This document shows positions 1 through 64,000 of a stretch of 64,000 bases of DNA, piece by piece. Made by a program: the position numbers and the translations under genes. Under the pieces are notes generated by a model that was given only the letters and a program-made list of their open reading frames with translations, was not told the origin of the DNA and ran no database searches. This stretch comes from an uncultured Clostridia bacterium (GTDB lineage: Bacteria > Bacillota > Clostridia > Oscillospirales > Acutalibacteraceae). Numbering within the stretch: position 1 is the first letter of the stretch; each line of letters opens with the position of its first letter. Location: positions 1-64,000 of the forward strand of contig CALWIZ010000003.1 in the NCBI GenBank assembly GCA_944380885.1, written 5' to 3'.

Positions 1-68
1 CTAACAGTTCCTACTGCCAAGCCTGTAGCGGACTTTCACCACCAAGTTATTACGCGTGCCGAGCACAC
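1..68 (-). mobile_element. 5' end of a probable group II intron (partial)
   Basis: Read on the minus strand from position 68, the sequence starts with GTGTG, the GUGYG 5' end of group II introns. It continues with a stretch resembling domain I of clostridial group II introns (GGTGAAAGTCC, then CAGGCTTGGCAGTAGG). It starts only 3 nt beyond the T-tract of the rubredoxin terminator. Insertion just after an intrinsic terminator is the known habit of bacterial class C introns. The ribozyme body and any reverse transcriptase would lie off the left edge. The call rests on remembered consensus, not on a folded structure. Confidence 0.6.
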
Positions 69-71
69 TAT

Positions 72-106
72 AAAAAAAGCACATTTAAAACAATTAAATG
101 TGCTTT
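72..106 (-). terminator. intrinsic terminator of the rubredoxin gene
   Basis: A 13-bp perfect stem (76-88 with 94-106, loop AACAA) is followed on the minus strand by seven T residues. It lies 24 nt after the rubredoxin stop codon and just before the predicted group II intron. Confidence 0.85.
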
Positions 107-129
107 AAAAAACGCTTATTCACTTTATA

Positions 130-282
130 TTATTCGGCTTCGAAAGCGTCCTTATCAAGGCCGCAGACCGGACATACCCAATCCTCGGGAAGATCCTCCC
201 ACGCAGTTCCGGGCGCTATGCCGTTTTCCTCGTCGCCTACTTCGGGATCGTAAATATATCCGCAGGGGCAAACATATTTCAT
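130..282 (-). CDS. rubredoxin
   Basis: A 50-residue protein in the size range of rubredoxins (45-55 aa), small redox proteins that carry one Fe(Cys)4 site and pass single electrons in anaerobes, often to peroxide- or superoxide-detoxifying enzymes. It has the family core GYIYDP, NGIAPGT and W-DLP, and the second knuckle CPVCGL (Cys37, Cys40). The first knuckle is unusual: it reads V-C-P-C-G (Cys5, Cys7), one residue between cysteines where the family normally has two. The start ATG has GGAG about 8 nt upstream. The gene is monocistronic, with a TTGATT-17-TAAAAT promoter upstream and a terminator downstream. Identity is firm; the physiological partner is unknown. Confidence 0.92.
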
Positions 283-371
283 TGTAAACACTCCTTTTTT
301 TTCATTATAAACCGGACGCAGAACCCGTCCGTCAGCTGCGGGCGGAAATATCAGCTCCGTGTTACGGTGTT

Positions 372-400
372 ATTTTAACACAAGCGTTTGATAAAATCAA
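372..400 (-). promoter_or_regulatory. promoter of the rubredoxin gene
   Basis: On the minus strand, TTGATT (400-395) and TAAAAT (377-372) are separated by 17 nt. It lies about 90 nt upstream of the rubredoxin start; the leader contains a short GC-rich hairpin. Confidence 0.55.
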
Positions 401-447
401 TAAAACATTAAAAAATTCAAATAATTGTTACACATAGGCAAAAATTG

Positions 448-476
448 TTGACATATAAAGTTTATTAGTATAGAAT
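448..476 (+). promoter_or_regulatory. sigma-A-type promoter
   Basis: TTGACA (448-453), a 17-nt spacer and TAGAAT (471-476), placed 34 nt upstream of the NlpC/P60-like gene. Confidence 0.75.
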
Positions 477-509
477 AAACGGGTATATCATATTTAAAGG
501 AGATATGAA

Positions 510-1967
510 GTGAAGCAGCTGGATAACTTGCCGCAAAAAAGCGGCTTATATAGAATAGCAGCCAATATTTACTCATTTGTAAAAAAGCGCCGAGCCGCAA
601 CCGCTATAACAGCAGTGGCAGTGGCTTTATGTATAACAGTTACTGCGGTGTACTATTCAGCGAACAGTGACGCCCCGCAAACAGTAAGCAGTTTACCGTC
701 TGAAACCGAATCTGATATTCAGTCTAACAATGTTTCAACCGAACTGCCCGAATCATCTGAAACAAGCAAGATTGTATCAGAGGTTCCAAAAGAAACTGCT
801 GTTTCCTCCTCAAAGCCGAAGAGCAGCTCTGTCTCTGTGTCTTCGTCTGATGCCCCGTCGCAAGCGGGCAAGCCCTCACAGTCGGGCAGCTTCAAATACA
901 ACACAAATCTTGATATTGAGGATAATGTGTTCTTCGACGCGATGATATATACCGGTTACAACATAGAAAAGCACAGATCCGACGGAAATATGTGGAAATA
1001 TATACTTGCTCCACAAAAACGCGGTCTCGGCTATCTTTCTGATATAACCTACGCCGGAGGTTCAACAGGATACGAGACAAAGAACGGCAAGCCGAATATT
1101 TCCTATTTTGAAAAGCACGGTCTTGTCTGCGCGTCCTATGTCACCTATGTATATTTCAATTATCTGCCGAATGTGGCGGGGATAGATACTTCCTCGCTTA
1201 CAAAGCCGGTGCGTTCCACCTCTGCGAACGACTGGTACACAGCCGCCAAGGACTGGATTAAAAAGGGATACTCAAGAAAAATATCATTTACGGCAAAAAA
1301 TACGGCCGCCGCTATCAAATTCACCCCTTCGGAGGATATTCCGATAGGCTCGATAATCGCCTTCTGCGACTGGAAAAACAGGAGCGACTATTGCAGTCAC
1401 GTTGTTATATATGCCGGGTACAAAAACGGATATCACTGGGTATTCCATGTCGGCAACTCAAACGGTCCGGAATTCTGCTCTGTTGAGCGTATGAAGTTCG
1501 GTCCCGACCCGCAGTGGCCGATAGCGGTTATCACGCCGCCGTCTAATATCAGGATGTCGGCTATGATTGAGGTAAATGTGACAGACAATGAAGGAAACAC
1601 CGTTTCCGGTTCAAAGGTCACCCTGACAAGCGGAAAAAACGGCGCCGCGGTTTCTCTCGGAACTACCGGCGCAAGCGGCAAACTGACAGAGGAGTACCTT
1701 TCGTACGGAGAGTATACACTCAAATTTACGGTTCCCGAAGGGTATACGTCTGAATGCACAGAGAAAAAAATAACACTTACAACCGCGTCAAACAGCAAAA
1801 ACACCGTAAATATAGTTCTGAACGTAAAGCCGCAAGTGTCTGATACACCGGCGGACAGCAGCACATCAAGCGATAAAACCGATTCGTCCGGAACCGACAG
1901 CGCTCTGCCTCCTGAATCAGCAGGCAGCTCCGATGTTACTGTTTCGGCAGACGAAACAGTAGAATAA
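510..1967 (+). CDS. membrane-anchored NlpC/P60-like protein with a Cna-B-type domain
   Basis: A 485-residue exported protein. Residues ~29-50 form one hydrophobic segment after a basic stretch, so it is a signal anchor or uncleaved signal. Residues 51-128 are a Ser/Pro/Thr-rich linker. Residues ~140-340 resemble a papain-like NlpC/P60 cell-wall peptidase: nucleophile candidate Cys207 in LVCASYV and His297 in CSHVVIYAG. Residues ~350-430 look like a Cna-B/SpaA-type beta-sandwich (Gly-rich turns, LSYGEYTLKFTVPEGY), followed by a low-complexity acidic tail without LPXTG. The start is GTG at 510, 7 nt after GGAG; an ATG at 505 is out of frame and stops at once. It has its own promoter and a terminator. 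The likely role is trimming or binding of peptidoglycan outside the cell; activity is inferred. Confidence 0.7.
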   Translation: MKQLDNLPQKSGLYRIAANIYSFVKKRRAATAITAVAVALCITVTAVYYSANSDAPQTVSSLPSETESDIQSNNVSTELPESSETSKIVSEVPKETAVSSSKPKSSSVSVSSSDAPSQAGKPSQSGSFKYNTNLDIEDNVFFDAMIYTGYNIEKHRSDGNMWKYILAPQKRGLGYLSDITYAGGSTGYETKNGKPNISYFEKHGLVCASYVTYVYFNYLPNVAGIDTSSLTKPVRSTSANDWYTAAKDWIKKGYSRKISFTAKNTAAAIKFTPSEDIPIGSIIAFCDWKNRSDYCSHVVIYAGYKNGYHWVFHVGNSNGPEFCSVERMKFGPDPQWPIAVITPPSNIRMSAMIEVNVTDNEGNTVSGSKVTLTSGKNGAAVSLGTTGASGKLTEEYLSYGEYTLKFTVPEGYTSECTEKKITLTTASNSKNTVNIVLNVKPQVSDTPADSSTSSDKTDSSGTDSALPPESAGSSDVTVSADETVE

Positions 1968-2013
1968 AAAACGGCTTTACCGCCGCACCATATGTTATAT
2001 CGGTTATACGATA

Positions 2014-2048
2014 AAAAGCGTCCGCTTAAGGCTTGCGGACGCTTTTTT
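2014..2048. terminator. bidirectional intrinsic terminator
   Basis: Stem AAAAGCGTCCGC with GCGGACGCTTTT around a 9-nt loop, followed by T6 on the plus strand and by T5 on the minus strand. It separates the convergent NlpC-like and aminotransferase genes. Confidence 0.85.
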
Positions 2049-2068
2049 CTTTAAGTTAAAGTAATATT

Positions 2069-3238
2069 TTATAATTCCTTCAAAAACTCGCCTATACGGC
2101 TTACGGCTTCCTTGATATGCTCAACTGAATAACAGTACGACGCGCGTATAAAGCCCTCGCCGCTCGCGCCGAACGCCGTGCCCGGAACGACCGCCACATT
2201 CTTGCTGTAAAGCAGCTTTTCGCAGAACTCATCGCTTGTCATACCCGTGCTTTTTATACTCGGAAAGGCGTAAAAAGCGCCTTTGGGTTCGCGGCACTCA
2301 AGGCCAATCTTATTAAAGCCCGACACCATCATACGGCGGCGCATATCGTATTCCTTTACCATATATTCCACATCGTCATCGCAGCCGCGCAAAGCCTCTA
2401 TCGCCGCGTACTGCGAGGTGGTCGGCGCGCACATTATGGCAAACTGGTGTATCTTTGTTATCTGGTCCATGATTTCTCTCGGACCGCAGGCAAAACCGAG
2501 CCTCCAGCCGGTCATAGAGAAGGCCTTTGAAAATCCGTTTACAGTAACGGTTCTCTCCCACATTCCCTCTACCGAGGCAGGCGAAACATGCTTTTTTCCT
2601 CCGAAGGTAAGTTCAGCGTATATTTCGTCGGAAAGAACGAGTATGTTTGTGTCCTTTATTACATCATACAGTTTTTCAATATCTTCCCTTTCCATTATAG
2701 CGCCGGTGGGATTGCAGGGATATGGCAGTATAAGCAGCTTTGTACGCTCGCTCATAGCGTTTTCAAGTTCCTCCGGCGTTACCTTGAAGTCGTTTTCCGC
2801 CTTTGTCTCGATAATAACCGGCACCCCGCCTGCAAGCCTTGTTACCGGCTCGTAGCAGACATAGCTCGGCTGGGGTATTATAACCTCGTCCCCCGGGTTT
2901 ACAACGGCTCTTATGCACATATCTATCGCTTCGCTGCCGCCTACGGTCACAAGTATTTCTTCATCAGGGCAGTATTTTAAATTGAATTTTCTTTCAAGGT
3001 ATCCTGATATTTCAGAGCGCAGGCGGTCTATACCCCAGTTAGAGGTATACTTTGTCTTGCCCTTTTCAAGCGACTCTATTCCCGCTTTTCTGATCTGCCA
3101 CGGCGTCTGGAAATCCGGCTCACCGACACCAAGGGAAATCACATTGTCCATAGTGGCGGCAATATCAAAAAACTTCCGTATTCCCGACGGCTTTATATCC
3201 TTTACCGTCTTATTAAGCAATGACGAATAATCCATCAT
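2069..3238 (-). CDS. PLP-dependent class I/II aminotransferase
   Basis: A 389-residue fold-type I aminotransferase that moves an amino group between an amino acid and a 2-oxo acid in the cytoplasm. It carries NPTGA (residues ~176-180), SDEIYAEL, and the PLP lysine Lys238 in GFSKAFSMTGWR, with a late GEGFIRASY segment bearing the substrate-carboxylate arginine. Length and motifs fit the aspartate/aromatic/PatA-type aminotransferases; the sequence does not settle the substrate. It overlaps the upstream Lrp-type gene by ATGA, so translation is probably coupled, and both lie behind a T-box whose specifier reads as leucine. A branched-chain or aromatic substrate is therefore plausible, but this is inference. 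Confidence 0.9.
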   Translation of the reverse strand: MMDYSSLLNKTVKDIKPSGIRKFFDIAATMDNVISLGVGEPDFQTPWQIRKAGIESLEKGKTKYTSNWGIDRLRSEISGYLERKFNLKYCPDEEILVTVGGSEAIDMCIRAVVNPGDEVIIPQPSYVCYEPVTRLAGGVPVIIETKAENDFKVTPEELENAMSERTKLLILPYPCNPTGAIMEREDIEKLYDVIKDTNILVLSDEIYAELTFGGKKHVSPASVEGMWERTVTVNGFSKAFSMTGWRLGFACGPREIMDQITKIHQFAIMCAPTTSQYAAIEALRGCDDDVEYMVKEYDMRRRMMVSGFNKIGLECREPKGAFYAFPSIKSTGMTSDEFCEKLLYSKNVAVVPGTAFGASGEGFIRASYCYSVEHIKEAVSRIGEFLKEL

Positions 3239-3717
3239 ATCCAGAGCTGCCCCCTGTCGTCCTCGTCGCTGCTCACAAGCTCAACATCCATCTCCTTGTA
3301 GCGGCGCATAACAAAATGAGTTGTTGTAGATGTCACCGAGTCTATTGTAGCCAGCTCCTTCGCCACAAAGCGCGCGATATCCTGAAGCGTTTTAGCCTTA
3401 ACAACTACGTTAAGGTCGTAAACTCCCGACATAAGGTAAACCGACTCAACCTCCGGGTGCTTCATTATCTTTTCCGCCACCTCCTCAAAGCCAAGTCCGG
3501 CTTTAGGCACAACATTTATTTCAATTATCGCAGACACATACGGATTTTCAATCTTTTCCCAGTCTATAACGGCGCGGTATCCCCTTATAAAACCGTCGTT
3601 TTCAAGCTGCTTAATTTCCTTTTTAACCTCTGCCTCTTCGGCTCCGAGCATTACCGCTATATCCTCCGCGGTGTATTTGGCGTTGCGTGCAAGAAGTTTA
3701 AGTATTTCGTATTTCAT
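3235..3717 (-). CDS. Lrp/AsnC family transcriptional regulator
   Basis: A 160-residue Lrp-type regulator. Residues 1-55 form a winged helix-turn-helix (LLARNAKYTAEDIAVMLG, then KQLENDGFIRGYRAVID). Residues ~65-145 form the alpha/beta RAM effector domain with VYLMSGVYDLNVVVKA. These proteins form dimers and octamers and sense amino acids. It is the first gene of a two-gene operon with the aminotransferase (4-nt overlap) and starts just downstream of a T-box terminator, with AGGAGG-like sequence before ATG. It probably tunes the same amino acid pathway; whether leucine is the effector is unknown. Confidence 0.9.
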   Translation of the reverse strand: MKYEILKLLARNAKYTAEDIAVMLGAEEAEVKKEIKQLENDGFIRGYRAVIDWEKIENPYVSAIIEINVVPKAGLGFEEVAEKIMKHPEVESVYLMSGVYDLNVVVKAKTLQDIARFVAKELATIDSVTSTTTHFVMRRYKEMDVELVSSDEDDRGQLWI

Positions 3718-3725
3718 TTTATTTT

Positions 3726-3990
3726 CCTCCTTAAAAAAAATCGCCCCGAACGCTCACGCGCCCGGGACGAATATAATCCGTGTTACCACCCTTATTCGGA
3801 AATAATTTCCGCACTCAACGGTACAATAAATACCTTGCGCCCTGTAACGGTGGCTGCCGTCTTCCCTTTCGGGAGCCGCTCCGGAAACAGCTTCACTGCG
3901 GTTATGCCGAAGATTTTCACCTGCCATCTTCTCTCTTTAAGCCCTCGCCGCGGCTACTTTCTTTCCATCAAAGCGTTTATTCTCTATGTT
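3726..3990 (-). promoter_or_regulatory. T-box leader of the Lrp-aminotransferase operon, predicted leucine specifier
   Basis: On the minus strand the leader contains AAGAGAG, GGTGAAAATC, and the T-box AGGGTGGTAACACGG (around 3777-3791), the part that pairs with the uncharged tRNA acceptor end. It ends with a GC-rich terminator stem (TCGTCCCGGGCG with CGTTCGGGGCGA) and eight T residues. Aligned on the shared GAAG-NNN-6nt-GAG segment with the pheST T-box, where NNN is TTC, the codon here is CTG (3890-3888), leucine. The specifier call depends on that alignment. Uncharged tRNA-Leu would be expected to permit read-through. Confidence 0.88.
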
Positions 3991-3993
3991 ATA

Positions 3994-4022
3994 ATCATAA
4001 CCCATTATCCGGCTTTTGTCAA
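3994..4022 (-). promoter_or_regulatory. promoter of the first T-box operon
   Basis: TTGACA (4022-4017), 17-nt spacer, TATGAT (3999-3994) on the minus strand, directly upstream of the T-box stem I and just after the ywlG stop codon. Confidence 0.8.
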
Positions 4023-4028
4023 GCAAAA

Positions 4029-4568
4029 TCACTCAAGGCTTGCATCATAATGTGCTCTTTCCCCGCCTATGAATTTAGGCCTCACCCTTGCCGCAAGCAC
4101 CGTCGCCTCGCCTATCTTATTATTCTGAAGCCTTACCGGCACCGCCACCTTTTTAAGGTGCATACCGATCATTGTAAAGCCTATGTCAAGTCCGGCGTCC
4201 GCCCTTATCTCCTCAACCGCCACCGGATCCTCAAAGGCGGCGTACGCCGCGGTCGCGAACGAGCCGCCCGCCTTCGGCTGCGGAACAACATTTACGATAT
4301 CCGAAAAAGGCACCGCCGCGCGCTCGGTTATTATCGCGCGGTTTAAGTGCTCACAGCACTGGCAGGCAAGATAAATTCCCTTTTCTTTTACAACAGAATA
4401 AATCCCGTCAAAAACCTCTTTCGCGGTCGATGGAGAAGAATCAGTGCCAATTTTATGCCCTGAAATCTCGCTTGTCGAGCAGCCCACAACAAGCATCTGA
4501 CCTCTTTGAATGCCTGATACCTCAATTATCTCACGCGCGGCGGCCGCCGCCTGTTCCTTAAGTTCCAT
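4029..4568 (-). CDS. ywlG: TIGR01440/DUF436 family protein (YwlG-like)
   Basis: A 179-residue protein of the YwlG/UPF0340 family found across Firmicutes, function not established. It shows the family signatures VVGCSTSEISGHKIGT (residues ~28-43), LACQCCEHLNRA (~67-78) and the glycine-rich C-terminal half with GFTMIGMHLKKVAVPVR. No membrane segments. Its own gene stands alone between two promoters. The several conserved cysteines and histidines suggest a thiol or metal site, but this is only a guess. Confidence 0.85.
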   Translation of the reverse strand: MELKEQAAAAAREIIEVSGIQRGQMLVVGCSTSEISGHKIGTDSSPSTAKEVFDGIYSVVKEKGIYLACQCCEHLNRAIITERAAVPFSDIVNVVPQPKAGGSFATAAYAAFEDPVAVEEIRADAGLDIGFTMIGMHLKKVAVPVRLQNNKIGEATVLAARVRPKFIGGERAHYDASLE

Positions 4569-4648
4569 AATAAAAACTCACTGTCCTTTCGGTATTTATA
4601 CATTATATCACCGTTTCTGCTTCTTTAAAAGTTTTTTCTTCAAAATAC

Positions 4649-4677
4649 TTGACTTTTTTTGCCCGCAATGATATTAT
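4649..4677 (+). promoter_or_regulatory. promoter of pheST
   Basis: TTGACT (4649-4654), 17-nt spacer, TATTAT (4672-4677), immediately upstream of the pheST T-box. Confidence 0.8.
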
Positions 4678-4683
4678 TAACAA

Positions 4684-4932
4684 AAATGCGCTGACGAAGA
4701 AAAGTAGAAAAATCGTCTTCTTTAAGAGAGCATCCGCCATGGCTGCAAGCGGAAGTATGCAAGACCTTTTTTGAAGTTCCCTTCCGAGCAGCGCCGCTGA
4801 AAATACAGTAGGCGGCGACGGTTGGCACCGTTACAGCCGGGAGAGTGTTTGCTCTTTGAGCGAAAATTACGGGTGGTACCGCGGAGATTTCAATGCTTCG
4901 TCCTGTTATTGCGGGACGAAGTTTATTTTTTT
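4684..4932 (+). promoter_or_regulatory. T-box leader of pheST (Phe specifier TTC)
   Basis: It contains AAGAGAG, a GAAG-TTC-CCTTCC-GAG segment with TTC at 4787-4789, CACCGTTA, and the T-box GGGTGGTACCGCG (4871-4883). It ends in a terminator stem CTTCGTCC/GGACGAAG (4897-4921) followed by a T-rich tract. The TTC codon matches the phenylalanyl-tRNA synthetase genes downstream and calibrates the specifier position for the other two T-boxes in the window. Confidence 0.93.
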
Positions 4933-4948
4933 GTACGGAGGAATTTTT

Positions 4949-5968
4949 ATGAAAGAAAAGCTAAAAGCCATAAAAGCGGCTGCGCAAAACGCCATTGCCG
5001 CCGCTGACAGCGAAAATATTATCGAGGAATTAAGGGTTAAATATCTCGGAAAAAAGGGTGAGCTTACCGCTATTCTCAAGCAGATGGGCTCGCTCTCACC
5101 CGAAGAGCGTCCGGCTATGGGACAGCTTGTAAACGAGGCAAAGCAGGAGCTTGAAACGCTGATTGCCGAAAAGAAAGAAGCGCTGAAAGCAAAAGCTACT
5201 GAGCTTAAGCTTAAAGCCGAGACAATAGATATTACTATGCCCGCGAAAGAAATAAACGCCGGCGGTCTTCATCCGCTCAATATTGTTATAAACGATATGA
5301 TAGACATTTTCCAGTCTATGGGCTTCGACGTAGTGGACGGTCCTGAGGTTGAAACCGACTACTACAATTTTGAATGTCTTAATGTTCCGGCAGACCACCC
5401 GGCAAGAGATATGCAGGACACATTCTATCTCGCGGAAAATCTTCTTCTCCGCACGCAGACCTCCGCCGCGCAGATTCGCACCATGGAAACGCGCAAGCCG
5501 CCTATCCGTGTTATTTGCCCCGGCCGTGTTTTCCGCGCGGACGAGGTTGACGCCACCCACTCCCCTGTTTTCCACCAGCTTGAAGGTCTTGTGGTGGACA
5601 AGGGTATTACCATGTGCGACTTAAAAGGCGTACTTGAGCAGTTTGCAAGAGAAATTTACGGCAGCGACACAAAGGTGCGTTTCCGCCCCTCTTTCTTCCC
5701 GTTCACAGAGCCGTCGGTCGAGGTTGACGTTTCGTGCAGCGAATGCGGCGGAAAGGGCTGCCGCGTCTGCAAGGGCGCCGGCTGGATAGAAATACTCGGT
5801 GCCGGAATGGTGCATCCGAACGTTCTGCGCTGCTGCGGAATAGACCCCGACGTTTATTCGGGATTCGCTTTCGGAATAGGCATTGACCGCATAACCACGA
5901 CACGCTACAAAATAAGCGACATACGCCTATTGTTCGAGAACGACAAGCGTTTTCTTGATCAGTTTTAA
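4949..5968 (+). CDS. pheS: phenylalanyl-tRNA synthetase alpha subunit
   Basis: A 339-residue class II synthetase subunit that, with PheT as alpha2beta2, charges tRNA-Phe. Residues ~1-85 form the N-terminal coiled-coil tRNA arm. The catalytic core holds the class II motifs, including PGRVFRADEVDATHSPVFHQ, FRPSFFPFTEPSVEVDV and GFAFGIGIDRI. A cysteine cluster C-x2-C-x4-C-x2-C precedes the C-terminal GWIEILGAGMVHP segment, as in many Firmicutes PheS. I chose ATG 4949 (after GGAGGAA) because an in-frame upstream ATG at 4856 lies inside the T-box. It is cotranscribed with pheT, 12 nt downstream. Confidence 0.97.
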   Translation: MKEKLKAIKAAAQNAIAAADSENIIEELRVKYLGKKGELTAILKQMGSLSPEERPAMGQLVNEAKQELETLIAEKKEALKAKATELKLKAETIDITMPAKEINAGGLHPLNIVINDMIDIFQSMGFDVVDGPEVETDYYNFECLNVPADHPARDMQDTFYLAENLLLRTQTSAAQIRTMETRKPPIRVICPGRVFRADEVDATHSPVFHQLEGLVVDKGITMCDLKGVLEQFAREIYGSDTKVRFRPSFFPFTEPSVEVDVSCSECGGKGCRVCKGAGWIEILGAGMVHPNVLRCCGIDPDVYSGFAFGIGIDRITTTRYKISDIRLLFENDKRFLDQF

Positions 5969-5980
5969 GGAGGGTCAAAA

Positions 5981-8371
5981 ATGAAAATTTCACTTAACAC
6001 ACTTAAATATTACGTTGACATAAACGTTCCCGTTGAAGAGCTCTGCGACCGTATGGTAATGGCAGGCTTTGAGGTGGAGGATATAGAAAAACAGGGTGAT
6101 GAGATAAAAAATGTTGTCGCCGCTAAAATACTGAAAATCGCTCCGCACGAAAACAGCGACCATTTGCAGATTTGCAGTATGGACACAGGCGCCGGAGAGC
6201 CGGTACAGATAGTAACCGGCGCGCAGAACATTCACGAGGGCGACTATGTACCGGCAGCGCTTGATAACAGCTATCTTCCCGGCGGTGTTCACATAGTTTC
6301 GGGCAAATTAAGAGGCGTCGAGTCAAACGGTATGCTCTGCTCGGGCAAGGAGCTCGGTCTTACCGAAAGCGACTATGAGGGCGCTGAGGTAAACGGTATT
6401 CTTATTTTAAAGGGTGAGCCCACTCCCGGAACCGATATAAGAAAGGTTATCGGACTTGACGATTATATCATCGACTTCAAGATAACCGCCAACCGTCCCG
6501 ACTGCAACTGCTTTTTAGGCGTCGCAAAGGAAATCTCGGTAGTTCTCGGGACAAAATTTACCGCTCCCAAACCGGAATATAAAACCGCAGGCGGCAATAT
6601 AAATGATTATATAAGCATTGATGTACGCAATTTCGACCTTTGTCCACGCTACATCGGAAGAGTGGTTAAAAATCTGCGTATAAAAGAGTCACCTGAATGG
6701 ATGAAGAAAGCCATTACCGCATCAGGTATGAGACCGATAAACAATATTGTTGACATTACCAACTTTGTAATGCTCGAAACCGGTCAGCCGATGCACGCAT
6801 TCAACTACAACGATATAAGAGGTCATAAAATAATCGTGCGCAACGCCGCCGAGGGCGAGTCAATCACTACGCTTGACGGCAAGGAGCACAAGCTGACTCC
6901 CGATATGCTTGTTATAGCCGACGGCGAGCAGCCCTCCTGCCTTGCCGGAGTTATGGGCGGCAAGGAAAGCGAGATTGAAAACGATACGACCGATCTTTTC
7001 CTTGAATCGGCAAAATTCAGACGCGACAATATCCGTCACACCTGCCGCGCGCTCGGAGTACGCACCGAAGCGAGCAGCCGCTATGAGCGCGGAACCGATA
7101 TTATGAATGTCGAATACGCCTCAGAGCGCGCCCTTCAGCTTATAAGCGACCTTGATGCCGGCGACATAATAGACGGAACGATAGACATTAACGACGGTCT
7201 GCCTGAGGACAGGATAATAAATGTGACGACCGATAAAATAATGGAGCTTATCGGCGTTGATGTTCCGGACGAAAAAATAGCTGACATTTTAAACAGCCTT
7301 GGTCTTACGACGGTTTTAAACGGTAAAGAGCTTACTGTAAGAGTACCCTCTATACGCGACGATATTGAGGGCAGAGCTGACTTAGCCGAGGAAGTAATGA
7401 GGATTTACGGCTATAACCATATTGTCGGCACCCCAATGCGCGGCGACGTTGTAAGAGGCAAAAAGCTGCCCGAAAGGATAAAAACCGATAAAATCAAAGC
7501 GCTGCTCTGCGGAGCGGGCGCACGTGAAATTGCCACCTACTCATTTATCGGTTCGGGCGCGGTAGACACGCTGCTGCTTGATAAGAACGACGAGAGAAGA
7601 AACCAGATTAAAATAATCAATCCGCTCGGCGACGAGTACTCGGTTATGCGCACCCAGCTTACAACAAGTATGCTTACAGTGCTTGCCACCAATATAAGCA
7701 GGAAAATAACCGCCGGCAGGTTTTTCGAGATTTCAAAGCGCTTTATCGCAAAGTCACTTCCGATAACCGAGCAGCCTGACGAGCTTGCCACGATGTCAGT
7801 GGGAATTTACGGAAAAGATGAGGATTTCTTTACATTAAAGGGAATAATAGAAAGCATAATGAAGCTGTGCGGCGCTCATACGGAGTATGAAAGAAGCACG
7901 GAGCCGTATCTCCACCCCGGACGTCAGGCGCTTGTAAAAGCGAACAATGTACCGGCGGCGGTATTCGGCGAGGTCCACCCTGCAGTTGCGGAAGAATACG
8001 GTATAGACTGCCGTGTTTATGTTGCCGAAATAAAGCTTGATATACTTCTCCAGATAAACAAGCGTAAAACTGTATATAAGCCGCTGCCGAAATTCCCGGC
8101 TGTTGAGCGTGACTTCGCTATGCTGTGCGACAGCGATTTACCGGTGGGCACACTTGAGAAAGCGATAATAAAGGGCGCAGGCAGACTGCTTGAAAAAATT
8201 GAGCTGTTTGACGTCTACTCCGGCGCACAGATACCCGAGGGCAAAAAGAGCGTTGCTTACAGCGTATGGCTCCGCTCGGCGGACGGCACACTTACCGATA
8301 CCGAAATTGAGGCGGCAAGCTCCTCAATAATCAAAAACCTTGAGTCTGTCGGCGCTGAACTGAGAAAATAA
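5981..8371 (+). CDS. pheT: phenylalanyl-tRNA synthetase beta subunit
   Basis: A 796-residue beta subunit, the usual bacterial length. Order: N-terminal core, OB-fold tRNA-binding domain (~40-150, with ENSDHLQIC and GAQNIHEGDYVPAA), B3/B4 editing domain (~200-390), B5 DNA-binding-like domain (~400-475), a degenerate synthetase core (~480-690) and the C-terminal FDX-ACB anticodon-binding domain (~705-796, PKFPAVERDFAMLCD). It completes the alpha2beta2 enzyme with PheS and removes mischarged Tyr. Clear AAGGAGG before ATG. Confidence 0.97.
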   Translation: MKISLNTLKYYVDINVPVEELCDRMVMAGFEVEDIEKQGDEIKNVVAAKILKIAPHENSDHLQICSMDTGAGEPVQIVTGAQNIHEGDYVPAALDNSYLPGGVHIVSGKLRGVESNGMLCSGKELGLTESDYEGAEVNGILILKGEPTPGTDIRKVIGLDDYIIDFKITANRPDCNCFLGVAKEISVVLGTKFTAPKPEYKTAGGNINDYISIDVRNFDLCPRYIGRVVKNLRIKESPEWMKKAITASGMRPINNIVDITNFVMLETGQPMHAFNYNDIRGHKIIVRNAAEGESITTLDGKEHKLTPDMLVIADGEQPSCLAGVMGGKESEIENDTTDLFLESAKFRRDNIRHTCRALGVRTEASSRYERGTDIMNVEYASERALQLISDLDAGDIIDGTIDINDGLPEDRIINVTTDKIMELIGVDVPDEKIADILNSLGLTTVLNGKELTVRVPSIRDDIEGRADLAEEVMRIYGYNHIVGTPMRGDVVRGKKLPERIKTDKIKALLCGAGAREIATYSFIGSGAVDTLLLDKNDERRNQIKIINPLGDEYSVMRTQLTTSMLTVLATNISRKITAGRFFEISKRFIAKSLPITEQPDELATMSVGIYGKDEDFFTLKGIIESIMKLCGAHTEYERSTEPYLHPGRQALVKANNVPAAVFGEVHPAVAEEYGIDCRVYVAEIKLDILLQINKRKTVYKPLPKFPAVERDFAMLCDSDLPVGTLEKAIIKGAGRLLEKIELFDVYSGAQIPEGKKSVAYSVWLRSADGTLTDTEIEAASSSIIKNLESVGAELRK

Positions 8372-8374
8372 TGC

Positions 8375-8403
8375 TTGAATTTTCGGGCGAAACGTTATAA
8401 AAT
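8375..8403 (+). promoter_or_regulatory. promoter of ireB
   Basis: TTGAAT (8375-8380), 17-nt spacer, TAAAAT (8398-8403), 29 nt before the chosen ireB start. Confidence 0.6.
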
Positions 8404-8431
8404 ATAGAAAAAGGATATGAGAGGTGTTTTT

Positions 8432-8677
8432 ATGAACGACAGAACGATGACCTTTTCCATCGGTGACCAGACCGAGCAGGAAATACGGAATATACTTACT
8501 CTGGTCTATGACGCGCTGAAAGAAAAAGGTTATAATCCTATCAATCAGATAGTCGGTTATATTCTTTCCGAGGACCCAACCTACATCACCACTCATAACA
8601 ACGCGCGCAATCTTATAAGAAAAATAGACCGCGACACGCTTTTACAGTCACTTGTAAAGTATTATTTGAGCGCATAA
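8432..8677 (+). CDS. ireB: IreB family regulatory phosphoprotein (DUF965)
   Basis: An 81-residue cytoplasmic protein of the IreB/UPF0297 family. In Enterococcus, IreB is phosphorylated by the PASTA kinase IreK and acts as a negative regulator of cephalosporin resistance. The family core is plain here: [40 protein letters not shown] and a short N-terminus with threonine (MNDRTMTFS), the region where phosphorylation occurs in the family. I chose ATG 8432, 7 nt after AGAGG, over ATG 8417, because family members begin MND. It has its own promoter and terminator. Confidence 0.93.
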
Positions 8678-8686
8678 ATCCGTATT

Positions 8687-8716
8687 AAAGGGGCTGCCGC
8701 CGCGCAGTCCCTTTTT
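8687..8716 (+). terminator. intrinsic terminator after ireB
   Basis: AAAGGGGCTGC pairs with GCAGTCCCTTT, followed by a T-run. The Fur-family gene starts only 37 nt later, so that gene may depend partly on read-through. Confidence 0.75.
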
Positions 8717-8752
8717 GATTACGCGCTGTCCGCGGCTCTTCGGAGGTTTAAA

Positions 8753-9172
8753 ATGAACGAAAGACAGAATTACAATACAAAGGCACGCAGGTTCATTCTC
8801 GATTTCCTCGCAGAGCAGAAAGGAACCGTAAGTGCTTCAGATATAGCGCAACAGCTTGAAAAAAGAGGAATGACGGTAAACAGAGCGACGGTCTACCGCT
8901 GCCTTAACAAGCTGACAGCCGAAAAAAGTCTTCTTAAATTCACTGACGGTAAAACACACAAAGCAGTCTACCGACTCGCGGACAGCGAAAGCTGCGACGA
9001 CCATCTCCACATCAAGTGCACGGTATGCGGCAAACTTATTCATCTTGACTGCGGATTTATGCACGATATTAAAAAACATCTGTCTGAACGTCACGGGTTT
9101 ACGCTTGACTGCGACGGAAGTATTTTATACGGCATATGCTCCGACTGCAAAGAAAAATCCAAGGAATTATAA
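8753..9172 (+). CDS. Fur family metalloregulator
   Basis: A 139-residue Fur/Zur/PerR-type repressor. Residues 1-80 form the winged helix (SDIAQQLEKRGMTVNRATVYRCLNKL split across the recognition helix). The dimerisation half has the metal-binding H-x-H (DDHLHIKC), the structural zinc pair CTVCGK near residue 90, and a second pair C-x2-C near the C-terminus (GICSDC). Which metal or peroxide it senses cannot be read from the sequence. AGGAGG-like SD (CGGAGG) 6 nt before ATG. It stands alone between the ireB terminator and the third T-box promoter. Confidence 0.9.
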   Translation: MNERQNYNTKARRFILDFLAEQKGTVSASDIAQQLEKRGMTVNRATVYRCLNKLTAEKSLLKFTDGKTHKAVYRLADSESCDDHLHIKCTVCGKLIHLDCGFMHDIKKHLSERHGFTLDCDGSILYGICSDCKEKSKEL

Positions 9173-9180
9173 AAAAATTC

Positions 9181-9209
9181 TTGACAAATCATCTTTATGG
9201 TGGTATTAT
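9181..9209 (+). promoter_or_regulatory. promoter of the leuA-like/metY/metA operon
   Basis: Consensus TTGACA (9181-9186), 17-nt spacer, TATTAT (9204-9209), followed directly by the T-box. Confidence 0.85.
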
Positions 9210-9217
9210 ACTTTTAT

Positions 9218-9485
9218 ACGAAAAATGCGCTGAAGGAATTATTCTTTATTGTATGCGTTAAGAGAGCCGGCGGTCGGTGAAAGTCCGGTACGATAAAATA
9301 AAGAAGCCTCGTTCCCGAGCAGAGCGGCTGAAAATTACAGTAAGCCGTTACGGAGCTGCACCGTTATCAGAGCAGAGAGCTTGTTGGAGCTCTATTGAGT
9401 GACCGTTTTTATAACGGTAATCAGGGTGGTACCGCGAAATGTTTCGTCCCTGAGACTGCACAATGCAGTCTCAGGGATTTTTTAT
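9218..9485 (+). promoter_or_regulatory. T-box leader of the leuA-like operon, predicted leucine specifier
   Basis: It has AAGAGAGCCGG, GGTGAAAGTCC, CACCGTTA and the T-box AGGGTGGTACCGCG (9423-9436). The terminator is a perfect 13-bp stem (9448-9460 with 9464-9476, loop CAA) and a T-run. Aligned to the pheST leader at the 6-nt-GAG position, the specifier is CTC (9308-9310), leucine. One extra nucleotide precedes it compared with the Phe leader, so proline (CCT) is a weaker alternative. Neither a Met nor a Cys codon falls at this site, although metY and metA lie in the operon. Confidence 0.9.
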
Positions 9486-9544
9486 TGTCAATACCGGAAT
9501 TTCCGAACCGCTGTCCAACAATAAAAAAAGAAAGGTATGTTGAA

Positions 9545-10927
9545 ATGAAAAACATCAAAATTGCTGACAGAACTCTTTGCACGGAAGACTCACAGTTCTC
9601 TTTCAAGGAAAAAATCGAGGTCGCACGCCTGCTTGAACGTCTCGGAGCGGACACAATAGAAATACCCGAAATCACAAACTTCCGCACCGATGCGCTTTTT
9701 GTAAGAACCGTCGCCGCCTTCGCCAAAAACAGCGTTATCTCCGTATGCGGAGGCATGACCGAGGAAAGCATTGAAAACGCGGCAACCGCTCTTAAACCTG
9801 TAAATAACCCGAGGATACGCATTGAGTTGCCGGTTTCAACAGTCGGAATGGAGTATGTATGTCATAAAAAAGCTCCGAAGATGGCGGAATTTGTCTCAGG
9901 TCTTGTCTCAGCCGCTAAATCCAGATGTGAAAGCGTTGAGTTCTGCGCGCTTGACGCTACAAGAGCCGACGCCGAATTTGTCTTTGAAATTACCGACGCC
10001 GCGATAAACGCCGGAGCAGGCATTATAACCATATGTGACAGCGCGGCTGAAATGATGCCCGATGTATTCGCGGAATTTATAGCGAAAACCGCCGAGCATA
10101 TAAACGGAAAAGCCGAAATCGCGGTTATGTGCAGCGATAAAAACGGTATGGCAGCGGCAAGCGCTATTCTTGCAGTTAAAAACGGCGCAGATACCGTAAA
10201 GACCGCCGTTTGCAGAGATATTACAGAGCTCGAGACCTTTGCGGGAACGATCAAGAACTGCGGAAACAGCTGCGGCTTTGAAAGCGGAATAAAATATACC
10301 GAGCTTAACCGCATTGTAAAACAGATAATGTGGATAACAGGCAAAAAAGCGGAAAAGCCTGCTGTTTCATCCGTAGAAAGCACCGAAGACACGGTAATGC
10401 TCGACCGCAACGACGATAAAGAAGCCGTAACGGCCGCTGTAAAAAATCTCGGTTACGATTTATCAGACGAGGACTGCGGCAAGGTATTTGAAGAATTTCA
10501 GCGTGTAGCCGACAAAAAGCGTGTAGGGGCTAAAGAACTCGAAGCCATAATCGCATCAAGCGCAATGCAGGTTCCTCCTGCATACAAGCTGATAAGCTAT
10601 GTGATAAACAACGGAAACATAATATCCGCAACCGCCCAGATAACGCTTATGAAGGACGGTGAGGAGCAGAAGGGCATCTGCATAGGCGACGGTCCGATTG
10701 ATGCCGCTTTCCGCGCGATTGAACAGATAATCGGACATCACTACGAGCTTGACGACTTCCAGATTCAGGCAGTAACAGAGGGCAAGGAAGCTATGGGCTC
10801 TGCGCTTGTAAAGCTGCGCCGTGACGGCAAACTCTATTCAGGCAACGGAATTTCGACCGATATTATAGGTGCCAGCGTAAGGGCGTACATAAACGCGGTA
10901 AACAAGATAGTATACGAGGAGGCGTAA
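9545..10927 (+). CDS. LeuA-like protein lacking catalytic residues, with intact leucine-binding-type domain
   Basis: A 460-residue protein with the layout of 2-isopropylmalate synthase: TIM barrel (~1-280), linker (~330-350), C-terminal LeuA allosteric domain (~345-460, CIGDGPIDAAFRAI and STDIIGASVRAYINAVN). In active LeuA the barrel starts DTTLRDGEQ; here it is DRTLCTEDSQ, so the catalytic Arg is Cys12. The metal-binding HCHND is M195-C196-S197-D-K, and the NGIGERAGN segment reads VCRDITELE. The fold is clearly related (ICDSAAEMMPDVF matches the IPDTVG...P-E-F strand). It therefore probably cannot do the Claisen condensation; a pseudoenzyme or leucine sensor is one reading, a new reaction another. 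Start ATG 9545, since upstream in-frame sequence is the T-box. Confidence 0.75.
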   Translation: MKNIKIADRTLCTEDSQFSFKEKIEVARLLERLGADTIEIPEITNFRTDALFVRTVAAFAKNSVISVCGGMTEESIENAATALKPVNNPRIRIELPVSTVGMEYVCHKKAPKMAEFVSGLVSAAKSRCESVEFCALDATRADAEFVFEITDAAINAGAGIITICDSAAEMMPDVFAEFIAKTAEHINGKAEIAVMCSDKNGMAAASAILAVKNGADTVKTAVCRDITELETFAGTIKNCGNSCGFESGIKYTELNRIVKQIMWITGKKAEKPAVSSVESTEDTVMLDRNDDKEAVTAAVKNLGYDLSDEDCGKVFEEFQRVADKKRVGAKELEAIIASSAMQVPPAYKLISYVINNGNIISATAQITLMKDGEEQKGICIGDGPIDAAFRAIEQIIGHHYELDDFQIQAVTEGKEAMGSALVKLRRDGKLYSGNGISTDIIGASVRAYINAVNKIVYEEA

Positions 10928-10930
10928 AAA

Positions 10931-13441
10931 ATGAAGTTAGCATTTTCAACCAAAGGCTGGCATAACAGCAGCTTTGAGGATTTCTGCGGAATTGCCAAAG
11001 ACCTGAAATTTGAAGGAATAGAACTGCATAATATTCACGGACCGCTCTTTACAGAGAAAGACGGTGCTTTTCATGATTACGCCGCCGCATCAACCGTAAG
11101 AAAGCTGTATGAATTAGGACTTCAGATACCATGTATCGACGCTATATGCAATCCCGGTGCTCCGGCCGAAAAGGACATCAGCGTAAAGGAAATAACCGAC
11201 TGCCTTGATATAGCGAAAAACCTGCATATACCCTATGTCCGCGTAAAGGCGGCAGAGGGCGATGCTGACGCCGTAGCTGAGGTAATTAGGAAAGTTATTC
11301 CCGACGCCGAGGAAAAGGGCGTGGCGCTGCTTATAGAAACCACAGGCATATTCTGCGATACCGCCGTTTTGCGCGAACTGCTTGAAAGTTTCGCCTGCGA
11401 CAGCCTCGCGGCTTTATGGGATATGTATTCCACATTCTTTACCGCCGGAGAAGGCCCTGAAGACACTATCAGGAATCTCGGCGCGTATGTAAAGCATGTT
11501 CATATAAAGGACGCCGCAAAAACCGAAAGCGGCACCGAATTTTGTCTTATAGGCGAGGGTCAACTGCCCGTTAAGGAAATGATGCTGGCGCTGCGCTCAG
11601 TAAACTACGACGGTTTTATTTCGCTTGAATGGGATCCCGACTGGTGTCCCGAGCTTGACGATATGGAGATAATATTCTCACACTTTGTAAATTACATAAG
11701 CCAGTACGGTGACACCTCAAAGGCGGAATCAACACTATATTACAACCGCGCGCATACCGGAAAATACGTCTGGAAAAAGAATCTGCTTATCGACTGCACC
11801 TTCTCAGAGGTTCTCGACCGCATGGTTGAGGAATTTCCCGACCAGTACGCCTTTAAATACACCACCCTTGACTACACAAGGACATACAGCGAGTTTCGCG
11901 ACGATGTTGACGCCTTTGCCCGCTCGCTCATAGCTATGGGAGTAAAGCCGGGTCACCATGTGGCGATATGGGCGACCAATATTCCCCAGTGGTACATTTC
12001 TTTCTGGGCTACCACCAAAATCGGCGCAGTGCTGGTATCTATGAACACCGCATACAAAATTCACGAGGCGGAATATCTGCTCAAGCAGTCGGATACACAC
12101 ACGCTTATAATGATTGACGGATACCGTGATTCAAATTACTCCGAGACTATGGCAGAGCTCTGCCCCGAGCTTGAAAACACAAAGCCCGGACAGCCGCTGC
12201 ACAGCAAGCGTCTGCCCTTCCTGCGCAACGTAATCACCGTAGGCTTTAAGCAGAAAGGCTGTCTTACATGGAACGAGGCGCTCGAGCGCGGAAATCAGGT
12301 ACCCGTAAGCGAGGTTTACCGTATGGCGGCGGCGGTCGACAAGGACGATGTCTGCAATATGCAGTACACCTCGGGCACGACGGGCTTTCCAAAGGGCGTA
12401 ATGCTGACCCACTACAATGTAGTAAACAACGGCAAGTGCATAGGCGACTGTATGGAGCTTTCCACCGCAGACCGCCTTATGGTTCAGGTTCCGATGTTCC
12501 ACTGTTTCGGAATGGTGCTGGCAATGACGGCGGCGATGACCCACGGCACAACCCTCCTGCCACTGCCCTATTTCTCACCAAAGCCGGCGCTCGCCTGCAT
12601 TAACTCAGAGCATATTACCGCTTTCCATGGCGTTCCGACAATGTTTATCGCCATGCTTGAAAATCCGGACTTTGAAAAAACCAATTTTTCATATATGCGT
12701 ACCGGAATTATGGCGGGAAGTCCCTGCCCTATTTCTGTTATGCGGGACGTTGTGGACAAGATGAATATGAAGGAAATCGTAATCACTTACGGTCAGACAG
12801 AAGCGTCCCCCGGCTGCACAATGAGCTCTATCAACGATTCGATAGAAGCGCGTGTCGGAACAGTAGGCAAGGCGCTGCCTGAAATAGAGTGCAAAATTAT
12901 AAATCCCGAAACCGGAGAAGACTGTCCCGACGAGGTCACGGGCGAGTTTGTAGCGCGCGGCTACAATATAATGAAGGGCTATTACAAAATGCCCAAGGCT
13001 ACCGCCGCGGCTATCGACAAGGACGGATGGCTGCACACGGGTGACCTTGCCTGCCGCACTCCGGAGGGTTATTACCGCATAACCGGAAGACTTAAGGATA
13101 TGATAATCCGCGGCGGTGAAAATATTTATCCTAAGGAAATAGAAGAATTCATATACACCCACCCGAAGGTCAAGGACGTACAGGTAATCGGTGTACCAGA
13201 CGAGCAGTACGGTGAGGAAATAATGGCGTGTATAATCCTCAAAGACGGCGAGACCATGACCGAGGCGGAAATGAAAGAATACATCAACGCTCACATGGCG
13301 CGCCACAAGGTACCGCGTTATATCGATTTTGTGGACAGCTTCCCGATGAATGTTGCCGGAAAGATACTCAAATACAAAATGCGTGAGGACGCGGTCAAAA
13401 AGCTGGGTCTTCAAAAAGCGGACAGCGTGGTGACCGCGTAA
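10931..13441 (+). CDS. fusion of xylose-isomerase-like TIM barrel and acyl-CoA synthetase
   Basis: One 836-residue chain with two enzyme modules. Residues 1-~265 are a sugar-phosphate isomerase/epimerase-type barrel with its metal-ligand pattern kept (LLIETTG, LWDMYS, VKHVHIKD, ISLEWD). Residues ~275-836 are an AMP-forming acyl-CoA synthetase: P-loop YTSGTTGFPKGVMLTH (~477-492), VTYGQTEASPG, WLHTGDLA, and the C-terminal lid with GRLKDMIIRGGENIYP and a GKILKYK catalytic lysine. It would activate a carboxylic acid as acyl-CoA after an isomerase or hydrolase step. The gene starts 4 nt after the leuA-like stop and shares 1 nt with the next gene. Such a fusion is unusual. Substrate unknown. Confidence 0.88.
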   Translation: MKLAFSTKGWHNSSFEDFCGIAKDLKFEGIELHNIHGPLFTEKDGAFHDYAAASTVRKLYELGLQIPCIDAICNPGAPAEKDISVKEITDCLDIAKNLHIPYVRVKAAEGDADAVAEVIRKVIPDAEEKGVALLIETTGIFCDTAVLRELLESFACDSLAALWDMYSTFFTAGEGPEDTIRNLGAYVKHVHIKDAAKTESGTEFCLIGEGQLPVKEMMLALRSVNYDGFISLEWDPDWCPELDDMEIIFSHFVNYISQYGDTSKAESTLYYNRAHTGKYVWKKNLLIDCTFSEVLDRMVEEFPDQYAFKYTTLDYTRTYSEFRDDVDAFARSLIAMGVKPGHHVAIWATNIPQWYISFWATTKIGAVLVSMNTAYKIHEAEYLLKQSDTHTLIMIDGYRDSNYSETMAELCPELENTKPGQPLHSKRLPFLRNVITVGFKQKGCLTWNEALERGNQVPVSEVYRMAAAVDKDDVCNMQYTSGTTGFPKGVMLTHYNVVNNGKCIGDCMELSTADRLMVQVPMFHCFGMVLAMTAAMTHGTTLLPLPYFSPKPALACINSEHITAFHGVPTMFIAMLENPDFEKTNFSYMRTGIMAGSPCPISVMRDVVDKMNMKEIVITYGQTEASPGCTMSSINDSIEARVGTVGKALPEIECKIINPETGEDCPDEVTGEFVARGYNIMKGYYKMPKATAAAIDKDGWLHTGDLACRTPEGYYRITGRLKDMIIRGGENIYPKEIEEFIYTHPKVKDVQVIGVPDEQYGEEIMACIILKDGETMTEAEMKEYINAHMARHKVPRYIDFVDSFPMNVAGKILKYKMREDAVKKLGLQKADSVVTA

Positions 13442-14247
13442 TGATACAAGGATATTTCGTCACCGACGCTCACTGCCATATTTACCCCGAAAAAATAGCC
13501 GAACGCGCCATCCACGGCACGGATACCTTTTACAGTGAACATTCAATCGGAACAGGTACTGTGAGTAATCTTCTTGAAACAGGCGGCAAGGCAGGCATAG
13601 ACCGCTTTATCGTCCAATCGGTAGCTACCACGCCTAAACAGGTTAAAAGCATAAATGAATTTATAGCCTCCGAGGTTGAAAAGCACAAAGGAACACTTAT
13701 TGGTCTTGGTACCCTGCACCCGGACAGCTCTGATATCAGAGGCGACATCGAACACTTAATGTCACTGGGTCTTCACGGAGTGAAGCTGCACCCCGATATA
13801 CAGGCATTTAAGATAGATGATTACCGCTGTCTTAAAATTTATGAACTGTGCGAGGAAAGAAAGCTCCCGATACTTATGCACACGGGTGATAAACGTTATG
13901 ATTACTCCAACCCCAACCGTCTTCTGCCCATACTTCGGATTTATACCGGACTTACGGTTATAGGCGCGCACCTCGGCGGCTGGTCCATATGGGAGGAAGC
14001 AAGCAGAGCGTACAGCGGCATACCCAATTTTTATGTGGACTGTTCTTCCTCGTTCCATTATCTTTCGAAAGAGACTTCGGCGGCAATTATCAGGCGCTAC
14101 GGAACCGACCGCGTGCTGTTCGGAACCGACTACCCGATGTGGTCGGCGGAAAAGGAAATTGAATACTTTTTCTCACTTGGACTTGACGAAAACGAAATAA
14201 AGTGTATACTTAATACTAATGTCTCTAAAATTTTTGACCTGGAGTGA
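13441..14247 (+). CDS. amidohydrolase-2 family metal-dependent hydrolase
   Basis: A 268-residue amidohydrolase/ACMSD-type TIM barrel. Metal and catalytic residues are present: DAHCHIYP near the N-terminus (residues 9-16), GVKLHPDIQ (~117-125), PILMHTGD (~144-151), IGAHLGGW (~176-183) and VLFGTDYPMW (~225-234). This clan hydrolyses or decarboxylates small carboxylated compounds. The ATG overlaps the previous stop by one base (TAATG), so it is translationally coupled to the isomerase-ligase fusion. It probably acts on the same unknown substrate. Confidence 0.85.
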   Translation: MIQGYFVTDAHCHIYPEKIAERAIHGTDTFYSEHSIGTGTVSNLLETGGKAGIDRFIVQSVATTPKQVKSINEFIASEVEKHKGTLIGLGTLHPDSSDIRGDIEHLMSLGLHGVKLHPDIQAFKIDDYRCLKIYELCEERKLPILMHTGDKRYDYSNPNRLLPILRIYTGLTVIGAHLGGWSIWEEASRAYSGIPNFYVDCSSSFHYLSKETSAAIIRRYGTDRVLFGTDYPMWSAEKEIEYFFSLGLDENEIKCILNTNVSKIFDLE

Positions 14248-14252
14248 GAAAT

Positions 14253-15542
14253 ATGAAATATCTTAACAGAGATACAGTATGCGTTCAGGGAGGATATACC
14301 CCCGCGAACGGTGAACCGAGGCAGGTTCCGATAATACAGAGCACAACCTTTAAATATGCGACAAGCGAGGATATGGGAAAACTGTTTGACCTTGAGGCAA
14401 GCGGTTATTTCTACTCGCGTCTTCAGAACCCCACCTGCGACACGGTGGCGGCGAAAATATGCGAGCTTGAGGGAGGTACGGCGGCAATGCTTACCTCATC
14501 AGGCCAGGCGGCGTCCTTTTACGCAATATTCAACATTGCCTCCTGCGGAGACCATATAGTCTCCTCTTCCTCTATTTACGGTGGTACTTTCAATCTTTTC
14601 GCCGTCACTATGAAGCGTATGGGAATAGATTTCACATTTGTCTCACCCGACTGCACAAAAGAGGAGCTTGACGCGGCGTTCAAACCTAACACAAAGGCGG
14701 TTTTCGGCGAAACTATCGCCAATCCGGCGCTTACGGTTTTCGATTTTGAAAAGTTTTCTGCCGCGGCACACTCCCACGGCGTGCCGCTTATAGTTGACAA
14801 TACCTTTGCTACGCCGGTAAACTGCCGTCCCTTTGAATGGGGCGCGGATATTGTCACCCATTCAACCACAAAGTATATGGACGGCCACGGAGCGGCGGTC
14901 GGCGGCTGCATAGTTGATTCCGGCAAATTTGACTGGACAAAATATCCGGACAAATACCCGGGACTCTGCACACCTGACGAAAGCTATCACGGTGTTACCT
15001 ATACCGAGCGTTTCGGACTCGGCGGCGCCTACATCACAAAAGCTACCGTTCAGTTAATGCGTGATTTTGGCTCGGTTCAGTCGCCGCAGAGCGCTTTTAT
15101 CCTCAATTTAGGACTTGAAAGTCTCCATGTGAGAATGGCGCGTCACTGTGAAAACGCTCTTGCTGTCGCCAAGGCACTGAGCTGTGATGACAGGATTTCC
15201 TACGTTGTATATCCGGGTCTTGAAGGTGACAAGTATCACACACTTGCGCAAAAGTATATGCCGAACGGCACCACCGGTGTAGTCAGCTTTGCGCTTAAAG
15301 GCGGCAGAGCGGCGGCGGAAACCTTTATGAAAAATCTTAAAATCGCCGCTATCGAAACCCACGTTGCCGACGCGCGCACCTGCTGTCTCCATCCGGCAAG
15401 TACAACACACCGCCAGATGACAGAGGAAGAGCTTACGGCGGCAGGCGTACCGTCTGACCTTGTAAGATTCTCCTGCGGACTCGAAAGCTCTGAAGACCTT
15501 ATAGCGGACATTAAGCAGGCGCTTGACTGCATTGGCAGATAA
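14253..15542 (+). CDS. metY: O-acetylhomoserine sulfhydrylase (aminocarboxypropyltransferase)
   Basis: A 429-residue Cys/Met metabolism PLP enzyme that makes homocysteine from O-acetylhomoserine and sulfide. It shows YSRLQNPT, the PLP lysine Lys207 in THSTTKYMDGHG, a cofactor region SSGQAASF and the C-terminal RFSCGLESSEDLIADI. Length and the insert after the lysine (the PDESYHGV region) are typical of MetY rather than MetB or MetC. I chose ATG 14253, 8 nt after GGAG; an in-frame GTG at 14244 overlaps the SD. The next gene, metA, supplies O-acetylhomoserine. Confidence 0.95.
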   Translation: MKYLNRDTVCVQGGYTPANGEPRQVPIIQSTTFKYATSEDMGKLFDLEASGYFYSRLQNPTCDTVAAKICELEGGTAAMLTSSGQAASFYAIFNIASCGDHIVSSSSIYGGTFNLFAVTMKRMGIDFTFVSPDCTKEELDAAFKPNTKAVFGETIANPALTVFDFEKFSAAAHSHGVPLIVDNTFATPVNCRPFEWGADIVTHSTTKYMDGHGAAVGGCIVDSGKFDWTKYPDKYPGLCTPDESYHGVTYTERFGLGGAYITKATVQLMRDFGSVQSPQSAFILNLGLESLHVRMARHCENALAVAKALSCDDRISYVVYPGLEGDKYHTLAQKYMPNGTTGVVSFALKGGRAAAETFMKNLKIAAIETHVADARTCCLHPASTTHRQMTEEELTAAGVPSDLVRFSCGLESSEDLIADIKQALDCIGR

Positions 15543-15554
15543 GGCGGTAAAGCT

Positions 15555-16472
15555 ATGCCTATTAAAATACCAAACGATTTGCCGGCAGTAAAAACGCTTA
15601 ACGACGAAAACATTTTTGTTATGACCGAAACAAGGGCTATAACTCAGGATATACGCCCGCTTAAAATACTGCTGTTAAATCTTATGCCTAAAAAGATTGA
15701 GACCGAAACACAGCTTTCGCGTCTCCTCGGAAACTCTCCTCTTCAGGTTGACCTTGAGTTTATACACACCAAGAGCCACAAATCTAAAAATACCTCAGCG
15801 GAACACCTTTTTACTTTTTACAAAACCTTTGACGACATAAAGAACCGCACCTTTGACGGAATGATAATAACCGGTGCGCCTGTTGAGCTTATGGAATTTG
15901 AGCAGGTAGAATACTGGGAAGAGCTGTGTGAAATAATGGAGTGGAGCAAAACCCACGTTCACAGCACCTTCCACATTTGCTGGGGCGCTCAGGCAGGGCT
16001 TTACTATCATTACGGTATAAAGAAATATCCGCTTGATAAAAAGCTGTTCGGCGTTTTTCCGCACAAAGCAGATTACAAGCGCTCTATTTTGTTCAGAGGA
16101 TTTGACGATGTGTTTATGGTACCGCAGTCAAGGCACACCACGGTCAGAACAGAAGACATAAAGGCGGTTCCGGAGCTTAAAATTCTTGCCTCCTCAGACG
16201 AAGCGGGAGTATACGCTATTTCAACCGACAAAGGCAGACAAATTTTCATCACAGGTCATTCGGAATACGACGCCGGCACTCTTGCAGCGGAATATTTCAG
16301 AGATAAAAATGAAGGCAAGCCGATAGAAATTCCGAAAAACTATTTTCCGGACGATGACCCCGAAAAGCCGCCGATCGTAACATGGCGCTCACACGCAAAT
16401 CTGCTTTACTCAAACTGGCTCAACTATTTTGTTTACCAGACTACACCCTACGATATAAACAAGATAAAATAA
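15555..16472 (+). CDS. metA: homoserine O-acetyltransferase (MetA type)
   Basis: A 305-residue MetA acyltransferase. Catalytic Cys142 lies in HICWGAQAG, with a downstream His/Glu in ITGHSEYD. Residue 111, which decides the acyl donor in this family, is Glu ([10 protein letters not shown]), whereas the E. coli succinyl enzyme has Gly. Published work on MetA links Glu111 to acetyl-CoA use, so this should be an acetyltransferase despite the historic succinyltransferase name. This fits the adjacent metY. It is the last gene of the T-box operon and ends in a terminator. Confidence 0.94.
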
Positions 16473-16477
16473 GTTTT

Positions 16478-16513
16478 GGCGCTGACCGGAAATTCCTGAT
16501 CAGCGCTTTTTTA
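16478..16513 (+). terminator. terminator of the metY-metA operon
   Basis: GGCGCTGA-CCGG with CCTG-A-TCAGCGC, followed by TTTTTT. It begins 6 nt after the metA stop codon. Confidence 0.8.
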
Positions 16514-16542
16514 CTGAATTTTTACAGCCTGTTTTTAACCTG

Positions 16543-16589
16543 CAACCTACGGTTGCGGTGCTTCAACCCGCGGTTGGTAGACTGCAACC
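16543..16589 (+). promoter_or_regulatory. three phased CAACC operator-like repeats
   Basis: CAACC occurs at 16543, 16564 and 16585, exactly 21 bp apart. The first two are followed by 3 nt and GGTTG, giving inverted repeats CAACC-TAC-GGTTG and CAACC-CGC-GGTTG; the third has no partner. A -10-like TATGAT follows at about 16601, upstream of the XRE regulator gene. Two-turn phasing suggests cooperative protein binding on one face of the DNA, perhaps autoregulation. No known family consensus was recognised. Confidence 0.5.
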
Positions 16590-16632
16590 GCTTTTTATAG
16601 TATGATTTCTTTACCGAAAGGAGGACGGGTTT

Positions 16633-17334
16633 ACGGAACTTAATCAAAATATTTCAAGAATCAGAAAAGAACGCGGACTGTCGCAGGAGGCACTTGCCGA
16701 AAAGTTATCCGTTTCAAGACAGGCTGTATCAAAATGGGAAACAGGAGAGGCTGTTCCTGAGCTTGCAAAGCTGATAATGCTTTGTGACGTGCTCGATGTC
16801 AGCATGGATGAGCTTTGCGGAAGAGAGAAATTTGAGCAAGAAAGCACGGTTATAACACAGTCGTCTAAACATACCGGCCGGCGCACCGCAATAATTATAA
16901 TTTCAGTTATCGCGGCTCTTCTGCTCATAATCGGGGCGGCGATTGCGCTTCACATTATTTCGATATACACAGTCTATACAACTGACGACACAGAAATGAT
17001 TCAGCCGTATATAACCGACTATTCTGTCACTTCAAACGGAAATCATCAATATGAATTCAGATATTTTATGACTGAAAATCCGGATGACTGTGAATATTAT
17101 CTCACAGTGGAAAACAACAACACCGGAAATATAGAACGCTATTATTCAAATTACGAATCAGGGCGCTGTCTCTTTAAAATTACGCTTAAAGAATATAACG
17201 ATTATACCCTGTCCGCTCTCATAGTTGATAAAGAAACAAAAGATAAGCGTTCGGTACCGCTTGTTATGATTTCGGTCGGAAATAATTCATATACGGAAAA
17301 CGATATGCTTAAAAAAAATTCAACTAATAGCTAA
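16633..17334 (+). CDS. membrane-bound XRE family regulator, probable ACG start
   Basis: A 233-residue protein: N-terminal helix-turn-helix (~1-65, SQEALAEKLSVSRQAVSKWE), a transmembrane helix (~82-108, IIIISVIAALLLIIGAAIAL) and a 120-residue outer domain rich in Tyr, Asn and Asp. Such regulators may sense a signal outside the cell. The reading frame and homology begin ELNQNISRIRKERG, where relatives begin M-x-LNQNI; the codon here is ACG (16633), 8 nt after a perfect AGGAGG. No ATG, GTG or TTG is available in frame before the HTH. Either ACG is used at low efficiency or an ATG-to-ACG change has silenced the gene. The next in-frame ATG (16777) would destroy the DNA-binding domain. Confidence 0.75.
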   Translation, partial: TELNQNISRIRKERGLSQEALAEKLSVSRQAVSKWETGEAVPELAKLIMLCDVLDVSMDELCGREKFEQESTVITQSSKHTGRRTAIIIISVIAALLLIIGAAIALHIISIYTVYTTDDTEMIQPYITDYSVTSNGNHQYEFRYFMTENPDDCEYYLTVENNNTGNIERYYSNYESGRCLFKITLKEYNDYTLSALIVDKETKDKRSVPLVMISVGNNSYTENDMLKKNSTNS

Positions 17335-17386
17335 ACATTCTCCTTCTCCCTTCTGTATACAAAGTCAGTGAATATTTTTACAATAT

Positions 17387-17458
17387 TAAAAAACCACCTT
17401 TTGATATGCCCCGAAAAGTCAAATACTCTCGGAAAAGCAAATCAAAAGGTGGTTTTTC
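17387..17458. terminator. long hairpin terminator between convergent genes
   Basis: AAAAACCACCTTTTGAT pairs with ATCAAAAGGTGGTTTTT (17441-17457) around a 35-nt internal part. The A/T arms give a T-run on both strands, so it can end both the XRE gene and rpsT transcripts. Nothing else was recognised between 17335 and 17551. Confidence 0.7.
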
Positions 17459-17551
17459 AATTAAAATCAAAGTTCTGAATATGTGACGGAAAGACTCCGT
17501 TTTACAATCAAAGTGCATAACGCCTGATATTGCCGGAATCACAAGCTGTCA

Positions 17552-17815
17552 TTAAGCCTTGACTTTATTGTAGCGTGTAACAAGCGCTGATTTCTTTCTC
17601 GCGGCATTATTCTTATGAATAATTCCCTTAACAGCAGCCTGGTCGATCTTCATAACGGCAGCCTTAACTACTTCTGCCATATCGGCTGAATTAGCATCAA
17701 TAGCGGCATCGGCTTTTTTTACTGCGGTTTTTAAAGCAGAACGGTAAGCCTTATTATGCTCATAATTTGCCTTGCTGACCAAAACACGCTTCTTAGCGGA
17801 TTTAATGTTCGGCAT
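17552..17815 (-). CDS. rpsT: 30S ribosomal protein S20
   Basis: An 87-residue, lysine-rich S20 that binds 16S rRNA early in 30S assembly. It starts MPNIKSAKKRVLVSKAN and has the helical hairpin with KGIIHKNNAARKKSALV near the C-terminus. ATG 17815 follows GGAGG by 7 nt; the frame stays open further upstream, but that sequence is not S20-like. Downstream is the long convergent terminator. Confidence 0.96.
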   Translation of the reverse strand: MPNIKSAKKRVLVSKANYEHNKAYRSALKTAVKKADAAIDANSADMAEVVKAAVMKIDQAAVKGIIHKNNAARKKSALVTRYNKVKA

Positions 17816-17927
17816 TATGACACCTCCTAACATTTTTCTCACAGTACAAATAATAATACCACAAACAAAGCTGAAATGCAATAGTTTTTTTGATTTTTGG
17901 TTTCTTTTTTTACATAAAAGCGCCGTG

Positions 17928-18881
17928 TTACTTATCGTCACAGCAAGGGTCGGCGGGCGGCTTGGGAACAGGCTTCGGTGCCGGCTTGGTAATATCCCCG
18001 ATGCCTGTTGTTTCAGTAAACAGCACATTGCTTGAAACTGCGTTTACGGCGTCGGTTGGAATAATCAGCTTCGCGGCGGTACTGTTCGAAAGGCTGACAA
18101 GCGCCTCATAGCGTTTGAGCTCAAGCACCGCGTTGTCCGCTCCCGCTTCCTTGATTTCACGGATACCGTCGGCTTCCGCTTTTTTCTTTAAATATATCGC
18201 CTTTGCTTCACCTTCTGCTCTGGCAATTCTGGCGTCTCTTTCGCCTTCAGCGGCAAGTATCATTGCCTGCTTGTCGCCCTCTGCCCTCGTGATTGCTGCC
18301 GCCTTATGGCCCTCAGCCTGAAGCAGCGTTTCTCTGCGTTCACGCTCAGCCTTCATCTGCTTTTCCATCGCGTTCTGTATTTCGGCGGGCGGTATTATAT
18401 TTTTAAGCTCTACACGGTTTACCTTTATGCCCCACTGGTCGGTTGCCTCGTCAAGTATAGAGGTCATTTTCGCGTTTATAGTGTCACGCGAGGTAAGAGT
18501 ACCGTCAAGCTCAAGCTCACCTACTATATTACGAAGCGTCGTAGCGGTAAGGTTTTCAAGCGCGCTTATAGGATTTACAGCTCCATAAGTGTAAAGCCTC
18601 GCGTCAAAAATCCTGAAATAAACAACTGTGTCTATCTGCATAGTAACGTTATCTTTGGTTATAACAGGCTGAGGAGGCGAGTCTATCACCTGTTCTTTAA
18701 GCGTTATCTTCTTTGCAATTTTTTCTATTATCGGGATCTTTACATGAAGTCCCGCTCCCCATGTGGTTTTGTACTTGCCCAGAATTTCAATTACATATTC
18801 CGTTGCCTGCGGAACAATTCTGACGTTGGCGAAAAAAAGAATAGCAATGATTATGCCCGCGATTATTAAACCCCATTCCAT
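17928..18881 (-). CDS. SPFH/band 7 stomatin-like membrane protein (QmcA type)
   Basis: A 317-residue SPFH protein. A single N-terminal membrane helix (residues ~4-20) is followed by the band 7 domain (~25-180, with VIDSPPQPVITKDNVTM and RNIVGELELDGTLTSRD), then a long Ala/Glu/Lys/Arg coiled coil (~180-265, repeated AEGE and AEGD). The tail is proline-rich and ends CCDDK. These proteins oligomerise as rings or rafts in the inner membrane, often with an NfeD partner; none is adjacent here. CGGAGGG SD before ATG. The next upstream gene on the same strand is a hypothetical, 18 nt away, so the two are probably cotranscribed. Confidence 0.9.
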   Translation of the reverse strand: MEWGLIIAGIIIAILFFANVRIVPQATEYVIEILGKYKTTWGAGLHVKIPIIEKIAKKITLKEQVIDSPPQPVITKDNVTMQIDTVVYFRIFDARLYTYGAVNPISALENLTATTLRNIVGELELDGTLTSRDTINAKMTSILDEATDQWGIKVNRVELKNIIPPAEIQNAMEKQMKAERERRETLLQAEGHKAAAITRAEGDKQAMILAAEGERDARIARAEGEAKAIYLKKKAEADGIREIKEAGADNAVLELKRYEALVSLSNSTAAKLIIPTDAVNAVSSNVLFTETTGIGDITKPAPKPVPKPPADPCCDDK

Positions 18882-18899
18882 AAAAATACCCTCCGTTTT

Positions 18900-19646
18900 T
18901 TATTTTATAAGAGCCGCTGTCAGCTTTTTGCTCTTGGGAAATACCTTTATGAAGTTTTCTACCGATGAAAGAAAATGCTTATCCTCTTCAAGCATTGATT
19001 TGAGCGCCTCAAACGCCTTTTCATCTTTATACGAGGCTGCACAAAGCACCGCTATAAGGGTATTGACGGTATCCTTGTCGCCCTTGACGTACATATCCTC
19101 AAGCAAATCAAACAGCTTTTTTATCTGCTTCTTGTTTCCGGATAAAAGCACGCTCTTAATCTGCGGGACAAGAAATTCTCCGAAAAAGTTGAGGTACAGG
19201 AAATTTCCGTTTTCGGCTATGTGATTTTTATATTCGTCTTTAAGCGTGGGGAAAAAGTCAAGCATTTTCTTAGTAAATCCGGTGATTGTGAAGCTTCCGC
19301 CCTTTGAAACCGAAGGAAGCTCAATATCTGTATTTGAAGCCGAGCGTTTAATTCTTATACCCATATTCTTGCGAAGAGAACCTACAAAATCTATTCCGAC
19401 CGAAACGGCATCCTTCGCGTTTTGAGAATCGTCAAACAGCCATGCGTTTATTTCAGCATAATCTCCGATTTTACCGTCTTCAATATCCGCTACCGACAGC
19501 GTATACATCTGACGTTCCTCGTCGTATGCGACTTTTACCGATTTTGTTTCGTTTTTATAGCTTCCGTCATCTTTAAGCACAAAATTGTGTTCCTCAAGAA
19601 ACGGCTGCATTTCCTCGATTACTTTCTCATAATATCTGTTATCCAA
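18900..19646 (-). CDS. conserved hypothetical protein
   Basis: A 248-residue soluble protein I do not assign. Residues ~1-105 are mixed alpha/beta, with a YDEERQMYTLSVADIEDG stretch; residues ~115-248 are helical with GNFLYLNFFGEFLVPQIKS, a short motif reminiscent of repeat-like helical domains. No signal peptide or membrane helix. The start appears to be TTG (19646), with a weak GGATG SD and a clear promoter GTGACA-17-TATAAT just upstream. It is probably cotranscribed with the downstream stomatin-like gene. Confidence 0.7.
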   Translation of the reverse strand: MDNRYYEKVIEEMQPFLEEHNFVLKDDGSYKNETKSVKVAYDEERQMYTLSVADIEDGKIGDYAEINAWLFDDSQNAKDAVSVGIDFVGSLRKNMGIRIKRSASNTDIELPSVSKGGSFTITGFTKKMLDFFPTLKDEYKNHIAENGNFLYLNFFGEFLVPQIKSVLLSGNKKQIKKLFDLLEDMYVKGDKDTVNTLIAVLCAASYKDEKAFEALKSMLEEDKHFLSSVENFIKVFPKSKKLTAALIK

Positions 19647-19681
19647 TTATATTCACATCCAAACAAATTTTATACAGCTTT

Positions 19682-19710
19682 ATTATACATTATTAAAAGC
19701 CGTTTGTCAC
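19682..19710 (-). promoter_or_regulatory. promoter of the hypothetical/stomatin operon
   Basis: GTGACA (19710-19705), 17-nt spacer, TATAAT (19687-19682) on the minus strand; divergent from the rsmA promoter 11 bp away. Confidence 0.6.
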
Positions 19711-19720
19711 CAAAAATTTA

Positions 19721-19749
19721 TTGCAAGCGCAAAATAATTAAAGTATAAT
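19721..19749 (+). promoter_or_regulatory. promoter of rsmA
   Basis: TTGCAA (19721-19726), 17-nt spacer, TATAAT (19744-19749), 30 nt before the rsmA start codon. Confidence 0.75.
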
Positions 19750-19779
19750 ATCAATATAAATTATTACAGGAGTACACTG

Positions 19780-20625
19780 ATGGATCTTGCAGATATAAAT
19801 ACAATACGCTCACTACTTGACAAAAACGGTTTTTCCTTTAAAAAATCTCTGGGACAGAATTTCCTGATTGACCCTGATGTATGCCCCGCTATGGCTGCCG
19901 CCGCCTGCGACAAAGATACCGGTGTAATAGAAATAGGTCCGGGAATAGGCGTGCTTACAGCCGAGCTTTCAAAGACCGCTAAACGCGTTGTAGCGGTCGA
20001 GCTTGATGAACGGCTTAAAAAAATACTGCCGATAACACTTGCCGACTGCAAAAACACCGAGATAATTTACGGTGACATAATGAAAATGGATATAAAAGAA
20101 CTGATTGAAGAAAAGTTTTCGGACTGCGCAAAAGTCGCTGTATGCGCCAATCTCCCCTACTATATAACATCGCCGATTGTTATGGGGCTGCTTGAAAGCA
20201 GATTGCCTGTAGACAATATTACCGTTATGGTTCAGAAAGAGGCGGCGGAGCGTCTTTGCGCAAAAGTCGGAACAAGAGAGGCCGGTGCGGTAAGCGTAGC
20301 GGTAAGCTATTACTCAGAGCCCAAAATTCTTTTTGAGGTTCCGAGAACCTGTTTTATGCCATCTCCGAAGGTAGACTCGGCGGTTATAAAGCTGAAAATA
20401 CGCGAAAAACCGCCGGTAAACGTAAACAGCGAGGATCATTTCTTCAGGCTTGTAAAGGCCTGCTTTGCGCAGCGCCGCAAAACGCTTGTGAACACAGTTT
20501 CAAACACAGCCGGTATAGAAAAAGAATATGTAAAAAAAGCGCTGGCAAAACTCGGACTGCCGGAAACAGTACGCTCCGAACAGCTCACTCTCAATAATTT
20601 GGCAGAGCTTTCAAACCTGATTTAA
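19780..20625 (+). CDS. rsmA: 16S rRNA dimethyladenosine transferase
   Basis: A 281-residue KsgA/RsmA methyltransferase that dimethylates two adjacent adenosines in the 3' hairpin of 16S rRNA using SAM. It shows the N-terminal KKSLGQNFLID, motif I EIGPGIGVLT (~52-61), the acidic VVAVELDERL, and the catalytic NLPYYITSPI (~124-133), with a C-terminal helical domain ending in RKTLVNTVS. AGGAG before ATG. It is the first gene of a short plus-strand pair with the CmpB-like gene. Confidence 0.95.
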   Translation: MDLADINTIRSLLDKNGFSFKKSLGQNFLIDPDVCPAMAAAACDKDTGVIEIGPGIGVLTAELSKTAKRVVAVELDERLKKILPITLADCKNTEIIYGDIMKMDIKELIEEKFSDCAKVAVCANLPYYITSPIVMGLLESRLPVDNITVMVQKEAAERLCAKVGTREAGAVSVAVSYYSEPKILFEVPRTCFMPSPKVDSAVIKLKIREKPPVNVNSEDHFFRLVKACFAQRRKTLVNTVSNTAGIEKEYVKKALAKLGLPETVRSEQLTLNNLAELSNLI

Positions 20626-20671
20626 GCCGATTCCGCTTATCCGGCAAGCATTATATCAAAAGGGGAAAAAT

Positions 20672-21643
20672 ATGCAACTTAAAACACTTGAAAATCTGAC
20701 CGATGAAATCCTTGAGTTTGAGCAGAAAGAAAATGAAAGATATTCCGAACTTTACGGCAAACTCGCAAATCAAAGCACTATGTCCGAAAATGAAATAGAA
20801 ACGCTTTCTACCGAGGTTAATGACGAAATAACATCTCTTGAAAAAGCGTCCTCAAATTTAAGAAAAGGTCATTTATGGGCATCAAAACAGGCAGACGAGC
20901 TTAAAACACGATTAAACGAAGGCAGAAAAAGCGAAAAAAAAGGACGTCTGCTTCGCCGCGCGCCGGCAAACTCCGTAATTGACTATGAAGAAAGTAAGCT
21001 AAACAATTTCGCCGCCGGAATCAATTTTTATAAAATCGCTATTATCTGCATATCCGGAAGCTTTGCAGGAGTTATAATCGAGATGCTGTGGTGTCTTATA
21101 AGAAACGGATATATAGAAAGCCGCGCCGGACTTGTTTACGGTCCGTTCAACCTCCTCTACGGAGCTGGCGCCGTGGCAATGACCTTAATGCTTTACCGTT
21201 ACCGCAACCGCAGCGCTTCCATTTCACTCATAGGCGGAATGGTGGTTGGCAGCATAATTGAGTATGTTCTTTCATGGGCGCAGGAAGCACTGTTCGGTTC
21301 TACTTCGTGGGATTACAGCGGTATACCGTTTAATCTTAACGGACGGATATGCTTGCTTTATTCATTCTTTTGGGGAATACTCGGCGTTATGTGGATAAAA
21401 AGCATTTATCCGAGAATAGCGAAGCTGATTCTGAAAATTCCGAATAAAGCCGGTAAAATACTGACTTGGGCATTTACAATTTTCCTTATTTTTAACGCTG
21501 TAATGACTTTCGGAGCGGTTTGGCGCTGGTCTGAAAGAGTACATAACCAGCCTTCCTCATCGTTTGTCGATGATTTCTTTGATAAAAGGTTCCCCGATTC
21601 AAGAATGGAGCGTATTTTTGCAAATATGGAATTCGGTGATTGA
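20672..21643 (+). CDS. CmpB-like putative ABC-transporter type IV membrane protein with coiled-coil N-terminus
   Basis: A 323-residue membrane protein. Residues 1-~95 are charged and helical, probably a cytoplasmic coiled coil. Residues ~115-290 carry about five transmembrane segments and the conserved signatures of PF06541: GPFNLLYGAGAV, a YVLSWAQEALFG stretch, SWDYSGIPFNLNGRICLLYS and FFWGILGV. The family name suggests transport, but no function is proven and no ATPase is adjacent. GGGG SD before ATG. No clear terminator separates it from the convergent permease gene 20 nt away. Confidence 0.8.
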   Translation: MQLKTLENLTDEILEFEQKENERYSELYGKLANQSTMSENEIETLSTEVNDEITSLEKASSNLRKGHLWASKQADELKTRLNEGRKSEKKGRLLRRAPANSVIDYEESKLNNFAAGINFYKIAIICISGSFAGVIIEMLWCLIRNGYIESRAGLVYGPFNLLYGAGAVAMTLMLYRYRNRSASISLIGGMVVGSIIEYVLSWAQEALFGSTSWDYSGIPFNLNGRICLLYSFFWGILGVMWIKSIYPRIAKLILKIPNKAGKILTWAFTIFLIFNAVMTFGAVWRWSERVHNQPSSSFVDDFFDKRFPDSRMERIFANMEFGD

Positions 21644-21663
21644 TTCGGTGTTAAATCAGAATT

Positions 21664-23064
21664 TTATCGCTTAATATCCGGATTTTTCTTGTAAAAAACC
21701 GCACCGATAAACATTATAACAGCAAAAACAATCAGATAAGCGGCGACCGGGAAAGAAAACTCACCCTTTTCCGCCGCAACATTATAAGAATGTATCCCGT
21801 GCGCGTACACCGCGGCGAATACCATAAACAAACAAGCTATAACCGAAAGCAGAGACATTGCGATATTTTTGAAAATGCCCTGCTTTCCTTTTTTCACCAT
21901 ATACATTATGAGTATCGGTATATAAAAAGCGTATATTGTGACTATGGGAAGCTCCGATGAATCAAAGCTGAAGAAGCCGAATATGGGCTCATTCAAATTC
22001 GCGCCGTAATAATAAAGAAGCCAGCCTGAGCATAGTATCAGCGCGCAGACCGCTGAGCTCATGGGCATATTTGTTTTTTGGTCTACCTGTGACAGTATCT
22101 TTGACGCAGGTCCGTGGCCGCGCACCGCTATTGAGTACATTCCCCGCGTACTCGCGAGCATAAGACCGTTCAGCGTTCCAAGACAGGAAATCACTATAAA
22201 CAGATTGAATACCGTTCCGGCTACCGGTCCGAACATTCCGGTAAAAGCCGCGGTGGAGCCCTCATGCCGCAGTATATCTACGCTTGCCGCTCCAGCAAGA
22301 CCGATATAATAAAGAATGTAAGCGAGTATTATTATCAGCGCGCCGCCCGTAAGAGCTATCGGCAGATTGCGTTTGGCGTTTTTAAGCTCTGCGTTTATTG
22401 ACGTGGCTATAATCCAGCCCTCGTAAGCGAAAGCCGAAGCCACTACCGCCGCGAAAATTCCCGACGAGCCGCTGCCGGAGCCGGCGCTTTCCCATGTTCC
22501 GAAAGCGTCCGCCATATTGCCGTTTATGATCCCCGCAACCGTTCCCACAAGCGCCATTACAGCAATAGGAATAAGCTTGATTACAGTGGTGCTCACCTGA
22601 ATATGCCCGGCTATTTTCGGCGAGACAGTATTTACCGCGTACGCCATGCACAGATAGAATCCGGCGAGCGTCATACAAAATCCGCCCGACGAATCAGACG
22701 AGCCGAAAAGCGTAAGCGTATACCTTGCCGAAACCCATGCCAGCACCGATGTCATTCCCGGATAATAAATTGTGGTCATAAACCAACCTACAAAATAGGC
22801 GTATTTTTCGCCCACAGACGCCTCAGCATAATCCACTATACCGTTGACCTTTTCATACTGTGAAGCGAGATTTGAAAAGGTAAGAGCGCATATTACCATA
22901 ATCGCTCCGCCTATAAGCCACGCAATTATGCCCATGGGCATATTGCCGTCAGTATAATTAAGTATATCCTGCGCTTTAAAAAATACGCCGGAACCTATTA
23001 CTATTCCTATTACCATACAAACAGCGGTAAACAATCCATATCGCTTTTCAAGTTTATTTTCCAT
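21664..23064 (-). CDS. APC family amino acid permease
   Basis: A 466-residue, ~12-helix amino acid/polyamine transporter. The N-terminus has the family hairpin GIVIGSGVFFKAQDIL (~20-35), the discontinuous helix that binds the substrate backbone. Later helices are GAIMVICALTFSNLA, AVVASAFAYEGWIIATS and the C-terminal KKGKQGIFKN loop. It resembles L-type exchangers such as SteT; the substrate cannot be told. CGGAG SD before ATG. The gene lies downstream of the dut terminator and is probably separately transcribed. Confidence 0.88.
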   Translation of the reverse strand: MENKLEKRYGLFTAVCMVIGIVIGSGVFFKAQDILNYTDGNMPMGIIAWLIGGAIMVICALTFSNLASQYEKVNGIVDYAEASVGEKYAYFVGWFMTTIYYPGMTSVLAWVSARYTLTLFGSSDSSGGFCMTLAGFYLCMAYAVNTVSPKIAGHIQVSTTVIKLIPIAVMALVGTVAGIINGNMADAFGTWESAGSGSGSSGIFAAVVASAFAYEGWIIATSINAELKNAKRNLPIALTGGALIIILAYILYYIGLAGAASVDILRHEGSTAAFTGMFGPVAGTVFNLFIVISCLGTLNGLMLASTRGMYSIAVRGHGPASKILSQVDQKTNMPMSSAVCALILCSGWLLYYYGANLNEPIFGFFSFDSSELPIVTIYAFYIPILIMYMVKKGKQGIFKNIAMSLLSVIACLFMVFAAVYAHGIHSYNVAAEKGEFSFPVAAYLIVFAVIMFIGAVFYKKNPDIKR

Positions 23065-23090
23065 TTTTTCTCCGTTCCGTAAACAAAAAT

Positions 23091-23133
23091 AAACACGGTA
23101 TATTATTCAAAAATAGTATGCCGTGTTTTTCTT
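23091..23133. terminator. terminator at the end of nrdD-nrdG-dut
   Basis: AAACACGGTAT pairs with ATGCCGTGTTT (one G-T pair), directly after the dut stop on the minus strand. The plus-strand side has the better T-run (TTTTTC), so it may act in both directions. Confidence 0.65.
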
Positions 23134-23136
23134 TAT

Positions 23137-23577
23137 TTATTTTTTTCCTGTTGAGCCGAAACCGCCTTCGCCTCTCTCGGTGTCTGAAAGCTCGTCGCAT
23201 TCGATAAATTCGGCTGAAAGAAACGGTGCTATTACAAGCTGGGCTATTCTCTCTCCGTCCGCTATTTCCTGAACCGAAGCCGAATGATTGTGAAGCGACA
23301 CCATAACCTCTCCCCGATAATCGCTGTCTATCACGCCGACCTTATTGGCAGGCGCAAGTCCCCGCTTGGTGGCGATTCCGCTCCTTGCGTACACAAGTCC
23401 CGCGTAGCCCTCCGGTATTTCAACTGCAAGCCCCGTATGTATCATCTTTGTTTCGCCCGGCTCAAATAATATCTTATCACCGCCAGTAAGAGCGTATAAA
23501 TCCGCTCCCGCGGCGTACTGTGAACCGTATGTCGGTTCGTGGGCGTTTTTATCGAGCTTTTTGAAATTTACCTTCAA
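23137..23577 (-). CDS. dut: dUTP diphosphatase
   Basis: A 146-residue trimeric dUTPase that hydrolyses dUTP to dUMP and keeps uracil out of DNA. All five motifs are present: AAGADLYAL, ARSGIATKRG, GVIDSDYRGEV, a GERIAQLVI strand and the C-terminal GFGSTG P-loop-like arm that closes over the triphosphate. The start is TTG (23577), supported by AGGA upstream and by the family N-terminus. It is the third gene behind nrdD and nrdG, linking dNTP synthesis with dUTP removal and thymidylate supply. Confidence 0.95.
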   Translation of the reverse strand: MKVNFKKLDKNAHEPTYGSQYAAGADLYALTGGDKILFEPGETKMIHTGLAVEIPEGYAGLVYARSGIATKRGLAPANKVGVIDSDYRGEVMVSLHNHSASVQEIADGERIAQLVIAPFLSAEFIECDELSDTERGEGGFGSTGKK

Positions 23578-23629
23578 CTTCCTGTCCCCTTAACCTGCGC
23601 CCGGCTTCTTAGCTTTTATGACGCGGTAT

Positions 23630-24172
23630 TTATTTGTAAATATCTCCGCTTCCCATTTCGCGGCGCCATATACCGTCAAGCCAGACAACACTGCCAGCCT
23701 CAAGCGATTTTTTCACATCTATTATGCGCTGATTTGATGAGCCGCGGAAAATAAGGTCGGCGCTTTTAAGCTCCTCGACAAACTTACCGTCCACCAGTAC
23801 ATCAATATATTTAAGCATTTCTTTCGCGGTTTCCTGCTTTAGAAGCTCTTCAAACTGAAATCCGGTATAGCACCATACCTGCTTTTCAGGGTATTTCTGC
23901 TTTGCTTTTTCAAGCAGATCCGTAAGCGCCGCGCGGTTTTCCGGCTCAAACGGCTCTCCGCCTAAAAGCGACAGACCCATTATATAATCTTTGCCGAGTT
24001 CTGTCAATATTTCGTTTTCCACATCGCTTGTAAAGGGATTGCCGTAAGAAAAATCCCATGCTTCGCTGTTAAAGCAGTTTTTGCAGCGGTGACGGCAGCC
24101 GCTCACAAAAAGTGAGACCCGTACCCCCGGACCGTTCGCAATATCAAATTTTTTCAGTGCAGCGTAATTCAT
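23630..24172 (-). CDS. nrdG: anaerobic ribonucleotide reductase activating protein (radical SAM)
   Basis: A 180-residue radical SAM activase that installs the glycyl radical on NrdD. The 4Fe-4S motif is CRHRCKNC (C-x3-C-x2-C, residues ~27-34), followed by the SAM-binding GGEP (LSLLGGEPFEPEN). GGGAG SD before ATG. Sits between nrdD and dut, separated from nrdD by a perfect hairpin. It requires strictly anaerobic conditions. Confidence 0.95.
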   Translation of the reverse strand: MNYAALKKFDIANGPGVRVSLFVSGCRHRCKNCFNSEAWDFSYGNPFTSDVENEILTELGKDYIMGLSLLGGEPFEPENRAALTDLLEKAKQKYPEKQVWCYTGFQFEELLKQETAKEMLKYIDVLVDGKFVEELKSADLIFRGSSNQRIIDVKKSLEAGSVVWLDGIWRREMGSGDIYK

Positions 24173-24196
24173 AAGTTTCTCCCTGCACCGAAATTC

Positions 24197-24224
24197 ATCC
24201 CCGTTTAAAAACTTAAACGGGGAT
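24197..24224 (-). other. intercistronic hairpin between nrdD and nrdG
   Basis: A perfect 12-bp inverted repeat (24197-24208 with 24213-24224, 4-nt loop). No T-run follows on the minus strand, so it is more likely an RNA stability or partial termination element that would set different NrdD and NrdG levels. Confidence 0.55.
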
Positions 24225-24229
24225 ACAAA

Positions 24230-26407
24230 TCAAAGGTGCAATACCCTTTCCTTTATTTCCTGTGTTCTGCCCTGGTTCCAGAACTGTGTGCCTATATATC
24301 CGCAGGTACGGCGGGCGACATTCATCTTGTCCTGATCGGTGTTTCCGCACTGCGGGCAGCACCATACCAGCTTGCCGTCCTCATTTTCCTTTATCTCTAT
24401 CTCGCCGTCGTATCCGCATACCTGACAGTAATCGCTCTTGGTGTTAAGCTCGGCGTACATAATGTTATCGTAAATAAACTGCATTACCGAAAGCACCGCG
24501 TCGATATTGTTCTGCATATTCGGAACCTCGACATATGAAATCGCGCCTCCGGGGGACAACGCCTGGAACTTTGACTCAAGCGCCAGCTTGTCAAACGCGT
24601 CGATATTCTCGGTAACATGAACATGATAGCTGTTTGTAATGTAATTTCTGTCTGTAACACCCTTGATGATACCGAAACGCTTTTGCAGACATTTCGCAAA
24701 CTTATATGTTGTGCTTTCAAGCGGTGTGCCGTACAGCGAATAATCGATGTTCTCAGCGGCCTTCCATTTTGCGGTGTATTCGTTGAGCTTCTTCATTATC
24801 TCAAGTCCGAGTGCCTCGCCTTCAGGCTCTGTGAGCTTTTTGCCGTTAAGGCTGTAAACACATTCCCAAAGTCCCGCATATCCGAGAGAAAGGGTTGAAT
24901 ATCCGCCGTGTAAATACTTGTCTATCGTCTCTCCCTTTTTAAGACGGAGAAGAGCACCATACTGCCAGAGTATGGGCGCAGCGTCCGAAACGGTTCCGGT
25001 AAGACGCTCGTGGCGCGCCTGAAGCGCTCTGTGGCAAAGCTCCATACGCTCGTCAAATATCTCCCAGAATTTATCCAAATCCTTTTCTGCCGACAATCCT
25101 ATATCGACAAGATTTACAGTTACAACGCCCTGATTGAAGCGTCCGTAATACTTCGGCTTTCCGTTTTCGTCAACATACGGTGTAAGGAAGCTGCGGCAGC
25201 CCATGCAGGTGTAGCAGTTGCCGTTGCCGTTCTTGTCTATCTTATTCTGAAGCATTACCTTTTCGGAAATGTAATCGGGCACCATGCGCTTGGCCGTGCA
25301 TTTAGCCGACAGCTTGGTAAGATACCAGTATTCTGTGCCTTCCCTTACATTGTCTTCCTCAAGCACATAAATGAGTTTGGGGAACGCCGGTGTAATCCAT
25401 ACGCCCTTTTCGTTCTTTACGCCCTGATAGCGCTGACGCAGAACCTCCTCTATTATGAGTGCGAGGTCATGCTTTTCCTGCTCGTTCTTCGCCTCGTTCA
25501 GATACATGAATACCGTGACAAACGGAGCCTGTCCGTTAGTGGTCATAAGAGTTACGACCTGATACTGTATCATCTGAACGCCCTTGCTTACTTCTTTAAG
25601 CAGACGCTTTTCGGTTATTTTCTTTATCTTTTCCTCGTCTATCTGGGCGCCCGCGTCCTTAAATTCCTCGCAGACATCGGAGTATATCTTTTTGCGGCTT
25701 ACATCGACAAACGGAGCAAGATGCGTAAGGCTTATGCTCTGACCGCCGTACTGGCATGACGCAACCTGCGCTATTATCTGTGTGGCGATATTGCAGGCAG
25801 TTGAAAAGCTGTGCGGCTTTTCTATAAGCGTACCGCTTATGACCGTGCCGTTCTGAAGCATATCCTCAAGGTTCACAAGGTCGCAGTTGTGCATATGCTG
25901 GGCAAAATAATCGGCGTCATGAAAGTGGATAATTCCCTGCTCATGCGCCTCAACAATGTCCGAATCAAGAAGCAAACGCTTTGTTATATCCTTGCTTACC
26001 TCGCCCGCCATATAGTCGCGCTGTACGCTGTTGACAGTCGGGTTTTTGTTGGAATTTTCCTGTTTTACTTCCTCATTGTTACACTCGATGAGACTCAATA
26101 TCTGCTCGTCAGTCGTATTTGCCTTTCTTACAAGCGCACGCTGGTAGCGGTAGGTTATGTACCTGCGCGCTACGTCAAACGCACGCTGGTTCATTATCTG
26201 ATCCTCTACCATATCCTGTATTTCCTCAACGCTTAATGACCTGTTGACATTAAGCGCCGCGCTTTCGACATCCTCCGCTATACGCTTTATCTGAATGTCC
26301 GACATACGCGCGCTCGGAACAACGCTTTCATTGGCTTTTTTAACAGCTATTTCTATTTTTTTAGGATTGAAATCCTCTTCGGCACCGCTTCTCTTAATTA
26401 TTTTCAT
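24230..26407 (-). CDS. nrdD: anaerobic ribonucleoside-triphosphate reductase (class III)
   Basis: A 725-residue glycyl radical enzyme that reduces NTPs to dNTPs. Residues ~1-90 are the ATP-cone allosteric domain (KIIKRSGAEEDFNPKKIE). The barrel holds the family stretches HFHDADYFAQHMHNCDLVNL and GNGNCYTCMGCRSF. The C-terminus has the zinc site (CQVCG ... CCPQCG) and the glycyl radical motif RRTCGYIG about 25 residues from the end. GGGGGA SD before ATG. The promoter region carries two NrdR-like boxes. The neighbours nrdG and dut complete the operon. Confidence 0.96.
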   Translation of the reverse strand: MKIIKRSGAEEDFNPKKIEIAVKKANESVVPSARMSDIQIKRIAEDVESAALNVNRSLSVEEIQDMVEDQIMNQRAFDVARRYITYRYQRALVRKANTTDEQILSLIECNNEEVKQENSNKNPTVNSVQRDYMAGEVSKDITKRLLLDSDIVEAHEQGIIHFHDADYFAQHMHNCDLVNLEDMLQNGTVISGTLIEKPHSFSTACNIATQIIAQVASCQYGGQSISLTHLAPFVDVSRKKIYSDVCEEFKDAGAQIDEEKIKKITEKRLLKEVSKGVQMIQYQVVTLMTTNGQAPFVTVFMYLNEAKNEQEKHDLALIIEEVLRQRYQGVKNEKGVWITPAFPKLIYVLEEDNVREGTEYWYLTKLSAKCTAKRMVPDYISEKVMLQNKIDKNGNGNCYTCMGCRSFLTPYVDENGKPKYYGRFNQGVVTVNLVDIGLSAEKDLDKFWEIFDERMELCHRALQARHERLTGTVSDAAPILWQYGALLRLKKGETIDKYLHGGYSTLSLGYAGLWECVYSLNGKKLTEPEGEALGLEIMKKLNEYTAKWKAAENIDYSLYGTPLESTTYKFAKCLQKRFGIIKGVTDRNYITNSYHVHVTENIDAFDKLALESKFQALSPGGAISYVEVPNMQNNIDAVLSVMQFIYDNIMYAELNTKSDYCQVCGYDGEIEIKENEDGKLVWCCPQCGNTDQDKMNVARRTCGYIGTQFWNQGRTQEIKERVLHL

Positions 26408-26449
26408 ACTGTTTCCCCCGTTCAGAAGCCGTTTTCTAAAATCAAAAAT

Positions 26450-26504
26450 ACACTATATATTGTTGGAACATTATTCATTATACCACAAATTCTTGAAACT
26501 TCAA
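26450..26504 (-). promoter_or_regulatory. nrdD promoter with two NrdR-like boxes
   Basis: On the minus strand, TTGAAG (26504-26499) and TATAAT (26482-26477) are 16 nt apart. One 16-bp NrdR-like box (ACACTATATATTGTTG, plus strand 26450-26465) lies downstream of the -10. A second, weaker one (CCACAAATTCTTGAAA, 26483-26498) exactly fills the spacer. The 33-bp phase equals about three helical turns, as in known tandem NrdR sites. Repression by NrdR-ATP/dATP is inferred; no nrdR gene is in the window. Confidence 0.6.
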
Positions 26505-26531
26505 GTGTAAATTTAAAAAATTTCCGATTTT

Positions 26532-27398
26532 TTATCCGTTCGGCTTAAAACCCTGACCTAAAATCTCTCCTGCTTCGGCTATGACAATAAAAGCCCCGCA
26601 GTCATTTTCACGTGCCGCCTTGCATACTGCCGAAACCTCATTACGCCGTACAGTACACATCAGCATATCCAGCTGCCTGCCTGTATATGCTCCGGTTACC
26701 TTGATTACGGTAAGTCCTCTTTTGACAATCGACATTATCTCTTTTGAAATGGGCGCAGAGTTTTCTGTCACTATATACACTATCTTTCCTTTATCGGCTC
26801 CGTAAAGCATAATGTCTATCATTCGCGATGATGTATAAAGCGCTATAACTGAATAAAGCGCACTTTCAATATTTTTATAAGCAAAAGCCGAAAAAGCTAC
26901 TATGCAGGCGTCAAAAAGAAGTATCATACGCCCCACAGTAAGGTGCGGGAATCGCCTGTTTATCAACTTTGCTATTATATCGACGCCTCCGGTAGTTGCG
27001 CCTCTGAGCATAAACAGACTTATTGCCATACCCAGCAGCAGACCGCCGAAAACCGCCGCAAGCACCGGATCGATTTTAAGCTCCGGCAGCAGCTCCTCAG
27101 CGATATCGAGAGTTATCGATATGACTACTGTCGAAACTGCGGTCTTCACAATAAAAATACCTCCGAATTTTATGAAGCCCACCACAAGAATGGGAATATT
27201 CAAAATAAATACAACTGTTCCGACCGGCAGACCGTAAAGATAATTGAGCATGGTGGAAATTCCGGTAAGCCCTCCCGGTGATATTTCATTGCCCGACAAA
27301 AATAAAATGACCGCAACAGCGTAAATTGCTCCGCCCGCAATAAACACAGCTATGTCGGCAACCCACGTAAGCAGCCTTTTTTTATCCAAAATATTCAC
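26532..27398 (-). CDS. YitT family membrane protein (DUF161/DUF2179)
   Basis: A 288-residue protein with about six transmembrane helices in residues 1-190 (NEISPGGLTGISTML and GATTGGVDIIAKL are family hallmarks). The C-terminal ~80-residue DUF2179 cytoplasmic domain has KGKIVYIVTE and RGLTVIKVTGAYTGR. Function is unknown. The start is GTG 27398, or perhaps TTG 27389, which has GGGGTG at better spacing. It lies between the HTH gene and nrdD, with short gaps on both sides. Confidence 0.88.
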   Translation of the reverse strand: MNILDKKRLLTWVADIAVFIAGGAIYAVAVILFLSGNEISPGGLTGISTMLNYLYGLPVGTVVFILNIPILVVGFIKFGGIFIVKTAVSTVVISITLDIAEELLPELKIDPVLAAVFGGLLLGMAISLFMLRGATTGGVDIIAKLINRRFPHLTVGRMILLFDACIVAFSAFAYKNIESALYSVIALYTSSRMIDIMLYGADKGKIVYIVTENSAPISKEIMSIVKRGLTVIKVTGAYTGRQLDMLMCTVRRNEVSAVCKAARENDCGAFIVIAEAGEILGQGFKPNG

Positions 27399-27473
27399 CC
27401 CGAAAAAATTTTATACAATTAGTTTATCCCTTTTCGGCGTGATTAATAAAACGGAAAGACAAATCTGAAAAAG

Positions 27474-27686
27474 TCACCTGTTTATTTCGGGATTATCCGT
27501 ACGGCATAAAATATAATCTATACTCACTCCATAAAAATCCGCAAGCGTCATTAGTGTATCAGTAGGCGGTATCCTTTCGCCGTTTTCAAATTTTGACAAA
27601 AGCGACTGTTCTATGCCCGTTTTCATTTGTAAATTTATCTGTGTAAGACCTGATTTTAAGCGTAAAATCTTCAAATTATTCTTCAT
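27474..27686 (-). CDS. small XRE family regulator
   Basis: A 70-residue single-domain helix-turn-helix protein (MKNNLKILRLKSGLTQ, then EQSLLSKFENGERIPP and FYGVSIDYILC). The ATG at 27686 follows AGGTGA; an open frame reaches further upstream but is not HTH-like. It is divergent from the lipoprotein gene and shares an operator region that contains the perfect palindrome ATGACA-ATA-TGTCAT. It probably represses itself and the lipoprotein. Confidence 0.88.
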   Translation of the reverse strand: MKNNLKILRLKSGLTQINLQMKTGIEQSLLSKFENGERIPPTDTLMTLADFYGVSIDYILCRTDNPEINR

Positions 27687-27708
27687 AACATCACCTAATT
27701 GACATTTT

Positions 27709-27750
27709 TTCATATTTTCACTTGACAATTATGACAATATGTCATATAAT
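27709..27750. promoter_or_regulatory. overlapping divergent promoters with a palindromic operator
   Basis: Plus strand: TTGACA (27722-27727), 17 nt, TATAAT (27745-27750), for the lipoprotein. Minus strand: TTGTCA (27737-27732), 17 nt, TATGAA (27714-27709), for the HTH gene. The perfect palindrome ATGACA-ATA-TGTCAT (27731-27745) lies in the plus-strand spacer and covers the minus -35. A third TGACA half-site lies nearby at 27700-27704. Confidence 0.75.
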
Positions 27751-27780
27751 GTGAGCATCAATTAAATGAGGTGTTAAATA

Positions 27781-28347
27781 ATGTCAAACCAAAACTTGTT
27801 TTCTAAAAATTCAGTATTCCGAACACTTTTATTTTTACTCTGCGCATCGGTTCTATTCCTTTCTTCCGCCTGCACCGAAACTCCGCCTACTAAAGAAAAT
27901 GCTTCTGAACCTTTTAAGGAAACAGAAGCTAATAAACCTGAAGAAACTACAACCTTTACGACAGGTGAAACAGCAGCATTTGAAAATCTTAAAATTACAG
28001 CCAATGAACTTAAAGAAGTTAAAAAAGACGAAACCGGTTTTATTTCCGCTGAAGAAGGGAAAACTTTCACCGGAATCAATTTTACAGTAGAAAACATATC
28101 CCAAGAGACACAGACAGTAAGTTCGCTTCTGCTTTTTGAAGCTTATGCGGATGGAACAAAATGCGAATTTTCGTTTTCGGCGGCAGCAGCTTTCCCTGAC
28201 GGAACATTAGACGGCGATATTGCACCCGGTAAGAAAATGACGGGGTGGTATTCCGTTGAGATCCCGGAAAACTGGTCAGAGCTTGAGCTGCATATTGCAG
28301 ATTCATGGATCTCAGACAATAAAGCTGTTTTTGTTTTTAAAAAATAA
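27781..28347 (+). CDS. lipoprotein with DUF4352-like immunoglobulin-type domain
   Basis: A 188-residue lipoprotein. The signal peptide has a hydrophobic core (residues ~13-28) and lipobox LSSAC (Cys31). A Thr/Glu-rich linker follows, then a ~125-residue beta-sandwich resembling DUF4352 (FENLKITANELKEV, FTGINFTVENISQET, DGDIAPGKKMTGWYSVEIPE). Such proteins sit on the outer membrane face; the role is unknown. It is controlled by the divergent HTH gene through the shared operator and ends in a strong terminator. Confidence 0.8.
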   Translation: MSNQNLFSKNSVFRTLLFLLCASVLFLSSACTETPPTKENASEPFKETEANKPEETTTFTTGETAAFENLKITANELKEVKKDETGFISAEEGKTFTGINFTVENISQETQTVSSLLLFEAYADGTKCEFSFSAAAAFPDGTLDGDIAPGKKMTGWYSVEIPENWSELELHIADSWISDNKAVFVFKK

Positions 28348-28397
28348 AAAAATCGGCGCAGAGACGGTTATAATACCGTTCTGCGCCGATTTTTTTA
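28347..28397. terminator. bidirectional terminator
   Basis: AAAAAATCGGCGCAGA-ACGGT pairs with ACCGT-CTGCGCCGATTTTTT. It ends both the lipoprotein gene and, on the minus strand, the rplU-to-mrnC operon. The mrnC stop codon lies inside its outer arm. Confidence 0.88.
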
Positions 28398-28772
28398 CAT
28401 TATATTATCTCTTATAACACCGAAAAGCTCATCGGCACGGCTTGTCCTGCCAGACAGGTAAAGCCAGCCAAACAGACATTCAAGTCCCGTTGCGGTATGG
28501 TACTGCCCCGCGGTGGCGCTTTTAGGTGACGACGAGGTATGAAAATTTCTTCCTCTTTTAAAAACCGAAAGCTCTTTTTCGTCAAGTAAAGGCTCAATCA
28601 CCGAAAATGCGCTTGCTTGAGCCGCCGCGTTCACAGCCTTTACCGAAAGCCTGTGAAGTTCTCCCGACGGACGGTTCACCTCCGCAAGAGCTGTTCTTAC
28701 ATAAAGCCCGTAAACCGCGTCGCCCACGAACGCCAACACAGACGGGCTCAGCAAATCAGGATTTTCAGCCAT
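28395..28772 (-). CDS. mrnC: Mini-ribonuclease III
   Basis: A 125-residue Mini-III, an RNase III catalytic domain without the dsRNA-binding domain, which trims 23S rRNA precursors in Firmicutes. It has the family start SPSVLAFVGDAVYGLYVR with catalytic acidic residues and the RGRNFHTSSSPKSAT segment, ending in an LFGWLYLSG helix. It is the last gene of the rplU operon. Confidence 0.93.
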   Translation of the reverse strand: MAENPDLLSPSVLAFVGDAVYGLYVRTALAEVNRPSGELHRLSVKAVNAAAQASAFSVIEPLLDEKELSVFKRGRNFHTSSSPKSATAGQYHTATGLECLFGWLYLSGRTSRADELFGVIRDNIM

Positions 28773-28783
28773 TATAACACGCC

Positions 28784-30058
28784 TTACATTACATAATCAA
28801 ATTCTATATCGTAAACGCTTACCGTATCGCCCTGCTTTATCCCCGCTTTTTCAAGCGCCGCGATAATGCCGCTCGACCGGAGTACCCGCTCAAAATACTG
28901 GAGCGACTCATAATCGTCCGGGTCAACCGTGTTCATTATATCCATTATCCACGGACAGTCCTCAACAAAGTAAACTCCGTCGCAGACACGTATACTGAAG
29001 CTGCGCTTTTTATCCTTTGTGAAGTCCTCTGCGGGCTTCGGCTCAGCCTCGTACCGCTTTATCGGCGGCAGCTTTGAAAGCTCTGCCGCCACGCAGTTTA
29101 TAAGCTCGTCGGTACCCTCGGCGATAGCCGCCATTACAGGAAAGAATTTGTAGCCCTTTTCGGTAAAATAATCAGACACCCTTTTAATTTCCGACTCGTC
29201 GGCAAGATCGCATTTGTTTCCGACAACTATCTGCGGACGGCTTTCAAGCTCGCTGCTGAACACGGCAAGCTCTTTATTTATCTTATTGAAATCATCTATC
29301 GGGTCTCTGCCTTCGCTGCCCGAAACATCTATCACATGTAGCAGCATACGGCAGCGCTCCACATGGCGCAGAAACTCATGACCGAGTCCCACACCCTCTC
29401 CGGCACCCTCTATAAGCCCCGGAATATCCGCCATTACAAAAGAACTGCCCTCGCCCATGCGCACAACGCCAAGCACCGGTGTAAGTGTGGTGAAATGATA
29501 GTTGGCGATTTTCGGCTTTGCCTCGCTCACTACCGAAATAAGCGTGGATTTACCCACGTTCGGAAAGCCTATAAGCCCTACGTCCGCCAGCAGCTTAAGC
29601 TCAAGCGTAACATCAAGCTCTTCGCCCGGGTTGCCTTTTTTGGCAAATCTCGGCACCTGTCTTGTAGCTGTGGCAAAATGCTGGTTTCCCCAGCCGCCGT
29701 TTCCGCCTTTGGCTATCACGACCGGCTCACCGTCCGATATATCGGCAATAATTCTGCCGGTTTCCGCGTCCTTCACAAGCGTGCCGACCGGCACCGAAAC
29801 CACAAGATCGGCCGCGCTTTTGCCGGTACATCTGCCGGAGCCTCCGCGCTCACCGGCAGCCGCGGCGTATTTGCGCTTATACCTGAAATCCGCAAGTGTG
29901 GAAAGATTGCTGTCAGCCTTAAAAACAATATTTCCGCCTCTGCCGCCGTCGCCGCCGTCAGGTCCTCCGGCAGCAACATACTTCTCTCTGTGGAATGACA
30001 CCGCGCCGTCGCCGCCGTCGCCCGCCTTTAAATGAATTTTCGCAGTATCTACAAACAT
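28784..30058 (-). CDS. obgE: GTPase Obg
   Basis: A 424-residue ribosome-associated GTPase. The N-terminal Gly-rich Obg fold (residues 1-~157) includes GGDGAVSFHREKYVAAGGP. The G domain has G1 GFPNVGKST (~165-173), G3 DIPGL and G4 NKCD. The C-terminal OCT domain (~345-424) is the version found in Firmicutes. Obg monitors 50S assembly and GTP/ppGpp. Conserved context: rplU, prp, rpmA, obg. Confidence 0.96.
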   Translation of the reverse strand: MFVDTAKIHLKAGDGGDGAVSFHREKYVAAGGPDGGDGGRGGNIVFKADSNLSTLADFRYKRKYAAAAGERGGSGRCTGKSAADLVVSVPVGTLVKDAETGRIIADISDGEPVVIAKGGNGGWGNQHFATATRQVPRFAKKGNPGEELDVTLELKLLADVGLIGFPNVGKSTLISVVSEAKPKIANYHFTTLTPVLGVVRMGEGSSFVMADIPGLIEGAGEGVGLGHEFLRHVERCRMLLHVIDVSGSEGRDPIDDFNKINKELAVFSSELESRPQIVVGNKCDLADESEIKRVSDYFTEKGYKFFPVMAAIAEGTDELINCVAAELSKLPPIKRYEAEPKPAEDFTKDKKRSFSIRVCDGVYFVEDCPWIMDIMNTVDPDDYESLQYFERVLRSSGIIAALEKAGIKQGDTVSVYDIEFDYVM

Positions 30059-30081
30059 AAATCAATTACCTTTCAATAATC

Positions 30082-30387
30082 CTATTCGCCGGAAATATCA
30101 CCGTCGTCCTCCTCCGGCGGCTCGGTGAGCAGATAAGCCTCATATATTTCTCTCGCGCGCTCATAGTTTTTCTCGGCTACATATATATTATCCGGAATTA
30201 TACCGGCGCCGAGAAGTATTTTAAGATAACCTCCCGCTCCTTCCTGCCGGCATACAAAAGGAATACCGTTTTCCCTTAACATATCCTGATATATTTCCGA
30301 AGAAACATGGTTTGTTATAGTAGCCGCAAGAACAGGCTCACTTCCGTCACTTTCCGGCTCCTCTTTTCTCTTCTTAAAGAAACTCAT
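30082..30387 (-). CDS. DUF2007-type small protein, copy 2
   Basis: A 101-residue acidic protein with a ~70-residue core (VLAATITNHVSSEIYQDML, GIPFVCRQEGAGG, IYVAEKNYERAREIYEAYL), the layout of DUF2007 putative signal-transducing domains. It is paralogous to the upstream gene, from which it differs by lacking the zinc ribbon. It starts 2 nt after that gene's stop. The tail is Glu/Asp-rich. Function unknown. Confidence 0.7.
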   Translation of the reverse strand: MSFFKKRKEEPESDGSEPVLAATITNHVSSEIYQDMLRENGIPFVCRQEGAGGYLKILLGAGIIPDNIYVAEKNYERAREIYEAYLLTEPPEEDDGDISGE

Positions 30388-30389
30388 AT

Positions 30390-30806
30390 TCAGAAATTCT
30401 CCGTTTCCCCGTTCTCCTCATCAATATCATATTCCGTTTCCTCATCAAAAAACTCTCCGTCAAACTCCGGCTCGGAATTGAGAAAATCATCATATATCTG
30501 TGAGGCTCTTTCAAAATCCGACTCGTCAACATATATATCGTCAGCAATAAAAGAACCGCCGAATGTTACTTTGAGAGTACCCTCTTCGTCAGAATCACAG
30601 GTAAACAGTATCCCATTTTCTTTAAGGAGATCTTTCAGAATTTCTGAAGATACCACATCGTCAACCGTAGCGAGAAGCACCGGATTGTTTATTACAATTT
30701 CTTCCTCACTGTTTTCCTCTTCCCCGCCGGTCAAATCAGCACCGCAAACCGGACAAAGCTCAGCCTCATCCTCACACTCAGCCTTGCATACATGACAGAT
30801 TTTCAT
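30390..30806 (-). CDS. zinc-ribbon plus DUF2007-type protein, copy 1
   Basis: A 138-residue protein. The zinc ribbon MKICHVCKAECEDEAELCPVC is followed by an acidic linker, then a DUF2007-like domain (LLATVDDVVSSEILKDLL, GILFTCDSDEEGT, IYVDESDFERASQIYDDFL) and a Glu/Asp tail. The core aligns in order with the next gene, so the two are a tandem duplication. ATG 30806 was chosen; an upstream TTG is too close to the SD. Inserted between rpmA and obgE in an otherwise conserved ribosomal operon. Confidence 0.75.
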   Translation of the reverse strand: MKICHVCKAECEDEAELCPVCGADLTGGEEENSEEEIVINNPVLLATVDDVVSSEILKDLLKENGILFTCDSDEEGTLKVTFGGSFIADDIYVDESDFERASQIYDDFLNSEPEFDGEFFDEETEYDIDEENGETENF

Positions 30807-30870
30807 AGTTTTCAATTCCTTTCATTAAAAAAATAAAATCCGGGAGGTGTTCGCCGCCCGGATATAGTGT

Positions 30871-31155
30871 TTACTGCTCAACAGCGTAAATGCTGACCTG
30901 CTTGCGGTCTCTTCCGACACGCTCAAACTTTACCTTGCCGTCGATAAGAGCGAACAGTGTATCGTCTGAACCGCGGCCGACATTATTGCCGGCGTGAATG
31001 TGAGTTCCTCTCTGGCGTACCAGAATGTTGCCAGCCAGAACAAACTGACCGTCCGCGCGTTTTACTCCGAGACGTTTCGCCTCGCTGTCACGGCCGTTCT
31101 TTGTTGAACCCATACCTTTTTTATGAGCGAATAACTGAATGTTAATCTTTAACAT
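30871..31155 (-). CDS. rpmA: 50S ribosomal protein L27 with cleavable N-terminus
   Basis: A 94-residue L27. The N-terminal [14 protein letters not shown] carries the Firmicutes extension that Prp removes, by family precedent after the Phe (before AHKKG), exposing residues that reach the peptidyl transferase centre. The rest ([37 protein letters not shown]) is typical. ATG 31155, 8 nt after GGAGG, overlaps the end of prp by 14 nt. An in-frame GTG at 31164 lies within the SD. Confidence 0.96.
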
Positions 31156-31474
31156 GCTTTGCACCTCCGTATATCCTTATGTTACTGCCGTACTGACCGG
31201 ACAACTGCTCAAGATGGAGCTTAAGCCCCTCCAAAACCTTTACCGCTGCGTCCGACGGATTTATTACCCTGAATTTCATCACGGCGTCGTCAATTTCGGC
31301 CTCCGCCTCGTCACCTATTATTTCAGTAACAGTGTTTGCCGCCATATATGCCGCCGAAGAAACTGCCGCGCAGACGATTTTACCGGTCATATCGTCACTG
31401 TCCGACGAACAGTGACCGCTGATTTCAAAGCCCGAAAGCCTTTTTCCGTCAGCTGAAAATTTTACCCTTGTCAC
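31142..31474 (-). CDS. prp: ribosomal-processing cysteine protease Prp
   Basis: A 110-residue YsxB/Prp protease with the catalytic pair His21 (SGHCSS) and the later Cys in [10 protein letters not shown] (Cys35), followed by the conserved helix [13 protein letters not shown]. It cleaves the N-terminal extension of L27, whose gene overlaps its 3' end here. The gene lies between rplU and rpmA, the usual place in Firmicutes. Confidence 0.95.
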
Positions 31475-31476
31475 GG

Positions 31477-31782
31477 TTAGCCGATCTCGTTGATCTGAAC
31501 CTTGGTATAAGGCTGTCTGTGGCCCATTTTGCGTGAACTGCTCTTCTTGGGCTTATAGGTAAAGACCGTTATCTTCTTACCCTTTCCGTTTTTAAGAACG
31601 GTGCCCTTTACAAAAGCGTCCTTCACATAGGGCTTGCCTACCTTCAGGGTCTTGTCGCTTACGGCAACAACCTTGTCGAAGGTGATCTCCTCGTCAACCT
31701 CGGCGTTAAGCTTCTCAACATAAATAACGTCGCCGCTCTCAACACGGTACTGCTTTCCGCCTGTTTCAATAATTGCGTACAT
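31477..31782 (-). CDS. rplU: 50S ribosomal protein L21
   Basis: A 101-residue L21 with [18 protein letters not shown] and the basic C-terminal [18 protein letters not shown]. First gene of the rplU-prp-rpmA-DUF2007-DUF2007-obgE-mrnC operon. It starts 17 nt after a leader structure, with CAGGTG SD. Confidence 0.96.
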
Positions 31783-31866
31783 TTTTTACACCTGCCGTTT
31801 ATACAGTCTCGCTACGGTGGGCGCGGCTAATTCAGCGCAACTTAAAAAAGCCCACAATATGCGGCT
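31783..31866 (-). promoter_or_regulatory. candidate L21 leader RNA
   Basis: Between the promoter and rplU, GTGGGC (minus strand 31855-31850) pairs with GCCCAC (31822-31817). The pairing encloses a T6 stretch and GCGCTGAATTAGCC. Ribosomal L21 leaders are known regulators in Firmicutes and this region is placed correctly, but I did not match the family structure residue by residue. Confidence 0.45.
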
Positions 31867-31871
31867 TAAAC

Positions 31872-31900
31872 ATTTTATCACAGCGACCTTACTTTGTCAA
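31872..31900 (-). promoter_or_regulatory. promoter of the rplU operon
   Basis: TTGACA (31900-31895), 17-nt spacer, TAAAAT (31877-31872) on the minus strand. Confidence 0.8.
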
Positions 31901-31973
31901 GAAAAACTCATAATATTTTTCTGTATTCCCGATTTTCCTGTTCGGCTTTTTATATCTTTAACTGTTATATGTA

Positions 31974-32027
31974 AAAACGGACAATAATTAATAAATTTCA
32001 AAAAAACCATATATTGTCCGTTTCGGT
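31974..32027 (-). terminator. terminator of the recombinase-SpoVT gene
   Basis: AAACGGACAATA pairs with TATTGTCCGTTT around a long A/T-rich loop; the minus strand continues with TTTTT after the stem. It lies 12 nt after the stop codon of the fusion gene, so it may be the original spoVT terminator. Confidence 0.65.
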
Positions 32028-32039
32028 TTATTCTGCGCC

Positions 32040-32492
32040 TTACGACTCCATCTGCTTGCCGAGGAAAGAAGCGGCGACGGTGGCGAGCTTTATATCACTG
32101 TCGCTCGCGGTCTCACCGGCAGCCGAAGTAAGCACAACCGCTCCGCTGACATCGCCCTCTGACATTATGGGGGCGGCAACCGCGATTTTCTGGTCTATAC
32201 CCTCAATCGCCGGCAGCGCCTTTCCGCTCGGATAAACTTCTACTCTCCTGCCCTCCATAATATCTTCGACAGTTTGTGTGACTCTTCTCTCAAGCACTTC
32301 TTTTTTTGATATGCCAGACGCCGCTATGCAGTGGTCACGGTCGCAAATAAGAACCGTAAGATCGGTCGCCGCGTTCAGCGCCTCGGCGTACTGAGAGGCG
32401 AACGACGAAAGCTCACCTATCGGTGAATACTTCTTGAATATTACCTCTCCTCCGGAATTTGTGTATATTTCAAGCGGGTCGCCCTCTCTGAT
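32040..32492 (-). other. spoVT: 3' part of spoVT (codons ~28 to end) inside the fusion gene
   Basis: 150 codons match the length of SpoVT after its residue 27 (family length ~178). Conserved stretches are EGDPLEIYT, IFKKYSPIGEL, VLICDRDHCIAASGISKK and the C-terminal GDVSGAVVL. SpoVT is a forespore regulator in spore formers; alone this piece lacks half of the swapped-hairpin DNA-binding domain. The junction near 32492 is the likely recombination site. Confidence 0.85.
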
Positions 32493-34175
32493 AACATTGA
32501 CAGTAAAGACCTTGTCCGCGCGGTTCGCGGACTTTTGGGCAACTGCGATATCCTTACTGCCCGACTTAAAATTTACGGTATGCTCCGTATCCTCAAGCGA
32601 CAAAAGCCCGTCCACATCGGATTTGAGCTTTACATTCAAATGATCCTCAAACACCGTGATTTTCTCAACAATCAAACCGATGTCGCGCTTGTCAAGCTTT
32701 TCTTTTCTCAGGACTCCGTCAAAGACCTCGATAACCGTTTTCGCCTTTCGGTTGGCGGTAATCATATTGTTGCGCATATTGTTGATGTCGCCGAACTGCT
32801 TTTCGAGCATTTCAATGCGGGTGAGCAGCTCTTCCTCCATTTCGTTGTAAAGCGCCGCCTTAGTTCGGCTTTTGGCGTCGGACAGCCCTGCGTCAATCAG
32901 CATTTTTTCTTTATAAAGCGCTTTGAGCTTTGCCTTGGTCTCGTTAAGCTGCGTTTCAATGCTTTCCACCGTCGCGCCGAGCTGTTCCTCCCGCTCTGGC
33001 TGCTCATCAATCGTCTTTTGCAGCTCGTCAATCATACCCTTGCAGTTATCGCGCACGCGGAGGATAAATTCCTTGAGCAGCCTGTCAAGCACATCCACGC
33101 GGATATGGTGCGAGGTACAGCCCTTTAAACCGCGCTTGTGGTATGTACCGCAGGTGTAGGCAGGCGACAGTTCGGGGCGCGACATAGAGAACATCGGGCT
33201 GCCGCAGTCGCCGCAGAACATAAAGCCCGAATAGTCGGTAGCATACTTCTTTTCGCCGCGATAATTGCCCTTTGAGCGCAGCTCAAGCTGCTCTTTTGTA
33301 TAGGCAAAGGTCTTGCTGTCCACAATCGGCTCATGCGCGTTTTCAATCACAATATTTTCCTCATCACCGAGCTTTACATCCTTGCCGTTAATGCCCTTGC
33401 GCGTATACTTGCGCTGACGGAGCGTGCCGATGTAAAAATCGTTTTTGAGAATTGTCTGCACTGTGATAATGCTCCATTCGCTGCGCGCAGTAAGCTTGGT
33501 CGCCTTGCCCTCGGCTTCCTTTTGGGCAATCTCGTTTGCCCTCGGTGTCGGCACGCCGCTGTCGGTCAGGTGATTGGCGATTTTTTTATATCCCCAACCG
33601 AGATTGTAAAGCCTGAAAACCTCGCGCACAACCTCCGCCGCAGGCGGATCGATTTCGTAGGTCATTTCCTTGGTGTTAGTGATGCGGTAGCCGTAGGGCA
33701 CGGCGCATATCCACTGCCCGTTTTTCTGTCGGTTGTCTATCATCTGCTTGATTTTTTTCGAGGTGTCGGTGACCGGCATTTCATTCATCAGAAATTTAAA
33801 CTGAATAAGCATCCAGTCATCACGGGTAGGGTAGTCAATATTGTCGCCTATCGAGATAATGCGGATACCCGCGTCGCGCAGCGTCTCAAGCTCCAAAAGC
33901 CCTAAGCTGTTGCGGCGGGAGAAACGGGAGAAATCCTTGACGATTAAGATGCGCACATCGCCGTTTATCAGCTCCTTACGCATTTTCTGATAGTTTTCTC
34001 GCTGAGAAAAGGTGTAGCCGCTGCGGTCTCTGTCCTCGTATATGATCAGCTCCGCGTCGGGAAATTCTTTCGCTACAAAATCGCGGATGATTCGTTTTTG
34101 GTTTTCGATACTGGTGTTCTCGTGGCTGTCTTCCTGCAAATCCACCGAAATTCGGGCGTATCCGTCAATTTTCAA
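32040..34175 (-). CDS. large serine recombinase fused in frame to SpoVT residues ~28-178
   Basis: A 711-residue protein. Residues 1-~150 are a resolvase-type catalytic domain with nucleophile Ser10 in YARIS. The recombinase/PF07508 region and a zinc ribbon (CGDCGSPM ... CGTYHKRGLKGC) follow, with a coiled coil (~375-500). From residue 562 the chain reads IREGDPLEIYT..GGEVIFKKYSP, which is SpoVT from inside its AbrB DNA-binding domain to its normal C-terminus (GAF-like domain, ASFLGKQMES). The SpoVT start is missing. This is what an integrative element inserted in spoVT would leave. The start is TTG at 34175 behind TTGACT-17-TACAAT. Excision would rebuild spoVT, as for the sigK skin element. 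Confidence 0.9.
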   Translation of the reverse strand: MKIDGYARISVDLQEDSHENTSIENQKRIIRDFVAKEFPDAELIIYEDRDRSGYTFSQRENYQKMRKELINGDVRILIVKDFSRFSRRNSLGLLELETLRDAGIRIISIGDNIDYPTRDDWMLIQFKFLMNEMPVTDTSKKIKQMIDNRQKNGQWICAVPYGYRITNTKEMTYEIDPPAAEVVREVFRLYNLGWGYKKIANHLTDSGVPTPRANEIAQKEAEGKATKLTARSEWSIITVQTILKNDFYIGTLRQRKYTRKGINGKDVKLGDEENIVIENAHEPIVDSKTFAYTKEQLELRSKGNYRGEKKYATDYSGFMFCGDCGSPMFSMSRPELSPAYTCGTYHKRGLKGCTSHHIRVDVLDRLLKEFILRVRDNCKGMIDELQKTIDEQPEREEQLGATVESIETQLNETKAKLKALYKEKMLIDAGLSDAKSRTKAALYNEMEEELLTRIEMLEKQFGDINNMRNNMITANRKAKTVIEVFDGVLRKEKLDKRDIGLIVEKITVFEDHLNVKLKSDVDGLLSLEDTEHTVNFKSGSKDIAVAQKSANRADKVFTVNVIREGDPLEIYTNSGGEVIFKKYSPIGELSSFASQYAEALNAATDLTVLICDRDHCIAASGISKKEVLERRVTQTVEDIMEGRRVEVYPSGKALPAIEGIDQKIAVAAPIMSEGDVSGAVVLTSAAGETASDSDIKLATVAASFLGKQMES

Positions 34176-34210
34176 CTTTGTTTTTCCTTTCTGTATTTCT
34201 AACTAACAAC

Positions 34211-34239
34211 ATTGTAATACAATCGAAGCAAAAAGTCAA
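34211..34239 (-). promoter_or_regulatory. promoter of the recombinase gene
   Basis: TTGACT (34239-34234), 17-nt spacer, TACAAT (34216-34211) on the minus strand, about 36 nt before the TTG start. Confidence 0.7.
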
Positions 34240-34287
34240 TACGTATCAAGAGGAATCATGTTGCCAAGTCATTTATGTTCGCTACTA

Positions 34288-34316
34288 TTGACAAAACAGC
34301 ATTAAGTGTTTATAAT
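34288..34316 (+). promoter_or_regulatory. promoter of hipBA
   Basis: TTGACA (34288-34293), 17-nt spacer, TATAAT (34311-34316), 24 nt before the hipB start. Confidence 0.85.
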
Positions 34317-34340
34317 AGAAAACGCAAGAGGTGGATGCAA

Positions 34341-34646
34341 ATGAAAAATGCTGCGTATAATATTATGCCTGATACGGAAAATATTCTTAAAACAATGGGC
34401 GAGCAAATAAAAATGGCACGGCTCAGAAGAAAGCTGTCCGCAACATTGGTTTCCGAACGCGCCGGAGTCAGCCGCTCGACGCTGTGGAAGGTGGAAAACG
34501 GCAATCCGTCGGTTGCCGTCGGTATTTATGCCGCCGTTTTGCACGCACTCAATAATATGGATAAGGATCTCTTAAAAATCGCAGGCGACGACGAACTCGG
34601 CAGAAAGCTGCAGGATATGGATTTAATGGGCAAAAATAAAAGGTAA
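34341..34646 (+). CDS. hipB: HipB-like XRE antitoxin/regulator
   Basis: A 101-residue protein with a helix-turn-helix at ~20-75 (GEQIKMARLRRKLSATLVSE, GVSRSTLWKVENGNPSVAVG). In HipBA modules the antitoxin dimer binds the promoter and neutralises HipA. ATG 34341 follows AGAGGTG by 7 nt; an ATG two codons earlier is too close to the SD. It is 11 nt upstream of hipA. Confidence 0.9.
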   Translation: MKNAAYNIMPDTENILKTMGEQIKMARLRRKLSATLVSERAGVSRSTLWKVENGNPSVAVGIYAAVLHALNNMDKDLLKIAGDDELGRKLQDMDLMGKNKR

Positions 34647-34657
34647 GGAGGCAGCAT

Positions 34658-35902
34658 ATGAAAACGATTTATGTATTTGATGGTTTTTCTGGCGACGCGC
34701 CTGTACACATTGGCAATTTATATGTCGATACCATTAAAGGCGGCGAAAGCTATTCCTTTGAATATACAGAAGAATGGTTAAAACAGAATAACGGAAACGC
34801 AAACATTGACCCCGATTTGTTTCCCTTTGTCGGAAGACAGTTTCCGAACGGAAACAGCATTTTCGGCGTCTTTTCCGACGCTTCGCCCGACCGCTGGGGA
34901 CGGGTTTTGATGAATAAAAAAGAGCGCAAGCTTGCCGACCGCGAAAAGCGCAAGCCGAGAAAGCTTCTTGAAAGCGATTACCTTTTGGGCGTTTACGATG
35001 AGACCCGAATGGGCGGCATACGCTTTAAAACAGACCTCGACGGAGAGTTTTTATCCTGCGACAGGGAAACCGCCGCACCGCCATGGACAACGCTGCGAAC
35101 ATTGGAGGAGGCGTCCCGTCAGTTTGAAAACGATGAATCGCTGAACGAGAAATGGCTGAATCAGTTGCTAAGACCCGGGTCGTCGCTCGGCGGCGCAAGA
35201 CCGAAAGCAACGGTAACCGACACAGATGGGCAGCTATGGATTGCGAAATTCCCGTCTAAAAACGATGAAAACAATACCGGTGCATGGGAAAAGGTCGCGT
35301 CCGATTTGGCAAAGCTTTGCGGACTGAATGCTCCGGAGTCTAGGATTGAGAAGTTTTCAAAATACGGCAGCACATTTCTTGTAAAGCGTTTCGACCGCAA
35401 CAAAACAAAAAGAATCCACTTTGCCTCAGCTATGACCCTGCTGGGGAAGACGGACGGTGCTTCCGCCGCCGACGGAACAAGCTATCTGGACATTGCGTCG
35501 TTCATCAAATCAGACGGCAGCAATCCAAAAGACGATTTGGTTGAGCTGTGGAAAAGAATCGTATTCAATATGGCAGTCTCAAACACGGACGACCATTTGC
35601 GGAATCACGCCTTTATATACTGCAAAAGCGGATGGATGCTCTCTCCCCTGTATGATGTGAACCCCGTGCCTTACGGTGACGAGCTTTCTTTAAATGTCAA
35701 CGAAACCGATAATATGATTTCGGTGCCGCTTGCAATAGAAACCGCATTCCGGTTCGGCATTGACAGCCAAAAAGCAAAAGAAATTGCCGACGGCATACTT
35801 GATACCGTTAGGTGCAATTGGGAGGCATTAGCGGCAAAATACGGGATCTCGCGCGCGGACATTGAGGATATGCGCCCGGCATTTTCCGAGTGCTATAAAT
35901 AA
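34658..35902 (+). CDS. hipA: HipA family serine/threonine kinase toxin
   Basis: A 414-residue HipA kinase. Known HipA phosphorylates glutamyl-tRNA synthetase and causes dormancy; targets vary in other family members. It shows the N-terminal HipA domain (GNSIFGVFSDASPDRWGR), the P-loop GSSLGGARPK (174-183) that carries the autophosphorylated serine, the catalytic loop SNTDDHLRNH (308-317) and the metal-binding YDVNP (332-336). All key residues are intact. GGAGG SD. The pair lies directly next to the recombinase gene, divergent from it, and likely stabilises the inserted element. Confidence 0.92.
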   Translation: MKTIYVFDGFSGDAPVHIGNLYVDTIKGGESYSFEYTEEWLKQNNGNANIDPDLFPFVGRQFPNGNSIFGVFSDASPDRWGRVLMNKKERKLADREKRKPRKLLESDYLLGVYDETRMGGIRFKTDLDGEFLSCDRETAAPPWTTLRTLEEASRQFENDESLNEKWLNQLLRPGSSLGGARPKATVTDTDGQLWIAKFPSKNDENNTGAWEKVASDLAKLCGLNAPESRIEKFSKYGSTFLVKRFDRNKTKRIHFASAMTLLGKTDGASAADGTSYLDIASFIKSDGSNPKDDLVELWKRIVFNMAVSNTDDHLRNHAFIYCKSGWMLSPLYDVNPVPYGDELSLNVNETDNMISVPLAIETAFRFGIDSQKAKEIADGILDTVRCNWEALAAKYGISRADIEDMRPAFSECYK

Positions 35903-35908
35903 ATTTAT

Positions 35909-35956
35909 AGGGAACATTTGATAGGGTAAATCACCGTCAAATGTCCCCTGTTTTTA
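35909..35956 (+). terminator. terminator of hipBA
   Basis: GGGAACATTTGA pairs with TCAAATGTCCC, followed by CTGTTTTT; starts 7 nt after the hipA stop. Behind it, 35957-36051 holds a short GCGGCG-AAA-CGCCGC hairpin and nothing else recognisable. Confidence 0.7.
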
Positions 35957-36051
35957 ACTATCTGACTTGCAGTCAAGCAAAAAGTAATATTTAAAAATGT
36001 TAAAAACTATGTACGCGGCGAAACGCCGCTTTACCGCGTGTCGCGCGATTT

Positions 36052-36279
36052 TTAAGTCTTTGCACGCGGTGCCGGATTATTGAGATTGTAGGCAAGCAGC
36101 TCTTTTGTATTTTCCAAAAGGTCGCCGTAGCCCGATTCATAAACGCAGACGAAGATCTTTTTTTTTCTGCAATCGGCAATAAACTGCTTTAATTTCTGCT
36201 GCTTTGCCTCGTCCCTTTGGTCGGCGTGGGAGCACCACACCTTTGCCAGCTTCAGTTCGTTATCCATTACAAATTCCAT
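36052..36279 (-). CDS. hypothetical mobile-element protein
   Basis: A 75-residue charged protein (KLAKVWCSHADQRDEAKQQ, IADCRKKKIFVCVYESGYGD). No membrane segment and no domain I can name; it resembles small accessory proteins carried with relaxase regions of clostridial elements. GGAG lies 10 nt before ATG. It may be intact, but its neighbours are decayed. Confidence 0.5.
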   Translation of the reverse strand: MEFVMDNELKLAKVWCSHADQRDEAKQQKLKQFIADCRKKKIFVCVYESGYGDLLENTKELLAYNLNNPAPRAKT

Positions 36280-36303
36280 TTTATCAAACTCCTCACATTT
36301 TCA

Positions 36304-36438
36304 TTATTGGTCAAATTTGGTGATTTCATTCACCGTGACGGTTATTCCGTCCGCCGTTTCCGAAGATGTTAATCGAAAATTTGAATTTGAAACGAATTGC
36401 TTAAGTTTATCCTGACAGTGTTTTGTCGGCTTTTGCAT
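36304..36438 (-). CDS. possible small protein, 44 residues
   Basis: ATG 36438 to TAA 36304 encodes MQKPTKHCQDKLKQFV followed by a Ser/Thr-rich end (LTSSETADGITVTVNEITKF). It looks protein-like and overlaps the end of the broken gene upstream in another frame. No convincing SD. It may be a third-frame remnant of the same element. Confidence 0.3.
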   Translation of the reverse strand: MQKPTKHCQDKLKQFVSNSNFRLTSSETADGITVTVNEITKFDQ

Positions 36439-36872
36439 CGCGCATACGGTAGCCGTTTGCCCACTCGTATGGATCATTGCCGCACTGAATATTCTGCTCG
36501 GATTTCAAGAGCCGTTTGATTTTCGCTTCATCGCTAACAAGCGTTCCTGCAACCAGTTTTTGAAAACGCAGATTTTTGAGCATTTCGGTGCAGCGGTTGT
36601 GCTTTTTAATATATTCAGCGGTCTGTTCGGACGTTTTTGCGCTGCGCAGCTTGTTTTTCCAATGCTCGCGATAGGCTTTGCTCCTTGGCAATTTTCATCT
36701 CGCGGTTGGAAATATAAGCTCGTATCTCATCTATGCTTCCGCATTTCTCCTGCGAGAGCTGCATTGGCTGCCGCACATACCTCTCGGCAAATCGCACGGC
36801 TTCACGCATTTCAGGCGATTTTGGTTTCATACACGCCGCAATAATACACTCAGGCTCCTGATTTTCGGGCAA
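36407..36872 (-). pseudogene. frameshifted mobile-element gene
   Basis: Two overlapping frames read as one protein broken by a one-base indel near 36685. The first (36872 to 36615) gives EIRAYISNREMKIAKEQS and then nonsense. The second (about 36691 to 36407) picks up with SKAYREHWKNKLRSAKTSEQ. The joined sequence has uniform composition and helical character; the frame-1 tail after the shift does not. It is probably linked to conjugation or relaxase regions. Product unknown. Confidence 0.5.
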
Positions 36873-37062
36873 GAATATCCGTACTGATATATTCTTTTAT
36901 TGCCGAGCTTAAAAACCGGTCAAACTTTTCATTGTCGCCGTTATAGTAAAATTCAACTCTTTCAATATGTTTACTCGGCTTCGCACTTATTTGGCACACA
37001 GGGCATTTAAAATGATTATACGGCTTATATATCTTCTGCTGTAATATATTAGTGGGTTTAGT
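36850..37062 (-). pseudogene. 5'-truncated mobile-element fragment
   Basis: An open frame of about 70 codons without any start codon encodes KCPVCQISAKPSKHIERVEF and NEKFDRFLSSAIKEYISTD. The second part resembles a small protein common on clostridial elements; CPVC is half of a possible zinc site. It overlaps the start of the next broken gene. Decay is suggested by the missing start and the in-frame TAA immediately upstream. Confidence 0.4.
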
Positions 37063-37120
37063 TTAATGAGTCTTCTTATGCTGTTCCGTTTTTAAACCCA
37101 TCCCAAATACAAAAATTACT

Positions 37121-37381
37121 CTACCGTAACAGGTCGAGCTTATATAGGCTGCTTGTATTTGTGCCGTCCTTTCGGCGGCGCTGTTCCTTTTTCAGAAGTC
37201 CGGTTTCTTCGAGATTTCTTACTGCAATATCTACCGTTTTAATATCCATATGACATTCTTTTGATATAAGCCGACGCGACGGAAAACATACGCCGTTTAT
37301 ATCGCTGTGTTTTACAAGACAGCAGTAGACGGTGAAATCCCGCGGCTTTAATTTGAAATCAAATATACGGTTTGAAACCAT
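37121..37381 (-). CDS. helix-turn-helix protein (HTH_36-like)
   Basis: An 86-residue winged-helix protein (LKPRDFTVYCCLVKHSDING, FPSRRLISKECHMDIKTVD, LLKKEQRRRKDGTNTSSLYKL), like the N-terminal domain of plasmid or element replication initiators. Full-length relatives are longer, so it could be an N-terminal remnant. SD weak. The 200 bp upstream to the sigma gene hold nothing recognisable. Confidence 0.65.
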   Translation of the reverse strand: MVSNRIFDFKLKPRDFTVYCCLVKHSDINGVCFPSRRLISKECHMDIKTVDIAVRNLEETGLLKKEQRRRKDGTNTSSLYKLDLLR

Positions 37382-37585
37382 AAAAAATTACCGCTTTTAT
37401 TTTGCGGCGCAATCATCCGGCATCAGCTCCCTTTATATAAAAAATAAGAGAGATAAATCTCGGTACGCATCAGACACATTTAACGGGTGCTATCTATGCT
37501 CCGAAATTTATCCCCTACTTATTAGGACAGTTAAAAGAGGTTTGTAAACCGGAAATGTAAAACTTTTTCTAAAAAATACGGAGAC

Positions 37586-37981
37586 CTATGTTTCCATAAG
37601 TCTCCGCATCCGGGAAAGCAGTTTTTTCAGCCGCTTTGATACCGCCATTTTACTGATGCCGAATTCTTCGCCGATTTGTTCCATAGTGCGTTCCTCAAAA
37701 AAGTAACGCCGAATCAATATCCGTTCGTCATCTGTAAGGCAGCAGGTAATTTTTTGCAGTTTTTCAAAGCAGAGGTTTTTAAGCACCGCATCAAAGGTAG
37801 GGTCACTAAAAGCCGTATTATGAGCAGTTTGCAGCACTGTTTCGGAATCACTCTTACTCGTGTGCCGGCGGTCGCTCCGACCTTCTGCCGCCTGCCTTTT
37901 TCTGTCGGCTTCTAAAAAATCTGCAACCTCTTTTGAAACTGAAATTTCACTTTCGCCGTATTTAACAATGGTATTCCCCAA
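37586..37981 (-). CDS. small sigma-70-like factor of a mobile element
   Basis: A 131-residue protein with a sigma region 4 helix-turn-helix at the C-terminus (LTDDERILIRRYFFEERTMEQ, EEFGISKMAVSKRLKKLL) and a variable N-terminal half without a clear region 2. Proteins of this type are frequent on Tn916- and Tn4371-like elements. The start is TTG 37981, 7 nt after AAAGGA. It probably controls element genes. Confidence 0.75.
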   Translation of the reverse strand: MGNTIVKYGESEISVSKEVADFLEADRKRQAAEGRSDRRHTSKSDSETVLQTAHNTAFSDPTFDAVLKNLCFEKLQKITCCLTDDERILIRRYFFEERTMEQIGEEFGISKMAVSKRLKKLLSRMRRLMET

Positions 37982-38350
37982 TACATTTCCTTTCCGCCGG
38001 GGGAAAGGTCACAGGGTCTGCCGAAACAGCACCATTAAACTGTTGACTTCAAGGTTTATCCTATCTACAGCTGATTGCCTTAGGAGCTTCGGTGAAATCT
38101 GAGGTCACACAGTTGTGACCTCATCGGCACATAAAAAATATTTTATCACAGGCTTTTCGCCTTATGACCGGAAAGGAAGTATCTTCAGTATATCAGAACA
38201 TCCGTTCTTTTGCAAGTGTAAATTGTATCTTGAAAAATATTTTTATCTAAGTTAACATACCACAACCTCTGAATGGATAACGAGGAAAACCGTTTCCGTA
38301 TCATACTTTTCGGGTAAAATAATAAAAAAATTATCCGGAGGTAAATAAAA
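37982..38350. other. intergenic stretch with a perfect inverted repeat
   Basis: No gene was found. It contains TGAGGTCACA-CAGT-TGTGACCTCA (38100-38123), a perfect 10-bp inverted repeat without a T-run, more like an operator or recombination site than a terminator. A TTATCCGGAGG ribosome site at the right end serves the truncated integrase. Confidence 0.5.
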
Positions 38351-38545
38351 ATGAAAGGACGAATTTTAACAGAAAAGCTTATCTCAGAATTTTCCTGCTA
38401 TCTTAAAAGCGAAGAAAAAAGCCAAAACACTTTAGAAAAATATTTGCGGGATGTAAATGCTTTTGCCGTTTTTTTTAACGGCACACAGGTAACGAAAGAA
38501 AAGGTCATCACCTACAAAAACAAATTATTGAGCGAGAATTATTTG
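38351..38545 (+). pseudogene. truncated tyrosine recombinase (N-terminal SAM-like domain only)
   Basis: Starting with GGAGG and ATG 38351, about 65 codons encode the arm/core-binding SAM-like domain of XerC/D-type integrases (KLISEFSCYLKSEEKSQNTL, EKYLRDVNAFAVFF, ITYKNKLLSENYL). The match ends near 38545. The frame runs on to 38659, but that part is unrelated and enters the 3' end of the GH36 gene on the other strand. The catalytic domain with the Arg/His/Tyr residues is gone. The break marks the junction between the island and the glycan locus. Confidence 0.75.
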
Positions 38546-38597
38546 TCAAAAACAAAAACCGGTGTACAGCGTATGGTTGTAAGCCTGTCGAGCACAT

Positions 38598-40778
38598 TTA
38601 TAATACCTTTTCTATATGTATTACAGCGCTTTCTCCTGTACCCTGAGCTATATCGGTAAAAACTATCCCAGCATTCATCAGCATTGCGCCGGAAAATACT
38701 TTGCCCGTTTCTGTATCTTTATAATAAGCCTCGGGTTCAAGTCCGCGAAGCCTTATTATCAAATGCTGATGACATTCCCACCGCATTGTGACAAGTGTAA
38801 CCATTGCCTGTGATTTGTCGGACGACACAAACTGCCATGCTGCTCTGTACGGATTATCAAACGGAGAAATCAGCCTGTATAGATCTCCTCTGTTAATAAG
38901 TTCATAATCCTTGTGATATTCCTCTATTTGCCGGCAGATAATATTTTTTTCCTCATCACTCAGCCTGGTCGGATCAAGTTCAAGCCCAAAGGTGCCCCAC
39001 TTTGCAACCCTGCATTTAGTTTCATAGCCCGTCCTGTTTGTTGCCGAAACATGAGCCCCCATAGCCGAGGCAGGATAGCACATTGAAGTCCCGAACTGGA
39101 TATAAAGCCTTTCTATAGGGTCGGTATTGTCGCTCGCCCAAATTTGCGGCGAATAACAAAGCATAGCCGGGTCAAAGCGTCCGCCACCGCCCGAGCAGTT
39201 CTCAAAAAGAATATTCGGAAAGCTTGTTACAAGCCGGTTCATCAGGTCGTACGTTCCAAGCACGAACCGATGAAAAAACTCCTTTTTTCTTTCCGGAGGC
39301 AAGAGCGCAGAGTCGGCATCGGTAATATTTCTGTTGAAATCCCATTTCAGATATTCGATATTATTTTGTGACAGTACCGAATACATCTGTTTCCATATGT
39401 TATCTCTTACATCCTCGCGTGAAATATCTATCACATACTGATTTCTTCCGAGCATAGGCTCTCTGCCTGACGCTCTTACACACCAATCAGGGTGAGCGCG
39501 GAACAAATCGGAATCGGGTGAAATCATTTCCGGTTCAAACCAAATACCGAACTTCAGCCCTTCGGCATTGATATGCTCTATAAGCTTATTAAGTCCGCCC
39601 GGCAGTTTATTTTTGTTTACATACCAGTCGCCGAGCGAGGAAGTATCGTCATCTCTGTGACCGAACCAGCCGTCGTCCATAACAAGCAGTTCCACGCCCA
39701 ATTTTTTGGCTTCCCTTGCAAAGCTTATCAACTTATCTTCATCAAAATCAAAATAGGCGGCTTCCCAACTGTTAATCAACAGAGGTCTTTTTTCGGTTTT
39801 ATACCGCCCCCGTATTAAATTATTGTTATAAAATCTGTGCAGCTTACGGCTAATTTCTCCTATGCCGCCCGCAGTAAACACCATTACTGCCTCAGGTGCA
39901 TAAAAGCTTTCGCCGCTGTTGAGCAGCCAGGAGAATGTCTGTGGTTCGATTCCCATAATAAACCTTGTGGTGCAGTTGAAATCACATTCCGCAAGCGCCG
40001 AAAAATTGCCGGAATATACAAGGCTGAAGCCGTAAACATCACCGTGTTCCTCATTTGAGCCCCTTTGTGCCAGCGCGACGAATGGATTTTGAGTATTGCT
40101 TGAAGACCCGCGTCTGCTCTCGACCCCCTGAACTCCGTGGGCGAGTCTGCGCCGTTCTATATTTCTTTCCTTTGCGTGACAGCCGTAAAGAGTGATCATA
40201 TCGTAATCCATATCGGGCAAATCGAGACACATACTCATCACTCTCTCAATTCTCATATTATCTGAAGAAACATTTTTTACCTTTATATGTCTTGTTATAA
40301 CATCATATTCGGGAAAAACCGTATAATAAAGCGTGACCTCTGCTCCCGTAACAAAATCCTCCGTATAAATCTCAAGTGTCTGTGCCTCGCTCTCATTATT
40401 AACATAAGTTGACGGCATTCCCTGTATTTCTTTTTTTCCGTTATATATTTTATACCCCGTATAGCGTATATCGGTAATACTGTCGCCGTTTTTATTTATG
40501 ATTTCAAGTGCGGAAATCCTGAAATCTCCTGCTCCGTGTGTGCCGTATTCAATAGGCGCGGTATCCGGGGAAAAGCCGTTCTCACCTATCACCGGATTAA
40601 CGGGACTGAAGGAAGCATTTATCGTTCGTTTTTCTCTCTCCGGCACATAACTCTCAGGAATATATGCTCCGTAATACAGATTTAAAAGATAGTTTTCATC
40701 ATAAACAGCTACTATATAGCTTGAATTTTTGGTATCAAGCTTAAAGGTTTTGGTTTTTTCGTCATAAAATACCGGCAT
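38598..40778 (-). CDS. alpha-galactosidase, GH36
   Basis: A 726-residue GH36 enzyme that removes terminal alpha-galactose from oligosaccharides. An N-terminal beta-supersandwich (~1-320) is followed by the TIM barrel with WEAAYFDFDE, VMDDGWFGHRDDD, KFGIWFEPEM, the nucleophile Asp480 in LKWDFNR and the acid/base Asp550 in WASDNTD. No signal peptide, so it acts in the cytoplasm on imported sugars. I chose ATG 40778, just after GGAGG; an upstream TTG frame lacks an SD. It is the last gene of the glycan locus. Confidence 0.95.
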   Translation of the reverse strand: MPVFYDEKTKTFKLDTKNSSYIVAVYDENYLLNLYYGAYIPESYVPEREKRTINASFSPVNPVIGENGFSPDTAPIEYGTHGAGDFRISALEIINKNGDSITDIRYTGYKIYNGKKEIQGMPSTYVNNESEAQTLEIYTEDFVTGAEVTLYYTVFPEYDVITRHIKVKNVSSDNMRIERVMSMCLDLPDMDYDMITLYGCHAKERNIERRRLAHGVQGVESRRGSSSNTQNPFVALAQRGSNEEHGDVYGFSLVYSGNFSALAECDFNCTTRFIMGIEPQTFSWLLNSGESFYAPEAVMVFTAGGIGEISRKLHRFYNNNLIRGRYKTEKRPLLINSWEAAYFDFDEDKLISFAREAKKLGVELLVMDDGWFGHRDDDTSSLGDWYVNKNKLPGGLNKLIEHINAEGLKFGIWFEPEMISPDSDLFRAHPDWCVRASGREPMLGRNQYVIDISREDVRDNIWKQMYSVLSQNNIEYLKWDFNRNITDADSALLPPERKKEFFHRFVLGTYDLMNRLVTSFPNILFENCSGGGGRFDPAMLCYSPQIWASDNTDPIERLYIQFGTSMCYPASAMGAHVSATNRTGYETKCRVAKWGTFGLELDPTRLSDEEKNIICRQIEEYHKDYELINRGDLYRLISPFDNPYRAAWQFVSSDKSQAMVTLVTMRWECHQHLIIRLRGLEPEAYYKDTETGKVFSGAMLMNAGIVFTDIAQGTGESAVIHIEKVL

Positions 40779-40882
40779 ATTTACCTCCATAAGCAAATGA
40801 GAAATTCGGGTTCTTTTATCCGCAAGCTGCCATCAACCGGTTTGCAAACAGTGATACGCTTTTCAAAGCAACACGCCTTTTG

Positions 40883-42124
40883 CTATACTTCACAGACTGC
40901 TATTCCTTTTTTCTTCCATGAAATAATATTGGCACACAGTAAATTCCAGCTCTGAAAGCCCTGATTGTTTACTCCGCGTCCCGTTTCCGGATCGTAATAT
41001 TCGTGCATCTCTCCGCATTCGGCTATATCCCGACCGAATAGCTTTACAGTCTTATCCGCAAGTTCTTCTGCAAGCCCGTCATACCCGTATTTGAGCAGTG
41101 ATCTGAATGTAATATAATTTGATACTCCCCATACAGGACCGAGCCAGCACGATGGATTGCCGCTTTTTACAATCTGATACATTTTTTCACATTTGGAAAG
41201 TGTGCGAACTCCCCAAGGGGCATAAAACAGTCTTTCGTCAAGATAATTTTCTTTGACCATTCGCTCTGCCTGCTCCTTTGTTGCTATACCCGCCCACATA
41301 GCCATAAATCCGGACCAGACATCTATACGCTGAATGAGCGTATTCCAGTTTCGCGGACAGCCGCTGTGCAGCGTTTGATTAGGCTCTACAGGTAAAAGAT
41401 TTAAATCAACGCTGTAATAAAAGCCGTTACGTTCGTCATAGCAAAGCTCGCGGATAGCTTTTTTAAGTGTTTCGGCAGCTGCCCGGTATTTTTCAGCCTC
41501 GCTCTTCATTCCCAGTTTTTCGGACAGCTTTGCCATTGCAGATTTTTCCTTATACATCAGGCAGTTCAAAAATATTGAGCCTGAGCTGCAGCGCGGTCTG
41601 TAAAAGGTACAAGGATCGTTATCCACCCCTATTGCGGTGTCGTCTATAAAATAATACAATCCGCTTTCATGGCGGCAGTAATTATCGTAATAGGAAAGAT
41701 GCCCCGCCAAGGCTGCATAAAGCGGACGAAGCCATTCATAATCGTTATGAGTCATCGCTATAAAAAGCGCGTGCTGAATCAATACAGGCTTACTGCAGTT
41801 TACCGCGCCTTTTAAGGAAGCGTCGGGAAACGAATTACGGTCGCTTACCATAATATAAATTCTGCCGGTTTCCTTATCGGCAGAATAGGCAAAATTTTCA
41901 ACACACCCCTTTTGATATGGGTAAACGTCATCGAGAGTGCCTTCGTTCTCCGCCACTTGCGTAATTGCTATGTCCGTAAGCCAGGAATCCCAGTCCCAAA
42001 GTTCTTTTGAATAAACCGCTCCCGGAACTATAAATTTATGTTTAAGCTGTCCAACCGGCTCACGTAGTATTTTATTATAACTTTCCTTAATAAATGAATA
42101 AACCGTATCCTCATAATTTATCAT
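40883..42124 (-). CDS. (alpha/alpha)6-barrel glycosidase, GH63/GH37-like
   Basis: A 413-residue cytoplasmic protein like the GH63/mannosylglycerate hydrolase and trehalase clan. It has KELWDWDSWLTDIAI with the presumed acid Asp, the substrate-binding WSGFMAMWAGI and CWLGPVWGVSNYITF, and the late GEMHEYYDPETG with the presumed base Glu. The fold and pattern are clear; the bond cleaved is not. It lies between GH36 and a sugar isomerase-like gene, so a small oligosaccharide from the same glycan is likely. No signal peptide. Confidence 0.8.
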   Translation of the reverse strand: MINYEDTVYSFIKESYNKILREPVGQLKHKFIVPGAVYSKELWDWDSWLTDIAITQVAENEGTLDDVYPYQKGCVENFAYSADKETGRIYIMVSDRNSFPDASLKGAVNCSKPVLIQHALFIAMTHNDYEWLRPLYAALAGHLSYYDNYCRHESGLYYFIDDTAIGVDNDPCTFYRPRCSSGSIFLNCLMYKEKSAMAKLSEKLGMKSEAEKYRAAAETLKKAIRELCYDERNGFYYSVDLNLLPVEPNQTLHSGCPRNWNTLIQRIDVWSGFMAMWAGIATKEQAERMVKENYLDERLFYAPWGVRTLSKCEKMYQIVKSGNPSCWLGPVWGVSNYITFRSLLKYGYDGLAEELADKTVKLFGRDIAECGEMHEYYDPETGRGVNNQGFQSWNLLCANIISWKKKGIAVCEV

Positions 42125-42226
42125 ATTGCACCTTCTTTAAGACATTTCTTATTTTCAGATCGGTCAAGCGTCGGTTTTTGCCAAAGAAAAAACGGCTAAT
42201 AGGTTAAATCCTCTATTACGTAAATG

Positions 42227-43084
42227 TCATTTGAACATTTCCGCTAATCTCCCAGCTGCCGATGCTAAATTTTTAATGCCTTTAAAAATGCTGTCTTTCG
42301 AATATTTTTGCAAATATCGGTCAGCTTCCAGCGTTAAATACCCCTGATAACCGATATCCTTCAAGGCTTTTACAACCGCATTGAAATCGATTGACATAGA
42401 AAACGGAATTTGATGCAAATCATGCTGTCTGTCGTTATCATGAATGTGTAAAGCCTGCAATCTGTCTCTTAATGCATAAATCATTGCGGCAGCTCCGGAG
42501 CCCGCGCCCCGCATTTCTGCATGTCCTATATCCAGACAAGCCACGAAGCATTCGTCGTTAACAGCATCGATATGTTCAATAAAGCTTTCTGAAGTTGAGC
42601 AGGCTGCAAAGGAAGCCTCGTTTTTTACATCGTCCCAATTCCACATATTTTCAGCGGCTATTTTAATTCCGCAGGCTCTTGCAAAAGGCAGCAGTTCCAT
42701 ATACATTTCCGCATTTTCTTCAGCTGATTTATTATTGTCGGGATGAATCACGCAAATTTTACCGCCTGCTTCCGCAGTACATTCTACAGCGCGTTTATAA
42801 TATGAACGAATATCCGGACTTGAAGAAGGAAACGGCGCATGGGATTGATTACATTCAATGCCGTTATCATTTCCTATTTTCTTCAGTCTTCGTACAAAAG
42901 CAAGATAATTATTTGATGCAAGCGGATGATCGTTTTCAACAAGCACCTTTCTGTTCCAATCATATCTGCACATTGGCATCATCGAAAAATCCCAAGCGTC
43001 AAATCCTGCTTCGGCAACAAGCTCTATTGCTCTTTCTTCGCCTGTTACAGCCGCTGCAGACCCTATTTCAGTTGATATTTTCAC
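42227..43084 (-). CDS. xylose-isomerase-like sugar epimerase/isomerase
   Basis: A 285-residue TIM barrel of the AP endonuclease 2/xylose isomerase superfamily. Metal-ligand candidates are E in IKIAAENMWNW, D and H in VACLDIGHAEM, H in LQALHIHDND and E in GYLTLEADRYL. The start is GTG 43084 after GGGAGA. Such proteins interconvert ketoses or inosose-like sugars. It presumably processes a sugar freed by the neighbouring glycosidases; the exact substrate is unknown. Confidence 0.82.
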   Translation of the reverse strand: MKISTEIGSAAAVTGEERAIELVAEAGFDAWDFSMMPMCRYDWNRKVLVENDHPLASNNYLAFVRRLKKIGNDNGIECNQSHAPFPSSSPDIRSYYKRAVECTAEAGGKICVIHPDNNKSAEENAEMYMELLPFARACGIKIAAENMWNWDDVKNEASFAACSTSESFIEHIDAVNDECFVACLDIGHAEMRGAGSGAAAMIYALRDRLQALHIHDNDRQHDLHQIPFSMSIDFNAVVKALKDIGYQGYLTLEADRYLQKYSKDSIFKGIKNLASAAGRLAEMFK

Positions 43085-43112
43085 AGAATCTCTCCCTTTT
43101 CATTGCAGTGCC

Positions 43113-43814
43113 TTAAGCATTGACATCACAAATTATAATTGCAACGCGGCACTTTTCGAAGATATTTTTCTTTATTTCGGAATAATCACATGAACCCTTA
43201 ACCGTACAGATGATCCCCACGTTTTCACTGTGTCCGCTTTTCGGCGGAATAATATCATAATTAACAAGAAAACCCTCTGCTTTTTTCAAAATATCAAGAA
43301 CGGATTCGACATCTCCTATATTGCTCAGCTCAATATACAGGTTATTTAGATTTTTTCTCTTTCTTTCAAGCCTGTTCAAAAAAGTAACACTGAAAAAAGC
43401 TATGACGGTTGCCGTAATCGCACACGAATAAAAACCGTATCCGATAGCAATTCCCGTTGCTGCAGTGGCCCACATTCCCGCAGCGGTAGTAAGTCCTGTT
43501 ATTACTGTGCTGTTTCTTATCAATATTGTACCTGCGCCGAGAAATCCTATTCCTGATATAACCTGTGCGGAAAGTCTGGCCAAATCGCCCTGCGAACCCA
43601 ATATGTTGTTAAGAAAAAGACTCGTAAGTGAAGTCGTTGCGGCTCCTACACAAACTAATATATGAGTGCGAAGTCCAGCCGCTCTCCCGTGTCTTCCGCG
43701 TTCGGAGCCTATTATTCCTCCCATAATCGCCGCGGCGAACAGACGTATAACCACAGATACTTCGTTAAACTGAATAAATAGCTGCTGTAGAATATCTTTC
43801 AAAAAAATCACCAA
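43113..43814 (-). CDS. MgtC/SapB family membrane protein
   Basis: A 233-residue protein with four or five N-terminal helices holding the MgtC hallmark MGGIIGSERGRHGRAAGLRT, plus a GAATTSLTSLFLNN and GIGFLGAGTILI stretch. A ~75-residue C-terminal ACT-like domain follows. MgtC proteins affect magnesium and F-ATPase balance or envelope traits. It is out of place in a glycan operon. Start TTG or GTG near 43814 lacks a good SD, so the N-terminus is uncertain. Confidence 0.82.
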   Translation of the reverse strand: MVIFLKDILQQLFIQFNEVSVVIRLFAAAIMGGIIGSERGRHGRAAGLRTHILVCVGAATTSLTSLFLNNILGSQGDLARLSAQVISGIGFLGAGTILIRNSTVITGLTTAAGMWATAATGIAIGYGFYSCAITATVIAFFSVTFLNRLERKRKNLNNLYIELSNIGDVESVLDILKKAEGFLVNYDIIPPKSGHSENVGIICTVKGSCDYSEIKKNIFEKCRVAIIICDVNA

Positions 43815-43905
43815 AAATAATCATATATTCTAAATAATTACCCGTAAGTAAATTTTATAAGAAGTCCTTATTTGCCAATTAGCGAAACCATTTCAGTTAT
43901 CTTCT

Positions 43906-44223
43906 TTATTCAAAAGTAAATATTTTTTTGAGCTGCGGCTGAACACCGGTATCAGGATCGGTTTCCATAACCATCACGTCCTTCATATATTTATTCCAGC
44001 GTTCGACAACCGGGCTTTCTTTTTGAACTCTTGCGGCAAATTCCACACCCTTTTCGCATTCATAATATCCGAACAGTTCATTCCCGGTATTCCAGATTGT
44101 ATAATTTTTTATTCCTGCCTTTTTTAATACCTCAAGCATTTCAGGCCATATCTCATTATGCCGTCTTTGATATTCCGAAAGCTTGCCTTCTATAATCATA
44201 GCTTTCCACGCATATTTTTCCAT
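43906..44223 (-). CDS. rhaM: L-rhamnose mutarotase
   Basis: A 105-residue ferredoxin-like barrel that interconverts alpha- and beta-L-rhamnose. It has WKAMIIEGKLSEYQRRHNEI with the catalytic His, the IWNTGNELFGYYEC core and the C-terminal Pro/Leu tail. GGGAG SD. With the GH78 gene upstream, it makes a case that rhamnose is released inside the cell. No rhamnose isomerase, kinase or aldolase is seen in the window. Confidence 0.93.
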   Translation of the reverse strand: MEKYAWKAMIIEGKLSEYQRRHNEIWPEMLEVLKKAGIKNYTIWNTGNELFGYYECEKGVEFAARVQKESPVVERWNKYMKDVMVMETDPDTGVQPQLKKIFTFE

Positions 44224-44653
44224 AATAAACTCCCTTCTGCCGCTGAAGCATCAGCACAAATAAGTTATAAAATCTCCGACAGCAACCGACATAAATCAAA
44301 CTTATATATTTAAAATCTGCCTTTCATTTGCATAAAAAGCGAGTCTAAGATCGCCTTTATAATGTATTTGATGTGATTTTTGCGCTGTTTTCTCCCAAAA
44401 CAGTATCTGCCCGCTTTTCTGCTATTAAGATCTGCTAATGCGATACCTCAGCTTCACTGCTATATCTTACTTTCCTGTACCCTTCCGCTGTACACATATC
44501 TGAACAATAGTCTCAGCCGGTATCAAAAATTATCCGAAAAAATTTTTTCAAGCTGATTTATCCGCGGATACGGGGTTTAGGAAGACTTTATCTCATATTT
44601 TTTCGACGCCGAAAAAATATCCGTATTTCACAAATACATTTTCTCATTAATAT
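44224..44653. other. 430-bp intergenic region with a perfect A/T-rich hairpin
   Basis: No gene found. ATATTTTTTCG-ACGC-CGAAAAAATAT (44595-44620) is a perfect 11-bp stem just downstream of the beta-helix gene on the minus strand and could be its terminator or an operator. GAAAAAATTTTTTC, another palindrome, lies at about 44536-44549. The break suggests that rhaM and the genes after it are separately transcribed. Confidence 0.5.
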
Positions 44654-45931
44654 TTATTCATTTAAAACAATAAAATTGCTTGACTTGTCTAACCTTGTTT
44701 CTTCTTGATATCTTCTATATTCCTCGGCGACATAGGTTCTGTCGTCAATATGCGTCATCGCCTGCGCAGGCTGCTGGTAGTATTCATTATGGTCTATGAT
44801 AAAATGCCTGTAATCTTTCTTTTTCAGTGTTGACCATATTGCCGCGTTAGAGCCGCTTCCCAAATAAAACTGATTATTGCGTATAGTACAATAAACTGCA
44901 TTCTCTGCCAGATCCTCTTCCTTGTACCATATCAGAACAAAAACACAGGCACTGATATTTTCAATTTTTTCGGTTCTCCGCGGATTGCCTTCTCCCTGCA
45001 ACGTAAAGGCTCCGCCCGCCTCCATACATCTGTTTTTTTCAAAAACGACATCCTTTGAAACAGGTCCTCTCCACTCATAGGCTGCAAGCCCGCAGCGAAT
45101 GAATGTGTTTTGCCTGAATATTATACGTTTAGGTATATGTTCACAGCTGTTTCCCTGATGAGTAACTCCTGAGTCATATATATCTTCGAATATACATCGT
45201 TCGACAAGGCAATCTCTTGCTCCGTTCCAGAATTCTACCGCGTTGCCGAGTCTTATTTTATTTTCAAGATCAAAAACGCCTCCTCCAATACATCTGAATC
45301 TGCAGTTTATAATATGTATTCTTTCGGGATTGGTAGCAGCAAAGCCATGCACGCCTCCTTTTTCAAAGGTTATGTTTTCTATAATCACATCGTGCTGTGC
45401 AGTTACTATTTTCATTTTTCCCCAAAAAACAAGCTCTATGGAATTGTATATTTTTGCAGGATTTTCCTTTGAGAAAAGATATACCGTTCCATTTCCGTTA
45501 TGAGGTAACTTCCGCATACTGTATCCTAAAGTATCGCAAGTCCATTCTCCCTGTTTCTTAAGACTTTTCATTTCCCAGCGCAGATTACCGAAGCATATGC
45601 CGTCGTCAAAAACTATATTGCATATTTCGCTCGGAAGCTCGCCGGTAAACCGCCATATATTCGGATATTCCTCCTGCCATTGTTCCGAATCACAGGCTTG
45701 GACAGAAGTATTGACAACCGGATTTGCGCCTTCGCCGTAAGCGCCGTAAGTTATAGGCTTACCTGATTCACCGCTTTGCAGAAAAAGCGGTGTTCTGATA
45801 ACAGTTCCTCTTTTAAAAAGAACGGTATCGCCTGCGTTTAATTTAATTTTATCGATACTATGTAAAGGGTTTTCCTGCGTCAACCCATCGTTACCGGCAA
45901 TTTTACACCCTGCGTCAACATAATATGTCAT
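44654..45931 (-). CDS. right-handed parallel beta-helix protein
   Basis: A 425-residue protein with N-terminal TYYVDAGCKIAGNDGLTQEN and GDTVLFKRGT, then about ten short beta-helix turns (VIIENITFEKGGVHGF, RIHIINCRFRCIGGG, VVFEKNRCMEAGG, CTIRNNQFYLGSG). This is the pectate-lyase/polysaccharide-lyase-type solenoid. It lacks a signal peptide, which is unusual for a lyase on large polymers and suggests action on imported fragments. No catalytic residues could be fixed. CGGAGGC SD. Confidence 0.8.
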   Translation of the reverse strand: MTYYVDAGCKIAGNDGLTQENPLHSIDKIKLNAGDTVLFKRGTVIRTPLFLQSGESGKPITYGAYGEGANPVVNTSVQACDSEQWQEEYPNIWRFTGELPSEICNIVFDDGICFGNLRWEMKSLKKQGEWTCDTLGYSMRKLPHNGNGTVYLFSKENPAKIYNSIELVFWGKMKIVTAQHDVIIENITFEKGGVHGFAATNPERIHIINCRFRCIGGGVFDLENKIRLGNAVEFWNGARDCLVERCIFEDIYDSGVTHQGNSCEHIPKRIIFRQNTFIRCGLAAYEWRGPVSKDVVFEKNRCMEAGGAFTLQGEGNPRRTEKIENISACVFVLIWYKEEDLAENAVYCTIRNNQFYLGSGSNAAIWSTLKKKDYRHFIIDHNEYYQQPAQAMTHIDDRTYVAEEYRRYQEETRLDKSSNFIVLNE

Positions 45932-45983
45932 CTAACGTTTTGCCTCCGTATATAACCGCCTAATTCACAGCAGTAATTCAATA

Positions 45984-48236
45984 TTATTTATATTTAATTA
46001 CATCATAAATGCCGCTTTCAAGTTTCTTTACAGATGAGCCTATACCAAGCTCCTCATCCTTGAAGGTATAGTTTATAGGAAGTCGGATAAATCCGCTCAA
46101 GGTCTCAGGCGCAGAAACCTCTAACCGAATATTTTCGTCTTCCTTTTTCCAAAAAACTCTGATTTCACCCTCGATTGCTTTGAAGCTGCCATCGGCAAAA
46201 TCAATTCCGTCAACAAACTGCGGCGCAATGTTCAGCTTTTTTTCGGGTGCAAAGTAATCAATTCCGGCAAGCCAGCGGTGGAACCAATGACTTACATCCC
46301 CCCAAAACTGATGGTTCCGTGAATCAACCCATTTGGTTTCAGGCTTCATAAAATTTTCCCAAAGCGCAGTCGCGCCCATATCCAAAAGCCAGCCGAATGA
46401 CGGGAATTTCGGCTGCGTTATCATTTTATATGCAAGATCTGCATAACCGAAGGCGGCTAATACATGGAACAATACTCTTGCCCCATGCACACCGACATCC
46501 ATAACGCCGCCGTCACGCTGAATAATTTGAAGCAAACGGGAAAATGCCGCGCTTTTTTCTCCCGGTTCAAATATATCAAAGGCTATTGCCATCGCCTGTG
46601 AGGTCTGGCAATTTCCCAAAGCTGTCATAGTATTTAAATCAAGCAGCCTTTCTCTTGCGGCGCCTTTGAGCCGTTCTTTAAGCGCCGAAGCAAAATCCGA
46701 CTGAACAGGCTTATTTATTGCCTTAAACATTCTTACGGCTTTTTCGCACATATCAACGGAAACTGCCGTATCTGTCATCTCGATCGGCGCTTTATATCTC
46801 CAGGCGCCTCTGCCAACGTGACTCCAATCACCCAAGCCGTAACCGATAAGGCCGTCGTCTCTGATTTTACCCGAAAGATAATCAAGATACCGGATTATCG
46901 CATGTGAATTTTCCTCAATAACCTTAGTATCGTTTCTGTATTTCCAAATATAATAAGGTATCAGTATTACCGCTCTGTCCCATGCAGGACCGTTAAGACA
47001 GTCGTAAGTATGGTCACCTATAGGGATTATACCCGGAAGCCGTCCGTCATCTGCCTGTGCTCTTCTCAGCATCTGCATCCATTGACAAAAATTATTCTCC
47101 GGCTCAAGAAACAGTAAAGTATGCTCGGCTGACAATGCCGCATCTGCCGTCCAGCCGTTTTTTTCACGGTGCGGACAGTCCGTAAGAATATGCTGAAAAT
47201 TTGAGAGTGACGAATTAAGCGCCATAGCAAATATCTTATTCGCGCGTTCGTCAGAGCAATTAAATACTCCTCTCTCATTCATTTGCGTAGAAAGCTCAAT
47301 ATAAGTCAATAAATCTGCGGTCGCCTGTTCCTCGGTTATTCCTTTGACCTTTACATATTCAAATCCGTGATATGTGAACGAAGGTATCCATTCCTCCGAT
47401 TCCCCGCCTTTGCAAATATAAATATCTGTCTGTCCGAAATCCAGATCCGGCGTTTCATATTGCTTATCTTCCCCGGATAAGCCGTTCGGCCAAAGCTTTT
47501 CAAAAAAGCCAAGGGTTATTTTTTGACCCGCAGCTGTATTTTTCAAATTCAGTTTATAGATTCCCGAACTGTTTTTCGGGAAATTATATGTATAAACACC
47601 GTCCTTCTCTTCAATAGAGACCGGCTTCATTCTTCCCCGTTCTGATATGGGATTAGCCCGGTTCGGAACGAAATCCCCCCTCGGAGCAGGTACAACAGAC
47701 GCGCTTTTCCACCCGCTGTCGTCAAATTCGGGCAGTAACACAGCATCATTTCGGCAGCGGGCGTCATAAACTACTCCCGCGCGGTAATCGTCGGAAATTA
47801 TCGGAGACGGAGCCGTCTTAAAGCTTTCGTCAGATTCTATGACATCCTCTCCTATTACAAGGCGAATCGCCATAGCAGGTGCTGTTCGGAAGCGTGCCGT
47901 ATCAAGCTTTGAATCGATAGCGCTCGGCGTATTTGCAATGCCGTTTCCAAGCAAAACACAGACAACATTTCTGCCTTTTAAAAGATACCGTGTTATATCA
48001 TAAGTATCAACATACAAAAAATGATCCGGATTGCTGATAAATGGCGCCAGAAAGCCATTTGTGATATTTTTACCGTTTATATACAGCTCATAAAAACCGG
48101 AAACCGCGATTTCGAGCCATGCCGTTTCGGGTATAACACCTATTTCAAAAGTCCGGCGCAGATAAGGCGCCGCAACAGATTTATACGATTCATTCATATC
48201 AAGTCCGGCGCCTATGAATTTGATAGGGTATTTCAT
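45984..48236 (-). CDS. alpha-L-rhamnosidase, GH78
   Basis: A 750-residue GH78 enzyme that releases L-rhamnose. N-terminal beta domains (~1-320, YLRRTFEIG, FYELYINGKNI, DTYDITRYLLKGRN) precede the (alpha/alpha)6 barrel. DCPHREKNGWTADA (353-366) is the family acid motif, with GATALWENF and NHQFWGDVSHWFHRWLAGID near the end of the barrel, then a C-terminal beta domain. No signal peptide, so cytoplasmic. AGGAGG SD. It is the first enzyme gene after the transport operon. Confidence 0.93.
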   Translation of the reverse strand: MKYPIKFIGAGLDMNESYKSVAAPYLRRTFEIGVIPETAWLEIAVSGFYELYINGKNITNGFLAPFISNPDHFLYVDTYDITRYLLKGRNVVCVLLGNGIANTPSAIDSKLDTARFRTAPAMAIRLVIGEDVIESDESFKTAPSPIISDDYRAGVVYDARCRNDAVLLPEFDDSGWKSASVVPAPRGDFVPNRANPISERGRMKPVSIEEKDGVYTYNFPKNSSGIYKLNLKNTAAGQKITLGFFEKLWPNGLSGEDKQYETPDLDFGQTDIYICKGGESEEWIPSFTYHGFEYVKVKGITEEQATADLLTYIELSTQMNERGVFNCSDERANKIFAMALNSSLSNFQHILTDCPHREKNGWTADAALSAEHTLLFLEPENNFCQWMQMLRRAQADDGRLPGIIPIGDHTYDCLNGPAWDRAVILIPYYIWKYRNDTKVIEENSHAIIRYLDYLSGKIRDDGLIGYGLGDWSHVGRGAWRYKAPIEMTDTAVSVDMCEKAVRMFKAINKPVQSDFASALKERLKGAARERLLDLNTMTALGNCQTSQAMAIAFDIFEPGEKSAAFSRLLQIIQRDGGVMDVGVHGARVLFHVLAAFGYADLAYKMITQPKFPSFGWLLDMGATALWENFMKPETKWVDSRNHQFWGDVSHWFHRWLAGIDYFAPEKKLNIAPQFVDGIDFADGSFKAIEGEIRVFWKKEDENIRLEVSAPETLSGFIRLPINYTFKDEELGIGSSVKKLESGIYDVIKYK

Positions 48237-48277
48237 ATTACATCCTCCTGCATAAGCTTCGTTTTATCAGCAAAAAA

Positions 48278-48304
48278 ATTATAAGGAATCTGAACAACTC
48301 TCAA
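48278..48304 (-). promoter_or_regulatory. weak promoter candidate for the GH78 gene
   Basis: Minus strand TTGAGA (48304-48299), 15-nt spacer, TATAAT (48283-48278). The -10 is perfect but the spacer is short. A terminator lies upstream, so a promoter is needed about here. Confidence 0.4.
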
Positions 48305-48326
48305 GTAATTTCATTTGAGTCCGCAA

Positions 48327-48365
48327 AAGCCTGAAACGGCAATTTAGCCTTGCCGTTTCAGGCTT
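48327..48365 (-). terminator. terminator after the lipoprotein binding-protein gene
   Basis: A perfect 16-bp stem AAGCCTGAAACGGCAA with TTGCCGTTTCAGGCTT, loop 7 nt, then TTTTGCGG on the minus strand. It separates the transport operon from the enzymes. Confidence 0.8.
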
Positions 48366-48402
48366 ATTGTCAATTTAAAAATATAACAGCCTAACTTGCC
48401 GG

Positions 48403-49902
48403 CTATTTCCAGTCCTTAAGTGCTCCGTCGCGCAGACCCTCTAAAACCGACTGATATTTATCCAGCGTAGATTTAACATCAGCCCCGTTTCTGATCTCTT
48501 TGCGCATATTGTGCAACTCTGTATATCCGGTGGTAGTAGAATTCCTGAAGCCGTAATAGTCAAATACCAAGTCATAATCCGAATACAGACTATTAAAGAA
48601 TTCCTGTTCAGACTCGGTCAAAGCATATGTATCGGTATAAGATTGATTGGAAGGAATACTCTTATAAATTGCATAAGCAACAGCCACCTTCGGCTCCTTA
48701 GCGCCCTTGGAAGCGCCGATGGCACATGGCCAGGTTGCCGGAATATACGTAGTTCCTTCCTTCTGCTGAGGAACGGGAACCAAACCGAGCAGGGAAAGAT
48801 CTCCGCCGTTCCAAGCAGCGGATTTCTTGGTAGCTATGGCTTCCTTAATTATTGAAATATGATTGTCGGAGGTCTCCGCCAGCATTGCAAACTTACCGTT
48901 TGCAAAATCGTCGTATGAATCCTGGCAGGTTTCTAAGCTTGCGTCAATAATCTTATCTGTGACCGCCCATTTCTGCAGCCTTGACATTGCGGTGAAAACC
49001 TCGGGAAGTCCTAAATTAATACTGTAAGAAGCATTCCCGGTACGTGAAATATGCGAATGACCTGTGGTGGCAACCAGGCTTTCACTGATCGTCGGAGTAA
49101 AGTATATTCCCTGTGAAGGATTACTCATTGCTTTTGCCATTTCTTCAAAAGCGTCCCATGTCCATTTGCCCTGCGTCCATAAATAATAAGGATCCTTGTT
49201 TCCGCTGTATCCGGCATCAGCCAAAGCCTGCTTATTATAATAGCCAATACTGCAATTCACTCCGTCGGACACGCCGTAAAGCTTACCGTCCTTGCCCTTG
49301 AAATACTCGGAAATAACTAAAGATATACCGCCTTTTTCAGGATGAGTGGAATCTGCTACATCTGCAGTAGTAAAATAATCGTCAAGAGGCACTACAAGGT
49401 CGTTGATAATGCATGACGGCATATGAGAGCCGTGCAGAAACACAACGTCGTACGGCTGATCCGCCACAATTTTTTTTGCGACCGCGTCCATATATGTGTC
49501 GAACGGAATTACAGTCGGCTTTACCGTGCAGTTAAACTCCTTGCCGAATGCTTTAAGTCTTGCTTTTTCATCATCATCAGGAGCATTATCGGAGCGATAG
49601 GCAAATGTAAATGTTTTCCCTCCGAAATCAAGCCCCTCCAACATAGAGACAGTACCCTCATTAGGCTTGACCGGTGTCGAAACCGTGCCGTCGGCGCCTC
49701 CTGAGCCGGAACCCGACTGACCGCCGGCTCCGTCGTTTGAAGCTGCGTCGTCTTCCGAAGCATTTCCGGTTCCCTCGACCAAAAATTCACCGTCAGAAAA
49801 GTCGCTTGTCAATCCGTTTTCGCTCGAAGTCGTATTGACCTTGCAGGCGGACAGCGAAATAAGCAGCATAACAGCCATGAACAGCGAAAAAAGTTTTTTC
49901 AT
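48403..49902 (-). CDS. lipoprotein extracellular solute-binding protein, family 1
   Basis: A 499-residue ABC binding lipoprotein. Signal MKKLFSLFMAVMLLISLSAC has lipobox LSAC (Cys20); a Ser/Gly/Asp-rich linker (~21-80) follows. The binding fold starts at GKTFTFAYRSDNAPDD, with GKDGKLYGVSDGVNCSIGYY and WTWDAFEEMAKAMSN typical of sugar-binding family 1. It is the last gene of the operon and lies after the second permease pair, from which it is separated by 226 bp. It probably delivers an oligosaccharide to that pair. Confidence 0.9.
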   Translation of the reverse strand: MKKLFSLFMAVMLLISLSACKVNTTSSENGLTSDFSDGEFLVEGTGNASEDDAASNDGAGGQSGSGSGGADGTVSTPVKPNEGTVSMLEGLDFGGKTFTFAYRSDNAPDDDEKARLKAFGKEFNCTVKPTVIPFDTYMDAVAKKIVADQPYDVVFLHGSHMPSCIINDLVVPLDDYFTTADVADSTHPEKGGISLVISEYFKGKDGKLYGVSDGVNCSIGYYNKQALADAGYSGNKDPYYLWTQGKWTWDAFEEMAKAMSNPSQGIYFTPTISESLVATTGHSHISRTGNASYSINLGLPEVFTAMSRLQKWAVTDKIIDASLETCQDSYDDFANGKFAMLAETSDNHISIIKEAIATKKSAAWNGGDLSLLGLVPVPQQKEGTTYIPATWPCAIGASKGAKEPKVAVAYAIYKSIPSNQSYTDTYALTESEQEFFNSLYSDYDLVFDYYGFRNSTTTGYTELHNMRKEIRNGADVKSTLDKYQSVLEGLRDGALKDWK

Positions 49903-50046
49903 ATTCCATCTTCCTTTTTATAATATTTTTGCCTTGAAAGGTATTTTAAGCCGCAATACCTTCAGTCTTAATACTTTATTCACGTTGCAAGACTCAAACA
50001 AACCGGCAATAATTAGTTTTTAAAATCAACGGAAACCGGAAAATGC

Positions 50047-50066
50047 TGCAAAGCATGTGCTTTGCA
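50047..50066. promoter_or_regulatory. perfect palindrome upstream of the binding-protein gene
   Basis: TGCAAAGCA-TG-TGCTTTGCA, a 9-bp inverted repeat with a 2-nt centre, too tight for a stable RNA hairpin and so more likely an operator. It lies in the 226-bp gap before the lipoprotein gene, which otherwise holds only A/T-rich sequence and a ribosome site. Confidence 0.4.
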
Positions 50067-50128
50067 AATGAAATACTGAGTCGGCTAAGGCTCATCGCCG
50101 GCAAAGTATATTCAATCAAATAAATGCT

Positions 50129-51091
50129 TTATCCCACTATGCCTGTACGCTCTACGCTTTCGATAAAAAAGCGCTGCAGAAACAGGTATAACACTAAAGG
50201 AACAAATATGGTAAGTAAACAGCCCGCCATAATATATGTACGGTAAGCAGTTACGGTACCGGAAGTTCCCATAATAGAGCCGGTCATTCCGCTGCTGTAC
50301 ATAGTTTCGGCAATAGCGCTGAGTTCAACAGTCAGCGGACGCGTATCGTTCATAAAGTAAGCAGCGGAATAATAGAAATCATTCCAGTGCCAGATAAACG
50401 AAAAGAGGATAACGGTAACAAAAGTAGGGACTGCCAGCGGAACAATTATTCTTACATAGGTCTTAAAGGCGCCGCAGCCGTCAATTCTGGCCGCTTCTTC
50501 CAAATCCTTGGGCATGCCTAAAAACGACTGACGGAAAATAAATATGAACAATCCGCCTCTGAGTCCAACGCCCAATAAGGCCGGAAGCACAAAGGTCCAA
50601 ACGGTATCAAGCAGATTGATGCTGGAAAATCCTGTCACGGGTTCTGTAAGCGAAAATATATTCAGCGGATCAAAATATCTGAAGCTTACAAAAGACGGGT
50701 TAGTAAGAAAGATCGGCGGAACTACTATTGTAAGTACAACAAAAGCAAAAATCAGGTTTTTGCCCGGAAATTTGAACCTTGCAAGACCGTAGCCCGCAAG
50801 TGAACAGGCAATGCAGCTTGCCAGCGTTGCCAAAACAGATATTTCAGCAGTCAGACCTAAAGACGGCAGGAAATTCATAAGTTCCATCGCGGTTTTTATT
50901 CCCACCGCCGACACCTTTTTCGGCACCCACAAAACAGTAGGATCCGCTGACGATTCAGGCGAGCTGATTGCCGTAATAATTATCGTCAAAAGCGGAAAAA
51001 TGAATATGTAAATCAAACCGATAAGAAGAAGCACAAAAAACAAATTGAAACCGAAGGAACCGGCTTTTTTCCGAATGTTATGAATGTTCAT
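50129..51091 (-). CDS. sugar ABC transporter permease (MalG type), second pair
   Basis: A 320-residue inner-membrane permease with six helices and the EAA loop EEAARIDGCGAFKTYVRIIVP (split: EEAARIDGCG, then KTYVRIIVPLA), the site that docks the ATPase. A large periplasmic-side loop holds the FDPLNIFSLTEPVTGF insert. GGAGGTG SD. Its partner gene is 6 nt upstream. No ATPase gene is in the window, so a shared MsmK/MsiK-type ATPase is expected. Confidence 0.9.
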   Translation of the reverse strand: MNIHNIRKKAGSFGFNLFFVLLLIGLIYIFIFPLLTIIITAISSPESSADPTVLWVPKKVSAVGIKTAMELMNFLPSLGLTAEISVLATLASCIACSLAGYGLARFKFPGKNLIFAFVVLTIVVPPIFLTNPSFVSFRYFDPLNIFSLTEPVTGFSSINLLDTVWTFVLPALLGVGLRGGLFIFIFRQSFLGMPKDLEEAARIDGCGAFKTYVRIIVPLAVPTFVTVILFSFIWHWNDFYYSAAYFMNDTRPLTVELSAIAETMYSSGMTGSIMGTSGTVTAYRTYIMAGCLLTIFVPLVLYLFLQRFFIESVERTGIVG

Positions 51092-51097
51092 TCCAGC

Positions 51098-52030
51098 TCA
51101 CCTCCTTGCTTTTTCAGGCTTGGAATTCCTGTTAATCAACGCGAATACAGCGAATACCAGCGCCAATACCAAAAGAATAATGAGCATAAACGGAATCGCC
51201 ATTGCCGAAGCCTTGCCGTTATCAAGCGAAGTAACCAACGTCTGTATTTGCGACATAACAGGATTTGTTGCATCTGAGAATGTATCAACTATGGTATAAA
51301 CAAGCGAAACAAATATCATAGGAGAAAGCATCGGTATTGTGATATACCAGTAATTGTCCCAGGCGGAAGCTCCTTCTATCGATGAAGCCTCATACAGCGA
51401 AGCCGGCACACTCTGAATTCCGGCAAGCAGAATCAGTGTCTGTATACCAGTACGCCACATAAGATCAAAAATGTTCGTCGAAATGGTAACAAAGACTTCA
51501 ACCAATCCGTCGTTCAAGCCTGAATTTATAAGAATTTCCTCAATCGCACTGCTGCTGAAAATCGCCGATGTCTCTGTACTTCCCCTCAAAACACCGTAAG
51601 TAACGCTGTCAAGCTGGAAATATTTCATTACGACACCGGTAGCGATTATGACGGGCAGAAAGAACACACCTCTCACAAACATACGCCCGAAAAACTTTCT
51701 GTTCAAAATAGTCGCGAAGAAAATACTGCTTACAACTATTACCGGAACCTGGTACAAAAGTGAAGACACCGATGAAATGAGGTTATTTCCGTAATCCAAA
51801 TCCGTTCTGAAAGCATAGTAAAAATTATCCCATCCGACATATGTCAAAGTAAAGGCGCCCGGTTCAAAGCCTACCTGATTGAACGCAAATACAACTCCCT
51901 GAATAAAATTCGGCAAAAAGAACAGCAGCAAGCCGATACAGAACGGCAATGTAAATAAAAAGCCGGTCAATGAATTTTTTCCTGTCAGCGAGAGACGTCT
52001 GGATTTCAATTTATCTACTGACGGTTTCAA
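51098..52030 (-). CDS. sugar ABC transporter permease (MalF type), second pair
   Basis: A 310-residue permease with about six helices and the EAA-like loop YEASSIEGASAWDNYWYITI. The start is TTG 52030, overlapping the last 20 nt of the DUF5696 gene and preceded by GGGGGA; tight coupling to that gene is likely. It pairs with the next permease to form the channel for one sugar substrate. Confidence 0.88.
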   Translation of the reverse strand: MKPSVDKLKSRRLSLTGKNSLTGFLFTLPFCIGLLLFFLPNFIQGVVFAFNQVGFEPGAFTLTYVGWDNFYYAFRTDLDYGNNLISSVSSLLYQVPVIVVSSIFFATILNRKFFGRMFVRGVFFLPVIIATGVVMKYFQLDSVTYGVLRGSTETSAIFSSSAIEEILINSGLNDGLVEVFVTISTNIFDLMWRTGIQTLILLAGIQSVPASLYEASSIEGASAWDNYWYITIPMLSPMIFVSLVYTIVDTFSDATNPVMSQIQTLVTSLDNGKASAMAIPFMLIILLVLALVFAVFALINRNSKPEKARR

Positions 52031-54251
52031 AATCCATTCCCCCTATCTTAATACCCGAAACGGTTTGTTCGGAAGCGTTATAATTTACATACACGGCAGT
52101 ACCGTCCTCATAAACGGTTTCATAAACGCCGTCTGATACCTCCGTATGCCTTATTATTGCCTTGTCGTAAATCTTTTCGAGCAGCGGACGGTATTCTTTA
52201 TCATAATCTGCTGCCTTTGTTTTCCAAAGATCAAAGGTTGTACTGTAAAGACTGTTGTAAGGAGTTTCGTTCAGGGCAGAGGCATCACCGTATATACCGT
52301 CAAACAGCAACTCAGTGCCTGTTTCGACCGCGTTGAGGAACAGCAGCCTGTCGTCGGCGGTTTTATTCAGCGGGGAAGTGGTCAGAACCGTATAGCCGTG
52401 GAATACGATCTGATAAAAGGGTACATCCTTCTCAAAAAGATTGTTTCCGCTGCTGCTGAGCGGAGCGTCGAAAACCTTATCGGCATATACGGCTGATACC
52501 ATATTTCCGCCTTCCACCGCTATACTGTAATTACCCAAAGCCTTAAACACATTTTCAAACGAGCTTACAAGCGCCGTCCGATTGAAACCGTCTTCGGTAT
52601 TCAGGTCGGCGTAGACATAAGAGCCCATAGTTCCTAATGAAATGCCGGAAGCTTTCAGTGCAGAATATTTTTTCAGAAAATTATTGATAACCGTACCAAC
52701 CTTATCTGCGCTTAAAAGGTAATAATTATTTCCGTCGATTTTTTCCACATCAACCGAAAGCATATAATCATACTGCTCTACGATCTCACCGAAAGTATTT
52801 TTTACGGAATCCTTATTTTTAGAAACTCCGTTGCCACTTGAGGTAAACCTTAAAAAATCTGCATCCGGATAAAACTGCGCGTCGATTTCCGTTAAATAAT
52901 CGTTTAAAGCCTTAAAGTCTTTCTTCCCGCCCAAAACAGACAAAGGTTTGGCGTTTTTAGGTATTTTCTTATTAAAAAAGCCGTTGTTTGTCCATCCTTC
53001 GTACCGGACAGACAACCCGCCGACTCCGTTCTCCAAAAGATAGGCGGCCATCTCAGCAGCCTCCGAAAAAGACGTGAGGCTTTTCAGCTTTTTGTAAGGT
53101 ATTCCAAGGAAGTTAGCCTTAACATCTATCGCACCGTAAATATTAAGATTAAGTGCAGGCGAAAGCTCGGTTTTTTTCATGCCTTTTTCTTCAATCAAAT
53201 AATCACGGTAAGCTACAGCCATTCCGGAATAGCTTGCGTTGTCTCCGTCCAAGCACCAGTATCTTACTGTATAATCGCCCGAAAAATCACAATCGGACAG
53301 CCTGGTCGCATTTTGTGCATTCACTTCAATAGTTGAAACGGTTCTCAGAATAAGCTTTGAAGAAATATTGTTATAGCCAAAGCTGTCGCTTGAAAATTCA
53401 GCTCTGACAGCAGCCGAAGCCTCACCCTCGGTTATTGCCGCAAACAAGGCGTTGCTTCCTTCGGTGATACCGAAAACAGGAAGACGGATATTCTGATTGT
53501 CGGCTGCCGAAATTTTAGTTTTCTCCTCGGCATATTCGCGTCCGTAGACAAGAGCTTCATAACCGTCAATATTGTATCTTCCGTTTCCGAATGAAGCTAT
53601 TGCGCCGGAACCGTCCGGTATAAGCATCCAGCCGTCGGTATCGGAATTGGCAGCTCCGAAATTAGGCAGAACCCGGATAGACAGAATAGAATAATTACCG
53701 CTTTCTTCAATTTCATCAACACATACTTTAACTTCAAGACTGTTTTCAAGCAGGCTGTAAATGACCGGCACCGTGAAACCGAATGTATCAAAACGGTATG
53801 TTACCTTTATTCCGCTTGCAACTTTTTCTACACTGACGTTTTTCTGGCGGACTGCGGTAGTATGACTGTTAAATGTCAGGGCGCTTGCTTCTCCGACGGT
53901 GCTGTTGTCATAATACTCGAAAATATAATCCGAAAATATATCCGTACGGCTGATACCGGTTGTTACATCATCCAAAACAGCATCGTTCGGGTTACTGTAC
54001 CAAATCTTACCGCTTCTGCGGTTTTGAAGTGCAAACCAACCTTTTTCCATATCCGCATAGAACAGCAGATTGTCGTTTTGTGCCGCTAAGGTATAGTCAG
54101 CGGTGTATTCATCGGAGGTTTCTTCATCAATACCGAGCCTTGTTGGTTTCTGAAGTTCATCGCTTTGTGCCGATATCCCTGATATCGATAAATTTAAAGG
54201 CAATATAAAAAGGATTAAGCAGACCAAAATTGAAAATATCTTTTTTTTCAT
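52011..54251 (-). CDS. exported DUF5696-type protein
   Basis: A 746-residue exported protein. Signal peptide residues 1-~28 (ILVCLILFILPLNLSISG). Residues ~55-330 are beta-rich (WFALQNRRSGKIWYSNPND, GWMLIPDGSGAIASFGNG). Residues ~340-690 look like a TIM-barrel-type domain (NGVGGLSVRYEGWTNNGFF, FYPDADFLRF). This matches the uncharacterised DUF5696 pattern found beside sugar transporters in gut and soil Firmicutes. A carbohydrate-active role is inferred from context only. ATGA overlap with the upstream NHL-Yip1 gene. Confidence 0.75.
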   Translation of the reverse strand: MKKKIFSILVCLILFILPLNLSISGISAQSDELQKPTRLGIDEETSDEYTADYTLAAQNDNLLFYADMEKGWFALQNRRSGKIWYSNPNDAVLDDVTTGISRTDIFSDYIFEYYDNSTVGEASALTFNSHTTAVRQKNVSVEKVASGIKVTYRFDTFGFTVPVIYSLLENSLEVKVCVDEIEESGNYSILSIRVLPNFGAANSDTDGWMLIPDGSGAIASFGNGRYNIDGYEALVYGREYAEEKTKISAADNQNIRLPVFGITEGSNALFAAITEGEASAAVRAEFSSDSFGYNNISSKLILRTVSTIEVNAQNATRLSDCDFSGDYTVRYWCLDGDNASYSGMAVAYRDYLIEEKGMKKTELSPALNLNIYGAIDVKANFLGIPYKKLKSLTSFSEAAEMAAYLLENGVGGLSVRYEGWTNNGFFNKKIPKNAKPLSVLGGKKDFKALNDYLTEIDAQFYPDADFLRFTSSGNGVSKNKDSVKNTFGEIVEQYDYMLSVDVEKIDGNNYYLLSADKVGTVINNFLKKYSALKASGISLGTMGSYVYADLNTEDGFNRTALVSSFENVFKALGNYSIAVEGGNMVSAVYADKVFDAPLSSSGNNLFEKDVPFYQIVFHGYTVLTTSPLNKTADDRLLFLNAVETGTELLFDGIYGDASALNETPYNSLYSTTFDLWKTKAADYDKEYRPLLEKIYDKAIIRHTEVSDGVYETVYEDGTAVYVNYNASEQTVSGIKIGGMDFETVSR

Positions 54252-56350
54252 TGACGGATCGACACCTCCCGAGCTATTGAATCCACAAATGAAAGCACCT
54301 GAGCGTACAGAGTGATAAACAATACCGCAAGAAAAATTATAACCAACATTCCGAACACGGTTATCAAAAATGAAAGAACCGTCTTGCCTACAGAATACTG
54401 ATGAACTGTCATAAGACCCGCAAAAAGCATAAAGAATGTCCAGAGGAGACCTACTGCGGTGATAATGCTCATGAACATACCCTCATCTTGGGTAAGAATA
54501 TTGGAAAACGCCGTATTGATTAAAATTGATGCAATATACGGTGTCAGAGAATATGCCGTAACCGTTACAATTTCACTGAACTTGCCCTTGCCTGTCATAA
54601 AGCTTGCCAGACCGTAATTGGCAATAACAAAAACCAGAAATAATCCTGCCGTTTGAAGTAAAGTATAAAACACATTAAAGTCAACCGCTCTGTTCTCATT
54701 GAACGAAAAACCTGTGAAAAAATAACTGAGTGTTGCAGCTATAAACCAGACCGCAACTATTATTGCCGCTTTCAAAGGTGATGCAAATCCTCTCGGACGG
54801 ATTTGTTCGGCAGCAGATGACGGATGAAAAAGCATATATACCGGAAGATATTTTTTTGTTTCGAGCTGACAAAACGCTGAACCTTCTACCGGCCTCAGCA
54901 TTTTGCTTACCTTTACCGCTAAAACAATAAGGGCTGTCAAAGCTGCCAATACAATAAATAAAATCAGTACAAAATTATCTTTCAGATATTCCTTCCGGTA
55001 TTCACTGAAAGAAACAGAATATTCCTTATTGGCATAGCCTTTTTTATAAGCCTCCATCGCCAGCTCGTATTCGCCAAGATAGTCATAGCAATTACCTATC
55101 CCTACATAGGCCTGAGTGCTGTTTGTATTATAGGCAATAACGCTTTTCCAAGTATCTATTGCCGCAGAGTAATCACCGTTTTCCATTTGCATATCCGCTT
55201 TTTTTATTGCCCTGACATAATCATTCGGTCTGAAAATCTGCAAGGTATTGGCAAGCGCGTCAATCACATATATATTTTCTCCGACTGTTTCAAGAGCGAC
55301 AGGCTGAAGAAAATTTCCCTTCTGCTCGCCGTAGCTTCCGAAAACAGCTATTAAATCGTTGTTTTTTGAGTAAACAAATACACGGCTTCTTGCACTGTCA
55401 AGCAACGCCAGACTTTCATCGTCGGCAACGTCCACATCAATAAACTGCGTTCCCGAATTGCTTTTAAGCCTATCCCATTCAATATCCCCGAACGCTGCTG
55501 AATCGTAAATATCTTCGCCAAGCGCATTCAGCGAACGTACCTTCCCTTCTATATCCGAATAATCCGAGGATTTTGCAACTGTATAAATAAAACCGTCTTT
55601 ATCTATATCAAAGCTCGTCAAAGTTACGGGAGTGTACGAATAATCATTCTTACGCTGTTCCTCGGACATAAATTTCCTGCGGATATACCTTAATATTACC
55701 TCAGCGGTCGTCCGTATATTTGTACTGCCGAACAAGGTCAGAAAATTCCCTTCCTCATCAAAAACCAAAGCGCCTATATTGACATCGTTTGCTATTGCGT
55801 ATATGCGGTTCTGAGGATCGACAATCACCTTAACAAAATTACAAGCGGTTTTCTCATCAAGTACGGCCGTATCCGGTTTATTTATAATCAAATCGGCAAC
55901 ACCGTCCATTCCGACACGTAAAACCCGATGATTTTCGGTATCGGCTATGTAAAGCCTATCGTTATGGTAAGTTATCCCCTGCGCTCCGGCAATACTGAGC
56001 GGACTGCCGTCGGCCGCAGTGAAACTGTCAAGCTTATTTATCAGCACCAAATCATTATTGTAAACATAAACCGCACCGTTGCCGGAATCAAGCAATAGGA
56101 TTCTTTCATCCTCTATACAATAAATATCCTGAAGCACGCTTCCCTTCTCAAGTCCCAAATCCGTGCCGTATAAAACGGTATCAACAGTGTATCCTGCGGG
56201 CGCGCTGACCGATTCATCGGCATAATTATATTCATATGTATTATAAGGAACAGAGCTGCTTTTCAGGGCTGATACGCCGGTTGCAAAAACTCCGCCCAAC
56301 AAAACGGTTAAAAGCAATATCGCTATGCTTTGCCGAATTTTTTTCTTCAT
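54248..56350 (-). CDS. exported NHL beta-propeller, TPR and Yip1-domain membrane protein
   Basis: A 700-residue protein with three modules. An N-terminal signal (residues ~8-28) is followed by an NHL-type propeller (~60-400; GAQGITYHNDRLYIADTENH, DIDKDGFIYTVAKSSDY, QPVALETVGENIYVIDA). TPR-like repeats follow (~400-460, MENGDYSAAIDTWKSVIAYN, YDYLGEYELAMEAYKKGYAN). After a helix (~470-490) come the Yip1-like helices (~530-690; YGLASFMTGKGKFSEIVTVT). It looks like an assembly platform in the membrane between the two transporters. Function is unknown. GGAGG SD. Confidence 0.78.
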   Translation of the reverse strand: MKKKIRQSIAILLLTVLLGGVFATGVSALKSSSVPYNTYEYNYADESVSAPAGYTVDTVLYGTDLGLEKGSVLQDIYCIEDERILLLDSGNGAVYVYNNDLVLINKLDSFTAADGSPLSIAGAQGITYHNDRLYIADTENHRVLRVGMDGVADLIINKPDTAVLDEKTACNFVKVIVDPQNRIYAIANDVNIGALVFDEEGNFLTLFGSTNIRTTAEVILRYIRRKFMSEEQRKNDYSYTPVTLTSFDIDKDGFIYTVAKSSDYSDIEGKVRSLNALGEDIYDSAAFGDIEWDRLKSNSGTQFIDVDVADDESLALLDSARSRVFVYSKNNDLIAVFGSYGEQKGNFLQPVALETVGENIYVIDALANTLQIFRPNDYVRAIKKADMQMENGDYSAAIDTWKSVIAYNTNSTQAYVGIGNCYDYLGEYELAMEAYKKGYANKEYSVSFSEYRKEYLKDNFVLILFIVLAALTALIVLAVKVSKMLRPVEGSAFCQLETKKYLPVYMLFHPSSAAEQIRPRGFASPLKAAIIVAVWFIAATLSYFFTGFSFNENRAVDFNVFYTLLQTAGLFLVFVIANYGLASFMTGKGKFSEIVTVTAYSLTPYIASILINTAFSNILTQDEGMFMSIITAVGLLWTFFMLFAGLMTVHQYSVGKTVLSFLITVFGMLVIIFLAVLFITLYAQVLSFVDSIAREVSIRQ

Positions 56351-56375
56351 CGCTTTTCCTCCACCGTCAGCCCGA

Positions 56376-57275
56376 TCATTTCAGTCCGGAATGTGACATA
56401 GTTTCCATAACAGAGCTTTGTGAAATTATAAATACCAGTATCGGCGGTATCATAAGAATCACTCCTACCGCACTTCCCGCGCCTGTTCTGGCAATACCTC
56501 CTGCCGCCAGAGTCTGCAGTACCGACGGAAGCATTTTAAGCTGCTCACTGTAAACATACTGAACGCCGGTAGCATTCCACATTGACTGAAAGGTAAAAAT
56601 AACAAGAGTCATTATCGCAGGTTTCACCGCAGGCATAACAATTCTGAAAAAAATTCTGAACTCACCTGCTCCGTCAATTCTTGCTGCCTCGAGTGTCGCA
56701 TCCGGAATCGCGGTAATTATAAACTGCTTCATCAGAAATACACCCATAGTTCCCGACATTGCCGGCAGCAGAATAGCCCAATAGGTATCAACCATTCCGA
56801 GCTTTGCAATTACAATATACTGCGGAATCGCTGTAACCTCCTGTCTGAACAAAAGAGTCCAGACAATAATCTGGGAAAGAACAACAACTCCCGGAAAATT
56901 GACTTTTGCAAGCGGATAAGCCGTAAGTGAAGCAATGATAACATATACCGCCGTTCCGATTACCGAAATACCGACACTGTTTGCAAGGTAGCGCGTAAAA
57001 GGCACATAAAGGTTATCTGTAAGTCTGAGCACCTGTCTGAAGTTATCAAACGTAGGGTTACGCACGAAAAATTTCGGAGGATATGCAAATATTTCATTTA
57101 TCGGCTTAAGCGACTGAACAATACTGTATAGGATAGGCAGTATCATAAACGCACCCACAACAGCCAAAAAAATAAAAATCATTATTGTGCCGCCGAGCGA
57201 ACGCGACAGCCTCACCCTTTTGCGGCTTTTATATTCTAAAATTTGTTTTTTAATAAAATTTTGCTTTTCAGGCAT
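56376..57275 (-). CDS. sugar ABC transporter permease (MalG type), first pair
   Basis: A 299-residue permease with six helices and the EAA loop LEAARIDGAGEFRIFFRIVM. GAGGTGA SD. It lies 11 nt after its partner and 25 nt before the NHL-Yip1 gene. A positively charged N-terminus (KSRKRVRLSRSLGG) is typical for the cytoplasmic side. Docking of a shared ATPase is expected. Confidence 0.9.
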   Translation of the reverse strand: MPEKQNFIKKQILEYKSRKRVRLSRSLGGTIMIFIFLAVVGAFMILPILYSIVQSLKPINEIFAYPPKFFVRNPTFDNFRQVLRLTDNLYVPFTRYLANSVGISVIGTAVYVIIASLTAYPLAKVNFPGVVVLSQIIVWTLLFRQEVTAIPQYIVIAKLGMVDTYWAILLPAMSGTMGVFLMKQFIITAIPDATLEAARIDGAGEFRIFFRIVMPAVKPAIMTLVIFTFQSMWNATGVQYVYSEQLKMLPSVLQTLAAGGIARTGAGSAVGVILMIPPILVFIISQSSVMETMSHSGLK

Positions 57276-57286
57276 CAGCTGTCACC

Positions 57287-58198
57287 TCAATTCTCCGAAT
57301 ATTTCTTCAAGACCTTATTAACAAGCAACCATGATGCCATCATCAATATAAACAGCACGACCGCGATAGCTGAGGAATATCCCATTTCGAACCTTACCGT
57401 CCCGTAATCAAGCATATGCAAAAGCAGCGTATGTGTGGAATAGTTTGAACTTGGGAAACCGGTAAGCGCCTGGTTGACAGAACCGACCGCAAAAGCCGTG
57501 GAAATCTGCATTACAGCGCCGAACATAAGCTGCGGACCCATTTGAGGAAGCGTGACATAGAACAGCTCCTGCCAACGGTTTTTTATACCGTCAATCGCCG
57601 CCGCTTCGAAATACGAACGGTCAAGCGACTGCAAACCCGCAACAAACGATAAAAAGCCCGTACCCAGACTCATCCAAATCAAAACAATGATTACAACCGC
57701 AAAGCTGTATTTCGCGTCAGTAAGCCAGTTGACAGGATCCTGAAGTATGCCGAGCGAAGAAAGTACTGAATTCGCAAGCCCTTTGGAATCGCTGGCAAAA
57801 ATAAACTGCCAAATAAAATAAATATTGCCCGCCAGTGTAGGTGCGTACATAACAAGTGTTATAAACTTTCTTAGCGCAGGATTCAGCTCGTTGATAAGCC
57901 ATGCCACAACAAAGCTGAGCAAGAATCCGACAGGACCTGTAACAATGGCAAAAATCAAGGTGTTCTGAAGTGCTTTCAGAAAAATCTCGTCATCGAACAA
58001 AAGGCGTATGTAATTGTCAAATCCGGTAAAATCCGGAAGCTGAACCATATCAAAAGAGGTAAAGCTTAAAACAACCGCGGAGATAACCGGTATAAATACA
58101 AACAGGAAAAAGATTAAAAAAAAGGGTGCGATCATAACATAATAGACACTGTTTTTCTTAATTCTTCTCGCCAGAGGCACATTGCCGTTCTTTTTCAT
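57287..58198 (-). CDS. sugar ABC transporter permease (MalF type), first pair
   Basis: A 303-residue permease with six helices, basic N-terminus (RRIKKNSVYYVM) and the EAA-like loop FEAAAIDGIKNRWQELFYVT. Its ATG overlaps the stop of the large binding protein (ATGA), so the binding protein and channel are translationally coupled. It forms the first channel with the next gene. Confidence 0.9.
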   Translation of the reverse strand: MKKNGNVPLARRIKKNSVYYVMIAPFFLIFFLFVFIPVISAVVLSFTSFDMVQLPDFTGFDNYIRLLFDDEIFLKALQNTLIFAIVTGPVGFLLSFVVAWLINELNPALRKFITLVMYAPTLAGNIYFIWQFIFASDSKGLANSVLSSLGILQDPVNWLTDAKYSFAVVIIVLIWMSLGTGFLSFVAGLQSLDRSYFEAAAIDGIKNRWQELFYVTLPQMGPQLMFGAVMQISTAFAVGSVNQALTGFPSSNYSTHTLLLHMLDYGTVRFEMGYSSAIAVVLFILMMASWLLVNKVLKKYSEN

Positions 58199-61098
58199 TT
58201 TGCACCTCCTGCATATTCATCCAGATGAAATTCCCGGCGTTTTCTGGAAATTTCCGAATTCATATCATTATTGTATATCAGTAATTGTCTGCGCGCATCA
58301 AGATCCTCGTCAACAGAGGTTCTGAAGGCGCTGGTCAGTGAACGGCTGATGACGTAGCTGCCCGGGATCTGTTCAACTGCAGTAACACTTTTCCATTGCT
58401 CGGTCAGAAGCTTATACTCGTTTCCGGTCCATCCGAGGCTTTCCATAGCAACGGTATTCGCCGGGGTATAACGGGCAGCCACTCCCATTATTGATTCAAG
58501 CCTGTTGCCATAGACTGACTGAGTTTCACTGCCGGTCCACCACTCTATAAATTCAAAGGCTTCATTTTCTATGCCCTTTTCAAGACAGGAGTTGAGCATA
58601 ATGGCGGCGGTTCCGGTTGAGGTTTGAGAACGGTCAATGCTCCCGTCTTCCTTGGGAGTCCCCGGAATAAGAGCCATTTCCCACAGTCCTTTAAGCTCCG
58701 GAGCCGCCGCAGTCAGCTGATTATACATATTATAGGTTTGTATCCCCATAGCCACTTCTCCCGTCCTGAAGCGGTTGTAAAAATTCACTTCGCGCTCAAG
58801 ACCGTATTTAGTATAAAGCTCGGTCCATTTTATAAAAGCGTCTGCCGCAATATTAGTATCAAAAAGCGTAGCCGATAGATCATCGTTAAAATATCTTCCG
58901 CCAGACTGATAAAGAAATTTATCAAAGGTAGTTATGCCAACTGAAATACCCGGTGTGGCCGAATTGGTTTCCGGAATTGCAACCTGAAGATTATTTTGCT
59001 GCAGAACAGTCAGAACATCATAAAACTGTTCCCACGTGTCCGGAGGATTAATGCCGAGACTTTCAAAAATATCGGTACGGTAGAAAAGCATGTCAAATAT
59101 CTGCGTTTCCGGAACGGCATAAATACCACCGTTATATATGTATGAATTCCATGCGTTCGGCTGAATTTCATTATTAAGCTTTGTAAGATCAAACTGCGAC
59201 AAATCAACCAAAGCACCCCGCATCGCCAAATTGACCGGCAAATCATGTGTTACCATAAGAGCGACATCCGGTCCTTTGCCCGCTAAAGTGGCCTGTATCA
59301 AAACAGTACCGGTGTTTACAAGGCTTAAATTCACTCCAATACCGTAATCAGGCGAAAAATCATCAGTGATAAGGCTTTCAAGCACCTGCGCCTGATCACG
59401 GCCGCAGGACACCCAAACCAAAATTTCTTTTTCGTAGCCCCCGGCACTGCTTATGTTATTATAGTCGCCTGCATACGAGGACAAAAATCTCTTTAATCCG
59501 AAACCGAAAGACTCAAAAAAACCTGCTTCGGCCCGCGGACGCTCGCCCCCACCGGCCACTGTGGCAAAATAATCAAGCTCCAGCGGCTGCTCACTTAATT
59601 GAAGCAATAAAGAGCCTATACTTGTTATAAGATCACTGAAGCGGGATATACGTTCGGGAATTTCATAAGACTTATCGATAAGCTCACCAAGAAACGCTGC
59701 GGTTTCATCGATACCGGATGCAATCGTTCCGGAAGTGCCGGTGACCTCCGCAATATCATTTGACAATTCGACAAGCCGGTCTTTGATATCAGCCAAACCG
59801 TCTTTAAGACCGGGTATCTGTTTTTCCAGCGAATAATCACGGTAAATATCAGGCGAGCTGCCTGTAACCATTATGATTGAGCGATAAATCTGTGTCAGAT
59901 CCAATACCGCCTTCTTCACATCGCGCAGCACTCCGCAAAGCTCACCCGGTGATACGGAAAGTGTTACCGTATGCCTGCCTTTTTCAAAATAGAACAGGTA
60001 CGGTTCATCGTCTCCGACTGTTTTGATTTTCCAGTCAAGCGTATATTCAAAAGGGATATTCTTCAATTCGTTGAAAAGCAGCTTGTCATCGACCAAAAGC
60101 CTTCGATAGCTTGTCATACCCTGATTTACGTCTTGTCTGTAACGGAACGCCAGCTCATAAAAGCCACTTTCCTCAATCTCTATTTCCCATGTTAAAGACT
60201 GACCGGAGTATTTCCAGTTTGAGCCTCCGACAATATTGATTCTCTTTTTGACAGGACTTGACGGCATAGTAGCCGCGCTGCTTTTTTCACTTCCCGAGTA
60301 AATCTGCGCCGAATTCTTTACTGAATAATTTTCTGCCTGCCAGTAATCAGTATTTTCCGCATTGTCAGGTTTATTTTTATTGGCTTCAAAATATTCGGCA
60401 TAGCTTACGGACTGTTCCTCTCTGCCAAGCTCAAAACCGCCCAGCAAAAAATCACCGATCACCGTTGTGAAACGGATGGTATGCCTTCCCTCGGTCAGGT
60501 ATATGAAATACGGCTCCTCGTAGTAGCCTTGGGAATCCCAAAGCCAGATTTCATTCCACCGCTTTACTTCTTCGGTATCCGGAAGCCTGTCATTGCCCAT
60601 GCTGTCCTGAATAATGGTTTCACCGGTTTCTTGGTCAGCAACATCGCGCCATATTCTCGGGAGAGAAAGAGCCTCAAGCTCAGAATACGGATATTCGCCG
60701 TCGACCGAAAGTGCAAATTCTATAGACCGATCCGAACCCTTTAAATTAAAATAACTAACATTAACGGCATAAACAGCAGATTGTGTAATATTTACTGTAA
60801 ATTCCGCCCATTCATTGCTTTCTCCGACCAAAACGCCCTGCTTACCGGATTCACTGCGAATTATGGAATTCTGAGCAGCAGAAAGCGCATCAAGACCGAC
60901 AGTAATATTACTGCCGTAATCTTCATCACAATATTCCGTAAAATATGAAAGATACGAGTCGCTGTCGCCTGTAAAAACATATTTGCTGCCTTCAGCTTGT
61001 TCCTCGGAAGCTTCTTCTGCAAAAGCAATACATGGTATAGAACACAGACATAACATAATCGCGAGCGAAACTGCTTCTATCCGTTTCAGAGCCTTCAT
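58195..61098 (-). CDS. large exported solute-binding protein with N-terminal jelly-roll-like modules
   Basis: A 967-residue exported protein with a signal peptide (1-~27, cleavage near AFA-EE) and no lipobox. Residues ~35-230 and ~255-395 are two beta-sandwich, CBM-like modules, each ending in a parallel motif (LTEGRHTIRFT, FEKGRHTVTLS). Residues ~405-490 are helical, perhaps a coiled coil (KDGLADIKDRLVELSNDIAE). Residues ~560-940 are a family 1 sugar-binding fold (GPDVALMVTHDLPVNLAMRG, PDTWEQFYDVLTVLQ). About twice the usual length for a binding protein. It may hold a polymer with its modules while feeding the channel. AAGGAG SD. Confidence 0.8.
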   Translation of the reverse strand: MKALKRIEAVSLAIMLCLCSIPCIAFAEEASEEQAEGSKYVFTGDSDSYLSYFTEYCDEDYGSNITVGLDALSAAQNSIIRSESGKQGVLVGESNEWAEFTVNITQSAVYAVNVSYFNLKGSDRSIEFALSVDGEYPYSELEALSLPRIWRDVADQETGETIIQDSMGNDRLPDTEEVKRWNEIWLWDSQGYYEEPYFIYLTEGRHTIRFTTVIGDFLLGGFELGREEQSVSYAEYFEANKNKPDNAENTDYWQAENYSVKNSAQIYSGSEKSSAATMPSSPVKKRINIVGGSNWKYSGQSLTWEIEIEESGFYELAFRYRQDVNQGMTSYRRLLVDDKLLFNELKNIPFEYTLDWKIKTVGDDEPYLFYFEKGRHTVTLSVSPGELCGVLRDVKKAVLDLTQIYRSIIMVTGSSPDIYRDYSLEKQIPGLKDGLADIKDRLVELSNDIAEVTGTSGTIASGIDETAAFLGELIDKSYEIPERISRFSDLITSIGSLLLQLSEQPLELDYFATVAGGGERPRAEAGFFESFGFGLKRFLSSYAGDYNNISSAGGYEKEILVWVSCGRDQAQVLESLITDDFSPDYGIGVNLSLVNTGTVLIQATLAGKGPDVALMVTHDLPVNLAMRGALVDLSQFDLTKLNNEIQPNAWNSYIYNGGIYAVPETQIFDMLFYRTDIFESLGINPPDTWEQFYDVLTVLQQNNLQVAIPETNSATPGISVGITTFDKFLYQSGGRYFNDDLSATLFDTNIAADAFIKWTELYTKYGLEREVNFYNRFRTGEVAMGIQTYNMYNQLTAAAPELKGLWEMALIPGTPKEDGSIDRSQTSTGTAAIMLNSCLEKGIENEAFEFIEWWTGSETQSVYGNRLESIMGVAARYTPANTVAMESLGWTGNEYKLLTEQWKSVTAVEQIPGSYVISRSLTSAFRTSVDEDLDARRQLLIYNNDMNSEISRKRREFHLDEYAGGAK

Positions 61099-61130
61099 TT
61101 AGGTTATACTCCTTTTATAGACTTAGACCG

Positions 61131-61162
61131 CCCGCACCTGCCGTTTTCCAGGCAGGTGCGGG
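61131..61162. other. GC-rich hairpin between the surface protein and the binding protein
   Basis: A perfect 12-bp stem CCCGCACCTGCC with GGCAGGTGCGGG, loop 8 nt, with no T-run on the minus strand. It may only partly stop transcription from the surface protein gene or protect the transcript end. No promoter was found between it and the binding-protein start. Confidence 0.55.
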
Positions 61163-61189
61163 GAAAATATAATTTACCGCTGCCGATAT

Positions 61190-64000
61190 TTATTTGCCCG
61201 ACTGTTTTTTTCTGCGATATATTACAAAGCCAAGCACACAGCCGAGTACACAAACGACCGCTATAATGATTAAGACTATCACAAGAGGACTTAGACCGCC
61301 GCTGCTGTCACCGCCCGTAGAAGAAATGCTGTAAATAACCGCGAAGGTTCCGATAACCTCACCGTCCGGATTAAACACCTTCATAACCGTATCTTCGGTC
61401 AATATATAGCTGTCGTCGGTAATTTCAGAGCCGTCGGCGTCATAAAAAGCAACCGTAGCATTTTTAAGTACCAGCGCCCCACTTAATTCGCGTACAGAAA
61501 TATTTTCTTTCAGAAGAACCACACGATGATTTTTTACATCCAGCCTGGCATCAAGCTTACTCTTATCGATCGACAGACTGTATGAAATCTCTTCGTCTTG
61601 CGAATCTGAATCGCCCGGCAAATCTGAATTATTATCCGCTGCCGTGCCGTCGGAATTATTGCTTTCGCTTCCCGAATTTGAAGTGCTGTCCGTATTGGAA
61701 TTATTATTTTCCGTATCAGAGGTATTGTCCGCATCGGTATTATCCCCTGCGCCGGGATCATTTTCCTCGTCGGAGCCGTCTCCGGTGTCGGTATTATCCA
61801 AAGCAGGCGGCTTAGTTGCAGTAATGAGCGCACCGTTTCTTCCGATCGTATACCCGCCGGCAGCCTTGAAGACCGCTGCCTGCTCGCCGCTTCCGAATAC
61901 GGGGATACCCCTTTCGGTATCCATAGTCCAATTATATGTACGGCTTGCGGAATCCCCGTTGTCAAGCATATAAGCCAACTCGCCGTTGCTTACCTGCTGC
62001 CATGTGACCGATTCCACAACACCATCCTGATCTCCCGGGAAGCCTACCGGAACACCTTCCAGATCAATGCCGTTCTGAGCCCAATAATAGCAGTTCTTCA
62101 TAGTGGCCTGCTCGCCGTTGTCGCGCAGCGCAAGGACGCCGATCATTCCGGCGGTGAGAGCGCGTTCCTCGGAGACCGCTATCAGACCTGCGTTATAGCA
62201 GTTTTCGATTTCGCCTAAAAGGTTGTGGGTACCAACAACAGCACCGATATAAGAATCATAATAATTCATAACGGTCAGAGTCCCGGCATTGTACAGATTA
62301 CTGAGCTTGACCTTAGCTTCATGCTTAACCTCATGCGCACCGTCGGTTATAGCGCCGATTATGCCGCCTATATTGCCTTTTTCTTTTATATCATGCGTAC
62401 CTAAATTAATATCACCGTAGTTTGCACAGTATTCAATGGTTGCCTGATAACCGTTTTCCGCCGTGATACCGTTGTTTCTGTCGCTTGAAGCCGACTGACT
62501 CATACGTCCTAAAATACCGCCGACATAACAGTAGCCTGTCAAATCACCGTAGTTGACGCAACCGGAGATTACGGTTTCCTGATCGTGAACAAATATCGCC
62601 GCTGCGATACCGCCTACATAACGAAGCTGATCCTCTTTCTGAGGAGTAAATCCGTCTGTCGGAACCTTAAGAGTTGCATAGTTTGTGCAATCGATAATCT
62701 TAAGAGACGCATTATCGGCACAACCTAAGATACCGCCCGCCTTAGTATAGCGGCAGGTTACAGAGCCCTTAACAACGCAATTCTCAATAAGCGGAACTTC
62801 GGTTGCCTGGTATGATGTATAAACGCTGCCTATAATACCTGCAGCAGAGGGAGCAGAAGTAGTAAGATCGTTGTTAATTGATACTTCTGCAGTAACATTT
62901 TTAATAGAACAAGTGTAACCGTCTCCTGCGTTCATATTACCGAAAAGTCCTAAAGCAGTAATACCTGTAACTGTTTCAAATGTGTTCAGATTATCATCGT
63001 TAATATCGATTTTGAGGTTCTTGATTGTGAAACCGTTACCGTCATAATGACCTGCAAAACCGTTAGTGTTTGATGAACAAATAGGAGTCCACTGCTCGCC
63101 GCGTAAATCTATATCGGCGGTCTGCTTGAAGTAAACGCCGTCAAATTTCTTGCCGACCGATTCGTTGGAAGCGATTGACAAATTGCGTAAATCCTCTTCA
63201 TTGCGAATCTGGTAAGGATCATCCTTAGTACCGCTACCCGCCTTGAAGAGCGGCTCCCTTGTAATCTTCAAGGTATATGTTGTTTCAGAATCGTCCTCGG
63301 CAATAACCTTGATTTCAAAGGTATTCAAACCTATTTCAAGCTCTTTCTCGCCTGCGCCTCTAACTTCAGCACTACCGTCAGAAGCTTCTGCGTTTATGGT
63401 AACCTTCTTAAGCTTCCATACTGCATTTACCGTATAATCGGTTGTATCCTTAGAGAATGTTTCGTTCAATTCAGCTCCCGAAACAGACAAGCTCTTAAGG
63501 GTTGAATCAGAGCTTACTACCTCGTTTGTACGGGTGATTGTGAAATGATAATCTCTCTCAGCACCGTCAGCAGAAGTAACTGTTAGGGTGAATTCGTTTC
63601 TGCCGACTTCAAGTGATTTTTCACCGACATCGCCTGTTACATCACCTGTAGCTCTGGTAAAGTTGAAAATAACCTTATCATTTGCATTTACAACCTTAGC
63701 GGTGTATTTATATACGTTAGGATCAAAGCTCGGGGTGAGCTCTACTGTGCGGTCGGTGCCGGGTTTGCCGACAGTAAGATCAGTGATTTTTGCGCCTGTT
63801 CTTAAAATCGGATAACCGTTCTTAACATACTGCCAATCAGAACCTAATTGCTCAACGAAGGCTTCAGATTCTAAATCAAGCTTTTCAGCTTTTGCATTAG
63901 TGTCAACAGCATCGTAAACGTCGCCGTCATAGTAAATAAAGGTATTGGTTGCGTCACCAAACCCGTTAGGAGTTCCGATAAATTCGCCGCGGACCTTATG
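61190..64000 (-). CDS. large membrane-anchored surface protein with cadherin-like and GLUG-type repeats (5' part missing)
   Basis: The frame is open from the window edge to 61190: 936 residues are visible, without the start. From the N side: a stretch ending FVEQLGSDWQYVKNGYPI, two or more cadherin-like beta-sandwiches (ending FTITRTNEV and YTLKITREP), then a beta-helix/GLUG-like region (FAGHYDGNGFTIKNLKIDI and repeated GGI-G and I-NCYN turns, ~250-600). An Asn/Asp/Ser/Gly-rich stalk, a short beta domain and a C-terminal membrane helix (PLVIVLIIIAVVCVLG) with RRKKQSGK follow. It is probably a glycan-binding or adhesive surface protein. It lies upstream of the transporter genes on the same strand. 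Confidence 0.82.
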   Translation of the reverse strand, partial: HKVRGEFIGTPNGFGDATNTFIYYDGDVYDAVDTNAKAEKLDLESEAFVEQLGSDWQYVKNGYPILRTGAKITDLTVGKPGTDRTVELTPSFDPNVYKYTAKVVNANDKVIFNFTRATGDVTGDVGEKSLEVGRNEFTLTVTSADGAERDYHFTITRTNEVVSSDSTLKSLSVSGAELNETFSKDTTDYTVNAVWKLKKVTINAEASDGSAEVRGAGEKELEIGLNTFEIKVIAEDDSETTYTLKITREPLFKAGSGTKDDPYQIRNEEDLRNLSIASNESVGKKFDGVYFKQTADIDLRGEQWTPICSSNTNGFAGHYDGNGFTIKNLKIDINDDNLNTFETVTGITALGLFGNMNAGDGYTCSIKNVTAEVSINNDLTTSAPSAAGIIGSVYTSYQATEVPLIENCVVKGSVTCRYTKAGGILGCADNASLKIIDCTNYATLKVPTDGFTPQKEDQLRYVGGIAAAIFVHDQETVISGCVNYGDLTGYCYVGGILGRMSQSASSDRNNGITAENGYQATIEYCANYGDINLGTHDIKEKGNIGGIIGAITDGAHEVKHEAKVKLSNLYNAGTLTVMNYYDSYIGAVVGTHNLLGEIENCYNAGLIAVSEERALTAGMIGVLALRDNGEQATMKNCYYWAQNGIDLEGVPVGFPGDQDGVVESVTWQQVSNGELAYMLDNGDSASRTYNWTMDTERGIPVFGSGEQAAVFKAAGGYTIGRNGALITATKPPALDNTDTGDGSDEENDPGAGDNTDADNTSDTENNNSNTDSTSNSGSESNNSDGTAADNNSDLPGDSDSQDEEISYSLSIDKSKLDARLDVKNHRVVLLKENISVRELSGALVLKNATVAFYDADGSEITDDSYILTEDTVMKVFNPDGEVIGTFAVIYSISSTGGDSSGGLSPLVIVLIIIAVVCVLGCVLGFVIYRRKKQSGK

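Follow-up and report, generated by a model that had tools for sequence, protein, structure and literature searches.

A mobile serine recombinase element splits the forespore regulator gene spoVT in an uncultured Clostridia bacterium and is probably excised for sporulation

The window, by which we mean the whole 64,000-nucleotide stretch analysed (C3:1-64000, where C3 is the contig; coordinates above 64000 lie outside the window), carries a serine recombinase gene that runs in frame into the back part of the sporulation gene spoVT. The features of the locus are the following.

30871-31782, minus strand: host flank rplU-ysxB-rpmA, syntenic with the intact spoVT locus of the sister genome G031
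32040-34175, minus strand: fused open reading frame of 711 aa, residues 1-563 a serine recombinase, then SpoVT from the att core to its natural end
32040-32486, minus strand: 3' part of spoVT (sensor domain), its protein 99% identical to the intact SpoVT of G031
32474-32486, minus strand: attL copy of the att core GAGGGCGACCCGC; the attR copy, at C3:72408-72420, is outside the window
32488-32502, minus strand: left attP arm TGTCAATGTTATCAG, within the recombinase reading frame, where it encodes VNVI
34211-34239, minus strand: putative vegetative (sigma-A type) recombinase promoter, TTGACT-17-TACAAT, read by eye from the sequence
34275-35902, plus strand: Xre-type HTH and HipA_C genes (Pfam), divergent from the recombinase
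36052-36279, minus strand: 75-aa protein, kept near the recombinase in six of ten complete elements
37121-37981, minus strand: HTH_36 gene and sigma-70 region 4 gene (Pfam)
38351-38659, plus strand: truncated N-terminal fragment of a tyrosine integrase (Pfam), at the sugar-cluster junction
38597-64000, on to C3:71970, minus strand: sugar-use cluster with GH36 alpha-galactosidase, alpha-L-rhamnosidase, ABC transporters and DUF5696
C3:72400-72507, minus strand: 5' half of spoVT, 8.4 kb past the right edge of the window, followed by the tail TLTTFEKFRIAVEKLTTRIGK and a stop
Outside the window, directly after the attR core: right attP arm CTGATAACATTGACA, whose reading frame encodes TLT

An earlier note on this DNA had read the tail of the fused frame as SpoVT up to its natural end, which is borne out at these coordinates by a Pfam SpoVT_C match at residues 588-710 (E 3e-36) and by alignment with Bacillus subtilis SpoVT (PDB 2w1t), where residues 562-710 correspond to chain positions 28-177, that is, SpoVT minus its first 27 residues. 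The N-terminal part has the features of a large serine recombinase, namely a Resolvase catalytic domain (5-155), a Recombinase domain (179-299), a zinc ribbon (Zn_ribbon_recom, 316-371) and a coiled coil, seen as long helices at 379-490 in the AlphaFold model. Foldseek matched this model to the SPbeta, phiC31 and Bxb1 integrases and to SpoVT (2w1t and 2w1r); the nearest full-length solved recombinase, SprA of SPbeta, is about 18% identical by structural alignment. A GAF-like module at 585-710 is folded separately with a pLDDT of about 85-91, the junction between recombinase and SpoVT falls within a low-confidence linker at 527-581, and the overall confidence of the model is modest (pTM 0.41).

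Searching this genome with full-length SpoVT returned three matches: besides the fusion itself, these were a 5' piece of 36 residues and, on contig C33, a short paralogue that is AbrB-like. The note had proposed site-specific insertion into spoVT, with a 5' part to be found rightward on the minus strand and a direct repeat near 32490, and both were located. The 5' half lies at C3:72400-72507, and the 13-bp core GAGGGCGACCCGC is common to the two spoVT halves, its copies being 39,934 bp apart. When the halves are joined in silico, they give a 177-aa SpoVT without a stop, so that a split sporulation gene has its frame restored by precise removal of the intervening DNA. Joining of the outer ends gives a circle on which the recombinase runs through attP to a 591-aa protein. 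The rebuilt attP, TGTCAATGTTATCAG-AGAGGGCGACCCGCCG-CTGATAACATTGACA, has GA at its centre and 15-bp perfect inverted arms, and its length of ~50 bp, inverted arms and short core common to attB are those of the attP of a large serine recombinase. Between its arms, 18 of the 24 symmetric positions agree, where random 24-mer pairs average 6 and reach at least 17 at a frequency of 2e-5. Since the left arm encodes VNVI inside the recombinase frame, the suggestion that the recombinase carries its own attachment site in frame also holds. An intact spoVT elsewhere, combined with an identically built fusion in relatives, or the want of a same-strand 5' half had been named as points that would speak against the proposal; the SpoVT search of this genome found no second intact spoVT, and the 5' half is on the expected strand. 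Because the rejoined gene is complete, the arms match at 18/24 and at least 34 genomes show the same arrangement, a chance origin of the junction is excluded.

Comparison of the joined sites points to GA, with which the codon for the conserved Asp of the SpoVT segment REGDPLEI opens, as the crossover dinucleotide. This codon begins with GA in 83 of the 84 distinct SpoVT N-terminal sequences collected, and GA opens both Asp and Glu codons, which would make the target tolerant of codon drift. One fusion, in L126 (Ruminococcaceae RUG10626), reads SSGAPLEI rather than GDPLEI, which suggests a member with another core dinucleotide.

In the sister genome G031, spoVT is intact and lies beside rplU-ysxB-rpmA-obgE, with a 99% identical protein; the N-terminal spoVT DNA there is identical to the split 5' half at 98 of 99 positions, and the flanks of the two genomes are syntenic over 32 kb at 89-90% identity. 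To judge from this alignment, the G031 spoVT locus is an unoccupied integration site. Most of the 40-kb segment inserted here is taken up by the 33-kb sugar cluster (38597-C3:71970, comprising window positions 38597-64000 and L004 1-7970), which is 95.4% identical to a block of G031 located 36-70 kb downstream of the intact spoVT on the same contig, against only 89-90% for the flank. The cluster is bounded by the truncated tyrosine-integrase fragment on one side and by a short truncated element gene on the other. Its placement may reflect cargo acquired by transfer between lineages, a rearrangement or a join made during assembly. Whichever applies, the att sites and the fusion are unaffected, and the element length of 39,934 bp may not be the original one. 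Among those element open reading frames that were scanned with Pfam, no phage structural or packaging genes were recognised, and no relaxase was recognised in the window's own copy of the element. Within the cluster, three adjacent proteins (L004 2483-3223, 3245-5560 and 5652-6692) resemble one another in a sequence of the endonuclease/exonuclease/phosphatase type and have in common a motif akin to NVCSHGD.PPG; one of the three also has a dockerin.

Recombinase-SpoVT fusions were found in at least 34 Clostridia genomes, a count made up of 29 from a scan of named genomes (including L138, which is G065 of the genus scan), four more from the genus scan and the present genome; among the carriers are two isolates, Pseudoflavonifractor phocaeensis An858 with an element of 15,962 bp and Ruminococcus flavefaciens ND2009 with one of 46,110 bp. 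Of 391 class-level genomes, 6 have the full fusion. An intact spoVT was not detected among the 34 carriers. A spoVT 5' half followed by an element-encoded tail is present in 25 of them and was not found in the other nine, many of which are fragmented assemblies, yet one (G065) is rated 99% complete. Where both halves lie on one contig (ten cases), they are in direct orientation 12.9-46.1 kb apart, and rejoining at the GAC codon gives a SpoVT of 177-180 aa in 10/10. In all ten, 17-20 of the 24 symmetric positions agree between the attP arms, compared with 5-11 for attB, attL and attR. The arms of R. flavefaciens are unlike those of other members and best match their own partner, which implies that the two ends change together despite being 46 kb apart. 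In the spoVT fusions examined, the recombinases are 47-83% identical to the one described here, the frame is open across every junction and the sensor half reads through to its natural end.

The recombinases and their SpoVT partners have discordant histories. Within several host groups, recombinase dS is 0-0.5 where SpoVT_C dS exceeds 1.2 or is saturated; L136 and L145 show zero differences over their aligned recombinase codons, and G112 and G122 a recombinase synonymous distance of 0.03, with SpoVT_C saturated in both pairs. This discord implies that the element jumps between distant hosts and that the individual interruptions are young, and the comparison thus indicates horizontal spread independent of host phylogeny, with spoVT as the normal site of the family. 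Two secondary sites were also seen. In L115, whose recombinase is 96% identical to the one in the window, the element lies in another gene at GAGGGCGACAGGGCGGAAAT; in L128 it lies at GAGGGCGAGACGGC in a GspE/PilB-like gene, a family named from its sequence alone. Each genome has an intact spoVT, each site is a GA-bearing pseudo-core, and the recombinase is fused there to two unrelated proteins; the intact spoVT of L115 has GCG in place of the Asp codon (GA to GC). A relaxase gene lies upstream of the recombinase in G096, G110, G112, G122, G065 and L141, accompanied in some by a NikA-like protein. The family would most fairly be named an integrative element of mobilizable type that has the conserved spoVT Asp codon as its specific target, the relaxase being known from several relatives only. 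That it is a horizontally moving family rather than a fixed skin-like relic was a point that the earlier note did not foresee, and so were the forespore role of the target and the large share of the inserted segment taken by a sugar cluster placed differently in G031. Plasmid relatives of the recombinase were all below 60% identity, at about 25-30% among the matches listed. A recombinase beside an N-terminal half with tail in G086 was dismissed as the driver, as it belongs to a different family (35% identity).

With attP situated within the recombinase gene, integration gives the protein the SpoVT sensor domain as its C-terminal part, and the circular form would end in an element-encoded tail; from the sequence it follows that the recombinase would exist in two forms according to its integration state. 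A comparable arrangement is known in mycobacteriophage BPs, where attP within a gene alters the C-terminus of the protein (PMC4557955); integration there truncates the repressor, whereas here a host sensor domain is appended to the recombinase itself. The element tail past the right arm has an FxxA...L..R pattern and a pN of 0.18 against a pS of 0.48 (25 pairs), and is evidently under protein-level constraint.

By gene content, the host has a SigG-like sigma factor, SpoIVA and Spo0A, and among the 37 genomes checked SpoIVA scored over the cut-off in 34 and Spo0A was present in 31. In Clostridioides difficile, spoVT is under sigma-F and sigma-G control in the forespore and is needed for heat-resistant spores (PMC3789822), and in Bacillus cereus it is essential for completing sporulation (PMC5061766). 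A mobile serine recombinase element occupies the sole spoVT copy found in this genome, and we consider it probable that it is excised precisely for sporulation. Integration at the GA core has left the spoVT promoter and the AbrB-type DNA-binding half at one end, as seen in the sequence, and the SpoVT sensor half in frame behind the recombinase at the other. The recombinase and a putative directionality factor would then cut the element out precisely, restoring SpoVT in those cells that must sporulate, after which the element might reintegrate or be lost. We infer excision during sporulation as the most likely way in which the hosts keep sporulating. In the C. difficile skin element the recombinase is constitutive and a mother-cell directionality factor limits excision (PMC5025042); the plausible vegetative-type promoter TTGACT-17-TACAAT would fit such a pairing of constitutive recombinase and regulated factor.

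The developmental setting of the target tells against this explanation, as do the nine of 34 genomes that yielded no 5' half, including G065. The genes sigK, gerE and yabG are mother-cell genes, and the mother cell dies, hence excision there is free of cost to the lineage. Excision in the forespore, where SpoVT acts, would change the chromosome that is passed on, and the element must leave that chromosome, leave before division or block sporulation. We weighed a selfish and effectively one-way insertion, in which the spoVT codon is a mere landing site, SpoVT is lost, sporulation is poor or absent, and rare excision serves transfer. Horizontal and apparently recent insertions, the relaxase of several members, the confinement of the family to a minority of genomes (6/391 class-level genomes with the full fusion) and the lack of any excised form in the collections searched would all fit such an insertion. 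Neither an excised circle nor a restored spoVT allele was found in the assemblies and contig collections searched, and a scan of viral contigs with the attP pattern gave no circular forms. Carriers of the recombinase include three viral contigs and a pair of faecal records that are classed as phages, with three of the five reading into SpoVT and two ending at the contig end; the two faecal records, L229 (MT836658.1) and L228 (MT839487.1), are human and from Mexico, and one of them has the recombinase fused to SpoVT. A one-way insertion would not, however, account for SpoIVA and Spo0A in nearly all hosts, for a sensor half that, in the fusions examined, runs uninterrupted to its natural end or for precise restorability in 10/10, and we regard it as unlikely. 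As the insertions look young at each host, an intact sensor half is no proof of continued use, and for the same reason (dS) we dropped an argument from long-term purifying selection on the interrupted sensor half.

An addition to precise excision for sporulation, rather than an alternative to it, is that the integrated recombinase-SpoVT fusion is itself functional and that its sensor, working as an inbuilt directionality or ligand module, favours excision in the forespore. The frame is open in every spoVT fusion examined, with recombinases 47-83% identical to this one, the model shows the sensor as a folded module that a flexible linker attaches, and artificial fusions of a serine integrase to its directionality factor (RDF) favour attL x attR recombination, a switch of directionality (PMC5737554). 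A site-specific junction nonetheless fixes the frame, which makes selection on the fusion unnecessary, and at the secondary sites the recombinase is fused to two unrelated proteins as well. We hold a functional, state-sensing fusion to be improbable, and would give as little credence to its fuller form, in which the SpoVT domain would be a host-supplied directionality or sensor module through which the recombinase signals its own integration state, tying excision to forespore development while the AbrB half with its tail acted as a decoy regulator. A stable gene fusion without mobility, or an assembly artefact, might be suspected from a window drawn from a single fragmented assembly (49 contigs) and from the different position of the sugar cluster in the sister genome, but is very hard to credit given the identical junction in at least 34 assemblies, including the isolates An858 and ND2009, and the discordant recombinase and spoVT distances.

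Several sporulation genes are known to carry intervening elements, namely sigK, spsM, spoVFB, gerE and yabG (PMC10747680, PMC5595907). Like skin in sigK (B. subtilis SpoIVCA; C. difficile CD1231/CD1234), the present element is a serine-recombinase element that splits a sporulation regulator, which excision rebuilds; unlike skin, which is prophage-like and sits in a mother-cell gene, it targets the forespore regulator spoVT, its recombinase frame runs into the target, and its family is horizontally mobile. The gin element in gerE (B. cereus ATCC10987; GirC/GirX) is likewise a non-phage element with a serine integrase that interrupts a small sporulation regulator, and its cargo includes a restriction system; it differs in having three recombinases and a mother-cell target, and the passages on it that were consulted do not mention a recombinase-target fusion. 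SPbeta in spsM (SprA/SprB), vfbin in spoVFB and yin in yabG are similarly serine-recombinase prophages or prophage-like elements in sporulation genes, but have other targets and the gene content of prophages. Several relatives in the present family share with serine-integrase elements of the integrative and mobilizable kind a relaxase (MobA/VirD2-like), in some cases a NikA-like protein, beside the serine recombinase, and a variable cargo; no relaxase was recognised in the window's own copy. In the literature searched, outside which most subscription journals fall, we found nothing on spoVT with a serine recombinase or on spoVT as an integration site, a weak negative on which the spoVT target, the forespore setting, the widespread mobilizable-type family and the recombinase-target fusion would be new.

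Other spoVT 5' regions show further variation. In genomes of the same genus, the promoter, spoVT N-terminal codons and element tail occur in one or two extra copies ~1-2.5 kb upstream of an intact spoVT, usually separated by a single unrelated gene: L187 (G066; 8835, 10160 and 11499), L188 (G075), L189 (G077), L044 (G002), L045 (G025) and L195 (G086). These copies may have been left behind by past insertions or may form an integron-like relay of 5' ends; a cassette model of the integron type was set aside, as intact and tail contexts have only weakly similar upstream genes (35-42% identity). In G083 (L193, L194), a similar 208-aa gene, the promoter and the spoVT N-terminus (99/99 identical) stand on two contigs, one copy with the tail and the other in an intact spoVT. 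The N-terminal copy in G033 (L046 11680-11769), 3 kb upstream of an intact spoVT, has a zinc-finger-like tail in place of the element tail. The ribosome-binding site of spoVT lies within a strong hairpin that also overlaps a sigma-F/G-like promoter motif (for example in G007 C1, G077 and G088), with z of -4.8 to -7.1 in three of the four folded; the hairpin is weaker in the present genome (z -2.6).

The family offers many natural serine recombinases with matched attP and attB sites, two natural secondary sites and an example of a recombinase whose own C-terminus is rewritten by integration, and the trade-off between persistence of the element and spore formation by the host would be directly testable in cultured gut species.
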